Shown: piece after piece, positions 1 to 50,192 of the stretch
How positions within the stretch are numbered: position 1 is the stretch's first letter
Layout: each line of letters opens with the position of its first letter
From: an uncultured Acidimicrobiaceae bacterium
Lineage (GTDB): Bacteria; Actinomycetota; Acidimicrobiia; Acidimicrobiales; RAAP-2
DNA length: 50,192 bases
Assembly: GCA_903849265.1 (NCBI GenBank)
Contig: CAININ010000093.1
Coordinates: 1 to 50,192, forward strand
Direction of reading: 5' to 3'
The notes under the pieces: model-generated
Databases searched by the model: none
What the model was told of the DNA's origin: nothing
The model's input: the letters and a program-made list of their open reading frames with translations, nothing else
Position numbers and translations under genes: made by a program

Positions 1-24
1 CCCTTCCCGTGGTAAAAGTCCTGG

Positions 25-424
<400 letters not shown>

Positions 425-527
425 CTCTATCGTCCCACAGGCGCGCCCCACCGGGATGATCCACTGGTGCTGCTCACCGACGCCACTGGCGTCCAGCGTT
501 GACTCACCCGGGTTCTATCCTGACCCC

Positions 528-1928
528 GTGCCCTTCGAATCACGCGCCGAGCGCCTCTTGGCCGAGCAGTCTGGTGCGACTGCCTTGTCGATCACCGATC
601 TCTACGCCCGGGTAGACCGCTCGGTGCGCACCGCCTTTCCCGAAGAGGTCTGGATCACCGGGGAGATCCGCTCGCTGAAGGTGAACGCCAACGGCCACTG
701 CTTCATCGACCTCGTCGATCCCAGCAACTCCCAGGGGGCCGGCGCACCACAGCTGAGCGTCAAATGCTGGGCCAACCGGTGGCGGACTGTCCGGACCACC
801 CTGGAACGCCTCGGCATCACCCTCGAGGCCGGCATGGTCGTCCGCGCCCGGGGCGAGGTCGAGTTCTACAAGGTCCGAGGGTCGGTCGACTTCAAGTTGT
901 CCGAACTCGACACCGACTCCCTCATGGGCAAAGTCGCAGCCGAACGAGCCCGGTTGATCCAGGCCCTGATCGACGAAAACCTCTTCGACCGTCAGCGCCG
1001 GATGCGCGTGCCCGCACTGCCGTTGCGGGTCGGCCTAGTGGCGAGCCCTGGAACCGAAGGCTTCAACGACTTCCTCGGTGGACTGCGAGGCTCTGGTCTG
1101 GCCTTCGACGTCTCCGTCGCCCCGACCGCAGTCCAGGGCAAGGACGCCCCGGCCATGGTGGCAGCGGCCATTCGTGATCTGCAGATGGAACAGATCGACG
1201 TCATCGTGGTGGTCCGAGGCGGCGGATCCAAAGCCGATCTGGCCGCCTTCGACCAGGAGCCGGTGGCCCGGGCCATCGCCAACGCGGAAGTACCGGTGTG
1301 GACCGGGATTGGTCACACCGGCGACCAGTCGGTCGCCGACGAAGTCGCCAACCGAGCGTTCATCACCCCGACTGAGTGCGGCCAGGAGCTCGCCCGAGCC
1401 GCCCTCGACTACTGGCGGAATGTCGAGGCGGCAGGGGCCGACCTCGCTCGCATCGCCCGAGAGCGGGTGCGTCAGGCCGACAAGGGGTTGGCCGCCCATC
1501 AGCGGGCCATGTCCACCGGGGCGCGTAATCAGGTCGACCGTCACGCCGAGCGCCTCGTGGTGTCCGCCGGGGCGGTATCCCGAGCGGCCGACCGTGCACT
1601 CGACCGAGAGCAGGGCGCGCTGACGACACGCTCTCAGCGGCTTGTCGGGCTTCCGGCCCAGCGCCTCGAGCTCGAAGAGCTGCGGGCTGGGCAGCGCCGG
1701 CGCCTGCTCGGCGCGTACGACTACCAACGCCAGCTCGAGCGGGGCTACTCGGTGACCCGGGGGGCTGACGGGTCGGTGCTCCGCTCGGTGGCCGGGCTGG
1801 CCCCGGGTGCGGTGCTCACCACGCAGCTGGCCGATGGCATGGTCACCTCGAACGTGTCCGACACCCCTGCAACGAGGCCCACGTCCACGACGTCAACGAA
1901 CGACCACTCCACGGAAGGAACCAACTGA
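528..1928 (+). CDS. xseA: Exodeoxyribonuclease VII large subunit
   Basis: OB-fold N-terminus (VWITGEIRSLK..GHCFIDLVD) and VVRGGGSKADLAAFDQEPVARAIANAEVPVWTGIGHTGDQSVADEVAN. Start reset from 336 (inside rnpB) to in-frame GTG 528, which has TATCCT at 516-521. Confidence 0.93.
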   Translation: MPFESRAERLLAEQSGATALSITDLYARVDRSVRTAFPEEVWITGEIRSLKVNANGHCFIDLVDPSNSQGAGAPQLSVKCWANRWRTVRTTLERLGITLEAGMVVRARGEVEFYKVRGSVDFKLSELDTDSLMGKVAAERARLIQALIDENLFDRQRRMRVPALPLRVGLVASPGTEGFNDFLGGLRGSGLAFDVSVAPTAVQGKDAPAMVAAAIRDLQMEQIDVIVVVRGGGSKADLAAFDQEPVARAIANAEVPVWTGIGHTGDQSVADEVANRAFITPTECGQELARAALDYWRNVEAAGADLARIARERVRQADKGLAAHQRAMSTGARNQVDRHAERLVVSAGAVSRAADRALDREQGALTTRSQRLVGLPAQRLELEELRAGQRRRLLGAYDYQRQLERGYSVTRGADGSVLRSVAGLAPGAVLTTQLADGMVTSNVSDTPATRPTSTTSTNDHSTEGTN

Positions 1929-2263
1929 TGGCAGCACGAACCCCCAAGGGGGACGAGGACGGCGCCAGCCGGCCCGTCGCCGACCTCAGCTACTCGGACG
2001 CGGGTGCGGAGCTCGACGGGATCATCGAGGAGTTCGAGACCGGGGTGGTCGACGTCGACCGGCTGGTCGACCAGCTCGAGCGGGCCACCGACATCGTGGA
2101 CGAACTCGATCGCCGGCTTCGCCGCACCCGTATGCGAGTGGAGGAACTGGTGCCCCGGCTCGAGGCCATCGGCCAGGACGGACCTGTCGATCAGGCCGGT
2201 CCAGAGCATTCCGGTGCAGACGAAGACTCGGACGACGACGCTGACTCCGACGCCCTGTTCTGA
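1928..2263 (+). CDS. xseB: Exodeoxyribonuclease VII small subunit
   Basis: Overlaps xseA stop (TGATG); SYSDAGAELDGIIEEFETGVVDVDRLVDQLERATDIVDELDRRLRRT is XseB-like. Confidence 0.88.
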   Translation: MAARTPKGDEDGASRPVADLSYSDAGAELDGIIEEFETGVVDVDRLVDQLERATDIVDELDRRLRRTRMRVEELVPRLEAIGQDGPVDQAGPEHSGADEDSDDDADSDALF

Positions 2264-2308
2264 CCGGACGGGTAAGAGTCACCGGACGGGCCGAGCGGGC
2301 CCGACGTA

Positions 2309-3898
2309 TCAGCCGATGTTGCGCTCCCGACCTTCCCAGTAGGGGGCGCGCAGTTCGCGCTTCAGCACCTTGCCCGACGGATTGCGGGGCAGCACGTCCA
2401 CGAAGTCGATCGACGTCGGGCACTTGTAGCCGGCCAAGCGGGTCCGGGTCGAGGCGATGATGTCGGCGGCCAGCGCCGCGTCGTCGCTGTCCGCGCCCTG
2501 GGCCCGCACGACGATGGCCTTGACCGTCTCACCCCAGCGGTCGTCAGGTACCCCGATGACGGCGGCGTCGACCACGGAAGGATGGGCCAGGAGGGCGTTC
2601 TCGACCTCAGCCGGATAGACGTTCTCGCCACCCGAAACGATCATGTCCTTGATCCGGTCATGCAGGAACAGATAGCCGTCCTCACTCAGCCACCCGGCGT
2701 CGCCGGTGCGGAACCAGCCGTCCGTCGAGAGCACGTCGGCCGTCTCGTCGGGCTTCTTCCAGTAGCCGAGCATGTTCTGATCCGACCGGGTCATGACCTC
2801 GCCGACCTCGCCGGCGGCAAGCACCTCTCCGGTGGCGGAGTCGACGATCTGCAGCTCCACGTGGGAGAAGGGCTGGCCGGCGGACCGCAGCAGATTGGCC
2901 CGAGGTCCGTCGGGGTCGTGGTCGGCGGGCATCAGCGACGTGATGGCACCGGTCGTCTCGGTCAGCCCGTAGACCTGGGCGAAGTCGCACCCGAACGCCC
3001 GCATCGACTTCACCAGCACGTCTTCGGAGATGGGGGAGGCCCCGTAGTAGATCGTCCGCAGCGAGCTCACGTCGGTAGCAGCAAGCTGCGGGGTGGCGAG
3101 CAGGAACATGAGTACGGCTGGCACCACGAACGAGTCGGTGATCCGGTACTCCTCGATGAGGCGGAGGATCTCGACCGGATCGATGTCGCGCACGATGATC
3201 GTGTGCCCGCCGCGGGACATGCCCGACAGGGCCCAGCCCGTGCCGCCGATATGGAACAGAGGCATAGCCGCCATCGACACAGTGTCTCCATCGATGCGGA
3301 AGACCTCGACTGCCCCGGTCAAGATGGTGGCGAGGTTCTTGCCCGAGATCATGACCCCCTTGGGGAGGCCGGTGGTGCCCGAGGTGTAGAGCTGGGTCAC
3401 GACATCGTCCGGACCGGGTTCGAATCCGGGGTCGACGGCACCGCCAGCGGACGCTGCGGAGCGCCATCCGGGCAGTTCGGACAGGGGAAGGAATCGGCGC
3501 ACATCGGAAACGTGATGAGTGATGTCGTCGACGGCTTCTGCGTAGTCAGGCCCGTAGACCAGCACGGTGGCTCCGGCGTCCTCCACGATCCCGGCCATCT
3601 CGGCGTGGGCGAGCCGCCAATTGACGGCGACGCTGACCGCACCGATCAATGCGCACCCGAAGAAGACTTCGAAGAACTCGATGCCGTTTCGATCCAGGAA
3701 GGCCACCCGCTCGCCAGCAACGACGCCATCGGCTGCCAGCGCGGTGGCCACCTCTTTCGCCCGTTCGTAGAGCGCACCCCAGGTAACCGTCTCGTCGCCA
3801 AGCGTGAGCATGGGTGCGTCAGGCTGCCGAGATGCCCAGTGGCGGAGCATCGCCGTGGCCGATCGGGTGTAGTCCATGTTCGTGTCAGTAGCGGTCAT
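2309..3898 (-). CDS. AMP-binding acyl-CoA synthetase (FadD-like)
   Basis: YTSGTTGLPKGVMISGKN, YGLTETTGAITSLMP, GWFRTGDAGWLSEDGYLFLHDRIKDMIVSGGENVYPAEVE, PRNPSGKVLKRELR. Start chosen at MTATDTNMDYTRS. Confidence 0.9.
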   Translation of the reverse strand: MTATDTNMDYTRSATAMLRHWASRQPDAPMLTLGDETVTWGALYERAKEVATALAADGVVAGERVAFLDRNGIEFFEVFFGCALIGAVSVAVNWRLAHAEMAGIVEDAGATVLVYGPDYAEAVDDITHHVSDVRRFLPLSELPGWRSAASAGGAVDPGFEPGPDDVVTQLYTSGTTGLPKGVMISGKNLATILTGAVEVFRIDGDTVSMAAMPLFHIGGTGWALSGMSRGGHTIIVRDIDPVEILRLIEEYRITDSFVVPAVLMFLLATPQLAATDVSSLRTIYYGASPISEDVLVKSMRAFGCDFAQVYGLTETTGAITSLMPADHDPDGPRANLLRSAGQPFSHVELQIVDSATGEVLAAGEVGEVMTRSDQNMLGYWKKPDETADVLSTDGWFRTGDAGWLSEDGYLFLHDRIKDMIVSGGENVYPAEVENALLAHPSVVDAAVIGVPDDRWGETVKAIVVRAQGADSDDAALAADIIASTRTRLAGYKCPTSIDFVDVLPRNPSGKVLKRELRAPYWEGRERNIG

Positions 3899-4003
3899 CT
3901 CGGCACCATCCCCCGGTTGCATAGGTAAGTGCACTGGATCGTAGCCACAGCCGGGTCTGGCAGTTGCCGGAACTCTGGGGTGTCCGGAACCTACAGTGGA
4001 GAG

Positions 4004-4753
4004 GTGACCGATGCCTCGACCGAACGCAATGGACCGACCGGCTCCGACCGGCTGTACTTCCGACAGCTGCTGGCCGGAAGGGACTTCGCCACCGACGACC
4101 AGGTGGCCCAGCAGATGGTCAACTTCGTCTACTTGGTGGGGGACCGAGAGACAGGCGAGGCGGTGATCATCGACCCCGCCTACGGCGTCGACGACCTGCT
4201 CGGCATCTTGGCGGCCGACGACATGCGCTGCGTCGGGGCGCTGGCCACGCACTTTCACCCGGACCACGTGGGCGGCGAAATGATGGGGTGGAAGATCGAG
4301 GGCATCACCCGGCTGATCGAAGCGGCTCAGGTGCCTGTCCACATCCAAGCCGACGAGGCGCCATGGGTGGAGCGGTCGACCGGAGTGGGGGTCGGTGACC
4401 TCGTGCTCCACTCGGGCGGCGATGTCGTCGAGGTTGGCGGGGTCCCCATCACGCTCGTGCACACGCCGGGCCACACGCCGGGCAGTCAGTGCTTCTTGGT
4501 CGACGGCAAGCTCATCGCCGGCGACACCTTGTTCCTCGACGGATGTGGACGGACCGACTTCCCGGGCAGTGACCCGGCAGCCATGCACGAGTCGCTGATG
4601 ACCCGGCTGGCCCGTGTGCCTGACGACACCGTCCTCTATCCCGGTCACTTCTACTCACCGGAGCCGTCGGCCACAATGGGCCACACCCGGGCTCACAACT
4701 ACGTGTTCCGGCTCAAGACGGCGGAGCAGTGGATGACCATGTTCGGCGGCTGA
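4004..4753 (+). CDS. MBL-fold metallohydrolase (glyoxalase II-like)
   Basis: THFHPDHVGGE motif, HTPGHTPGSQCFLV, AGDTLFLDGCGRTDFPGSD. GTG start with TACAGT 6 nt upstream. Confidence 0.88.
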   Translation: MTDASTERNGPTGSDRLYFRQLLAGRDFATDDQVAQQMVNFVYLVGDRETGEAVIIDPAYGVDDLLGILAADDMRCVGALATHFHPDHVGGEMMGWKIEGITRLIEAAQVPVHIQADEAPWVERSTGVGVGDLVLHSGGDVVEVGGVPITLVHTPGHTPGSQCFLVDGKLIAGDTLFLDGCGRTDFPGSDPAAMHESLMTRLARVPDDTVLYPGHFYSPEPSATMGHTRAHNYVFRLKTAEQWMTMFGG

Positions 4754-4800
4754 GCACGAATGGGCTGACAGTTGGACCGACCCTCGGGCTGGTAGACGGA

Positions 4801-4836
4801 CCGACCCACGGACCGACCCACGGACCGACCCACGGG
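4801..4836. repeat. 12-bp tandem repeat x3 (ccgacccacggR)
   Basis: ccgacccacgga / ccgacccacgga / ccgacccacggg, read directly. Confidence 0.97.
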
Positions 4837-5161
4837 ATGGCGCAACAGCTTTTGAGAAATGTTGCAACCGTTTTGCACCTAGGGCCGACCCTAATCACAC
4901 CCGGGTACACTCCCTTTAGCGATCCATTTTTGGTATATTGGGAGGGCTGGTCACGTCTGAAAGAGGTGCGTGCGACAGAATGTTGCCCGGGCCAGTATGT
5001 ACCGTCGTGCGTCGAAGCCATATCTCGGCGTAGCAAGAACTGCAGCATGAGGGACTGTCGGGCTGAGTAAGTCTGATCGTGCAGGAACCGGCCCAAGCGG
5101 CCCAAGGGAACCCGTCCTCCTCCTCTTGGACGACAACCCTTTCGGCCGCTTCTCCCGGACC

Positions 5162-5179
5162 CGCTGCCACGAGGCAGCG
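5162..5179 (+). promoter_or_regulatory. Leader hairpin CGCTGCC-ACGA-GGCAGCG before the HTH gene
   Basis: Perfect 7-bp stem with 4-nt loop, followed by a GGGGGAG Shine-Dalgarno-like run and ATG 5199. Confidence 0.5.
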
Positions 5180-5198
5180 AGGGGATGGGGGAGCAGAC

Positions 5199-5621
5199 AT
5201 GACGAATGACGGTCCACAAGGTGGCGATCGGGCCCATCCGCTGAACAAGTCGACCATTACCGCCATGGAGCGCGCTGTGAGGGCCTCGGAGCAGCTTCGC
5301 TCCGAACTCGAAGCGCACGAAGGTGTGGGCCGAGCTCTGCTCGAACTGATGGCGACTGGGCTGACCCTTCCGGAGGCCTTCGCCGCCGCTGAGGTCAGTC
5401 CGTCCGAACTGCGCGAGAAGGCGTCCGGTCCCCTCGACTGCTACCTCGAGAGCCGCCGCGATCTACGCATGGCACTCATCGAAGCATGCCTCGCCTTGGG
5501 GTTCTCCCGTGGACAGATCGGCGACATGATGGGAGTTTCCCGTCAGCGCATTACTGCACTGGCAAAGGATCTCGGAGTCCACGTACTCGACGAGCAGGTC
5601 AGCGGACGGGTTTCTGCCTGA
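5199..5621 (+). CDS. Small helix-turn-helix protein, putative regulator
   Basis: C-terminal HTH-like ALGFSRGQIGDMMGVSRQRITALAKDLGV; SD GGGGGAG upstream of ATG. Confidence 0.65.
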   Translation: MTNDGPQGGDRAHPLNKSTITAMERAVRASEQLRSELEAHEGVGRALLELMATGLTLPEAFAAAEVSPSELREKASGPLDCYLESRRDLRMALIEACLALGFSRGQIGDMMGVSRQRITALAKDLGVHVLDEQVSGRVSA

Positions 5622-5728
5622 TCGCTTCACCCCGGGACATGCCGGATCAATCAGGTTGCCCTCCTTCGTCCGGGTCGGGACCGGAGGAACGGACGGGGCA
5701 CTGCCTTCGTCCCTCTACGATTCGATCC

Positions 5729-6964
5729 ATGAGTGATCCCGTGTCCCCGGACGGAACCATCGTGGTGGTCGGTGCTTCGCTGGCCGGCTTGCGGGCTGGC
5801 GAAGAGGTACGCCACGAGGGACACACCGGTCCGATCATCGTCATCGGTGAGGAGACCCACCCTCCCTATGACCGCCCTCCGCTCTCCAAGCAGGTCCTGT
5901 CCGGCAAGTGGGACGCCGAGCGGATCCGTCACCACACCCCGGATGCTCACGACAGCCTGGACCTCGAGTTCCGACTCGGGCGTCGAGCGACCGGCCTCGA
6001 TACGGAGGCGCGGACGGTTGCCTGTGACGATGGTTCCGAAGTGGCATACGACGGCTTGGTGATTGCCACCGGGGCCGCGACCCGACGCCTGCCCGGGACC
6101 GACGGGATGGCAAACGTGTGGATGCTGCGCACCCTCGATGACTGCCTGGGGATCCGAGCCGACCTCGACGCCGCTGGCGACTCGCCGCGTGTCATCGTCA
6201 TCGGTGCCGGGTTCATCGGCTCCGAAGTTGCTGCCACCTGCCACGGGATCGGGGCGAGGGTCACGCTGCTCGAGGCGCACCACACACCGCTGGCCCGGGT
6301 GCTGGGTGATGCCATGGGCCAGGAGTGCGCCGATCTCCATCGGGCGAACGGGATGGACTTACGGTGCTCCGTCGCGATCGATCACCTGGAGTCGGACCCC
6401 GGGGGAGTCGACCCGGTGACGGTGGTGCTGGACGACGGCACGAGGCTGGTGGCCGATGTTGTGGTCGTCGGGATCGGCGTCACCCCTTCGGTCGGGTGGC
6501 TCGCAGGATCGGGCCTCGACCTCGACAACGGCGTGCGGTGCGACGGCTCGCTGTTCGCGGCCGACCGGATCGTTGCCGCCGGTGACGTGGCCAACTGGAT
6601 GCGCCCGACCACCGGGCAACCGACCCGGGTCGAGCATTGGACCAACGCAGCCGAGGGCGGCGCCGCGTGTGCAAGGAACCTGCTGGCTGGCACGGCCGGG
6701 GCCACGCCGTTCGATCCCGTGCCCTTCTTCTGGTCGGACCAGTACGCCACCAAGATCCAGATGATCGGACTGCCCGACGCGGACGACGAGGTCGTGGTGG
6801 TCAGCGGATCTGGAGAAGAGGGCAAGATGATCGCCCTCTATCGGTCGGGAGACCGGCTCGGCGGCGTACTGACCTTGAGTCAGCCGGCCAAACTGATGGG
6901 CTACCGCCCGTTGCTGGCCGCCGGAGCCTCGTTCGACGAGGCGCTGGCCCTCGCCAGATCGTGA
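5729..6964 (+). CDS. FAD-dependent ferredoxin reductase family oxidoreductase
   Basis: IVVVGASLAGLRAGEEVRHEGHTGPIIVIGEETHPPYDRPPLSKQVL; second Rossmann VIVIGAGFIGSEVAATCHGIGARVTLLE; AAGDVANW. Start at MSDPVSP with TACGAT 7 nt upstream. Confidence 0.9.
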   Translation: MSDPVSPDGTIVVVGASLAGLRAGEEVRHEGHTGPIIVIGEETHPPYDRPPLSKQVLSGKWDAERIRHHTPDAHDSLDLEFRLGRRATGLDTEARTVACDDGSEVAYDGLVIATGAATRRLPGTDGMANVWMLRTLDDCLGIRADLDAAGDSPRVIVIGAGFIGSEVAATCHGIGARVTLLEAHHTPLARVLGDAMGQECADLHRANGMDLRCSVAIDHLESDPGGVDPVTVVLDDGTRLVADVVVVGIGVTPSVGWLAGSGLDLDNGVRCDGSLFAADRIVAAGDVANWMRPTTGQPTRVEHWTNAAEGGAACARNLLAGTAGATPFDPVPFFWSDQYATKIQMIGLPDADDEVVVVSGSGEEGKMIALYRSGDRLGGVLTLSQPAKLMGYRPLLAAGASFDEALALARS

Positions 6965-9144
6965 CCGCTGGAAGACGACCCGTCTGAGCCTCGCGACCCG
7001 CCAGACCCTCGCGACCCGCCAGACCCTGGTGACCCGTCTGGGCGTCGTTTGCGCCGGGGCTTGATGGAGCGGAAGTGCCGGGTAAACGTCAGAATCGAGG
7101 CGATCTCGTCAGCCGACGGCTCGATGCCGCCGTAGGTCGCCTGTTCGACCAGGCTGGCCGCGCTGTTCAAGTCGGCGCCATGATCTGGTGCAGCCAAAGA
7201 CAGACGCCGGCTGTAGCCCGTGAGCGTTTCGTCGGTGCGTCGAGGGCAGCCGAGTCGGGCACCGCCCTGAGAAAGGTCGGCGGCCACCTGGGTTGTCCAT
7301 GTTGCCGGGCGGCGCCGGCGCCGGCGCCGGACCACGAGGATCGTTCCGACCACGCCGACGGCCACGGCGAGAGGGATCCACGGGAGCCGCGAAAGCGCAT
7401 GGCCGAACGAACGGGCTAGCACCGACCCGGGTGCCGGATTGACCAGAGGCACCGTGGCTGTCGGGTCGAAGTTCTGCCACCCATACCCCGGGAACCAGAC
7501 CTGGACCCAGGCATGGGCGTCTCGGGCCTGGATGTCGTAGAGGTCAGTGATCGGGTTGAAGGGCCCAGGCACGTACCCGACGGCTTCGCGGGCCGGGATG
7601 CCGAGGCTCCGCAGCATCACAACTGTCGCAGTCGAGATCTGCTCGCAGTAGCCGCGCCGTGCGCCGAACAGGAACGAGTCGACGGCGTCGGCCCCGGCCG
7701 GCAGCGGGGGGATGTCGGTCGTGTAGTGGACGTGGCTCGTCATCCACTGCTCGATCGCGGCAACCTTGCCATAGGTATGCGGATCGCCGGCGGACGAGTT
7801 GGCGACCCCTCGGGTGATTTCGGCGGCGAGCGTGGTCACTCGCTGGTCGGGGTGGGGCAGCTCGAGGTAGCGAAGCTGCTCGTCGGCCCCGAGGGTGGAC
7901 CTCGTGTCGATCTGGTCCGCTGGTGCCGGGACGGTCGCGGCCTGCAGTTGCGCCGCAGTGGCGTCGGCATCGTCGGACACGACGGTGTAGATCGTGCCCT
8001 TGCCCATGGAGAGGGCCGAGGCGATGGTGCCATCCGCGGTGACGTAGATGGAGCGGGTCTGGAGGTAGACCCGCTGGGCGTTGTCGGCGTGGAAGACGAG
8101 GTTGGGGCCGCTAGTGGCCAAGTAGAAGGTCTGGATGTCCTGCTGGCCCGAGGAGAGCGGAGCCACCTGGTCTGGGTAGGTGGGGATGGTGAACGGCGAG
8201 CCCCCGGTGATCTTCTGGGTGCGGTGTCCGTTGACCGGGTTGGCCGACTGCACCCAGGACTGCCCGTTCCACTGGTCGAACGTCTGGCCTACCCAGTAGT
8301 TGGGCCGGGTGGCGCGGACCCGCATGATCACCTGGTCGCCCAGGGATACCCGGGCTCCCGTGTCCAAAGACTTGGCGAAGCCGAGGAAGCCGCCCACGCC
8401 GGTCCGGCCGGCGGGGCTGGCCGCGTGGGCGGGAAGGGCGCCGTTCCCGTCGGTCAGGTTGGTCGGACTGTCGACAGGGGACGAGTTGGCCGACGAAGAG
8501 GTGAATGCGAGGGAGGTCGACACCTGAGGTGCCGGCAGGATGGCGACGATCGCGACGGCCACCACCGCTACCAGGAACCCGGCGCCGGCCAGCGAACGCC
8601 ACGGCAGCCCGGCGGTCTCGGACATCGACTGCCACATGGCGACGAGGCCCCATACGCAGCACGCCACCCATGCCAGTACCCAGGCCCCCAAGGTGATGTC
8701 CACCGACTGGGCGGCGGCGACAGCGATCAGTGCCGTAGATCCCGCCAGCGAGTAGGTGACGTCGCGCCGCGACGGGACGTCGAACGCATGAGTGGAGAGC
8801 ACCCATGCGAAGAGCACGGCCAGCGGTGCCTCGACCGTGGCGATGTCGCCAGGAGTGGCCGTCCGGGTCACCGTCAGGATGAACCAGGTGAACCCGCCGA
8901 TGGCGCAGACGGCCAGGATGGGCTTGATGCCGGGCCACGGGTTGGCGCGTCGCCGGTAGGCGACGACGTTGCCGACCACCGTAGCGAGTACGGCCAGTGC
9001 AGCCACGGCGGGACTGAGGAGGCCTTCTGTCCAGCAGGCCCCGATGCCAGCGAGGAGGGCTGCCACCGACGCCGCTCGTAGCGACACCGAGTGCTCCGGG
9101 GGTCCGGGTCGGTTGACATCGACGAACCGCTGCCAGAGCGTCAC
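6901..9144 (-). CDS. Transglutaminase-like membrane protein (TgpA/DUF3488 type)
   Basis: Multiple N-terminal TM segments, RRGYCEQISTATVVMLRSLGIPAREAVGYVPG, DAHAWVQVWFPGYGWQNFDPT, C-terminal TM. GTG start overlaps the DUF58 stop. Confidence 0.88.
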   Translation of the reverse strand: MTLWQRFVDVNRPGPPEHSVSLRAASVAALLAGIGACWTEGLLSPAVAALAVLATVVGNVVAYRRRANPWPGIKPILAVCAIGGFTWFILTVTRTATPGDIATVEAPLAVLFAWVLSTHAFDVPSRRDVTYSLAGSTALIAVAAAQSVDITLGAWVLAWVACCVWGLVAMWQSMSETAGLPWRSLAGAGFLVAVVAVAIVAILPAPQVSTSLAFTSSSANSSPVDSPTNLTDGNGALPAHAASPAGRTGVGGFLGFAKSLDTGARVSLGDQVIMRVRATRPNYWVGQTFDQWNGQSWVQSANPVNGHRTQKITGGSPFTIPTYPDQVAPLSSGQQDIQTFYLATSGPNLVFHADNAQRVYLQTRSIYVTADGTIASALSMGKGTIYTVVSDDADATAAQLQAATVPAPADQIDTRSTLGADEQLRYLELPHPDQRVTTLAAEITRGVANSSAGDPHTYGKVAAIEQWMTSHVHYTTDIPPLPAGADAVDSFLFGARRGYCEQISTATVVMLRSLGIPAREAVGYVPGPFNPITDLYDIQARDAHAWVQVWFPGYGWQNFDPTATVPLVNPAPGSVLARSFGHALSRLPWIPLAVAVGVVGTILVVRRRRRRRPATWTTQVAADLSQGGARLGCPRRTDETLTGYSRRLSLAAPDHGADLNSAASLVEQATYGGIEPSADEIASILTFTRHFRSIKPRRKRRPDGSPGSGGSRGSGGSRGSDGSSSSGHDLARASASSNEAPAASNGR
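6990..7040. repeat. 18-bp tandem repeat (about 2.7 copies) in the C-terminal tail of the TgpA-like CDS
   Basis: ctcgcgacccgccagacc twice, then a degenerate third unit; encodes the GSGGSRGSGGSRGS tail. Confidence 0.9.
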
Positions 9145-10268
9145 GTCGGCACCGCTCGGGCGAGGCGCCGGCCCAACTCGATCTGATCCGCTACCGGGCG
9201 CACCACGCGGCCGGTCGCCTCATGGGTGGTCATCACCACGAGCTGGCGTCGGGCCAGACATGCGGTGACCCCGGCCATCACCCGTTCCGCCTCCGCCTCG
9301 GCGGCGTCGCGATCGCGGGGCAGATCCACCTCGACGTAGACCGGGTCGTCCGTCGGCCGCTCTGCTTCACGGACCATGAGCTTGCCGGCATGCGACGTGG
9401 CCGGCCAGTGCACGGCGCGTCTCGGGTCGCCGGGAGCATACGGGCGCACCCCTCGGGGCTCGCCGAGGCCAGACGGCACTCGAGGGGCGGCGTCTCCTGT
9501 CGAGTGATCGATCTGCTCGAACCTGGCGTCGGACGGGCTCGTGCGTGGGGCGACATGAAGCAGCCGCGGCAAGGGGAGCTCGACGTCACGGGCCCACCAC
9601 AGCAGTCCGAACGGAGCACTCGACCCCACTTCGACGACAACGGCATCGAGGAGTCCCCGGCGGGCAGGGGTGACAATGAGGGTGACAGTCCGCGACCCTC
9701 GTTGGGCACCACCGGCCTGATGGTCTGCGCCACCAGGGTGGATGGGCCGCACCCGCACGGGTCGGTCGGCCTGCAAGAGCAGTTCCATCGGCTGTCCGGC
9801 TCGCCCGTCGGACGGGCATGTCGTGCACGTCACGTGGGCTCGGCGTGCCGGCCACACCGGAGCGACCAGACCCACGAAAAGAAAGGCCCCGAGCAGGGCA
9901 CCGATGGCCTGGACCCAACCGGAGCCGCTCGAGTGGGCCACGCCTGCCCATGCGATCAGAGTGATGATGCTGGCGGCCACTGGACCGATCCAGGCCACCG
10001 GGTGGACTCGGTGACGGAGCCGAAGGGTGGGGGGGAGCAGGGGGGAGGCGACGAGCGGGAGCCGGCGGTGGGCGCTCCATGACAACAAGGTGCCACCCGC
10101 CAAGGCGATCCCGCCGATGACGATGCCGAAGGGGGCGGCAGCCGGTCCGAACAGCAGTCGGCACACGAAGACCCCGACCAGCCCGGTGGCCACTCCGACG
10201 AGGGCGGCTTGTGCAGCGCGCCACGTGGGGACGGGCTTCGGGGTGGACGAAGACCCGCGGCGGCTCAC
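9141..10268 (-). CDS. DUF58 domain protein
   Basis: Two N-terminal TM segments then LGEPRGVRPYAPGDPRRAVHWPATSHAGKLMVREAE (DUF58 core). GTG start overlaps the MoxR stop. Confidence 0.85.
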   Translation of the reverse strand: MSRRGSSSTPKPVPTWRAAQAALVGVATGLVGVFVCRLLFGPAAAPFGIVIGGIALAGGTLLSWSAHRRLPLVASPLLPPTLRLRHRVHPVAWIGPVAASIITLIAWAGVAHSSGSGWVQAIGALLGAFLFVGLVAPVWPARRAHVTCTTCPSDGRAGQPMELLLQADRPVRVRPIHPGGADHQAGGAQRGSRTVTLIVTPARRGLLDAVVVEVGSSAPFGLLWWARDVELPLPRLLHVAPRTSPSDARFEQIDHSTGDAAPRVPSGLGEPRGVRPYAPGDPRRAVHWPATSHAGKLMVREAERPTDDPVYVEVDLPRDRDAAEAEAERVMAGVTACLARRQLVVMTTHEATGRVVRPVADQIELGRRLARAVPT

Positions 10269-11344
10269 GTGGTCGGGGCTGGGGTGTCGGCGATGACTCG
10301 GCCGACCAGCACAGGACCCTCGCCACCGGAGCCCTCGGCGATGAGGCGGTGAGAGAGGCTGGCCACGGCGACGGCCTGGACGTCGCCAGGGGTGACGTAG
10401 CGCCGAGCCGACAGCACGGCATGCGCCTGGGCGCTGCGCAGCAGCGAGATGGCCGCTCGGGGGCTGGCTCCGAGGCGGACCGATCCGGTGGAGCGGGTAG
10501 CCCGCACGAGTGCGACGGCGTACTCGGCCACCTGGTGGACGACGTGGACCCGTGCGGTTGCGTCGATGGCCCGCTCCCACCGGTCGGTGTCGGCCACGGG
10601 GGTGAGTGAATCGAGGGCGAAGCGGCCGCCGTTGTGCAGGACGAGCTGCGTCTCGACCTCCGCGTCGGGGTATCCGATGGAGGTGGACAGCCCGAACCGG
10701 TCGAGCTGGCTCTCGGCCAGCGGGTAAGTGCCCAGCTGACCCACCGGGTTCTGGGTGCCGATGACGAGATGCGGACGGGGGAGAGGCCACGACTCGCCGT
10801 CGACGGAGACCTGCTGCTCCTCCATGGACTCGAGCAGTGCCGACTGGGTCCGGGGCGGGGTGCGGTTCATCTCATCGAGGAGGACGATGTTGGCGAAGAC
10901 GGGACCAGGGCGGAACTCCCAGGTCGCCGTATCCGGGGAGAAGACCGTCACCCCGGTGATGTCGGAAGGGAGTAGATCGGGATGGCCCTGGACTCGGGAC
11001 AGCTCTGCGCCGAGTGCGGCGGCCAGCGCCCGGGCCAGGACGGTCTTGCCTACGCCGGGGACGTCCTCGATGAGCAGGTGGGTGCCCGAAAGGGCGGCGA
11101 TCACCGCCGTGGTGACGGCGACCGGAGTGCCGAGCAGGACGCCGGAGAGGGCGGCGTGCAACTCGGACGCCAAGGCCATGGCATCGTCAATCGGGTCTGG
11201 GGCGGACGACGTCGTGCTGACTGCGGGGCCAGCTTCCGGGACAAGACCCGGGACAAGGCCTGGCACCGGACGGCCGGGGACCGGACGGCCAGGCACCGGG
11301 ACCGGCTGCTCTGCCCCGCCCAGTGTCTCGATGCCGGTGGTCAT
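10265..11344 (-). CDS. MoxR-family AAA+ ATPase
   Basis: Walker A DVPGVGKTVLARALA, Walker B VLLDEMNRTPPRTQSALLESMEEQQV; SD AGGAGA upstream. Confidence 0.92.
   Translation of the reverse strand: MTTGIETLGGAEQPVPVPGRPVPGRPVPGLVPGLVPEAGPAVSTTSSAPDPIDDAMALASELHAALSGVLLGTPVAVTTAVIAALSGTHLLIEDVPGVGKTVLARALAAALGAELSRVQGHPDLLPSDITGVTVFSPDTATWEFRPGPVFANIVLLDEMNRTPPRTQSALLESMEEQQVSVDGESWPLPRPHLVIGTQNPVGQLGTYPLAESQLDRFGLSTSIGYPDAEVETQLVLHNGGRFALDSLTPVADTDRWERAIDATARVHVVHQVAEYAVALVRATRSTGSVRLGASPRAAISLLRSAQAHAVLSARRYVTPGDVQAVAVASLSHRLIAEGSGGEGPVLVGRVIADTPAPTT
11235..11290. repeat. Short tandem repeats (12-bp x2, 15-bp x2) encoding a Pro/Gly/Val-rich MoxR N-terminus
   Basis: ccgggacaagac/ccgggacaaggc and ggcaccggacggccg/gggaccggacggcca; protein PGRPVPGRPVPGLVPGLVPE. 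Confidence 0.9.
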
Positions 11345-11510
11345 GGGTCTCCTGGTTCTCCGGCCTCGGTCGGCGGGAACAACGGATACTTGGAACGCCC
11401 GCGACGCGCCCTTGTCCGTCCCATTGTAGGTGGCCCCCCTGTGACTTCACAACGCGCCCGGGATCTGCGTCTGCGTGCGAGCGAACGGGTTCGGATCTGC
11501 GCCCGATGAT

Positions 11511-12980
11511 CTAGAAGTCGATACCAGAGAGCTCGGGGACGGCCCCTTCTGCTCTCGATCGTGCGTCCAACCAGCGGCTTCGGGCCGCGTCGTGGTCGGC
11601 CGCCGTGCCGGTGGGGTGGACTACGGCTCGCGGGGTCCAGGCCTCTGCTACGTCATCCTCGCCGGCCCAGGTCCCCACGGCCATCCCAGCCAGGTAGGCG
11701 GCTCCGAGCGTGGTGGCCTCCAGCACAGGGGAGATCTCGACGGGCCTGGCACAGGCGTTGGCGAGCGCCTGGACGAAGACGTCGTTCGACGTCATCCCTC
11801 CATCGACCCGCAGCGCCCCGATCGCCAGACCGGAATCGGCCTCGGCCGACTCCAGCAGGTCAGCACCTCGGTGGGCGACGCCTTCGAGGACGGCACGGAC
11901 CATCTCCGGCCGACCGCTGCCCCGGGTGATGCCCGTGTAGGTGCCTCGAGCGCCGAAGTCCCAAACAGGAGTGCCGAGCCCGAGCAGTGCCGGCACGAAC
12001 CAGACGTCTCCGGTGTTGTCGCACCGCCCGGCGACGGTGGCCGAGTCGGCGGCATCGTCGATGATCCCGAGGTCGTCACGTAGCCACTCGACGCAGCTGC
12101 CAGCGGACAGCATGATGGCCTCGATGCCCCAGGTGGTGGTTCCACCTCGTCGCCAAGCGATGATCGGGAACGTGCCTGCCGGCCCCCGGACCGCCTGGGC
12201 TGGACGCGTGGTGCCGAGGCACTGGTCGAGCATGCCACCGGTCCCGAAGGTGGCCTTGGCCTGGCCCACCCGCGTGCAGCTCTGGCCGATCAGGGAAGCC
12301 TGCTGGTCGCCAGCCATGCCGGCGATGGGTGGTGCCCCCTGCAGTGTTCGGGCAGTTCCCACGATGCCCGATGAGTCGACGATCTCGGGCAGGACCGCCT
12401 CCGGAATCCGTAGCGCAGCCAGGAGGTTGGCGCTCCATCCGGTGCCGTCGCCGTGGATCAGTCCGGTCACGCCGGCGTTGGACGCGTCCGTGATGTGCAG
12501 CTCGCCCTCGGAAAGGATCCAGGCCACCCACGTGTCGATGGTCCCGAAGGCGAGCTCCCCTCGTTCCGAACGTGTGCGGTCGGGATCGACCGCATCGAGC
12601 AGGGCGGCCAGTTTCGTGGCTGACGCATTAGGGGCGATCCGGATACCTTGGGCTTGAAGCTCGAGACAGGTGCCCACGGTGCGCAGGTCCTGCCAGCCCA
12701 GGCCGGGGGCGAGTGGCTGACCGGTTGCTCGGTCCCACACCAAGGTGGAAGCCCGTTGGTTGGCGATGCCGACCGCGGCCACGGGGCCGCCATCGGCCAG
12801 AGAGCGGGCGGCGACCTCTTGCACGGCGCTGGCGATGGCCAGTCCGTCGAATTCGACGAGTCCGGGAAAGGGGGTGTCCGGAAGGACGGGGATGTGGTGG
12901 ACGTGCTCCACCGAGGCGTCGGGGCGGACGACTGCTCCGCGCACGCCTGAGGTGCCGACGTCGATGACGAGGATGCTCAT
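11511..12980 (-). CDS. FGGY-family carbohydrate (glycerol-kinase-like) kinase
   Basis: MSILVIDVGTSGVRGAVV, GIANQRASTLVWDRATGQPLAPGLGWQDLRT, GMAGDQQASLIGQ, ALRVDGGMTSNDVFVQALAN. Confidence 0.85.
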   Translation of the reverse strand: MSILVIDVGTSGVRGAVVRPDASVEHVHHIPVLPDTPFPGLVEFDGLAIASAVQEVAARSLADGGPVAAVGIANQRASTLVWDRATGQPLAPGLGWQDLRTVGTCLELQAQGIRIAPNASATKLAALLDAVDPDRTRSERGELAFGTIDTWVAWILSEGELHITDASNAGVTGLIHGDGTGWSANLLAALRIPEAVLPEIVDSSGIVGTARTLQGAPPIAGMAGDQQASLIGQSCTRVGQAKATFGTGGMLDQCLGTTRPAQAVRGPAGTFPIIAWRRGGTTTWGIEAIMLSAGSCVEWLRDDLGIIDDAADSATVAGRCDNTGDVWFVPALLGLGTPVWDFGARGTYTGITRGSGRPEMVRAVLEGVAHRGADLLESAEADSGLAIGALRVDGGMTSNDVFVQALANACARPVEISPVLEATTLGAAYLAGMAVGTWAGEDDVAEAWTPRAVVHPTGTAADHDAARSRWLDARSRAEGAVPELSGIDF

Positions 12981-14500
12981 GGCCAGGCCACCGGCCCGAA
13001 CGGGCTATCGAGTCCGAGCTTGCCCGGGTTGAGGATCCCGTGTGGATCGAGCGCGTCCTTCATCGATGCCAGCACGGCGAAGGAGGCACCCAGCCCGTCG
13101 GCCAGGAACCGGCCCCGGTTGAGCCCGATCCCGTGGTGGTGGCTGATGGCGCCTCCGGCCGAGATGGTCGCTCGGGTGACTTCATCCCACGCTCGGCGGT
13201 AGTAGGCGCTGATCCACCCGTCCCGATCTGCCGGGTCACCGCTCGCCACCTCTTCTGGTGGCCGGCCGGCGAAGGTGAAGTAGAGGCAGGCACCATCGGT
13301 ATAGGCGTGGCTCTGATGGGAAGAGGCGACCAGGGTCCCGGGCACGTCGGCCAGGGCACCGAGCACCGCCGTATACAGGCCAGGAAGGGCAGCCCAGCGC
13401 GCCGAGACCTCGACGGTGTCGACCACGACACCGGAACGCCAAAGCGGGGCGAGCGCAGATACGTCGTTGCGATGGGTGAGCCATCGATCCACATGGGCGA
13501 GGTCGAGCACGTCGGCACCCGAGCACTCCTGGTCCACGATGGCCAAGGTGGCGTCGACCAGTCCCGGATCGGCCTCGTCCAGCACGATCAGCACGTTGGT
13601 GTCGACCTCGTCGAAGGAGCGCCGTGACTCGGTGGTGTCGTACAGGCGCAGGACGGCGGGGGTCGCTCCTCGTCGGAGGATCCGCCGGCAGGCATCGAGT
13701 CCGTCGGCGAAGCTGGCGAACCCGAACGCTCGTCGGCCTTCTCCGGAAGGGACTGGGTGGACCCGGAACCGGCCTTCGGTGATCACCCCGAGGGTGCCCT
13801 CGCTACCGACGAAGAGCTGCGTCAGGTCGGGCCCAGTGGCCGAGCGAGGTCCGTGCCCACCGGTGCGGACCACCCGGCCGTCGGCCAGCACGACCTCGAG
13901 GCCGAGCACCATGTCCTCGATCTTGCCGTAGCGGTTGGAGTACTGGCCCGCCCCGCGGCACGCCAGCCACCCACCGACGGTCGAGAGGTCCATCGATTGG
14001 GGCCAGTGGCCGAGCGTGAGGCCGTGGTCGTTGCGCAGACCTGCCTCGACGTCGGGTCCGAAGGTGCCGGCTCGCAGGTCGGCTACCAACGAGGCGTCGT
14101 CGACGTCGCCGATCCCGGCCAGTCCGCACAGGTCGAGGGCGACCCCGCCGAACAGCGGAATCGAAGCACCGCACACGCCGCTGCGGCCACCCGCAGGAGT
14201 GACTGGGACCCGGGCGTCGTTGCACAGGGCGAGGACGGCGGAGACCTGGGCGGTGTCGGTGGGACGGGCGACCAGTGCCGGGCGTGAGGGAACGGACCCG
14301 CCGGCGGCCCAGCCGATGGCCAGCGGCCACCAGTCGCGGCCGGCCTCGGCCCGGTCGGCGTCGAGAACAGAGACGGCATCGCAGGCATCGGCCAGTCGAC
14401 GGGCCAGGTCGTCATCGATCCCTACTCGCTGTGTATCGAGGCGATCGGTCACCTCGGACGGGGCGGCGTCGATTGGGGTGACCGGCGTGGGCTGGCTCAT
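12977..14500 (-). CDS. FAD-binding oxidase, alkyldihydroxyacetonephosphate synthase-like
   Basis: FAD-binding type-4 domain PVTPAGGRSGVCGASIPLFGGVALDL, STVGGWLACRGAGQYSNRYGKIEDMV, C-terminal SHHHGIGLNRGRFLADGLG. Confidence 0.8.
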   Translation of the reverse strand: MSQPTPVTPIDAAPSEVTDRLDTQRVGIDDDLARRLADACDAVSVLDADRAEAGRDWWPLAIGWAAGGSVPSRPALVARPTDTAQVSAVLALCNDARVPVTPAGGRSGVCGASIPLFGGVALDLCGLAGIGDVDDASLVADLRAGTFGPDVEAGLRNDHGLTLGHWPQSMDLSTVGGWLACRGAGQYSNRYGKIEDMVLGLEVVLADGRVVRTGGHGPRSATGPDLTQLFVGSEGTLGVITEGRFRVHPVPSGEGRRAFGFASFADGLDACRRILRRGATPAVLRLYDTTESRRSFDEVDTNVLIVLDEADPGLVDATLAIVDQECSGADVLDLAHVDRWLTHRNDVSALAPLWRSGVVVDTVEVSARWAALPGLYTAVLGALADVPGTLVASSHQSHAYTDGACLYFTFAGRPPEEVASGDPADRDGWISAYYRRAWDEVTRATISAGGAISHHHGIGLNRGRFLADGLGASFAVLASMKDALDPHGILNPGKLGLDSPFGPVAWP

Positions 14501-16341
14501 GCTTCCACCGCGGTCGAACCGTCGCCTGTGGCTGCAATTGTGGCCACGGGGAGCGGATCGGAGCCTGGATCGGAGCCTGGATCAGTGGCTGGGTCGGAGA
14601 CTGGATCAGTGGCTGGGTCGGAGACTGGGTCGAGGCCGGCCCGTGTCAGCTGGGCCCGTAGCTGGGCTGCGTAAGTAGCGGCCTCGGCGTCAGCCCGGGC
14701 CTCGTCCCATCCGAGCTCGGGCCCGATCAGGCCGGCGACTGCGGTGGCGGCGTCGGCGGCAGCTCGGGCATCTCGGTACGAGGCCTGGGTGCGCCGGTCG
14801 AGCACGTCAGACACCGAACGCGCCATCTCCCGCTGGACGGCCCACACGGCCTCGACCCGGAGGTACGGGAGTCCGGCCACAAGCGGCTCGAGCAGGTCGG
14901 GCCGGCCGTCGGCCATGGCCAGGACCGCACCCGCCTCGGTGCCGAAGCGCCCGGCGAGGTGCGTCGTCCGCGATGCCACCGGGTCAGACGAGTCTGGGCG
15001 TACGTTGGCGCCTTCGCCCCCGGCCCGGGGGGCGACACGGCCGGTGGAGGGTGCGCCGTGCAGCCGGAGGTTCTTCGTCCGGCACCGCAACCCCCGGCGC
15101 CCGAGACCCGTGACCACGGCGTCGACGGTGTCTTCGGCCATCTTGCGATAGGTGGTGAGCTTTCCACCGTTGACCGTGATGAGTCCGCTCGTCGAGGTCC
15201 GCACGGTGTGGCGGCGGGACAGGTCGGCGGTGCGTTCGCTGGTGCCGCCCTTCTGTTCGGGGGCGAGGAGGGGTCGGAGTCCGGACCAGATCCCCGTGAT
15301 GTCGGCTCGGGTCAGCTGGCGGGTCGAGACAGCGTTGGCAGCGTTCAAGATGTAGTCGACGTCTTCGGGGGTGCACGAGGGATCGTCGAGCGGCCCGTCC
15401 CATGCCGTGTCGGTGGTGCCCAGGTAGACCTGATCGCCCCAGGACACGACGAAGATCGACCGTTTGTCCTCCTTGACCGGGATGACCGCGGCGATGTCGC
15501 AGGGGAACGCGTCCTCGGGCACGGTGATGTGGATGCCCTTGGCCGGCCGGATCGAGTCCGGGTTGCGGTGTTCGTCGAACGTCCGCACCTCGTCGGACCA
15601 GACGCCGGTGGCGTTGACTACTACCGAGGCCCGGATGTCGAAGGGCTCGGCGCCTTCGGGCGTCACGGTGGCGCCACAGACGGCGCCCGACCCGTCGGTC
15701 ACCAGTCCGGTGACCCGGGTGTGGTTGGCGGCGACGGCCCCGTGGTCGAGGACGGCCGTGCGCAGGACCGTCAGCGTCAGACGCGAGTCGTCGGACCGGG
15801 CGTCCCAGTAGAGGAATCCGGCGGCGAGGCGGTCGGCTCGAAGGGTCGGCATGTGGGCCATGGCCTGCTCACGGGTGACCTTCTCGTGACGACGACCGAT
15901 GCGCACGCCGCCGGTGAGGTCGTAGAGCCACAGTGCGGTCCGGTAGACCCGGGCGACCCCTTTGGAGACGACGCCCGACTTGCCGAAGAGCGGGATGAGG
16001 AACGGCAGCGGGGTGACCAGGTGCGGGGCGTTTTCGAGGAGCCGCTGGCGTTCGGCCAGGTTCTCATAGACCAGCCGGTACTCGTTCTGCTGCAGGTAAC
16101 GCAGGCCACCGTGGATCAACTTCGATGACTTGGACGACGTTCCCGAGGCGAAGTCGTCCTTCTCCACCAGCGCAGTGCGCAATCCCCGGCTGGCTGCGTC
16201 GAGGGCCACTCCGGCCCCGGTGATGCCTCCGCCGATGACCAGGACGTCGAAGGTCTCGTCGGCCAGTCGCGTCAGGGCGCGGTCGCGTTGGAACGTGTCG
16301 GAGTGGGCCGCCGGCCCGGCCGCAGGATCAGGCATGGCCAA
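14497..16341 (-). CDS. glpD: Glycerol-3-phosphate dehydrogenase (FAD)
   Basis: DVLVIGGGITGAGVALDAASRGLRTALVEKDDFASGTSSKSSKLIHGGLRYLQQNEYRLVYENLAER. Start 16341 or 16335. Confidence 0.92.
   Translation of the reverse strand: MAMPDPAAGPAAHSDTFQRDRALTRLADETFDVLVIGGGITGAGVALDAASRGLRTALVEKDDFASGTSSKSSKLIHGGLRYLQQNEYRLVYENLAERQRLLENAPHLVTPLPFLIPLFGKSGVVSKGVARVYRTALWLYDLTGGVRIGRRHEKVTREQAMAHMPTLRADRLAAGFLYWDARSDDSRLTLTVLRTAVLDHGAVAANHTRVTGLVTDGSGAVCGATVTPEGAEPFDIRASVVVNATGVWSDEVRTFDEHRNPDSIRPAKGIHITVPEDAFPCDIAAVIPVKEDKRSIFVVSWGDQVYLGTTDTAWDGPLDDPSCTPEDVDYILNAANAVSTRQLTRADITGIWSGLRPLLAPEQKGGTSERTADLSRRHTVRTSTSGLITVNGGKLTTYRKMAEDTVDAVVTGLGRRGLRCRTKNLRLHGAPSTGRVAPRAGGEGANVRPDSSDPVASRTTHLAGRFGTEAGAVLAMADGRPDLLEPLVAGLPYLRVEAVWAVQREMARSVSDVLDRRTQASYRDARAAADAATAVAGLIGPELGWDEARADAEAATYAAQLRAQLTRAGLDPVSDPATDPVSDPATDPGSDPGSDPLPVATIAATGDGSTAVEA
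14555..14626. repeat. 12-bp tandem repeat x6 in the glpD C-terminal coding region
   Basis: ggatcggagcct x2, ggatcagtggct, gggtcggagact, ggatcagtggct, gggtcggagact; encodes the (S/T)DPx tail. Confidence 0.95.
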
Positions 16342-16412
16342 AGCCTGCCACAGGTGGGTGACGGCACCGGAGGCCGACGGGCACCTCGCAGAACGCGTGG
16401 GTCATTCCCACA

Positions 16413-16437
16413 TTTGTTGTCAACTAACAATCATTGG
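16413..16437 (+). promoter_or_regulatory. AT-rich dyad, candidate Fur/PerR-type operator
   Basis: ttTTGTTGTCAACTAACAAtcattg: TTGTT/AACAA arms and an internal GTTG-T-CAAC palindrome, just upstream of the fur -10. Confidence 0.5.
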
Positions 16438-16452
16438 TGATACCTTGCCGGC

Positions 16453-16920
16453 GTGAGGACGCCCGACGAGCTGACCGTGCTGTTCAGGAGCAGCGGGCGC
16501 AAGGTCACGGCCCAGCGCCAGTGCATCTTCCGGCTCCTGCAGGGTGACGAGACCCATCCGTCGGCCGAGTCCGTCCATGTCGCCGCACAGCTCGAGATGG
16601 AGACCATCTCGCTCAAGACCATCTACCAGACGCTCCACGATCTGACCGAGCTAGGGGAGATCGCCGCCCTCGACGTCGGAACAGGCCGGACCCGGTTCGA
16701 CCCCAATGTCGAGGACCCCCACCATCACCTCGTGTGTCAGGTATGCGGAAGCGTCCGTGACCTGGTGGTGGACTTTCCCGACATGTCCCTTCCTGCAGGT
16801 GCCGATCTGGGGTTCGAACTCGGCACCGCCGAGGTGATCTTCCGTGGACTGTGCCCGGACTGCCGCAAGGCGACCAGTGCCCGCTCCTCCCCGGGGGTGC
16901 CTGTCGGGCGCCCAGCCTGA
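16453..16920 (+). CDS. Fur-family transcriptional regulator
   Basis: GRKVTAQRQCIFRLLQGDETHPSAESVH, KTIYQTLHDLTELGEI, DPHHHLVCQVCG, CPDC. GTG start with TACCTT 6 nt upstream. Confidence 0.92.
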   Translation: MRTPDELTVLFRSSGRKVTAQRQCIFRLLQGDETHPSAESVHVAAQLEMETISLKTIYQTLHDLTELGEIAALDVGTGRTRFDPNVEDPHHHLVCQVCGSVRDLVVDFPDMSLPAGADLGFELGTAEVIFRGLCPDCRKATSARSSPGVPVGRPA

Positions 16921-16978
16921 TCGACCGTTCCGCTCACCGATCATTCCCTATCAACACCAGAAACCAGAAAGGACCACC

Positions 16979-17398
16979 GTGCCTGAACTGAAAGACAGCA
17001 AGACAGAGGCCAACTTGAAGGAGGCCTTCGCCGGAGAGAGCCAGGCCAATCGCCGCTACCTCTACTTCGCACAGAAGGCTGACGTCGAGGGCTACCCGGA
17101 CGTGGCCGCCTTGTTCCGCTCCGTTGCCGAAGGGGAGACCGGACACGCGTTCGGCCACTTCGACTTCCTGCGTGAAGTCGGCGACCCGGTGACCGGTGCC
17201 GCCGTCGGGCCTACCGAGGACAACCTCAAGTCGGCCATCGAGGGCGAGACCTACGAGTACTCGGAGATGTACCCGGGCTTCGCACGCACCGCGCGCGACG
17301 AGGGATTCGACGAGATCGCCGAGTGGTTCGAGACCCTGGCCCGTGCCGAAAAGAGCCATGCCGGTCGGTTCACGGAAGGCCTCACCTCCGTCTCCTGA
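16979..17398 (+). CDS. Rubrerythrin-family diiron protein lacking a rubredoxin domain
   Basis: [81 protein letters not shown]; no Cys in the translation. Confidence 0.92.
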
Positions 17399-17480
17399 GG
17401 CACCGCGGGGTGATCGGTTCTGCAGTTGGCGAACCGGTCACCCTCGCTGCCTTGGCCACGAAACCGCACGAGGACCAGCC

Positions 17481-18821
17481 ATGACCACTACCTACTCGCC
17501 CGCCGATCCTGCCTACCTCGACGAGCCCGACTTCCGCGTTGAGCTCGAGCGGGTGTTCGACCTCTGCCACGGGTGCCGCCTCTGCTTCAACTTGTGTCCG
17601 TCGTTCCCGACGTTGTTCGACTTCGTCGACGCCCACGATGGCGACGTGTCGGCCATGACGCCGGCTGAACAGGACCAGGTCGTCGACGAGTGCTACCAGT
17701 GCAAGCTCTGCTATCCGAAATGCCCCTATGTGCCGCCCCACGAGTGGCAACTCGACTTCCCTCGGTTGATGATGCGAGCCCACGCCATCCGCCACGACGA
17801 GGGCCTGCCCATCCTCGACCGGGTGACGGACCAGGTGCTCGGTCGGACCGACCTGCTGGGCCGGGTGTCTACCGCGGCTGCACCGTTGGTCAACGCCATC
17901 ACCGGAACGCCTGGTTCGCTGACCCGCAAGCTGATGGAGAGGACGGCCGGCATGGCGTCCGAGCGACTGCTCCCTCCCTATGCCCGGACCCGGTTCTCCA
18001 CCTGGTTCCGGCGACGTGCGGCCGCACGAGGCCCTCGATCATTCGTCACCGGCACTCCCCAAGGCGATGTGTCGGTCTTCCCCACCTGCTTCGTCGAGTA
18101 CATGGAGCCGGCCATCGGCCAGGACCTAGTCAAGGTGTACGAGCGCAACGGCGTCTCGTGCTCGATGCCCGAGGGAACCGTCTGCTGCGGCGCCCCGTGG
18201 CTCCACCAGGGCAACATCAAGGCCTTCACCAAGGCGGCCAAGACGAACGTCACCGCACTGGCCAAAGAAGTCCGGGCCGGTCGTGACGTCGTGGTCGCCC
18301 AGCCCACCTGTGCCTACGTGGTGAAGAAGGACTACCCGATCTATCTGGCGGGCACCGAACTGGCCGCCGATGCAGCGCTCGTGGCCGAGCACGCGTTCGA
18401 TCCGGCCGAGTACCTGATAGCCCTGCACAAAGCAGAAGGCACCACACTCGACCCGGTGTTCCCAGGGCGCGAATCGGGTGCCGTTCCTGATCAGGTCACG
18501 TACCACGTGGCCTGTCACCTGCAGGCCCAGCACATCGGCCTGAAGAGCCGCGACCTGCTGAAGGTGGCAGGGGTCAAGGCGACCCTGGTGCAGCGGTGCT
18601 CGGGCATCGATGGCACCTGGGGATATCGGGCCGAGAACTACGAGTTGGCCCGCAAGGTGGCGAAACCCATGGCGAAAGAGATCAAGGCAGCGGGCAACGA
18701 CATCGTCTGCGGTGACTGCCATCTGGCCAATGGGGCCATCGAACAAGAGACCGGCACCCGGCCGCTGCACCCCATGCAGCTGATGGCCCGGGCCTACGGC
18801 ATCCCTGAGGAGCAGACATGA
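17481..18821 (+). CDS. Fe-S oxidoreductase with two [4Fe-4S] motifs and CCG domains (GlpC/HdrB-like)
   Basis: [56 protein letters not shown]. Confidence 0.9.
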
Positions 18822-19432
18822 CCGCTCGCCCCCTGACCCTCGACGACATCGCTGACCAACGCGCCTATGAGCGCGAACGCGATGAGTTCCGTCGAACGGT
18901 CATCGCCGAGAAGAAGCTGCGACGCATCACGGTGGGTCCGGTGGTGACGTTGACGTTCGAGAGCCGGACGACGGTCCGCTTCCAGGTCCAGGAGATGGCC
19001 CGGGCGGAAAAGCTGACGACCGACGAGCAGATCCAGCACGAGCTCGATGTCTACAACCGGCTGCTGCCGTCACCGGGCGAGCTGTCGGCCACCCTCTTCC
19101 TCGAGCTCACCACCGAAGAGCAGCTGCGAACGTGGCTACCCAAGCTCGTCGGCATCGAGGAGTCGATCGCCCTGCGGATCGGCGAAGGCGCCGGCATGCA
19201 CCTGGTGCGTTCGGTGCCCGAAGAAGAGCACAGAGCGCAGCTGACCCGTCCCGACGTCACCTCGGCCGTGCACTATGTCCGCTTCCCGTTCACCCCCGCT
19301 GAGGTGGCCGCGTTCACAGTCGGGCCGGTGTCCCTGATCGTCAATCATCCGGAGTACCCCGACGGTCGGCCCGGCGTGGTGCTGGGCGATGTCACCCGGG
19401 CGCTGCTGGCCGGGGATCTCACCGCTCGCTAG
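18818..19432 (+). CDS. DUF3501 family protein
   Basis: LTLDDIADQRAYERERDEFRRTVIAEKKLRRITVGPVVTLTFESRTTVRFQVQEMARAEK; overlaps the Fe-S CDS by 4 bp. Confidence 0.85.
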   Translation: MTARPLTLDDIADQRAYERERDEFRRTVIAEKKLRRITVGPVVTLTFESRTTVRFQVQEMARAEKLTTDEQIQHELDVYNRLLPSPGELSATLFLELTTEEQLRTWLPKLVGIEESIALRIGEGAGMHLVRSVPEEEHRAQLTRPDVTSAVHYVRFPFTPAEVAAFTVGPVSLIVNHPEYPDGRPGVVLGDVTRALLAGDLTAR

Positions 19433-19470
19433 AGCTTCCCCGCCTGGCGCCCACTGCCCGCTCCAGGGGG

Positions 19471-20244
19471 TCACTCGCCTTGGAACACCGGTGGACGCCT
19501 GTCCATGGACGCGGCGATCCCCTCGCTGAAGTCGGCCGTCTCCATCAGGCGGAGCTGCTCGCCCCGTTCATGGTCGACCATGGCCGCAAACCCATCGACC
19601 AGGTCGGCTCGCAAGGTGGCGCGGATCGACCGCACGGCCAGCGGCGCGGCACCGGCGAGCTCCGTGGCCAGCGCTCGGGCTCCGGCCCGCGGGTCGTCGT
19701 CGAGGCGGTCGCACAGTCCGATCTGCGAGGCCTCGATGCCATCGATCCGCCGACCGGTGGTCAACAGCTCGAGTGCCTTCTGGCGACCGACGACGGCAGG
19801 CAGCGTCAAGGAGATCCCGAATCCCTGGTGGAACCCGAGGCGCACGAAGTTGGCGGCGAACCGGCTCGACGGTGCGGCCACCCGGAAGTCGCCGGCCAGC
19901 GCTAGCCCCAACCCGCCACCGACGGCGGAGCCCTGCACGGCAACTACGACGGGCAAGGGGCTGTCGACAAGGTCTCTTGCCGTTGCGTATAGGGACGCCA
20001 GTGCCGCGGGTTCCGGCTTGTCCGTGGCCCCGAAGTCGAGCCCGGCGCAGAAGTGCTTGCCTTCGGAGCACAAGACGACGGCTCGGGCCCTTGCGTCGGC
20101 CGCCCAGCGAATGGCGTCGACCACGCCCGCCAGCAGGACTGCATCGAAGTAGTTGGCCGGTGGCCGGTGCATCTCCACCTCGGCCACGTGGTCGGGCGAG
20201 ATGGCGACGGTCACATCGCCGAATGCGTTGTCGGACGTGGTCAT
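19471..20244 (-). CDS. Enoyl-CoA hydratase/isomerase family protein
   Basis: HFCAGLDFGATD, GSAVGGGLGLALAGDFRVAAPSSRFAANFVRLGFHQGFG crotonase motifs. Confidence 0.9.
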   Translation of the reverse strand: MTTSDNAFGDVTVAISPDHVAEVEMHRPPANYFDAVLLAGVVDAIRWAADARARAVVLCSEGKHFCAGLDFGATDKPEPAALASLYATARDLVDSPLPVVVAVQGSAVGGGLGLALAGDFRVAAPSSRFAANFVRLGFHQGFGISLTLPAVVGRQKALELLTTGRRIDGIEASQIGLCDRLDDDPRAGARALATELAGAAPLAVRSIRATLRADLVDGFAAMVDHERGEQLRLMETADFSEGIAASMDRRPPVFQGE

Positions 20245-21458
20245 GGCGTCTCCTCGGTAGGGGCCTCTGCCCGTGCGGTGCTTGGTGGGGAGCTTCGGGC
20301 CGTTTGGCCTATGTCGCCACGGGGCCAGGCGGCGACCTCGGCTAGGACCTCGTCGGTGTGCTGGCCGCTGAGGGCCGCCGGCCGATGGACGGTGGGGCCG
20401 TCGAAGGCCGAGAACCGGACTGGCTGGGGGATCACCTTGTAGGTGCCGGCCAGCGGATGCTCGTCCTCAGGCAGGGCATCGACCAGCTCCTCGAGGGTCG
20501 GGACGGCGGATGCCGGGATGTTGGACTCGGCACAGAAGGCCAGCCACTCGGCTGTGGTGCGACCGGTGAGGACGGCAGCGACGTCGCTGTAGAGGCTGTC
20601 GGCGTGGGCGATCCTGGAGCGTGCGCTCTGGATCCGCTCGTCTTCGACGAGTTCGGGCCGGCCGCCCTCGCGGAACAGGTCCTCGTAGTTCTCCCGGGTG
20701 TAGGCCAGCACGTTGATCCAGCCGTCGGACGTGCGTTGAGGCTTGCGTTCGGGATTGAGAATGCGGGGGTAGCCGGGTGGGCCCTGCGGAGGGACGGCGG
20801 TGGCGGCACCGGCGTGCTCGACCAGGGTGAAGGCGGTCAGCACGTCGATCATGGGAACCTCGACCCGCTGCCCCTCACCGGTCCGTTCGCGGTGCAAGAG
20901 GGCGGCAAGCACGGCGTAGGTGATGGTCAGCCCGCTCACTTTGTCCGCCACCAGCGTGGGGACGAGAACCGGTTCGCCCCCTTGTCTGCGGAAGGTGTCG
21001 GGGATGCCCGATCCGGCCTGGATGACGTCGTCGTAGGCCGGGGCATCAGCGGCAGGGGAGTCAGAGGGATAGCCCTGGGCCTGGCAGAAGACGATGTCGG
21101 GGCGCACTTCGGCAACGTCCTCGTAGGTGAGCCGGAGCCGGGCGAGTGTCCCTGGTCGGAGGTTGGTGATCAGCACGTCACAAGTGGCGGCAATGTCGAG
21201 CACCCGCTCGCGGTCAGCGGGGTCCTTCAGGTCGAGGACCACGTTGCGCTTGTTGCGAAGCAGATTGAGGGCGATCCCGGAGAGCTGGGGCACGGGTCCC
21301 GGCGTCATGACCCGACTCAAGGTTCCCTTGGGATCTTCAACGGTGATCACGTCGGCCCCCAGGTCACCGAGGATCTGGGTGGCGAGCGGGCCCATGACGA
21401 CCGAGCTGAGGTCGAGCACGCGCACGCCGTGCAACGGGCCCGGCGACGTGGATGGCAT
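20241..21458 (-). CDS. CaiB/BaiF (family III) CoA-transferase
   Basis: LHGVRVLDLSSVVMGPLATQILGDLGADVITVEDPKGTLSR, RNKRNVVLDLKDPADRERVLDIAATCDVLITNLRPG. SD AAAGGA before ATG 21458. Confidence 0.93.
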   Translation of the reverse strand: MPSTSPGPLHGVRVLDLSSVVMGPLATQILGDLGADVITVEDPKGTLSRVMTPGPVPQLSGIALNLLRNKRNVVLDLKDPADRERVLDIAATCDVLITNLRPGTLARLRLTYEDVAEVRPDIVFCQAQGYPSDSPAADAPAYDDVIQAGSGIPDTFRRQGGEPVLVPTLVADKVSGLTITYAVLAALLHRERTGEGQRVEVPMIDVLTAFTLVEHAGAATAVPPQGPPGYPRILNPERKPQRTSDGWINVLAYTRENYEDLFREGGRPELVEDERIQSARSRIAHADSLYSDVAAVLTGRTTAEWLAFCAESNIPASAVPTLEELVDALPEDEHPLAGTYKVIPQPVRFSAFDGPTVHRPAALSGQHTDEVLAEVAAWPRGDIGQTARSSPPSTARAEAPTEETP

Positions 21459-21567
21459 AAGGGGGTCCTTTGGCGCAGTGACCGGTGCACCGGCATGGGT
21501 GGGGCGGAATGTCCGAGGCGGCATGGGTGGAGCAGCCAATGGTAGCGATCCGCTCCGTGTGACCCGG

Positions 21568-21603
21568 GGCGGCGGCTCGGGCGGCGGCTCCGGCGGCGGC
21601 TCC
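21568..21603. repeat. 12-bp tandem repeat x3 (ggcggcggctcS) in the CoA-transferase/ssb intergenic region
   Basis: ggcggcggctcg/ggcggcggctcc/ggcggcggctcc. Confidence 0.95.
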
Positions 21604-21783
21604 GGCGCGACAAATGAAGGACGTCGTCCCAGGTGGTCAGAGGTGTCGACTGGTCAGCAAGGTACGAGGGCGGGTTCCGGCAAGGTGGTCGATCCAAGGT
21701 GCCGGTGTCGCCCGATCGGGCGGCCCGCCTGGTGTCGACAGCGCCCGGCGGCGATGCACTCCGGTGCACGGAAGGGACCACAT

Positions 21784-22203
21784 ATGAGCAGTGCGACCAC
21801 TACCACGATCATCGGGAACCTCACCAGGGATCCCGAGATCCGCTACACCCGGGACGGCCAGGCGACCACCAACCTGGGCATCGCCGCCAACCGGAGATGG
21901 CAGAACCGGGAGACCAACGAGTGGGAGGAGTCGACGTCCTTCTTCGATGTCGTCATCTGGAGGGACCTCGCCGAAAATGTGGCCCTCAGCCTCACCAAGG
22001 GGATGCGGGTCATCGTGACCGGCCGACTCGAGCAGCGCAGCTGGGAGACCGAAGAGGGCGACCGGCGCTTCAAGGTGGAGATCGTGGCCGACGAGGTCGG
22101 TCCTGCACTCCGCTTCGCCACCGTCGATGTCCATCGGGTGGTGCGGCCGGCATCCGAGGGCGACAGCGGCGCTCCCTTCGATGGGGGGTCGATCGATGGC
22201 TGA
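21784..22203 (+). CDS. ssb: Single-stranded DNA-binding protein paralogue
   Basis: TIIGNLTRDPEIRYTRDGQATTNLGIAANRRWQNRETNEWEESTSFFDVVIWRDLAENVALSLTKGMRVIVTGRLEQRSWE OB-fold. Confidence 0.92.
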   Translation: MSSATTTTIIGNLTRDPEIRYTRDGQATTNLGIAANRRWQNRETNEWEESTSFFDVVIWRDLAENVALSLTKGMRVIVTGRLEQRSWETEEGDRRFKVEIVADEVGPALRFATVDVHRVVRPASEGDSGAPFDGGSIDG

Positions 22204-22387
22204 GGCACCGTCGATCGCCCCGGTGCACTTCTGCCCGTCGGTCGTGCTGTCCAAGGAGGAGGCGTTCAGCGCGTGCCAGGCCCTGGCCGATGCGGGCCGG
22301 GCCCTGGTCCGTACCGGTGGCACCGACGAGGCGGACTCACTCGGGTCGCTCTTCGTTCTGCTCGAGGAGCGCCTGGTCACCGCGTGA
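22196..22387 (+). CDS. Small hypothetical protein coupled to ssb
   Basis: 63-aa ORF overlapping the ssb stop by 8 bp: MAEAPSIAPVHFCPSVVLSKEEAFSACQALADAGRALVRTGGTDEADSLGSLFVLLEERLVTA. Confidence 0.6.
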   Translation: MAEAPSIAPVHFCPSVVLSKEEAFSACQALADAGRALVRTGGTDEADSLGSLFVLLEERLVTA

Positions 22388-22401
22388 CCAACCCACGCGC
22401 A

Positions 22402-22431
22402 TCCGCCCCCGACGCATCGGTCGGGGGCGGA
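22402..22431. terminator. Bidirectional terminator-like hairpin
   Basis: TCCGCCCCCGAC-gcatcg-GTCGGGGGCGGA, perfect 12-bp stem between convergent ssb unit and msrB. Confidence 0.8.
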
Positions 22432-22487
22432 CAGGGCGTGGACGCCGGGAGTGTTTGTCAGGGACCGTGAGGCGCAGACGCCCGGCG

Positions 22488-22910
22488 TCAGCCTTCGGTG
22501 CGTTCGAACTCGAGGGAGAGCGAGTTGACGCAGTAGCGAAGGCCGGTGGGAGCCGGGCCATCGGGAAACACGTGACCGAGGTGGCCGCCGCAGCGTGCAC
22601 AAGTGATTTCGGTGCGGCGCATTCCGAACGACTTGTCGACGTGCTCCACGATGGTCCCCTCCGAGAGGGCATGGGTGAAGCTCGGCCATCCGGAGCCGGA
22701 GTCGAACTTGGTGGAGGTCGGGAACAGCTCGGCCCCGCAACCGGCGCAGGTGAACATGCCGCTGCCCTCGACGTGGAGGAGCTCGCCCGACCAGGCCGGC
22801 TCGGTGCCCTTCTGGCGCAGGACGGCATAGCGCTCGGGGGAGAGGCGGGACTTCCATTCGTCGTCGGTCAACTCGACCTTGGCAGTGGCGGGCTCGTCGG
22901 TGGTGCTCAT
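22488..22910 (-). CDS. msrB: Peptide-methionine (R)-S-oxide reductase
   Basis: CAGCGAELFPTSTKFDSGSGWPSF, RTEITCARCGGHLGHVFPDGPAPTGLRYCVNSLSLEF; SD AGAGGAG. Confidence 0.96.
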   Translation of the reverse strand: MSTTDEPATAKVELTDDEWKSRLSPERYAVLRQKGTEPAWSGELLHVEGSGMFTCAGCGAELFPTSTKFDSGSGWPSFTHALSEGTIVEHVDKSFGMRRTEITCARCGGHLGHVFPDGPAPTGLRYCVNSLSLEFERTEG

Positions 22911-23230
22911 GGGAACTCCTCTGTTCTCGTTCATTCTTCTGTCTGCGGATGCGGTCCACTCGGTACACGTGGGGCGATGCCGGCCCGTCGGTACCGACCG
23001 GGATGAAGGGAGGTACCCCCACCCTGACGGGTCCGGTCCCCACATGCTCAATTGAAGAACGCCGGAGAGGTCGCAGGTGTTCCCGGACCAGTTCTGCGAT
23101 GTACCTCGACATCCGTCGGGCGGTCGGGTCCGAAAACCTTTTTGCTAACGTCGCGCCAGATTCGCACGTGTGCCCCAGCCGCCGAGCGGTCACCCCTTCC
23201 CATCAGCAACTCTCCCCAGGACGACGCCCA

Positions 23231-24421
23231 ATGGACCTTCGAGATCTACCCGAGGACGAGGCTTTCCGTGCCGAAATCCAGGCCTGGCTGGCCGAAAACG
23301 TGGTGGGGGAGTTCGCCGCCCTAGGTGGCCGGGGGGGCTCTGGCGACGAGACCTACGGCTTCGATGTCCGCCTCGAATGGGAGCGGGTCCTGGCCGCTGG
23401 CGGATGGACCTGCCTCGGGTGGCCTGTCGAGTTCGGCGGGCGGGGGGCCTCCATCTCTCATCAGGTGATCTTCAACGAGGAGTACGTGAAGGCCAAGGCC
23501 CCGGGGCGGGTCAGCATCCTCGGCGAGGGACTACTCGGACCGACCCTCATCCAATACGGGAGCAAGGCTCAGCAGGACCGCTTCCTGCCGCGCATCGTGG
23601 ACGGGACCGAGCTGTGGTGCCAGGGCTACTCGGAGCCGAACGCTGGAAGCGACCTGGCCAACGTGGCCACCCGGGCTGAGCTCGATGGCGACGAATGGGT
23701 CATCACCGGACAGAAGGTGTGGACGTCGCTCGCTCACCAGTCCGACTGGTGCTTCGTGGTCTGTCGGACCGAGCCCGGATCCCTGCGGCACAAAGGACTG
23801 TCCTACCTGCTCGTTCCGATGGACCAGCCCGGCGTGGAGATCCGCCCCATCACCCAGCTGACCAAGACGTCCGAGTTCAACGAAGTCTTCTTCGACGGTG
23901 CCCGCACGGCCAAGGACCTGGTGGTGGGTGAACCAGGAGCGGGGTGGCGGGTGGCGCTGGCCACGTTGGGCTACGAACGCGGCGTGGGCCTGCTCGGCCA
24001 TCAGCTCTCGTTCCGACGTGAGCTCGACCACCTCATCGCCACCGCCCAGGGCAACGGGCGAGCAGGCGACCCGGTCATCCGTCAGCGTCTGGCTCGGTCG
24101 TACGTCGAACTCGAGGTGCTCCGCTACAACACGTTGCGCAGCCTGTCGGGCTACGACGGACCGGATGCCCCGGCCGAGGCGTCGATCATCAAGCTGTTCT
24201 GGGCCACCTGGCACCGCGACCTTGGTGAGCTGGCCATGGACGTCCGGGGCCCGGCGGGACTGGTGGCCGAGGCCGCGCCGTACGAGCTGGACGAGTTCCA
24301 GCGCACGTTCCTGTTCAGCCGGTCCGAGACCATCTACGGCGGCTCCAACGAGATTCAGAAGAACATCATCGGTGAACGGGTCCTCGGCCTGCCGCCCGAA
24401 CCCAAGGGAGACCTGCGATGA
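23231..24421 (+). CDS. fadE30: Acyl-CoA dehydrogenase, FadE30-like
   Basis: ELWCQGYSEPNAGSDLANVATRAELDGDEWVITGQKVWTSLAHQSDWCFVVCRTE, ETIYGGSNEIQKNIIGERVLGLP. Resembles FadE30 from memory and is followed by an IpdF-like SDR. Confidence 0.8.
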   Translation: MDLRDLPEDEAFRAEIQAWLAENVVGEFAALGGRGGSGDETYGFDVRLEWERVLAAGGWTCLGWPVEFGGRGASISHQVIFNEEYVKAKAPGRVSILGEGLLGPTLIQYGSKAQQDRFLPRIVDGTELWCQGYSEPNAGSDLANVATRAELDGDEWVITGQKVWTSLAHQSDWCFVVCRTEPGSLRHKGLSYLLVPMDQPGVEIRPITQLTKTSEFNEVFFDGARTAKDLVVGEPGAGWRVALATLGYERGVGLLGHQLSFRRELDHLIATAQGNGRAGDPVIRQRLARSYVELEVLRYNTLRSLSGYDGPDAPAEASIIKLFWATWHRDLGELAMDVRGPAGLVAEAAPYELDEFQRTFLFSRSETIYGGSNEIQKNIIGERVLGLPPEPKGDLR

Positions 24422-25230
24422 CCGACACGACCAGGACGATGCCAACTGCCCCCGAGCCCCCAGCGGGTCACGGCCTGCTGACCGGCAAGATTGTGGTGGT
24501 GACGGCCGCGGCCGGCACCGGCATCGGCTTCGCCACGGCCAAGCGATGCATCGAAGAGGGCGCCACCGTGGTGGTGTCGGACACGCATGAGCGCCGACTC
24601 GGCGAGACCGCCGACATCCTGGCGGCACTGCCCGAGTCCAAGGGCGTCCGCCCGCTGGCCGTCGTGTGCAATGTCACCGACGAGCAACAGGTGCAAGGGC
24701 TCTATGACGCAGCGGTGGCCGAGCACGGACGCTTCGACGTGGCCGTCAACAACGCCGGCCTCGGCGGGCAGGTCGATGTGGTCGACATGACCGACGACCA
24801 GTGGGACCTCGTCCTCGACGTCACCCTCACGGGCACCTTCCGGTGCACCCGTGCTGCACTGCGCCACTTCTACTCGCGTGAGGGCGGCGGGGTCATCGTC
24901 AACAACGCCTCGGTGCTCGGGTGGCGGGCCCAGGCCGGGCAGTCCCACTACGCCGCGGCCAAGGCTGGCGTGATGGCGCTGACCCGGTGCTCGGCTGTCG
25001 AGGCCGCTCCGCACGGGGTCCGCATCAACGCCGTGTCGCCCAGCCTGGCGGTCCATCCCTTCCTCAACAAGGTGATGGCCGACGAGGAGCTGGCTGTGCT
25101 CGCGAGTCGCGAAGTGTTCGGCCGAGGTGCTGAGGTGTGGGAGGTGGCGAACGTGATCGCCTTCTTGGCCAGTGACTACGCCACCTTCATGACCGGCGAA
25201 GTGGTCTCCGTCTCCAGCCAGCACGCCTGA
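24418..25230 (+). CDS. ipdF: Short-chain dehydrogenase/reductase, IpdF-like
   Basis: VVVTAAAGTGIGFATAKRCIEEGATVVVSDTHERRLGET, NNAGLGGQVDVVDMTDDQWDLVLDVTLTGTFRCTRAALRHF, NNASVLGWRAQAGQSHYAAAKAGVMALTRCSAVEA; overlaps FadE30-like CDS. Confidence 0.75.
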   Translation: MTDTTRTMPTAPEPPAGHGLLTGKIVVVTAAAGTGIGFATAKRCIEEGATVVVSDTHERRLGETADILAALPESKGVRPLAVVCNVTDEQQVQGLYDAAVAEHGRFDVAVNNAGLGGQVDVVDMTDDQWDLVLDVTLTGTFRCTRAALRHFYSREGGGVIVNNASVLGWRAQAGQSHYAAAKAGVMALTRCSAVEAAPHGVRINAVSPSLAVHPFLNKVMADEELAVLASREVFGRGAEVWEVANVIAFLASDYATFMTGEVVSVSSQHA

Positions 25231-25442
25231 TCAGAACCGGCTAGCGCGGAACCGGGGGACCGGACTGGCCATCAGCTTGCCCCTGACCGCTGCTTTGGAA
25301 CGCGGTGCGTGCGACGAGCGAATACTTACGGCTCGATCCGTGCGACTGTGCCGACCCGGTCGATGCTCCGATCGAACATGGACTGAGTCTTGGGCAGGTC
25401 GCACCGGTATCGATCACATGACAAACCTGACGATCTCTGTTG

Positions 25443-25460
25443 TGCATACGATCGTATGCA
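25443..25460. promoter_or_regulatory. 18-bp perfect palindrome at the vapB start, candidate TA autoregulatory operator
   Basis: TGCATACGATCGTATGCA equals its own reverse complement; contains TACGAT and overlaps ATG 25456. Confidence 0.7.
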
Positions 25461-25725
25461 TGAGGATCGTTCCAAGCAGGTAGACCGCATTTCCGTGACC
25501 ATGGACCCCGAGTTGGGCGCCGCAGTCCGAAACGCCGCCGACCAGGCCGGATCCAGTGTGTCGGCATGGTTGGCTGCCGCCGCATCCGACCGGCTCCGGA
25601 TTCAGCTGCTCGGATCCGCCCTCGACGCATGGGAGGCCGAAAGCAGTCCCTTCAGTGAGGCCGAGCTCGATGATGCGGCCCGCACGCTCGGTGTGCGCCG
25701 GCGAGCCAGCCGAGCCACGACCTGA
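25456..25725 (+). CDS. vapB: VapB-like antitoxin
   Basis: Short RHH-like ORF (RISVTMDPELGAAVRNAADQAGSSVSAWLAAAASDRLR) overlapping a PIN ORF (TGATG). Start could also be GTG 25495 or ATG 25501. Confidence 0.75.
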   Translation: MHEDRSKQVDRISVTMDPELGAAVRNAADQAGSSVSAWLAAAASDRLRIQLLGSALDAWEAESSPFSEAELDDAARTLGVRRRASRATT

Positions 25726-26102
25726 TGCCGCTGGTCCTCGATGCCGGGGCGCTGATCGCCGTGGACCGCCAGGACCGCTTGATCGGGGCCATCCTCCGAC
25801 TGGCGCATCAAGAGCAGCTGTCGGTTCGAACGAGCGCAGTCGTTGTCGCCCAGGTGTGGCGGGGCGGTGGACGACAGGCCAACCTGGCTCGGGTGCTGGC
25901 CGGAATCGACGCCGTTGGTCTCGACGACTCTGCTGGTCGATCGGTCGGAGCCCTGCTGCAGCAAAGCCGGACGGACGACGTAGTGCACGGGCATCTGGCC
26001 TTGGTCGTCCAGCCGGGCGACGTAGTCCTCACCAGCGACGCCGACGACATCAACGCCATCCTCGGTGCCCGTGACGTCGAGGCCGCCGTCCGTTCCATCT
26101 GA
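25725..26102 (+). CDS. vapC: PIN-domain VapC-like toxin
   Basis: LVLDAGALIAVDRQDR, RTSAVVVAQVWRGGGRQANLARVLAG, TDDVVHGHLALVVQPGDVVLTSDADDINAI. Confidence 0.82.
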   Translation: MPLVLDAGALIAVDRQDRLIGAILRLAHQEQLSVRTSAVVVAQVWRGGGRQANLARVLAGIDAVGLDDSAGRSVGALLQQSRTDDVVHGHLALVVQPGDVVLTSDADDINAILGARDVEAAVRSI

Positions 26103-26222
26103 CCTACGCGGAGGTTCTTCCGTGAGGCAATGAATGGTCCAACGGGGCGACCGACGCGCAAGAAGCAGTTGCATCGACTGGGGCACGGTGAGGCAGTCAG
26201 GGCGATGCACTACCCTGACGGC

Positions 26223-27869
26223 GTGTCAGATGTGACTGATCCAAGGGGGGACCTGGAGTGGGGGACGCTCCCCGGCCTCGTCCAGGACGCCGCGGCCCGA
26301 TTCGGCGAGGCCGAGGCCATCGTGGACCTGCACGGCCCCGGTGGGACGATCACTCGATGGTCGTTCGACCGCTTGGCCGAAGAGGTCGCCACCGCCACTC
26401 GTGCCGTCATGGCCAGGGGCATCGAACCGGGCGACCGGGTAGCCATCTGGGCCCCGAACTGCGCCGAATGGGTCGTGGCCGCACTAGGCGCCGTCGGCGC
26501 CGGCGCCGTCTTGGTCCCCCTCAACACCCGATACAAGGGAGCCGAGGCGGCATACATCCTGCGCGCCTCGGGGGCCCGGCTGCTCTTTACCGTCCAGGGG
26601 TTCCTGGGCACCGACTACCCGGCGATGCTCGACGAGGCCATCAGCGCCGGTGATCCTGTGCCTGCGCTGGAGGCCGTCATCGTGCTCCGGACCGATGACG
26701 CCGGCACGCCGGTGACCGGTGGTGCCGTGGCGTGGGACGACTTCCTGGCTGGCGCCGAACGGTGCGAGCCCGATGTGGCCGCAGGCCGTACGGCGTCCAT
26801 CACCCCGGACGACGTGTGCGACCTGGTCTTCACCTCGGGGACGACGGGCAACCCCAAGGGTGCGATGACCACCCACAGCCAGACGCTGCGGACGTTCGCC
26901 ACCTGGGCCGAGGTAGTCGGCCTGCGGGCCGGCGACCGCTACCTCATCGTCAATCCGTTCTTCCACACCTTCGGGTACAAGGCCGGCATCCTGGCCTGCC
27001 TGATGGCCGGGGCGACCATGGTGCCCGAGCCGGTGTTCGACGTCGGCGTGATCCTGCAGCGTGTGTCTGAGGAGCGGATCTCGGTGCTGCCCGGCCCGCC
27101 CACCATCTTCCAGTCGATCCTCGACCATCCAGAGCGGAGCTCGTTCGACCTGTCGACGCTGCGGCTGGTGGTGACTGGTGCCGCCGTCATCCCGGTTGAG
27201 TTGATCGAGTCGCTCTGGTCGGATCTCGGCATCGAAACAGTGCTGACCGCCTACGGGCTGACCGAAGCCACCGGGACTGTGACCATGTGCCGACAGGGCG
27301 ACTCGGCCGAGATCATCGCCACCACCTCGGGTCGAGCCATTCCGGACGTCGAAGTCCGGATCATCGACGCTGACGGCAACGAGCTCGAGGTTGGCGAGCA
27401 GGGGGAGATCGTGGTCCGGGGCTACAACGTCATGTCCGGCTACCTCGACGCCCCCGAAGCCACCGCAGAGGCCATCGACCGCGGCGATTGGCTGCACACC
27501 GGCGACATCGGCTTCTTGGACGACGCCGGCAACTTGGCCATCACCGACCGGCTCAAGGACATGTATGTCAGCGGCGGATTCAACGTCTACCCGGCCGAAG
27601 TCGAGGCCGTCCTGCGCCGGCACCCTGGCGTGGCCCAGGTGTCCGTCATCGGCATTCCCGACCGCCGGATGGGCGAGGTCGGCCTGGCCGTGGTGGTGCC
27701 CGCACCCGGTGCCGACGCCGAAGCCGTGGCTACCGCCCTGCCCGGATTCGCCAAGGACCAGCTGGCCAACTTCAAGGTGCCCCGCCGGGTGGAGGTGGTC
27801 GACGCACTGCCGACCAACGCCAGCGGCAAGGTGCTCAAACGCGAGCTGCGGACCCGGTTCGGGTCCTAG
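26223..27869 (+). CDS. fadD3: AMP-binding acyl-CoA ligase, FadD3-like
   Basis: DLVFTSGTTGNPKGAMTTHSQ, FFHTFGYKAGILACLMAGATMVPEPVFDV, GDWLHTGDIGFLDDAGNLAITDRLKDMYVSGGFNVYPAEVEAVL. GTG 26223 with TACCCT 6 nt upstream. FadD3 from context. Confidence 0.7.
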   Translation: MSDVTDPRGDLEWGTLPGLVQDAAARFGEAEAIVDLHGPGGTITRWSFDRLAEEVATATRAVMARGIEPGDRVAIWAPNCAEWVVAALGAVGAGAVLVPLNTRYKGAEAAYILRASGARLLFTVQGFLGTDYPAMLDEAISAGDPVPALEAVIVLRTDDAGTPVTGGAVAWDDFLAGAERCEPDVAAGRTASITPDDVCDLVFTSGTTGNPKGAMTTHSQTLRTFATWAEVVGLRAGDRYLIVNPFFHTFGYKAGILACLMAGATMVPEPVFDVGVILQRVSEERISVLPGPPTIFQSILDHPERSSFDLSTLRLVVTGAAVIPVELIESLWSDLGIETVLTAYGLTEATGTVTMCRQGDSAEIIATTSGRAIPDVEVRIIDADGNELEVGEQGEIVVRGYNVMSGYLDAPEATAEAIDRGDWLHTGDIGFLDDAGNLAITDRLKDMYVSGGFNVYPAEVEAVLRRHPGVAQVSVIGIPDRRMGEVGLAVVVPAPGADAEAVATALPGFAKDQLANFKVPRRVEVVDALPTNASGKVLKRELRTRFGS

Positions 27870-27938
27870 GCCCCAGATGGGCAACCCGTCAGGCCACCCC
27901 TGCAAGAATCCATTTCACCGACCAACAAGGAGCATCCC

Positions 27939-29045
27939 GTGAGAGGCATCGTCTACACCGGTTCTGGCGTCGAGGTCACCGACGAGTTGGCTATCGGAGA
28001 CCCCGGGCCGACTGAGGTCCGTATCGGCATCGGCGCTGCCGGCGTCTGCCACAGCGACCTCTCGGTCATCAACGGGACCATCCCCTGGAAGGCACCGGCC
28101 GTGCTCGGCCATGAGGGTGCCGGCGTGGTCGAGGCCGTCGGGAGCGAGGTGCGTTCGGTCAAGCCGGGCGACCATGTGGTGATCGCCACCCTGGCCAGCT
28201 GCGGCACGTGCCGGGCATGTGCCACGGGACATCCCACCTGGTGCATCAAAACCCTGGGCAACGTGTCCACGCCGTTCACTTACAAGGGAGAGCCCGCCTC
28301 CAACTTCGCCGCCACGTCGGTGTTCGCCGAGTCGACCATCGTCAAAGAGGTCCAGGCCGTCAAGATCTCGAAGGATGTGCCCATGACCTCGGCCTGCCTG
28401 ATCGGCTGCGGTGTGCTGACCGGGGTGGGCGCTGTCCTCAACCGGGCAAAGGTGCGCGCCGGCGAGACGGCAGCAGTGTTCGGCGTGGGCGGTGTCGGCC
28501 TCAATGTGATCCAGGGGCTGCGGTTGGCCGGTGCGAGCCGCATCATCGCCGTCGACACCCTTGCATCCAAGGAGGGACTCGCTCGCCAGTTCGGTGCCAC
28601 TCACTTCGTCGACGCCTCGGACACTGATGCCGTGGCGGCCATCCGTGAGATCGTGCCGCCCGGACCGTCGACGGTGACGGGCGGGCTTGGTTGGACCGGC
28701 GGGGTCAACTGGTCGTTCGACTGCGTCGGGCACCCGGCCGTGCTTCGCAACGCTCTCGACGTCCTCGACTGGGGTGGCAACGCCCTGGCCATCGGGATCC
28801 CTCCCCAGGGCACCGAGGTCTTGGTCGATGTGAACGCACTGGCCTACGTGGACCGAGGCCTGCTCGGCTGCCGGTATGGGTCGTCACGTCCTCACCACGA
28901 CATCCCGCTCATGGTCGAGCTGTACCTGTCGGGCAAGCTCATGCTCGACGAACTCGTCACCGAGCAGAAGCCCCTCGAGGGCTTCCGCGAGATCGTGGAG
29001 GACATGGAGGCGGGCAAACTCGCCCGAGGTGTCCTCACCTTCTAG
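27939..29045 (+). CDS. Zn-dependent alcohol dehydrogenase (MDR)
   Basis: GVCHSDLSVINGTIPWKAPAVLGHEGAGVVEAVG, CGTCRACATGHPTWC structural Zn Cys, VFGVGGVGLNVIQGLRLAGASRIIAVD; SD aaggag. Confidence 0.92.
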   Translation: MRGIVYTGSGVEVTDELAIGDPGPTEVRIGIGAAGVCHSDLSVINGTIPWKAPAVLGHEGAGVVEAVGSEVRSVKPGDHVVIATLASCGTCRACATGHPTWCIKTLGNVSTPFTYKGEPASNFAATSVFAESTIVKEVQAVKISKDVPMTSACLIGCGVLTGVGAVLNRAKVRAGETAAVFGVGGVGLNVIQGLRLAGASRIIAVDTLASKEGLARQFGATHFVDASDTDAVAAIREIVPPGPSTVTGGLGWTGGVNWSFDCVGHPAVLRNALDVLDWGGNALAIGIPPQGTEVLVDVNALAYVDRGLLGCRYGSSRPHHDIPLMVELYLSGKLMLDELVTEQKPLEGFREIVEDMEAGKLARGVLTF

Positions 29046-29113
29046 GTTCGCTGCTTCGGCGAGGCCAGATCCCACGGGTCGAGGCCTCGGTGGTCAGCAC
29101 GCAGCACGTAGAC

Positions 29114-29137
29114 GGCCCCCGGCGCGAGCCGGGGGCC
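29114..29137. terminator. Bidirectional terminator-like hairpin with GCGA tetraloop
   Basis: GGCCCCCGGC-GCGA-GCCGGGGGCC, perfect 10-bp stem between convergent genes. Confidence 0.85.
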
Positions 29138-29164
29138 GCCGCATGTCACGGATCGGCCGCTCCC

Positions 29165-29440
29165 TCAGGCGATGGCGTCCAGGATGTGCGGGACGGCCTG
29201 GTCGACGGTGAGCACCAACGTGGTGTCGAACTCGAGCCACTGGGCGTAATTGAGGTTGTTGCGGTAGCTGCCCGCCATGTCGGCGGTGTCGCTGATGACC
29301 ACGCCGCCGCCACCGTCGGCGTTGACGTAGTGGGCGATTTCGCCGGGTGCGGAACCCTGCTTGGCGAACACCTCCATCAACTCGGCGGTCTCTGCCTTGG
29401 TGATGTACGGCTTCACCTTGTAAGTCGTGATGAACAGCAT
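29165..29440 (-). CDS. Small DUF3303-like protein
   Basis: MLFITTYKVKPYITKAETAELMEVFAKQGSAPGEIAHYVNADGGGGVVISDTADMAGSYRNNLNYAQWLEFDTTLVLTVDQAV. Confidence 0.65.
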   Translation of the reverse strand: MLFITTYKVKPYITKAETAELMEVFAKQGSAPGEIAHYVNADGGGGVVISDTADMAGSYRNNLNYAQWLEFDTTLVLTVDQAVPHILDAIA

Positions 29441-29748
29441 CGGATCTCCTCGCGTGTCGGTTCATGGGACACCCGGGACACGACGCCCGTCCGGACAGTC
29501 GCTCGTCCGATACGTGGGGCACCGACGCGGCCCGGGGCACTGCGACGGAATGTGGTGATGGCTTCCGTCATCGGATCGCCACGCCGACGTCGGAACTGGG
29601 ATGCCTCCGCCGAGGCACCACCAACTTCGTTGTACCACCGAGGTGTTGCTCCGACAATCAGTGATTGCCAACAGGTGTGGACGCGGGCTGGTACCGAGCA
29701 CGGCGGTGGGACCAGGGCAGCCAACTCCTCCGGCAGTACGCTGCTCTC

Positions 29749-29916
29749 ATGCACTGGGCATCGGTCGCCATCGGGATCGCCGCGCTCGGCTCCGCCGCCG
29801 CCATCCTCGTGTTCAACTCCCGGATGGGCCGGAGCGGATTGAGCCGGTGGTTCGCACCGCTGTGCGGGGCCGGTGCCGGGGTAGTTTTCATCGCCCGAGG
29901 TCTCGGCGTCTACTAG
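29749..29916 (+). CDS. 55-aa predicted small membrane protein
   Basis: MHWASVAIGIAALGSAAAILVFNSRMGRSGLSRWFAPLCGAGAGVVFIARGLGVY; TACGCT 6 nt before ATG. Confidence 0.5.
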   Translation: MHWASVAIGIAALGSAAAILVFNSRMGRSGLSRWFAPLCGAGAGVVFIARGLGVY

Positions 29917-29943
29917 TCGCCCCCTGTGCCGCGATGCTCTGCC

Positions 29944-30003
29944 CGACCTGACCCGACCCGACCCGACCTGACCCGACCTGACCTGACCCGACCCGACCCG
30001 ACC
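29944..30003. repeat. (YGACC)12 pentanucleotide tandem array
   Basis: Twelve consecutive cgacc/tgacc units read directly, ending 16 nt before ATG 30020. Confidence 0.98.
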
Positions 30004-30019
30004 CGAAAGGGAATTCCCC

Positions 30020-30967
30020 ATGACCGCAACACCGGTGAACGTCGACAATTTCGCCCGGGCCGAGGTGGCGGCCCAGATCGATCGCATGGTCGGCCTCGGC
30101 GCAGCGGTCAACACGTGGGTGCACTTCCGCCGGCCGACGCCGATCGATCAGCAGAACGTGATCCGGATGAACCGGGACACGCTCTACAGCGTCGCGGTCG
30201 TGGACATCTCGGAGGGGGCGACCCTCACGGTGCCCGACGGAGGCCGGCGCTACCTCACGGTGATGGCAGTCAACGAGGACGGCTACGTCAACCGGGTGTT
30301 CCACCAGCCAGGTGCGCATCCGCTCACGGTTGAAGAGTTCGATACCCCGTTCGTCATCTTGGTGGCTCGGACGCTGATGGACCCGGGAGACGGCGATGAC
30401 CTGGCGGCAGCCAACGCCCTTCAAGATGGGCTGGTCATCGAGGCTGGCTCGGACGTGCCGTGGGTGATGGGCCGCTTTGAGGAGTCGAGCTACGAAGCCA
30501 CCAAGAAGGCCTTGCTGTCACTGGGCCGGGGGATCAGCGATTCGAGACGGACCTTCGGTCGCAAGGATGCGGTTGATCCGGTCCGGTTCCTCATCGGCAC
30601 CGCCGGCGGGTTCGGCGGCCTGCCCGAGGAGGAGGCCTACTACGCCGTGCGTGCCGACCCCTGGCCAGCCGGCCGGTTCCGTCTGACGGTCTCGGATGTT
30701 CCTGTCGACGGGTTCTGGTCGGTGTCGGTCTACGCCCGCAATGGCTACTTCGAGGAGAACCCCTTCGCTTCGTACAGCGTCAACAGCGTCACCGCCGTGC
30801 CCGATGCAGACGGTTCGGTCACCGTGACCTTCGGGCCGGAGCCCGACGGCTCGCCCAACTTCCTCTTCGTGTCAGACGGGTGGAACTACGTCGCCCGGAT
30901 GTACCGGCCGCGCCCTGCGGTCCTGGACGGGTCGTGGACGTTCCCGGAGCCCCATCTGCTGGAGTGA
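30020..30967 (+). CDS. DUF1254/DUF1214-type protein
   Basis: NRDTLYSVAVVDISEGATLTVPDGGRRYLTVMAVNEDGYVNRVFHQPGAHPLT, YYAVRADPWPAGRFRLTVSDVPVDGFWSVSVYARNGYFEENPFASYSVNSVTA. Confidence 0.8.
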   Translation: MTATPVNVDNFARAEVAAQIDRMVGLGAAVNTWVHFRRPTPIDQQNVIRMNRDTLYSVAVVDISEGATLTVPDGGRRYLTVMAVNEDGYVNRVFHQPGAHPLTVEEFDTPFVILVARTLMDPGDGDDLAAANALQDGLVIEAGSDVPWVMGRFEESSYEATKKALLSLGRGISDSRRTFGRKDAVDPVRFLIGTAGGFGGLPEEEAYYAVRADPWPAGRFRLTVSDVPVDGFWSVSVYARNGYFEENPFASYSVNSVTAVPDADGSVTVTFGPEPDGSPNFLFVSDGWNYVARMYRPRPAVLDGSWTFPEPHLLE

Positions 30968-30976
30968 CGCGAATGG

Positions 30977-32392
30977 TCAGCTCGGCCGGTGGTCGCCCAG
31001 GCGTTCGAGGGCCAGCTCGCGCAGCTCCTCGATTCCAGTGGCTGCCTCATCGGCCAGGACAGGCACGTCCGGGGTGGTCCGGAAGTCCCCGGTGACCCCG
31101 AAGAAAAGTCGTCCGTTGTAGGAGAGGATCGCCGTACCCACCCGCAACCCATGACTGATGGGAACATACGGCCGGTACTCCAGCATCTCGCGACCGAGGC
31201 AGTAGAGAGGGAACTGCGGACCGGGCACGTTTGTGGTCACCGTGTTGAGCGACTGCTGGCCGAAGCGCCGCATCGAGCGGATGGTGGTGCGGCTCACGAC
31301 ACCCATGACAACGGGAGGCACGAGGTCGGTCGCCGAGGCGATGGTCTCGCCGGCCTCGGCGATGTGGGAGGCCTTGAGGTCCGCCATCTGCGCCTGCACT
31401 GCCTCGAGCCGCTCGATCGGGTCGGCCACTGACACCGGGAGGTTGTAGAGGAGAGCCGAGACCCGGTTGTCGGGCACGCCATTTCCGTCCTCGTGCCGGG
31501 TCGACACAGGGACGAGCGACCGGACCACGGCGGTATCGACGTCGTCACCACGACCGAGCAGCAGTTTCCGGTAGCCGCCGGTCACGGCGGCGAGCACCAC
31601 GTCGTTGATCGTGCCGCCGAACGCAGTTCTGATCGTCCGCACGGCGTCGAGGCCGGCCGATGAATGGGCCCACACGCGGTGCGGTCCGATCGGGCCCTCG
31701 ATGGAGAGTCGTCGAGTAGGAGTGAGCCGCTCGGCGAACCGCACAGCCCCTTCGGTGGTGGCCAGTGCAGTGCGGGCCGAGGTGACCGGATGGGCCAACG
31801 AGGCCGGAACGTCCTTGGCGAGTGAGAAGAAACCGGCAGCGAGGCCGCCCCATGCGTCGAGCACCTTGCGCGCACCAGGCGGCTCGCGGTGCGCCTCCCA
31901 AGGCTCTGGCTCGCCGAGCGGGACGTCGGGTGCCATGTCGAGGAGGACCGTGAGCAGCCCGACGCCGGCGATCCCGTCGACCATGCAGTGATGGACCTTG
32001 AAGACGATGGCCCATCGTCCGCCTTCGAGTCCCTCCACCAGCCACATCTCCCACAGCGGGCGATCCCGGTCGAGCTGTTGGGACATGACCCTTCCCATGA
32101 GCCGTCGGAACGTCGAGTCGTCGCCGGGTGCGGGGAGTGCCGTGTGGCGGAGGTGGTAGCCGAGGTCGAAGTCCGGATCGTCGACCCAGATGGGCCGGCC
32201 CAACTCGAAGGGGACCGTACGCACCCGTTGGCGGTACCGAGGGATGAGGTGGAGCTTCGAGGCGACCAGCGCCTCGAGGTCGGCCAAGGGCGGGGGCGGA
32301 TCGTCGAAGATGCAGGCCCCGGCGATGGCCATCTGCACCGAGCCGTCCTCCAAGTAGAGGAACTCCGCGTCGAGTGCGCTGAGCTTGTCCAT
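30977..32392 (-). CDS. Wax ester synthase/diacylglycerol acyltransferase (WS/DGAT)
   Basis: LSALDAEFLYLEDGSVQMAIAG, HHCMVDGIAG (HHxxxDG), NTVTTNVPGPQFPLYCLGREMLEYRPYVPI. Confidence 0.92.
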   Translation of the reverse strand: MDKLSALDAEFLYLEDGSVQMAIAGACIFDDPPPPLADLEALVASKLHLIPRYRQRVRTVPFELGRPIWVDDPDFDLGYHLRHTALPAPGDDSTFRRLMGRVMSQQLDRDRPLWEMWLVEGLEGGRWAIVFKVHHCMVDGIAGVGLLTVLLDMAPDVPLGEPEPWEAHREPPGARKVLDAWGGLAAGFFSLAKDVPASLAHPVTSARTALATTEGAVRFAERLTPTRRLSIEGPIGPHRVWAHSSAGLDAVRTIRTAFGGTINDVVLAAVTGGYRKLLLGRGDDVDTAVVRSLVPVSTRHEDGNGVPDNRVSALLYNLPVSVADPIERLEAVQAQMADLKASHIAEAGETIASATDLVPPVVMGVVSRTTIRSMRRFGQQSLNTVTTNVPGPQFPLYCLGREMLEYRPYVPISHGLRVGTAILSYNGRLFFGVTGDFRTTPDVPVLADEAATGIEELRELALERLGDHRPS

Positions 32393-32549
32393 CTCCCGTC
32401 CTTCTTTCGTCGTGCCGGATGTCCGCCGCCTTCGCGGCACCATACGTCCGACGGTGGGCGCAGAACAGGGTCCTTGGTCCCGTCAAAGTCGGAGTGCGAA
32501 TGAGGACCCATCGGACTGCCCAGGCTGCCCTGTTACAGTCGCCCCCGAT

Positions 32550-34139
32550 ATGACGGCGCGTCAGATTGAGGGGGAGCACGCCACACTGGTCGAGGTCCTG
32601 CGGGCTGCGGCGCGGGTGAATGGCGACGTGGAGGCCTACGTCGAGCCGGCCACGGCGGACCGACCCCGTCGCTCCCTGACCTTCGCGGAATGGGATCGGG
32701 CATCCGATGGCGTGGCCGGACTGCTTGCGGCGCACGGCGTGGGTCCGGGCACGGTCGTCTGCATCGTGCTGCCGAGCTCCATCGACTACATGGTCGTCTA
32801 CGGCGCAGCTGTCCGGCTCGGGGCCATCGCCTCGGGCATCAACCTGCGTCTGGCCGCCCCCGAAGTCGTCTCCATCCTGGATCGCACGCACCCAGCTGTC
32901 ACCGTCATTGACGACGGGGCTGCGGCGCCCGTTGGGGCAGCGGGCACCGTCCTCACCCGTTCAGACTGCGCTGGTGCTGTCGACGGTCCGCCGCCTTCGG
33001 CCTGGCCTGCGCTGGCGTCGTCCGATCCGGTGGCCGTGGTGTGGACCAGCGGGACGACGGGGCTTCCGAAAGGTGCGGTCTTCGACCACGACAGCTTGCA
33101 GGCTGTGGCTGATGGGACCGACGTCCTGTCCGAGCCGGGCGACCGACGGCTCTCGCCCCTGCCCTTCGCCCACGTCGGCTCGATGACCCGGATCTGGGAT
33201 GAGGCGGCCAACGGCATCACCACCGTGATCACGCCGACCCCGTGGCGGGCGTCGGACGCCGCCCCGGTAATGGAAGCGGAACGCATCACCGTGGCCCAAG
33301 GCGTCCCCACCCAGTGGGCGCTGGTCCTGGCCCAGCCTTCCTTGAGCGACGCCGACCTCTCCTCGCTCCGGATCGCCGGAACTGGAGCGTCTCGGGTGCC
33401 GGCCGAGCTGGTGGCGGCACTGCGCGATGCCCTGGGGGTCCCTGTCGTGGTGCGGTACACGTCGACCGAGGCGTCACTCGGTACCGGCACCGTGCCGGGG
33501 GACCCGGACGAGGCGGTGGCCACGACGGTCGGACATCCGGTGCCCGGCGTCAGCCTGGTCGTGGCCGACGAAGATGGGACCCCCCTGGCCACTGGAGAAG
33601 TCGGCCGTGTCCGGCTCCGATCTCCTGCGGTCATGCGCGGGTACTGGGGCGGACCTCCGACCGGACCGGGTGCCGCGGGCCTGGTGTTCGACGAGGAGGC
33701 GACCGCGGCGGTGCTGGCCGAAGACGGCTGGCTGACCACCGGCGATTTCGGGTTCGTCGACGACGATGGGCGGCTCCACCTGGTGGGCCGGGCCAACGAG
33801 CTCTACATCCGGGGCGGCTACAACGTCTACCCGGCCGAGGTCGAGGCCGCCCTGGGCGATCACCCCGACGTCGAACAGGTCGCCGTGGTGGGCGCCCCTG
33901 ACCCAGTGCTGGGTGAAGTCGGCGTGGCCTTCGTGGTCCGCACGGCCGGCTCGACCGCAGACGAGGTCACACTGCTGGCCGGTCTGCGCGAGACGGCACG
34001 GGCGTCGCTGGCCGACTACAAGGCCCCCGATCGGGTCGTGGTGGTCGACCGTCTTCCCCTGACCTCGATGATGAAGGTAGACAAGAGGGCCTTGGCCGCA
34101 CTGGCCAGCCCGGAACCGAACGGAGTGCACCAGCGATGA
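32550..34139 (+). CDS. AMP-binding acyl-CoA synthetase (FadD-like)
   Basis: VVWTSGTTGLPKGAVFDHDSL, GYWGGPP, GWLTTGDFGFVDDDGRLHLVGRANELYIRGGYNVYPAEVEAAL. Confidence 0.9.
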   Translation: MTARQIEGEHATLVEVLRAAARVNGDVEAYVEPATADRPRRSLTFAEWDRASDGVAGLLAAHGVGPGTVVCIVLPSSIDYMVVYGAAVRLGAIASGINLRLAAPEVVSILDRTHPAVTVIDDGAAAPVGAAGTVLTRSDCAGAVDGPPPSAWPALASSDPVAVVWTSGTTGLPKGAVFDHDSLQAVADGTDVLSEPGDRRLSPLPFAHVGSMTRIWDEAANGITTVITPTPWRASDAAPVMEAERITVAQGVPTQWALVLAQPSLSDADLSSLRIAGTGASRVPAELVAALRDALGVPVVVRYTSTEASLGTGTVPGDPDEAVATTVGHPVPGVSLVVADEDGTPLATGEVGRVRLRSPAVMRGYWGGPPTGPGAAGLVFDEEATAAVLAEDGWLTTGDFGFVDDDGRLHLVGRANELYIRGGYNVYPAEVEAALGDHPDVEQVAVVGAPDPVLGEVGVAFVVRTAGSTADEVTLLAGLRETARASLADYKAPDRVVVVDRLPLTSMMKVDKRALAALASPEPNGVHQR

Positions 34140-34966
34140 CCGGCAACTCGACACCCGCCCAGGGCGGAGTCACCGACGATCCCATCAAGATCGGCACGAT
34201 GCTGTACACCCTCGTGGAGCCCCACCGTGGCCACGAGGTGGACTACAACCGCTGGTACGAGCGGGACCACTTCTATGCCGGCTGTCAGATCGGGGCCTTC
34301 AATTTCTCGGGTGCTCGGTTCGTGGCTACCGCACCGCTGAAGGAGTTGCGCTACCCCGAAGGGGAGGGTGCCCTCGTGTCCGACCCGGCCACCGGCAGCT
34401 ACCTCGGCGTCTACTACGTGCTCGACGGCCACCACGACGAGTGGAACCGGTGGGCGGTCGACCAGGTCAACGTGCTGCATGCGGCTGGACGGATGTTCGA
34501 GCACCGTGACCACATCCACACCGGCCTCTACCGGTTCGAGTGGGAGCACCGACGCGACGCCGACGGTGTCCCGGCTGAGCTGACGCTCGACCATCGCTTC
34601 GCCGGCATGGCCTCGATCTTCATCGAGCCTGGCGACGGGGTGACCGGAGCCCAGGTGGGCACGTGGCTGCGCGAGGAGTACCTGCCGTCGGTGATCCCTG
34701 GTTCGCCTGTTGCCACGGTGCTCGGGTTCAGTCCCCTTCCCCTGTTGGCCGATGCGCCTGGCGACGTCCCCCGTGGGGAGACCTTGGACGAGCGTGTGCT
34801 GGCCCTCTGCTTCGTCGACGAGGCACCCGACGGCGCATGGGGCGACGTCTTCGCCCCGCTGGGCGCGGCGCTGGCCGATGCCGGGCTGGGTTCGGTCATT
34901 TGGGCCTCCGCGTTCATCGGCACCATCCCCGGTACCGATACCTACACCGACCAGCTGTGGTCGTGA
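34136..34966 (+). CDS. Uncharacterised protein, possible dimeric alpha/beta-barrel (EthD-like)
   Basis: 276-aa ORF translationally coupled to the upstream ligase (ATGA); YTLVEPHRGHEVDYNRWYERDHFYAGCQIGAFNFSGARFVAT is EthD/ABM-like. No firm family call. Confidence 0.6.
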   Translation: MTGNSTPAQGGVTDDPIKIGTMLYTLVEPHRGHEVDYNRWYERDHFYAGCQIGAFNFSGARFVATAPLKELRYPEGEGALVSDPATGSYLGVYYVLDGHHDEWNRWAVDQVNVLHAAGRMFEHRDHIHTGLYRFEWEHRRDADGVPAELTLDHRFAGMASIFIEPGDGVTGAQVGTWLREEYLPSVIPGSPVATVLGFSPLPLLADAPGDVPRGETLDERVLALCFVDEAPDGAWGDVFAPLGAALADAGLGSVIWASAFIGTIPGTDTYTDQLWS

Positions 34967-35011
34967 CCGACTTGCCGGTTTCCCACCACGTCCGCTGAAG
35001 CCATCCGCCCG

Positions 35012-35047
35012 CTAGTCCCCTCACTAGTCCCCGCACCAGTCCCCACA
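35012..35047. repeat. 12-bp tandem repeat x3 (cYagtccccNca)
   Basis: ctagtcccctca/ctagtccccgca/ccagtccccaca. Confidence 0.95.
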
Positions 35048-35064
35048 TCAGGAGCACGCACACC

Positions 35065-36657
35065 ATGAACGATGACCAGTCGCAAGAGATGGAGCAACGG
35101 GCTGCAGCCCGTGGCTGGCAGTTCGCCCCCACCTTGTGGGGTCTCATCGAGGCACGCGCCGCAGCGACCCCCGATGCCGTGCTGGCCCATGAAGACACTG
35201 GCAACGAGATGACCTTCGCCTCCTACCGTGACGCCTGCCTGCGGGCTGCTGCTGGTCTGTTCACCGAGCACGGGGTGACCGTCGGGACCAATGTCAGCTG
35301 GGAACTCCCCACCTGGAACGAATCGCTCGTCTTGGTCGGGGCGCTGTGCCGGCTCGGGGCACGCCAGAACCCGCTTATCCCGATCTACCGGAACCGCGAG
35401 GTGGGCTTCATCACCACGCAGAGTGAAGCCGCACTGCTCATCGTGCCCACGGTCTACCGGGGCTTCGACTTCGAGGCCATGGCCCATGAGCTCGCAGCCG
35501 AGCGGCCCGGCTTGTCGGTGCTCGTCGTCGACCGAGCACTCCCCGACGGCGACCCGTCGGTGCTGCCCGCATTCGTGCCGGCCCCGACCTCGGCGAACGA
35601 TGCCCCCGTACGGTGGCTCTTCTACACCTCGGGCACGACCGCCGACCCGAAGGGCGCGACCCACACCGACCTCACGGTGACGGCTTCGGCGCTGGCCATG
35701 GCCGAGTGCCTCGACATGCGGGCCGACGACGTGTCCGCCCTGGTATTCCCCTTCACCCACATCGGCGGCATCGGCTGGCTGATCGCGTCGTTGCTCACCG
35801 GGTGCACCTTGCTCACCACCGAGGCCTTCCATCCGACGGGGACCCCCGAGTTCTTGGCCGCCAACGGCGTCACCCTGGCTGGTTCGGGCACCCCGTTCCA
35901 CTTGGCCTACCTGGCCGCCCAGCGGGCCGCAGGCGCTGAGTCGATCTTTCCGGCCGTGCGGTCGTATCCGGGGGGTGGGGCACCGAAGCCGCCGCAGCTC
36001 CACCACGACCTCAAGAACGAGATCGGCGGAATCGGCATCGTGTCGGGCTACGGCCTGACCGAGGCCCCCATCGTCGTGATGGCCTCCGCACTCGACCCCG
36101 ACCAGAAGCTGGCCGACACCGAGGGACGGCCGACCCCCGGGGTGGAGCTGATCGTGGTCGCCCTCGACGGCACCCGGGCCGGCCCCGGGGTCGAGGGGGA
36201 GATCCGACTGAAGGGCGCCCAAGTCATCTCGGGCTACCTCGACCCAGCGCTCGACGCCGACGCGTTCGACGACGAGGGCTACTTCCGCAGTGGCGACCTC
36301 GGGGTCGTCGACGACGAGGGCTACGTGACCATCACCGGTCGGCTCAAGGACGTCATCATCCGCCACGGAGAGAACATCTCGGCCAAGGAGGTGGAGGACC
36401 TCCTCTACGCCCACCCGGCCGTCGCTGACGTTGCCGTGATCGGTCTGCCCGACCCGAGGACCGGTGAGCGTGCGTGCGCCGTGGTCGCCGTGGCGGAAGG
36501 GGAGTCCTTCGACTTCGCCGCCATGGGGGAGTACCTGGCGGGCAAGGGTCTGCGCACAAACGCCATCCCCGAACAGCTCGAACTCGTCGACGTCGTCCCG
36601 CGCAACCCAGCAGGCAAGATCCTCAAGCACACACTGCGCGAGCAGTTCACGCCATAG
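35065..36657 (+). CDS. AMP-binding acyl-CoA synthetase (cyclohexanecarboxylate-CoA-ligase-like)
   Basis: LFYTSGTTADPKGATHTDL, GYGLTEAPIVVMASAL, GYFRSGDLGVVDDEGYVTITGRLKDVIIRHGENISAKEVEDLLYAHP. Confidence 0.9.
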   Translation: MNDDQSQEMEQRAAARGWQFAPTLWGLIEARAAATPDAVLAHEDTGNEMTFASYRDACLRAAAGLFTEHGVTVGTNVSWELPTWNESLVLVGALCRLGARQNPLIPIYRNREVGFITTQSEAALLIVPTVYRGFDFEAMAHELAAERPGLSVLVVDRALPDGDPSVLPAFVPAPTSANDAPVRWLFYTSGTTADPKGATHTDLTVTASALAMAECLDMRADDVSALVFPFTHIGGIGWLIASLLTGCTLLTTEAFHPTGTPEFLAANGVTLAGSGTPFHLAYLAAQRAAGAESIFPAVRSYPGGGAPKPPQLHHDLKNEIGGIGIVSGYGLTEAPIVVMASALDPDQKLADTEGRPTPGVELIVVALDGTRAGPGVEGEIRLKGAQVISGYLDPALDADAFDDEGYFRSGDLGVVDDEGYVTITGRLKDVIIRHGENISAKEVEDLLYAHPAVADVAVIGLPDPRTGERACAVVAVAEGESFDFAAMGEYLAGKGLRTNAIPEQLELVDVVPRNPAGKILKHTLREQFTP

Positions 36658-36686
36658 AAGACAGCATCGAACAATCAGGAGAACAT

Positions 36687-37523
36687 ATGAGCCCGGTAGC
36701 GAGCAACAAGATCAGCCTCGGCCGTGGAGGCGAGCAGCACGACGCCGCCGACGCCATCCTCGCCGGATTCATCGTGAGAAGGTTTGAAGGCAAGGTGGCC
36801 ATCGTCACCGGTGCTGGATCCGGCATCGGCCGGGGGACGGCCCGCCGACTGGCCGCGGAAGGGGCGGCAGTGGCTGCGATCGACGTCATGGGAGACGCGG
36901 TGGCCGAAACGGTCGCCGGCATCATCGCAGAGGGCGGCACGGCCGTCGCGTACAGATGTGACGTGACCTCCGAAGAGTCGGTTACCTCGACGGTGGCGTC
37001 GATCGTCACCGACTTGGGTCCCCCGACCGTCGTGTGCAACGTGGCGGGCATCGGCGGGTTCTTCAACTCCCACGACATGCCGTTCGACCGGTGGCAGAAG
37101 ATCCTGGCCGTCAATCTGACCGGACCGTTCCTGGTGTGCCGGGCCGCGCTTCCCTACCTGCTCGAGCACGGTGGGGCCATCGTCAACGTGTGTTCGAACA
37201 CGGCGCTGATGGGCCAGGCCTACTCGGCTGCCTACTGCGCATCGAAGGGGGGGCTGCTGATGTTCACCAAGGCCCTTGCCGCCGAGTACATGGGACAGGG
37301 TGTTCGGGCCAACGTGGTCGCACCGGGTGGGACCGACACGCCGCTGCTCGGCACGTTCGACCTTCCTGAAGGAGCGGACCCGAAGCAGCTGTCCAAGATC
37401 ATGTCGCCCATGGGGTTCTCTACCCCCGCCGAGATCGCCGCCTCTATTGCCTTCCTGGCTTCGGACGAGTCGTCGTACACGACGGGGGCGGTGCTGTCGG
37501 TAGACGGAGGACTGACCGTCTGA
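36687..37523 (+). CDS. Short-chain dehydrogenase/reductase
   Basis: FEGKVAIVTGAGSGIGRGTARRLAAEGAAVAAID, VCNVAGIGGFFNSHDMPFDRWQKILAVNLTG, YSAAYCASKGGLLMFTKALAAEYMGQGVRANVVAPGGTDTPL. Confidence 0.93.
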   Translation: MSPVASNKISLGRGGEQHDAADAILAGFIVRRFEGKVAIVTGAGSGIGRGTARRLAAEGAAVAAIDVMGDAVAETVAGIIAEGGTAVAYRCDVTSEESVTSTVASIVTDLGPPTVVCNVAGIGGFFNSHDMPFDRWQKILAVNLTGPFLVCRAALPYLLEHGGAIVNVCSNTALMGQAYSAAYCASKGGLLMFTKALAAEYMGQGVRANVVAPGGTDTPLLGTFDLPEGADPKQLSKIMSPMGFSTPAEIAASIAFLASDESSYTTGAVLSVDGGLTV

Positions 37524-37566
37524 CCGGTCGGCTGCGCTCCACGGCGACCGAGGCCGTGCAACAATG

Positions 37567-37584
37567 GAACATCAAGCGATGTTC
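37567..37584. promoter_or_regulatory. Inverted repeat GAACATC-AAGC-GATGTTC upstream of the P450
   Basis: Perfect 7-bp arms, 4-nt spacer, 27 nt before ATG 37612. Confidence 0.5.
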
Positions 37585-37611
37585 TGTCGCTTCTGAGCTG
37601 TGAGGTGAGCG

Positions 37612-38814
37612 ATGACCGACGTACGCCCGGTCGACGAGTGGGCCACGGACTTCGATGTCCTGAGCCCTGCCTACGTCGACGACCCGTTCAGCATCTGGGA
37701 CGAGCTGCGGACGTCCTGCCCGGTCGCCCACACCGACCGACGGGGAAGCACGTGGCTGCCCACCAAGTACCAGGACGTCGTGGACCTCGCCCACGACATC
37801 GGGAACTTCAGTTCGCTCGACATCACCGTCATTCCCTTCACCGGCGAGGAGCCCGAGGAGCCGGTGCTGCCCTATGGCGTGCCGCCGATCTCCGCCGATC
37901 CGCCGCTGCACACGTTTACCCGCAGGCTTCTGCTGCCGTGGTTCTCCCACACCAAGGTGGAGAGCTACGAGGCGATGACGCGAGAGCTGTGCGCCGGGCT
38001 CGTCGACAGCTTCATCGCCGATGGCCGGGCTGATGCCGCAGCTGATTATGCCCAGCAGATTCCGGTGCGGGTCATCGCCGCCATCCTGGGCGTGCCGGCC
38101 GAGCTGTCCGATACCTTCACCGGCTGGGTTCGGGCCGTGCTCGAGTTCGCCGATGACGAGGAGGTCCGCCGCGAGGGGACCCTCGGTCTCATCGAGTACT
38201 TCGTGGCCGAGGTGGAGCGCCGCAAGGAGCACCCCGGGGACGACCTGCTGAGCGCCCTGCTGCAAACCGAGGTCGACGGCCAGCCCATCGAGGACTCCAT
38301 CGTCCTGGGTGTGGCTGCCCTGACCCTCATTGCCGGGGTGGATACGACGTGGAGCGCCATCGGCTCGTCGCTGTGGCACCTGGCTACCCATCCGGAGCAC
38401 GCCAAGATCCTGGCCACCGACCCCGACGCCATGCCGCTCGCCATCGAGGAGCTGCTGCGGGCGTACTCGCCGGTCACCATGGCCCGTATCGTCACAGGCG
38501 AGGTCGAGTTCCAAGGCTGCCCGATGCATGCCGGCGACAAGGTCCTGATGAACTTTCCGGGCGCCAACCGCGATCCCGATGCGTTCGAGCGCCCGGACGA
38601 GGTCATCCTCGACCGGGCTCACAACCGCCACGTGGCGTTCGGCTCGGGCATCCACCGCTGTGCCGGGTCGAACCTTGCCCGCATGGAACTGCGGGTGGCC
38701 ATCGAAGAGTGGTTGAAGCGCATCCCCGACTTCCGCATCGAAGAGGGGGCGGAGGTCACCTGGGTGGGTGGCCAGGTCCGTGGCCCCCGCAGCGTCCCGG
38801 TGGTGTTCCCATGA
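37612..38814 (+). CDS. Cytochrome P450
   Basis: I-helix AGVDTTWSAIGSSLWHLATHPEH, ExxR-type EELLRAYSP, heme loop FGSGIHRCAGSNLARMELRVAI. Confidence 0.95.
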   Translation: MTDVRPVDEWATDFDVLSPAYVDDPFSIWDELRTSCPVAHTDRRGSTWLPTKYQDVVDLAHDIGNFSSLDITVIPFTGEEPEEPVLPYGVPPISADPPLHTFTRRLLLPWFSHTKVESYEAMTRELCAGLVDSFIADGRADAAADYAQQIPVRVIAAILGVPAELSDTFTGWVRAVLEFADDEEVRREGTLGLIEYFVAEVERRKEHPGDDLLSALLQTEVDGQPIEDSIVLGVAALTLIAGVDTTWSAIGSSLWHLATHPEHAKILATDPDAMPLAIEELLRAYSPVTMARIVTGEVEFQGCPMHAGDKVLMNFPGANRDPDAFERPDEVILDRAHNRHVAFGSGIHRCAGSNLARMELRVAIEEWLKRIPDFRIEEGAEVTWVGGQVRGPRSVPVVFP

Positions 38815-39008
38815 AGATCTGGGTAGATCCTGATAAGTGCACCGGGCACGCCCGCTGCTACGGACTCGCCCCCGAACTGTTCTCGGTCGATGACTACGGT
38901 CTGTCATCGGTCGTCGGCGACGGGACGGTTCCGGCCGAGCTCGAGGACAAGGCCAGGCTATCGATCGCCAACTGCCCCGAGTACGCCATCGTGGAGCTCA
39001 CCGACTGA
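38811..39008 (+). CDS. 3Fe-4S-type ferredoxin
   Basis: MKIWVDPDKCTGHARCYGLAPELFSVDDYG..IANCPEYAIVEL; overlaps the P450 stop. Confidence 0.93.
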   Translation: MKIWVDPDKCTGHARCYGLAPELFSVDDYGLSSVVGDGTVPAELEDKARLSIANCPEYAIVELTD

Positions 39009-39014
39009 ATCGTC

Positions 39015-39031
39015 GGCTCCGGATCGGAGCC
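39015..39031. terminator. Terminator-like hairpin between convergent genes
   Basis: GGCTCCG-GAT-CGGAGCC, 7-bp stem. Confidence 0.6.
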
Positions 39032-39036
39032 AGGGG

Positions 39037-39729
39037 TCAGGGCAGTGCGGGTCGAGTCGAGGACGCGTCCACGGCAGGTTCGTCGCCAGGAAGTCCGGGC
39101 TGCCCGAACCGTAGGAACAGGGCGATGGCCCCGGAAGCCAGGGCTGCATAGAAGCACCACAGCGACGTGAATCCGTCCGCGCTGAGCCGGGCGAGGACGG
39201 TGAGTGCGATCAGGTTGGAGACGCCGAACCAGACCAGGTGGCGGAAGCCGGAGATGAGCAGCGGTCCGCAAGTCGCAACGACGTAGAGGCCGACGATCAG
39301 TACGCCGTGGCGGAGGCCGATCGAGTAGGTGATGTGGTAGTTGCCGATCTGCGCACTCGGGTGGTTCCGGATCATTGTCTCGAGCAGGATGGCGCCCACC
39401 AGGGCGCCGAGGGCCACGAACGGAACGACGCGCCATCGTCTTGCCGGAGTCCGTTCCAGCCCGAGTACCAGCAACGGGATGAGCACAGGTAGGGCGACGA
39501 ACGCGAACACGAGGTAGATCCACAAGGCGATCTGCCCGATCGGGTGCGAGACCAGTCCGCGGAGACTCCACCACACGAATGCCTCGTCGATCTGATGAAG
39601 TCCGAGAGCGATGGGCAGCGCCGCGACGAACAGGTATTCGGATCGCCCCTTGAGGTGGCGACACGCGTCCACGCCGATGGCCATCACGACGAGCCCTCCG
39701 ACCAGATCTCCTTCAGCGGAGAAGCACAT
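39037..39729 (-). CDS. Multipass membrane protein, DUF6629-like
   Basis: MCFSAEGDLVGGLVVMAIGVDACRH, HQIDEAFVWW, several TM helices. Confidence 0.75.
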   Translation of the reverse strand: MCFSAEGDLVGGLVVMAIGVDACRHLKGRSEYLFVAALPIALGLHQIDEAFVWWSLRGLVSHPIGQIALWIYLVFAFVALPVLIPLLVLGLERTPARRWRVVPFVALGALVGAILLETMIRNHPSAQIGNYHITYSIGLRHGVLIVGLYVVATCGPLLISGFRHLVWFGVSNLIALTVLARLSADGFTSLWCFYAALASGAIALFLRFGQPGLPGDEPAVDASSTRPALP

Positions 39730-39748
39730 CTACCCGACACCGCCTTCG

Positions 39749-39824
39749 AGCGGATGCACGGGCAGGTTTCTGGAACGCTGAAGCGGATGCACGGGCGGGT
39801 TTCTGGAACGCTGCAGCGGATGCA
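39749..39824. repeat. 33-bp tandem repeat, about 2.3 copies
   Basis: agcggatgcacgggcRggtttctggaacgctgM twice, then partial agcggatgca. Confidence 0.95.
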
Positions 39825-40062
39825 ATAGCGGTGCCCTCGTTCCCCCGTTCGGCATGCGGTCCCGCTCTCTCTTGGCACGCCTGCGACTGCGACCACGGAC
39901 CAGATGCCGCCATCGGCTGGTCGCCGTCCAGGTCGATCGCTCGATCGGCTCGTCCCGGCGAACGGTGGCCTGCAGTCCGCCGTCTGTGACCGCCCGCTCG
40001 CCGGGAGAGCGATAGGGACACCTTGCCCGCGTTCACCCGCCGAGGAAAGAGGAGAAAGTCCC

Positions 40063-40140
40063 ATGGGGTCGGCGGCGCTGCCCGAGCAGTTCATGCCGTT
40101 GGAGGCGGGCGTCGCCGAGGGGATCGTTGCGAGCGGATGA
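40063..40140 (+). CDS. Possible 25-aa leader peptide upstream of DUF2252
   Basis: Strong SD aggaaagaggag then ATG: MGSAALPEQFMPLEAGVAEGIVASG. Confidence 0.35.
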   Translation: MGSAALPEQFMPLEAGVAEGIVASG

Positions 40141-40172
40141 CGTAGCGTTACGGGAACCAACAGGAGGTGTCC

Positions 40173-41591
40173 ATGGCGGAAACCGAAGGTGTCGGCGCAC
40201 GAATCACGCCGGCCACGACCATTGAAGAGCGTCTGGCCATCGGCCGGGCCATCCGGTCCGAGGTTCCTCGGACGTCGCTTGCATCGTTCGGGTCGGCGAC
40301 GGCCCGTGACCCGGTCGCCATACTCGAGGCGCAGGCCGAATCGCGGGTGGCCGAGCTAAACCCCATCCGCTACGGGCGCATGGCAACGAGCCCCTTCGCC
40401 TTCTTCCGGGGTTCGGCCGCAGTCATGGGGGCGGACCTCGGATCGGTCATCCGGTCGCCGATCAATGTGCAGCTCTGTGGCGACGCCCATCTGTCGAACT
40501 TCGGCATCTTCGCCTCACCGGAGCGCCAGCTCGTCTTCGATATCAACGACTTCGACGAAACGATCCGTGGGCCCTTCTGCTGGGACCTGAAACGCCTGGC
40601 GGCCAGCATCGTCATCGCCGGCCAGGACCTCGGCTTCACGCCGAAGCAACAAGAGAACGCCGTGCTGTCGATGAGTGAGAGCTATCGAGACGGGCTGAAC
40701 GACTTCGCCAAGCAGCGCCACCTCGATGTCTGGTACTCCCACCTGTCGGTCAACGACCTTGCCAAGCAGGTCCGCCGCCGGGTCTCGACTTCCCAGGCGG
40801 CCAAGGTCGACGGACTGGTCAGCCGCGCCCAGAACAAGGACGTGTTCCGGGCCAAGCGGAAGCTCACCGAAGAGGTGGACGGCCGCCGCCGGTTCCGGTC
40901 CGATCCGCCGATCCTCGTGCGCGTGGCGGATCTCGTTGGGGCCGACCCGCTCCAAGACGAGGAGGCAGTGGAGCGCATCGTGGGGACCTACCACGACTCG
41001 CTGACCGACGATCGGACGTTCCTACTGTCGCAGTACCGGATTGTGGACTTCGCCCGCAAGGTGGTGGGCGTCGGCTCGGTGGGCACGCGTTGCTTCATCG
41101 CCCTGCTGATCGGCATCGACGAGGATGACCCGATCATCCTGCAGGTCAAAGAGGCTCAGCGGTCGGTCCTCGAGCCGTACCTCGAACCGAGCCCCTACGA
41201 ACATCAGGGCCGACGGGTGGTCGAGGGCCAACGCATGGTGCAGGCCACTCCCGACATCTTCCTCGGGTGGCAGCAGCAGGTCGACACCGACGGAGTCACC
41301 CGCGACTTCTACGTCCGCCAACTCCACGACCAGAAGGGTTCGGTCGACATCGACAACCTCGATCCGGTCCTCATGGAGGCGTACGCGCGGGTGTGCGGGT
41401 GGGCGCTGGCACGGGCTCATGCCCGCTCGGGCTACCGGTTCGTCCTGTCGGGGTACCTCGGCAGGGGGGACGTGTTCCCCGAGACGATGGCCGCCTTCGC
41501 CTTCGCATATGCCGGACAGAACGCGGCCGACTACCGGCGGTACCTGGACGCCATCGCCAGCGGACGCCTGCACGCCGTAGCTGGCGTCTAG
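40173..41591 (+). CDS. DUF2252 family protein
   Basis: RMATSPFAFFRGSAAVMGADLG, QLCGDAHLSNFGIFASPERQLVFDINDFDETIRGPFCWDLKRLAAS; SD aggagg before ATG 40173. Confidence 0.92.
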   Translation: MAETEGVGARITPATTIEERLAIGRAIRSEVPRTSLASFGSATARDPVAILEAQAESRVAELNPIRYGRMATSPFAFFRGSAAVMGADLGSVIRSPINVQLCGDAHLSNFGIFASPERQLVFDINDFDETIRGPFCWDLKRLAASIVIAGQDLGFTPKQQENAVLSMSESYRDGLNDFAKQRHLDVWYSHLSVNDLAKQVRRRVSTSQAAKVDGLVSRAQNKDVFRAKRKLTEEVDGRRRFRSDPPILVRVADLVGADPLQDEEAVERIVGTYHDSLTDDRTFLLSQYRIVDFARKVVGVGSVGTRCFIALLIGIDEDDPIILQVKEAQRSVLEPYLEPSPYEHQGRRVVEGQRMVQATPDIFLGWQQQVDTDGVTRDFYVRQLHDQKGSVDIDNLDPVLMEAYARVCGWALARAHARSGYRFVLSGYLGRGDVFPETMAAFAFAYAGQNAADYRRYLDAIASGRLHAVAGV

Positions 41592-41635
41592 TCAGCAGCG
41601 TCCATGCCGGCGATGGCCCCGGCTCCGGACGCGGC

Positions 41636-41667
41636 GACGGCCGCAGGGTCTGCACCCTGCGACCGTC
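41636..41667. terminator. Bidirectional terminator-like hairpin
   Basis: GACGG-c-CGCAGGGT-ctgc-ACCCTGCG-a-CCGTC between convergent DUF2252 and thiolase genes. Confidence 0.75.
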
Positions 41668-41718
41668 GTCCGGCACGTCGTACTGGCTGTCCCGACCGGT
41701 GGGCCGGGGAATAGCTCC

Positions 41719-42927
41719 TTACGACAGACGCTCGACGATCATGGCCATGCCCTGGCCGCCGCCGACGCACATCGACTCGAGCCCGAAGGTCTTACCGGTG
41801 TCGTTGAGCCCGTTGAGCAGCGTGGTCATGATGCGGGCTCCGGTCTGGCCGAAGGGGTGGCCCAAGGCGATGGCCCCGCCGTTGATGTTGAGCTTGTCGT
41901 AGCTGATGCCGAGCTCCTTGGCCGAGGGGACGACCTGGGCGGCAAAGGCCTCGTTGATCTCCACGAGGTCGATGTCGTTGATGGTCATGTTGGCCCGGGC
42001 CAGCACCTGACGGATGGCCTCGACGGGGCCGAGGCCCATGATCTCGGGGTTGAGGCCGGTGACGCTGGAGGCGACGATGCGGGCCAGGGGGGTGATGCCG
42101 AGCTCCTTGGCCTTGGTGTCGGACATGACCACCACAGCGGCGGCGCCGTCGTTGAGCGGGCAGGCATTGCCGGCCGTGACCGACCCGCCCTCACGGAACA
42201 CCGGGTTGAGGCTGGCCAGCTTCTCCAGGGTGGTGCCGGCCCGGGGGCCGTCGTCCTTGGAGATGACGGTGCCGTCGGCCAGCGTGACCGGGATCATCTC
42301 CCGGTCGAAGAAGCCGCGCTCTTGGGCGGCGACTGCCCGAAGCTGCGACTGCAGCGCGAACTCGTCCTGCTCCTCGCGGGTGACTCCGGTCTGGTCGACG
42401 ACGTTCTCCGCTGTCTGTCCCATGGAGATGTAGACGTCTGGGAAGGCGCCGTCGAGCGGCGTCCAGCTACCGGACGATGCCGGAGTGCGCTCGGCGGTGC
42501 GGGCCTCGGCAGTGGCGAAGGCGGTGTTGTGAGGTCCGACGTCGGAGGCACCGTGCATGTAGCGGCTGACTGTCTCGACGCCGCCGGCCACGAAGATGTC
42601 GCCTTCGCCAGCCTTGATGGCGTGAGCGGCCATGCGGATGGTCTGGAGCGAGGACGAGCAGTAGCGGTTGACTGTCACGCCCGGGACCTCGGCGAGCCCG
42701 CCGAGGACGGCGGCCACGCGGGCCAGGTTGTAGCCGGCCTCGCCTGCAGGCTGTCCGCAGCCCCACAGGACGTCTTCGACAGTCTGCGGGTCGAGCTGGG
42801 GGACCTTGGCCAGGACCTCGCGGATGACGAGGGCGGACAGGTCGTCGGGACGACACTCGACGAGCGAGCCCTTGTTGGCCCGACCGATGGGGGTCCGGCC
42901 GGTGGCGACGATTACTGCTTCGGGCAT
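41719..42927 (-). CDS. Thiolase (acetyl-CoA acyltransferase, FadA-like)
   Basis: VTVNRYCSSSLQTIRMAAHAI nucleophile Cys, NEAFAAQVVPSAKELG, NINGGAIALGHPFGQTGARI, MCVGGGQGMAMIVERL; SD GAGGAGC. Confidence 0.95.
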   Translation of the reverse strand: MPEAVIVATGRTPIGRANKGSLVECRPDDLSALVIREVLAKVPQLDPQTVEDVLWGCGQPAGEAGYNLARVAAVLGGLAEVPGVTVNRYCSSSLQTIRMAAHAIKAGEGDIFVAGGVETVSRYMHGASDVGPHNTAFATAEARTAERTPASSGSWTPLDGAFPDVYISMGQTAENVVDQTGVTREEQDEFALQSQLRAVAAQERGFFDREMIPVTLADGTVISKDDGPRAGTTLEKLASLNPVFREGGSVTAGNACPLNDGAAAVVVMSDTKAKELGITPLARIVASSVTGLNPEIMGLGPVEAIRQVLARANMTINDIDLVEINEAFAAQVVPSAKELGISYDKLNINGGAIALGHPFGQTGARIMTTLLNGLNDTGKTFGLESMCVGGGQGMAMIVERLS

Positions 42928-43054
42928 GTAGTGCTCCTCGGAGACGGGCGGACGGGGCCGCGGCGTTGCGTGCGTGAGACGGACGTCACCTCGGATCGTC
43001 GATTCCGGGCCCATGCTGCGGCGCCGGACAGACCCACGGGGCGTCCCTTGAAAC

Positions 43055-43068
43055 TTACCGGATAGTAA
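43055..43068. promoter_or_regulatory. Inverted repeat TTAC-CGGATA-GTAA overlapping a candidate minus-strand -10 (TACTAT)
   Basis: TTACCGGATAGTAA; reverse complement contains TACTAT upstream of the thiolase. Confidence 0.4.
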
Positions 43069-43143
43069 CCATAGCGGGGCTTGGATCCAGAGGCCGCGTG
43101 TCCGCAGGTCACCAGTTCGTTGTGGCGCCTCTGGCCAAGCGAA

Positions 43144-43157
43144 TGTAACGTGTTCTA
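43144..43157. promoter_or_regulatory. Candidate KstR operator (TnnAACnnGTTnnA)
   Basis: TGTAACGTGTTCTA matches every fixed position of the known mycobacterial KstR 14-bp motif; 50 nt upstream of ATG 43208. Confidence 0.75.
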
Positions 43158-43207
43158 GTCGTGATGGACCGCCCCAGAGGCGGCAGCACCTGACCAGGAG
43201 GGACCCC

Positions 43208-44383
43208 ATGGAGATCGGCTACACCGAGGAGCACGAAGCGCTCCGCAACGAGTTGCGTGCCTACTACGAGCAGCTCCTCACCCCCGAGGTGGTCGAGCAG
43301 CTCCACCAGGGCCACGGCATCGGCCCCGACATGCGTCGGGTGGTCAAGCAGATGGCCACGGACGGCTGGCTCGGGATCGGCTGGCCCGAGGAGTGGGGCG
43401 GCCAGGGCAAGAGCGCCATCGAGCAGTTCATCTTCTTCGACGAGTCCATGCGGGCCGGTGCACCGGTGCCCATGCTCACCATCAACACCGTCGGACCGAC
43501 GATCATGCAGTACGGCACCCAGGAGATGAAGGAGTTCTTCCTTCCGAAGATCCTGGCCGGCGACATCCACTTCTGCATCGGCTACACCGAGCCGGAGTCG
43601 GGCACCGACCTCGCCTCGATTCAGACCCGGGCGGTCCGCGACGGCGACGAGTACGTGATCAACGGTCAGAAGATCTACACCTCGCTGGCCGGCGACGCCG
43701 ACTACATCTGGCTGGCCACCCGGACCGATCCCGACGTCTCCAAGCACAAGGGCATCTCGATGTTCATCGTGCCCATGGACACCCCGGGCATCAAGGTCGT
43801 CCCCATGCACCTGTTGGGCGATCACAACATCAACTACACGTTCTACGAGGACGTTCGGGTCCCGGCCGCCAACCTGGTCGGGGGAGAGAACCAAGGGTGG
43901 TCGCTGATCACCAACCAGCTCAACCACGAGCGGGTGACGCTGTGCTCGTCGGGGCTCATCGAGCGGGCCATGACCGACACTCGGGCCTGGGCCCAGGCCA
44001 CCAAGCTGGCCGACGGCCGTCGGGTGATCGACCAGGAGTGGGTGCAGGTCCACCTGGCCCGCATCTACGCCCGCCTCGAGTTCCTGAAGCTCATCAACTG
44101 GAAGGTGGCGTGGACCGCTACCGAGGGCCATCTCGACGTGGCGGACGCATCCACCATCAAGGTGTTCGGCACCGAGTTCTACCTCGAGGCCTTCAAGCTC
44201 ATGATGGAGATCGTCGGCCAAGCCGGCTACCTGGCCAAGGGATCACCCGAGGCCGTGCTGGCCGGGCGGCTCGAGATGTACGCACGCAGCTTGGTCATCC
44301 TGACCTTCGGCGGCGGGACCAACGAGATCCAGCGGGACCTGATCGCCATCTTCGGCCTGGGCATGCCCCGGTCGTTGCGCTGA
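43208..44383 (+). CDS. fadE26: Acyl-CoA dehydrogenase, FadE26 (ChsE4)-like
   Basis: WLGIGWPEEWGGQGKSAIEQFIFFDESMRAGAPVPMLTINTVGPTIMQYGTQEMKEFFLPKILAGDIHFCIGYTEPESGTDLASIQTRAVRDGDEYVINGQKIYTS..LTFGGGTNEIQRDLIA; paired with a FadE27-like gene. Confidence 0.8.
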   Translation: MEIGYTEEHEALRNELRAYYEQLLTPEVVEQLHQGHGIGPDMRRVVKQMATDGWLGIGWPEEWGGQGKSAIEQFIFFDESMRAGAPVPMLTINTVGPTIMQYGTQEMKEFFLPKILAGDIHFCIGYTEPESGTDLASIQTRAVRDGDEYVINGQKIYTSLAGDADYIWLATRTDPDVSKHKGISMFIVPMDTPGIKVVPMHLLGDHNINYTFYEDVRVPAANLVGGENQGWSLITNQLNHERVTLCSSGLIERAMTDTRAWAQATKLADGRRVIDQEWVQVHLARIYARLEFLKLINWKVAWTATEGHLDVADASTIKVFGTEFYLEAFKLMMEIVGQAGYLAKGSPEAVLAGRLEMYARSLVILTFGGGTNEIQRDLIAIFGLGMPRSLR

Positions 44384-44432
44384 CCGGCCCCAGACCACTT
44401 CTGCACCGAACAAAGACGAAAGAGGACACACC

Positions 44433-45560
44433 ATGGACTTCTCACTGAGCGAGGAGCAGGAGGCCGTCCGCGAGTTGGCCGACCGCATCTTCACCGACCT
44501 GTCGACCCAGGAGCGCCTCCGCGAGATGGAGATCGCTGAAGGCAACGACCGCTTCGACGCCAAGCTGTGGTCGGAGCTGGGATCTGCCGGCTTGCTCGGG
44601 ATCTCCCTACCTGAAGACGTGGGGGGTGCCGGACTCGGCTTCCTCGAAACAGGGCTCCTGGCCGAGGCCGCCGGCCGGACTGCGGCATACGTGCCCGTGG
44701 TGGAGACGTTGGCCGCAGCCGCACCGGCCATCGCCCGGTTCGGCACCGATGCCCAGAAGCAGCAGTGGCTGCCGGGTGTCGTGGCCGGCGACACGATCCT
44801 GACCACTGCGCTCGTGGAGCTCGGCGGCACGCCGTCCGCCCCGGCCGCGGTGGCCGAGCGCAGCGGCGACGGGTGGACGCTGACCGGAGTCAAGGCGTGT
44901 GTGCCATCGGGCACCTTTGCCGACGCCGTGCTGGTGACCGCCCGCATCGAACCCGACGGCGTTGCCGTGTTCCTGGTGCCGACCGCAAGTGCTGGCCTCA
45001 GCATCGAGGAGCAGCAGGCCAACAACGGCCAGTCCGAGGGACTGGTCACGCTGGCTGGCGTCGTGCTCGGTGCCGACGCGCTGCTCGGCTCGGTCGAGGA
45101 CGGACCGTCCATCGTCGAGTTCCTGGTCGCCCGCAGCACCACCGCGCTGGCTCTGATGCAGGCGGGGGCTGCCGCTGCCTCACTAGCACTGGTCGCCGCA
45201 TACACGAAGACCCGGGAGCAGTTCGGCAAGCCGATCGCCACGTTCCAGGCCGTAGGTCAACGGGCGGCCGATGCCTACGTCGACGCCGAGGCCATCCGGC
45301 TGACCGCATGGCAGGCTGCCTGGCGGATCGACGAGGGGCTGCCGGCTGACAAGGAAGTCGCCGTGGCCAAGTTCTGGGCCGCCGACGGTGGCCAGCGAGT
45401 CGTCCACGCCGCGGTCCACCTCCACGGGGGCGTCGGTGTCGACCGGGAGTACCCGCTGCACCGGTTCTTCCTCAACACCAAGCACATCGAGCTGACCCTC
45501 GGTGGCGCCACCGACCAGCTGCTTCGCCTGGGGGCCACCCTGGCCGCCGAGCCGGCCTGA
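44433..45560 (+). CDS. fadE27: Acyl-CoA dehydrogenase, FadE27 (ChsE5)-like
   Basis: MDFSLSEEQEAVRELADRIF, YTKTREQFGKPIATFQAVGQRAADAYVDAEAIRLTAWQAAWRIDEG, VHLHGGVGVDREYPLHRFFLNTKHIELTLGGATDQL. Confidence 0.8.
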   Translation: MDFSLSEEQEAVRELADRIFTDLSTQERLREMEIAEGNDRFDAKLWSELGSAGLLGISLPEDVGGAGLGFLETGLLAEAAGRTAAYVPVVETLAAAAPAIARFGTDAQKQQWLPGVVAGDTILTTALVELGGTPSAPAAVAERSGDGWTLTGVKACVPSGTFADAVLVTARIEPDGVAVFLVPTASAGLSIEEQQANNGQSEGLVTLAGVVLGADALLGSVEDGPSIVEFLVARSTTALALMQAGAAAASLALVAAYTKTREQFGKPIATFQAVGQRAADAYVDAEAIRLTAWQAAWRIDEGLPADKEVAVAKFWAADGGQRVVHAAVHLHGGVGVDREYPLHRFFLNTKHIELTLGGATDQLLRLGATLAAEPA

Positions 45561-45580
45561 GCCAGCGGAGCCACCTGCGG

Positions 45581-46036
45581 ATGTCGGCATCGAAGGCGGG
45601 CATCTCTGTCTCCCATATCGGCATCTGCGTCTCTGATCTCGACGCGTCCCTGCGGTTCTACTGCGAGGGGCTGGGGTTCGTGGAGGGGGCTTCGCACGAT
45701 GTGGGGCAGGAGTTCGCTGCCCTCATGGAGGTCGACGCGGTGCGGTTGCGGTCGCGGATGATCGCCCGGGACGGCGTGACGATCGAGCTGCTCGGGTTCG
45801 ATGCTCCCGGGGTCACCGGCGATGGTTCGAGGCGCCCCATGAACATGCTCGGACTGACCCATCTGTCGCTTCGCGTAGGTGATGTGGAGGGCACAGCCGC
45901 CACCATCGAGGCGCTGGGCGGCACGGTCGTGCGAGAGACCCGGACCACGTTCGCCTTCGGCGACTCAACGCTCGACTTCGTCTACTGCACCGACCCGGAC
46001 GGCGTGCGCATCGAACTCATGGACCTCGGTAGCTAG
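45581..46036 (+). CDS. VOC/glyoxalase family protein
   Basis: VSHIGICVSDLDASLRFYCEGLGFVEG..LGLTHLSLRVGDVEGTAATIEALGG..VYCTDPDGVRIELMDLG. Confidence 0.9.
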   Translation: MSASKAGISVSHIGICVSDLDASLRFYCEGLGFVEGASHDVGQEFAALMEVDAVRLRSRMIARDGVTIELLGFDAPGVTGDGSRRPMNMLGLTHLSLRVGDVEGTAATIEALGGTVVRETRTTFAFGDSTLDFVYCTDPDGVRIELMDLGS

Positions 46037-46094
46037 GACGCCGGCGAAGACGGGGGAGCGCGTCGCCGTGTCTGGCCTCCGCTACCGTGAGGAG

Positions 46095-46445
46095 GTGCCC
46101 TCTGAACCCGTCACCGTGATCGACATCGACCCGGCGGAGGCCGATCGGCTGGTGTCCGCCGGCGCCCTCTTGCTCGACGTGCGCGAGGACGACGAATGGG
46201 CCGCCGGCCGTGCGCCGGCTGCCGTGCACCTGCCCATGGGCCAGGTCGTCGACCGTATTGGTGAGCTCCCGGCCGACCGGACCATCGTCTGCATCTGCCG
46301 GGCGGGCGGACGGTCGGGCTCCGTGGCGCTGCATCTCGGTGGCACCGGCTATGACGTCCGCAATCTTGCCGGAGGGATGCAGGCCTGGGCTGCTGCGGAC
46401 CTACCGGTGGTCGACGGGTCCGGCGCCCCGGGCCAGGTCGTCTGA
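46095..46445 (+). CDS. Rhodanese-like domain protein
   Basis: GALLLDVREDDEWAAGRAPAAVHLPMGQVVDRIGELPADRTIVCICRAGGRSGSVALHLGGTGYDVRNLAGGMQAW. GTG 46095 with TACCGT 6 nt upstream; alternative GTG 46068. Confidence 0.9.
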   Translation: MPSEPVTVIDIDPAEADRLVSAGALLLDVREDDEWAAGRAPAAVHLPMGQVVDRIGELPADRTIVCICRAGGRSGSVALHLGGTGYDVRNLAGGMQAWAAADLPVVDGSGAPGQVV

Positions 46446-46464
46446 TCGCTAGGGCCCGAACCCG

Positions 46465-46767
46465 GTGACGGTCTACCTCGATGACTGGCGTCAGCCGGCC
46501 CACCTGGGGCCGGTCGATGATCACTGGTCGCACCTGGTGGCCGACACCGACGCTGAGCTCCATGCCTTTGCCGCCCGCCTCGGGATGCGCCGGGCCTGGT
46601 TCCAAGACAAGCCGGGGCGGCCCCACCATTCCCACTACGACCTACCCGAACGGGCGCGGGCCGACGCCGTGGCCTTGGGTGCGGTCGAAGTGACGTGGCG
46701 GCAGATGGGCCGCATGCTGCGCGAGCGGCGAACGTCAGCAGCGGCAACAGGCGTCGTGGTGGCGTGA
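46465..46767 (+). CDS. DUF4031 family protein
   Basis: MTVYLDDWRQPAHLG..HSHYDLPERARADAVALGAVEV. Confidence 0.85.
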   Translation: MTVYLDDWRQPAHLGPVDDHWSHLVADTDAELHAFAARLGMRRAWFQDKPGRPHHSHYDLPERARADAVALGAVEVTWRQMGRMLRERRTSAAATGVVVA

Positions 46768-48230
46768 GCGGCTCCCTGGACCCCCGCACCCCTGTCCTGG
46801 TGGGCGTGGGCACGGCGTCGGCCGATGCCGAGGCGTGCGTGCTAATGGCCGAAGCCACCGTTGCCGCGCTGGCCGATGCCGGTGGTCGTGGGCTGGCCGG
46901 GGCCATCGACCGGGTGGCCGTGCCCCAGGGCAGCTGGGCCTACCCCGACCCGGCCCGGCTGGTGGCCGACGCCGTGGGGGCCATGCAGGCGACCACTCAC
47001 CTGGTCGAGCTCGGTATCCCTCAGCAGAGCCTGATCAACGACGCCCTGGCTGCCATTCTGTCGGGCAGTTCCGACGTGGCAGTCGTGGTCGGTGGCGAGG
47101 CCAAGCGGTGGGTGCGTGGCCGAGAGAAGGCGGGGCTCCCTCCCATCGAGACCGCGCAGCCTGGTGCGGTCCCTGATGTCGTCCGCCGACGCCCCGGCCC
47201 GCTGCTCGAGCCCGTCGAAGTGGCCCACCAGCTGTGGGACCCGGTGCAGCAGTACGCCATGATCGACAACGCCCTGCGGGCCGCTGAAGGACGGACCATC
47301 GCCGACCAGCGCGAGGAGATCGCTGACCTGTGGTCCCGGTTCGCGGCCGTGGCCTCCCTCAACCCCGCCGCCGCCTTCGGCCGGATGATCGAGCCAGCGT
47401 GGATCGCCACGCCGTCGTCGGACAACCGGCCGTTGGCGTTCCCGTACAACAAGTGGCACTCGACGCAGTGGACGGTCAACCAGGCCGCCGCCTTGGTGCT
47501 GTGCTCGGTGGAGGCCGCCGAGCGCTTCGGTGTACCGAGCGACCGGTGGGTGTTCCCCCGGGTGGGGTTGGAGTCGAGCCACGCCGTGTCGCTGCTTTGC
47601 CGCGAACGGATCGGTGAGTGGCCGGCCATGGAAGTGATGGGGGAGACCGCAGCTGCCTGGCTGGGTCGACCGGTCGCCGAGGTCGAGGTGGCCGAGGTGT
47701 ACAGCTGCTTTCCGGCTGCGGTGCGGGTCCAGCAGCGAGCGCTCGGCCTCGACCTCAATGGAACGCCGACGATCAGCGGGGGCATGGCCTTCGCCGGAGG
47801 CCCGTTCAACAACTACGTCCTGCAGTCCGTGGCCGGGGTCGCGCCGGTCCTGCGGGGCGCACCCGACTCGTTGGCCATGGTGACCACGGTGAGCGGCTTG
47901 TTGACCAAGCCAGGCCTGGGGATCTGGTCGAGCCAGCCCGATGGCCGCCCGCCGCTCTTGGCCGACTTGGCCTACGAGGCCGAGTCGGTGACCGGCGTGG
48001 TGGATGCCGTCGCCTCGCTCGATGGGTACGACGGGCTCGGGACAGTGGCCACCTACACGGTCACCTATGAAGGGATGGACCCGGCCCGGGTCGTGGCGGT
48101 GTGCGACACCGACGATGGACGGCGATGCGTGTCCTTCAGCGATAATGCGACGCTGGCTGCCTCAGTGTGCACCGAGGAGTTCATCGGTGCCCGGGTCCGG
48201 ATCGGTTCCGGAACGTTCATTCCTGACTAG
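46764..48230 (+). CDS. Thiolase-like protein (acetyl-CoA acetyltransferase family)
   Basis: PVLVGVGTASADAEACVLMAEATVAALADAGG, SDVAVVVGGEAKR, PTISGGMAFAGGPFNNYVLQSV; usual nucleophile Cys region reads QQSLINDALAAI. Confidence 0.8.
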   Translation: MSGSLDPRTPVLVGVGTASADAEACVLMAEATVAALADAGGRGLAGAIDRVAVPQGSWAYPDPARLVADAVGAMQATTHLVELGIPQQSLINDALAAILSGSSDVAVVVGGEAKRWVRGREKAGLPPIETAQPGAVPDVVRRRPGPLLEPVEVAHQLWDPVQQYAMIDNALRAAEGRTIADQREEIADLWSRFAAVASLNPAAAFGRMIEPAWIATPSSDNRPLAFPYNKWHSTQWTVNQAAALVLCSVEAAERFGVPSDRWVFPRVGLESSHAVSLLCRERIGEWPAMEVMGETAAAWLGRPVAEVEVAEVYSCFPAAVRVQQRALGLDLNGTPTISGGMAFAGGPFNNYVLQSVAGVAPVLRGAPDSLAMVTTVSGLLTKPGLGIWSSQPDGRPPLLADLAYEAESVTGVVDAVASLDGYDGLGTVATYTVTYEGMDPARVVAVCDTDDGRRCVSFSDNATLAASVCTEEFIGARVRIGSGTFIPD

Positions 48231-48278
48231 GTTCGCCAGCAAGGTGAGGGAAGCTCCGTCGGCTCTACAGTGGGCGCC

Positions 48279-49178
48279 ATGAACGCCGCCGACGCCCTCC
48301 GCTCCAACCGCACCGGCCTGTGGACCGGAGCCCTCGAGGCCCTTGCGGGCCCCCAGGCCCAAGAGGCCGCAGCCGAAATCGACGAGCTCGGCTATGGGTC
48401 CCTCTGGTACGGCGAGGCATACGGACGCGAGGCGTTCTCGACGGCCCAATCGCTGCTGGCTGCCACGCGGCGCCTGGTGGTCGGCACCGGGATCGCCAAC
48501 ATCTACGGCCGAGGGGCCATGACGACCAACGGTGCGATCCGTCTCCTCGAGTCGCTCACCCCGGGGCGGTTCGTGGCCGGGCTGGGAGTCAGTCACAAGC
48601 CGCTGGTCGAGCGGGACCGCAAGGAGACCTACCTGCCTCCGGTCCAGGCCATGAGCGACTACCTCGATGCGCTCGACGCGGCGCCCTACTTCGGAGCGGA
48701 CAGCGTCCGGCCTCCGATCGTGCTGGCAGCATTGGGTCCGAAGATGCTCGGACTTGCCCGGGACCGGACCGCCGGCGCCCACCCGTACCTGGTGACGCCA
48801 GTCCACACCGCGTCGGCCCGGGCGACCCTCGGGCCCGAGCCGCTCTTGGTGGTCGAGCAGGCGGTCGTGCTCGACCAGGACCGCGACGAAAGCCTGCGGC
48901 GGGCGCACGACCATCTGACCATCTACACCGGGCTGCCCAACTATCGGAACAACTGGCTGCGTCAGGGCTTCACGGAAGACGACTTCATCAAGGGCGGTTC
49001 CGATCGGCTGGCCGACGCCTTGGTGGTGCAGGGCGACGAGGCCGTGATTGCAGCCCGGGTGCGCGAGCACCTCGATGCCGGTGCCGACCACGTGCTTCTG
49101 CAGGTGCTCGGGACTGACCTCGGTAAGGTGCCGATGGACGAGTGGCGACGGTTGGCGCCGGCGGTCGCCGAGGTGTGA
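48279..49178 (+). CDS. LLM-class (putative F420-dependent) oxidoreductase
   Basis: IDELGYGSLWYGEAYGREAFSTAQSLLAATRRLVVGTGIANIYGRGAMTTNGAIRLLESLTPGRFVAGLGVSH. ATG 48279 with TACAGT 7 nt upstream. Confidence 0.88.
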   Translation: MNAADALRSNRTGLWTGALEALAGPQAQEAAAEIDELGYGSLWYGEAYGREAFSTAQSLLAATRRLVVGTGIANIYGRGAMTTNGAIRLLESLTPGRFVAGLGVSHKPLVERDRKETYLPPVQAMSDYLDALDAAPYFGADSVRPPIVLAALGPKMLGLARDRTAGAHPYLVTPVHTASARATLGPEPLLVVEQAVVLDQDRDESLRRAHDHLTIYTGLPNYRNNWLRQGFTEDDFIKGGSDRLADALVVQGDEAVIAARVREHLDAGADHVLLQVLGTDLGKVPMDEWRRLAPAVAEV

Positions 49179-49317
49179 CCCAGAGGTGATCCACGGGTGG
49201 CCTGGGACGTCGCTTGCCCGATCGGGGTGCCCTGTTCCGCAGGGGCTGTCCGGTCGGTCGTGTCCGTTGGGCGAGAGTGCTCTCATCTGCACCGCGGGCT
49301 ACCCTCAGGGCATCGAG

Positions 49318-50190
49318 ATGGATGCCCCCGTGCCGCAGCCTGACCGCCCTGCCCGCGCCGATGAGATCCGGGACGGACAGCGCGTGACGTGGGCCGGACT
49401 GTCTACGAGCTGGGAGAAGTGGGACTCGGTCATCGTGGAACAGTTGGCCCCGGTCTGCGCTGCCATGGTCGAGCACCTCGACCTAGCGGAAGGTCAGCAG
49501 CATCTCGACATTGCTTCGGGCACGGGTGAGCCGGGGTTGAGCATTGCGCGACTGGCGCCGCAGGGACGTGTCGTCCTCACGGACCTCGTACCGGAGATGC
49601 TGGGCATCGCCACACGACGAGCCAGGGCACAAGGGGTCACCAACGTTGAGACGACGGTGTGCAGCGCCGACGAACTGCCGTTCGATGACGCCGTATTCGA
49701 CAGCGTGTCGGTGCGTTTCGGGTACATGTTCTTTCCCGACATGGCCAAGGCGACGGCCGAGTTCGTGCGCGTTCTCCGGCCAGGCGGACGGCTCTGTTCC
49801 TCGGTGTGGGTCAAGCCCGGTCAAAACCCATGGACGGCGATCGCCATGCAGGCCATTGCCACCGAGGCAGTGGTGGTGCCACCGGACCCGGACGGGCCGA
49901 ACATGTTTCGTTGCGCGGCCCCGGGATCCGTTGCTGCGTTGTATCAAGAAGCGGGTCTACATGACGTTGCCGAGTGGGACGTCGACGTCGAACTCGTGAC
50001 GCGATCGGCCGAGCAGTACTGGGAGATGATCAGCGAGCATGTGTCGCTCGCAGTTGCGGCCCTGCAGCAGGTGGACGAATCAGCACGAGCGCGCATTCGA
50101 GCACGGGCGATTGCGGAGGTCAGCGCGTTCGAGCGTGACGGGACTATCAGGGTTCCGGGTGTTGCACGCTGCATCGGGGGAACGAAGTAG
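49318..50190 (+). CDS. Class I SAM-dependent methyltransferase
   Basis: HLDIASGTGEPGLSIARLAPQGRVVLTDLVPEMLGIA, ADELPFDDAVFDSVSVRFGYMFFPDMAKATAEFVRVLRPGGRL. Confidence 0.9.
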   Translation: MDAPVPQPDRPARADEIRDGQRVTWAGLSTSWEKWDSVIVEQLAPVCAAMVEHLDLAEGQQHLDIASGTGEPGLSIARLAPQGRVVLTDLVPEMLGIATRRARAQGVTNVETTVCSADELPFDDAVFDSVSVRFGYMFFPDMAKATAEFVRVLRPGGRLCSSVWVKPGQNPWTAIAMQAIATEAVVVPPDPDGPNMFRCAAPGSVAALYQEAGLHDVAEWDVDVELVTRSAEQYWEMISEHVSLAVAALQQVDESARARIRARAIAEVSAFERDGTIRVPGVARCIGGTK

Positions 50191-50192
50191 CG

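Follow-up and report, generated by a model that had tools for sequence, protein, structure and literature searches.

A KstR-type operator in front of a ChsE4–ChsE5-like gene pair in uncultured Acidimicrobiaceae

The control logic of KstR is familiar from work on mycobacteria and related actinomycetes. In mycobacteria, KstR acts on its operator as a dimeric repressor, and operators that overlap a −10 element have been described (PMC1995591). Specifically, Kendall et al. 2007 give ACTGTAACGTGTTCTAGTTA for Rv3525c/Rv3526 and for MSMEG_5925, of which the MSMEG_5925 site is backed by RT-qPCR and the Rv3525c/Rv3526 site has the EMSA entry "not determined", together with the EMSA-positive operator ACTAGAACGTGTTACAACCG of Mtb fadE26 (Rv3503c/Rv3504) (PMC1995591). 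On the enzyme side, the closest described systems are ChsE4–ChsE5 (FadE26–FadE27, PDB 4X28) and the steroid acyl-CoA dehydrogenase Tcur3483–Tcur3481 (PDB 6WY8); the catalytic Glu is placed in the alpha subunit, and a large cavity owes its shape to Pro89 and Pro91 (PMC11153573). In the literature collection searched, no paper names both KstR and Acidimicrobi-.

Here we describe a locus on a 50,192-base stretch of DNA (hereafter the window) from an uncultured Acidimicrobiaceae bacterium, whose genome is a fragmented MAG that is 82% complete. The locus comprises the following features:

43144–43157, no strand: KstR-type operator TGTAACGTGTTCTA, half-sites TGTAAC and GTTCTA with a 2-nt spacer; the same 14-mer is found at Rv3525c/Rv3526 and MSMEG_5925 (PMC1995591)
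42928–43207, no strand: divergent intergenic promoter region of 280 nt, common to the thiolase gene and the fadE pair (from synteny in other exact-operator loci)
43196–43202, plus strand: Shine–Dalgarno-like AGGAGGG ahead of the FadE26-like start (read from the sequence)
43208–44383, plus strand: FadE26/ChsE4-like alpha subunit of a predicted steroid acyl-CoA dehydrogenase, 391 aa, hereafter P0001 (from PDB matches, tree and alignment)
44433–45560, plus strand: FadE27/ChsE5-like beta subunit, 375 aa, hereafter P0002 (from PDB matches)
41719–42927, minus strand: divergent thiolase, acetyl-CoA C-acetyltransferase (PRK07851 equivalog, 666 bits versus a cut-off of 580; synteny)

Position and conservation of the operator

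The 14-mer TNNAACNNGTTNNA occurs once in the window, at 43144–43157, which is also the sole exact match in the window to TnnAACnnGTTnnA, the palindromic core of KstR operators. Between the operator and the ATG of the fadE26-like gene at 43208 lie 50 nt, and the operator begins 216 nt from the start of the divergent thiolase gene at 42927. A sequence-only reading of this DNA had placed an exact KstR-type operator at this distance from the fadE pair, in a divergent region shared with a thiolase, and both statements hold. Like KstR-type sites in general, it is intergenic and close to the promoters of lipid or steroid genes. The core 14-mer of ACTGTAACGTGTTCTAGTTA equals that of the window letter for letter, and the half-sites of the Mtb fadE26 operator, TAGAAC and GTTACA, are the same two half-sites. 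On a scoring matrix built from 46 mycobacterial operators (PMC1995591), the window operator reaches 22.0 bits, which lies at the 33rd percentile of these known sites. The asymmetry of the TGTAAC half-site was considered as an oddity and dropped, since mycobacterial operators show the same form (PMC1995591). Judged by its letters, the site is a genuine KstR-type operator; it represents an established type of regulatory element in a new lineage.

Taken alone, the motif in the window is mildly unusual, as shuffled windows hold 0.08 copies of it on average and 8 of 100 shuffles hold at least one. It is its conservation among relatives that puts the motif far beyond chance. Among 121 sampled genomes of the family, 14 of them from the genus of the window, the exact 14-mer is present in 26 copies in 25 genomes, and the reversed control 14-mer has no match. 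Each of the 14 sampled same-genus genomes carries exactly one copy. Moreover, 25 of the 26 copies lie upstream of an orthologue of P0001, and at these fadE loci a thiolase orthologue occupies the other side wherever the contig extends (at L139 the contig ends short of the thiolase). Within the genus, the distance between the operator and fadE varies from 50 to 179 nt, and all 8-mers common to the 14 same-genus intergenic regions fall in the operator or its next base. This footprint, exact in 14 of 14 genomes at variable spacing and with no other common 8-mer, refutes the reading of the motif as a chance match in a GC-rich genome, to which we assign a negligible probability, even though the degenerate consensus as a raw count is unenriched genome-wide (21 matches versus 15 for the reversed control).

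TAGAACnnGTTCTA or a near variant also precedes the more distant orthologues of Actinophytocola, Aquihabitans, Jatrophihabitans and Micromonospora. Across related orthologous loci, the exact core is missing within 400 bp upstream at about 14 of 39, and about 5 of these have a near (one-mismatch) site. The occurrence of the same operator, letter for letter, on orthologous Acidimicrobiaceae genes suggests that the repressor–operator pair predates the orders of mycobacteria and related actinomycetes, and the operator offers a way to recognise uncultured bacteria with steroid side-chain catabolism. One exact operator (G037:C42:35284–35297, L153) lies outside a thiolase/fadE region; it stands close to where a RibD-like gene starts, perhaps by chance.

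The FadE26/FadE27-like pair and the divergent thiolase

Compared with solved structures, P0001 is closest to ChsE4 (4x28_A, 474 bits), followed by Tcur3483 (411 bits), with the next solved acyl-CoA dehydrogenase at 141 bits, and P0002 is closest to Tcur3481 (279 bits), followed by ChsE5 (4x28_D, 246 bits), with the next at 132 bits. The two adjacent genes thus encode the two subunits nearest to the chains of 4X28 and 6WY8, which bears out their earlier assignment as a FadE26/FadE27-like (ChsE4/ChsE5) pair. P0001 shares 57% identity with ChsE4 over 389 positions. In particular, its conserved Glu241 aligns with ChsE4 Glu247, which we take to be the catalytic residue, and the PVP motif is retained in the alignment. 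The pair therefore resembles ChsE4–ChsE5 in its adjacent alpha and beta genes and in the kept catalytic Glu and PVP loop, but differs from it in that P0002 is slightly closer to Tcur3481 than to ChsE5. Tcur3483–Tcur3481 belongs to the same heteromeric family and supplies the second-best match of P0001 and the best match of P0002; its Tcur3483 subunit, however, has a nearer relative here in a paralogue of P0001 on contig C3 (58% identity). A quick tree groups P0001, as the sequence-only assignment implied, with ChsE4 and Tcur3483 in a fully supported clade of steroid acyl-CoA dehydrogenases; at the deciding fork ChsE4 pairs with Tcur3483 (SH-aLRT 81), and the tree ranks neither as nearer to P0001. 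Because the C3 copy of the genome pairs with Tcur3483, P0001 is most simply interpreted as the ChsE4 counterpart.

The divergent partner of the pair is a PRK07851-type thiolase gene, whereas the Mtb fadE26 region has Rv3503c. An assignment of this thiolase as FadA6 was considered and dropped, as it matches PRK07851 and a separate FadA6-like thiolase is encoded on contig C185. The thiolase gene adjoins a gene for a DUF2252 protein (window 40170–41588). Elsewhere in the window, a cytochrome P450 gene (37612–38811) lies close to one for an AMP-binding acyl-CoA synthetase (35065–36654); among solved structures, the P450 is most similar to P450cin (224 bits).

A KstR-lineage regulator and its candidate regulon

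The sequence-only reading had proposed looking for a KstR homologue in the genome, and one is found at G000:C172:2471–3070. The protein encoded there (the C172 protein) scores 116 bits to Mtb KstR, and the next match of the genome scores 29 (the KstR query is identical to PDB KstR over its length). Its best PDB match is KstR with 117 bits, the next protein reaching 84, and the two proteins are reciprocal best matches. In the DNA-binding domain the C172 protein and KstR share 64% identity, and the ligand domain of the C172 protein diverges; overall, the regulator is only 37–39% identical to Mtb KstR. NF033703, the NCBIfam KstR equivalog, is its only NCBIfam match at E≤1e-30. Since its score of 158.6 lies below the NF033703 cut-off of 280, the protein is classified from its sequence as KstR-lineage rather than as KstR.

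Of the 121 family genomes, 37 encode a C172 orthologue, and every one of the 25 exact-operator genomes is among them; the exact operator was found in no sampled genome that lacks a C172 orthologue; at genus level the co-occurrence has a Fisher p of 0.004, the genome count being inflated by relatedness. In two sister genera (L188, L191), the KstR-like gene has an operator of its own at −27 and −24, the two sites scoring 23.9 and 16.2 bits. In the genus of the window, unlike Mycobacterium, the C172-type gene has no operator upstream, and the C172 gene is not adjacent to the fadE pair.

A real operator might be bound by a different TetR paralogue, for example the second, more distant KstR-like protein of some relatives. 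Such a protein, 35–40% identical to the C172 protein, is present in 5 sampled genomes, the genome of the window has 27 TetR_N matches, and half-sites of related TetRs can look alike. Yet the paralogue is undetected in most operator-bearing genomes, the own genome's next KstR match stands at 29 bits against 116, and both the 64% identity of the DNA-binding domain and the operators before the C172 orthologue's own gene in two genera point to the C172 protein, which makes a different binder improbable.

We propose that the TetR-family repressor encoded on C172 most likely binds the operator as a dimer, that the bound repressor would block the two divergent promoters and thereby keep the thiolase and the side-chain dehydrogenase off, and that a sterol-derived acyl-CoA, a CoA thioester, would release it. 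The analysis establishes the sequence match, the extreme conservation, the gene identities, the co-occurrence of operator and regulator and the sites before other genes; we infer binding of protein to DNA, repression, the nature of the inducer and the C172 protein, rather than another TetR, as the binder. It is very probable that a KstR-lineage C172 repressor at this operator controls the thiolase and the ChsE4–ChsE5-type dehydrogenase with a sterol-derived acyl-CoA as inducer, and that its regulon is wider. Weighing against this reading are the NF033703 score below the cut-off and the divergent ligand domain of the C172 protein, the lack of an operator before its own gene in this genus, the position of that gene away from the fadE pair, the related loci without an exact core, the unenriched raw motif count and the fragmented MAG. 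Further probable targets of the repressor are fadA5, a FadD17/CasI-type synthetase gene, a FadD4-like synthetase gene with its SDR gene, and a CYP125/ChsE–ChsH–Ltp2 cluster.

On the mycobacterial matrix, 4 sites in the genome reach 20 bits, where an independent-base model predicts 0.27, and each of the 4 lies before lipid/CoA or SDR genes:

C371: before a FadD4-like synthetase gene with a divergent SDR gene
Window: before the fadE pair
C3: before a FadD17/CasI-type synthetase gene with a divergent gene for a luciferase-like oxidoreductase
C184: before an SDR gene

A fifth matrix site (17.4 bits) lies inside a gene. The genome-wide enrichment that had been proposed as a check is therefore seen for matrix sites of at least 20 bits and not for the raw consensus count; 6 of the 21 consensus sites, compared with 0 of the 15 controls, lie before CoA or SDR genes, which yields only p = 0.03 (with our own gene calls), and we therefore base the case on the matrix and the footprint. 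In addition, fadA5, identified as a PRK07850 equivalog (675 versus a cut-off of 515), is preceded by the perfect palindrome TAGAACCGGTTCTA (15.0 bits). In all 14 same-genus genomes, AGAACnnGTTCTATACT lies before fadA5 and overlaps a TATACT −10-like box, which agrees with the published description of KstR sites (PMC1995591). On C3, a weaker site that scores 17.3 bits and has a single mismatch in its core is located between a CYP125-like P450 gene, the best solved relatives of which are CYP125 proteins, and a ChsE-like gene that is followed by ChsH2-like and Ltp2-like genes. The regulon of Mycobacterium KstR (Rv3574) likewise includes fadE26–fadE27 and fadA5, and probably a fadD17-like gene as well, but sites per genome are few in the lineage studied here.

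On the same stretch of C3 (G000:C3:1–10502, L277), the CYP125-like P450 gene is divergent from the Tcur3483-like dehydrogenase gene, and KstR-type sites stand at 1049 and 9173. Near one end, contigs C371 and C405 (L211, L212) share two features, a beta-propeller-like gene rich in repeats and the start of an enoyl-CoA hydratase gene, and in G079 no more than 10 kb separates the fadA5 site from a 23.7-bit site. Because of these shared end genes and the spacing in G079, C371 and C405 may be neighbours in the genome.

Side-chain and ring-degradation genes

Genes like those for CYP125, FadA5, Ltp2, ChsE and IpdAB are present. The ring A/B genes present a different picture, for which query sequences of HsaC, KshA, KstD, HsaA and IpdA were used. 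HsaC gave no match at E≤1e-30 throughout the 14 same-genus genomes, of which 10 have a completeness of 90% or more. KstD and KshA gave weak or partial matches only in these 14 genomes, with a joined query whose sensitivity may fall below that of single queries; the IpdA control of the joined query was found in 14 of 14. The FAD protein of the window's own genome that KstD matches is a PRK07121 FAD-binding protein. The combination of HsaC, KstD and KshA that marks aerobic 9,10-seco sterol degradation is thus not recovered in the genus, which in this respect differs from the Mycobacterium KstR regulon.

These genomes likely hold a module for the side chain and the C/D rings but lack the canonical one for rings A and B. 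Because HsaC is unfound and KstD and KshA are unclear in the genus, the genes do not imply full degradation of sterols by the 9,10-seco route. Accordingly, of the conserved sterol catabolism and repressor logic claimed by the sequence-only reading, the side-chain genes and their control are supported and complete sterol catabolism is not.

The gene content bears on what the repressor and the enzymes are kept for. With HsaC unfound in 14 of 14 genomes, KstD and KshA weak where the IpdA control succeeds throughout, and the KstD-matched protein belonging to PRK07121, the substrate might be something other than whole sterols, either a different acyl-CoA of polycyclic or branched isoprenoid type or remnants of steroids set free by neighbours. 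We consider this rather unlikely, as CYP125-, FadA5-, Ltp2-, ChsE- and IpdA-like genes, which are steroid-pathway genes in studied bacteria, are all present. Returning to steroids as the substrate, we tentatively suggest, at somewhat less than even confidence, that this Acidimicrobiaceae genus combines a KstR-controlled side-chain module and an IpdAB C/D-ring module with no recognisable 9,10-seco ring A/B module, and that it either opens rings A and B by a novel route or eats partly degraded steroids from neighbours. With its strictly conserved operator, the known KstR control logic extends to a distant bacterial class seemingly without the usual genes for the first ring opening, and the missing ring A/B genes pose a concrete question, namely the fate of the steroid nucleus in these organisms. 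As for the C/D-ring genes, contig C185 (G000:C185:1–8707, L210), which has no KstR-type site of at least 13 bits, carries a cluster of IpdA-, IpdB- and IpdC-like genes with the FadA6-like thiolase.
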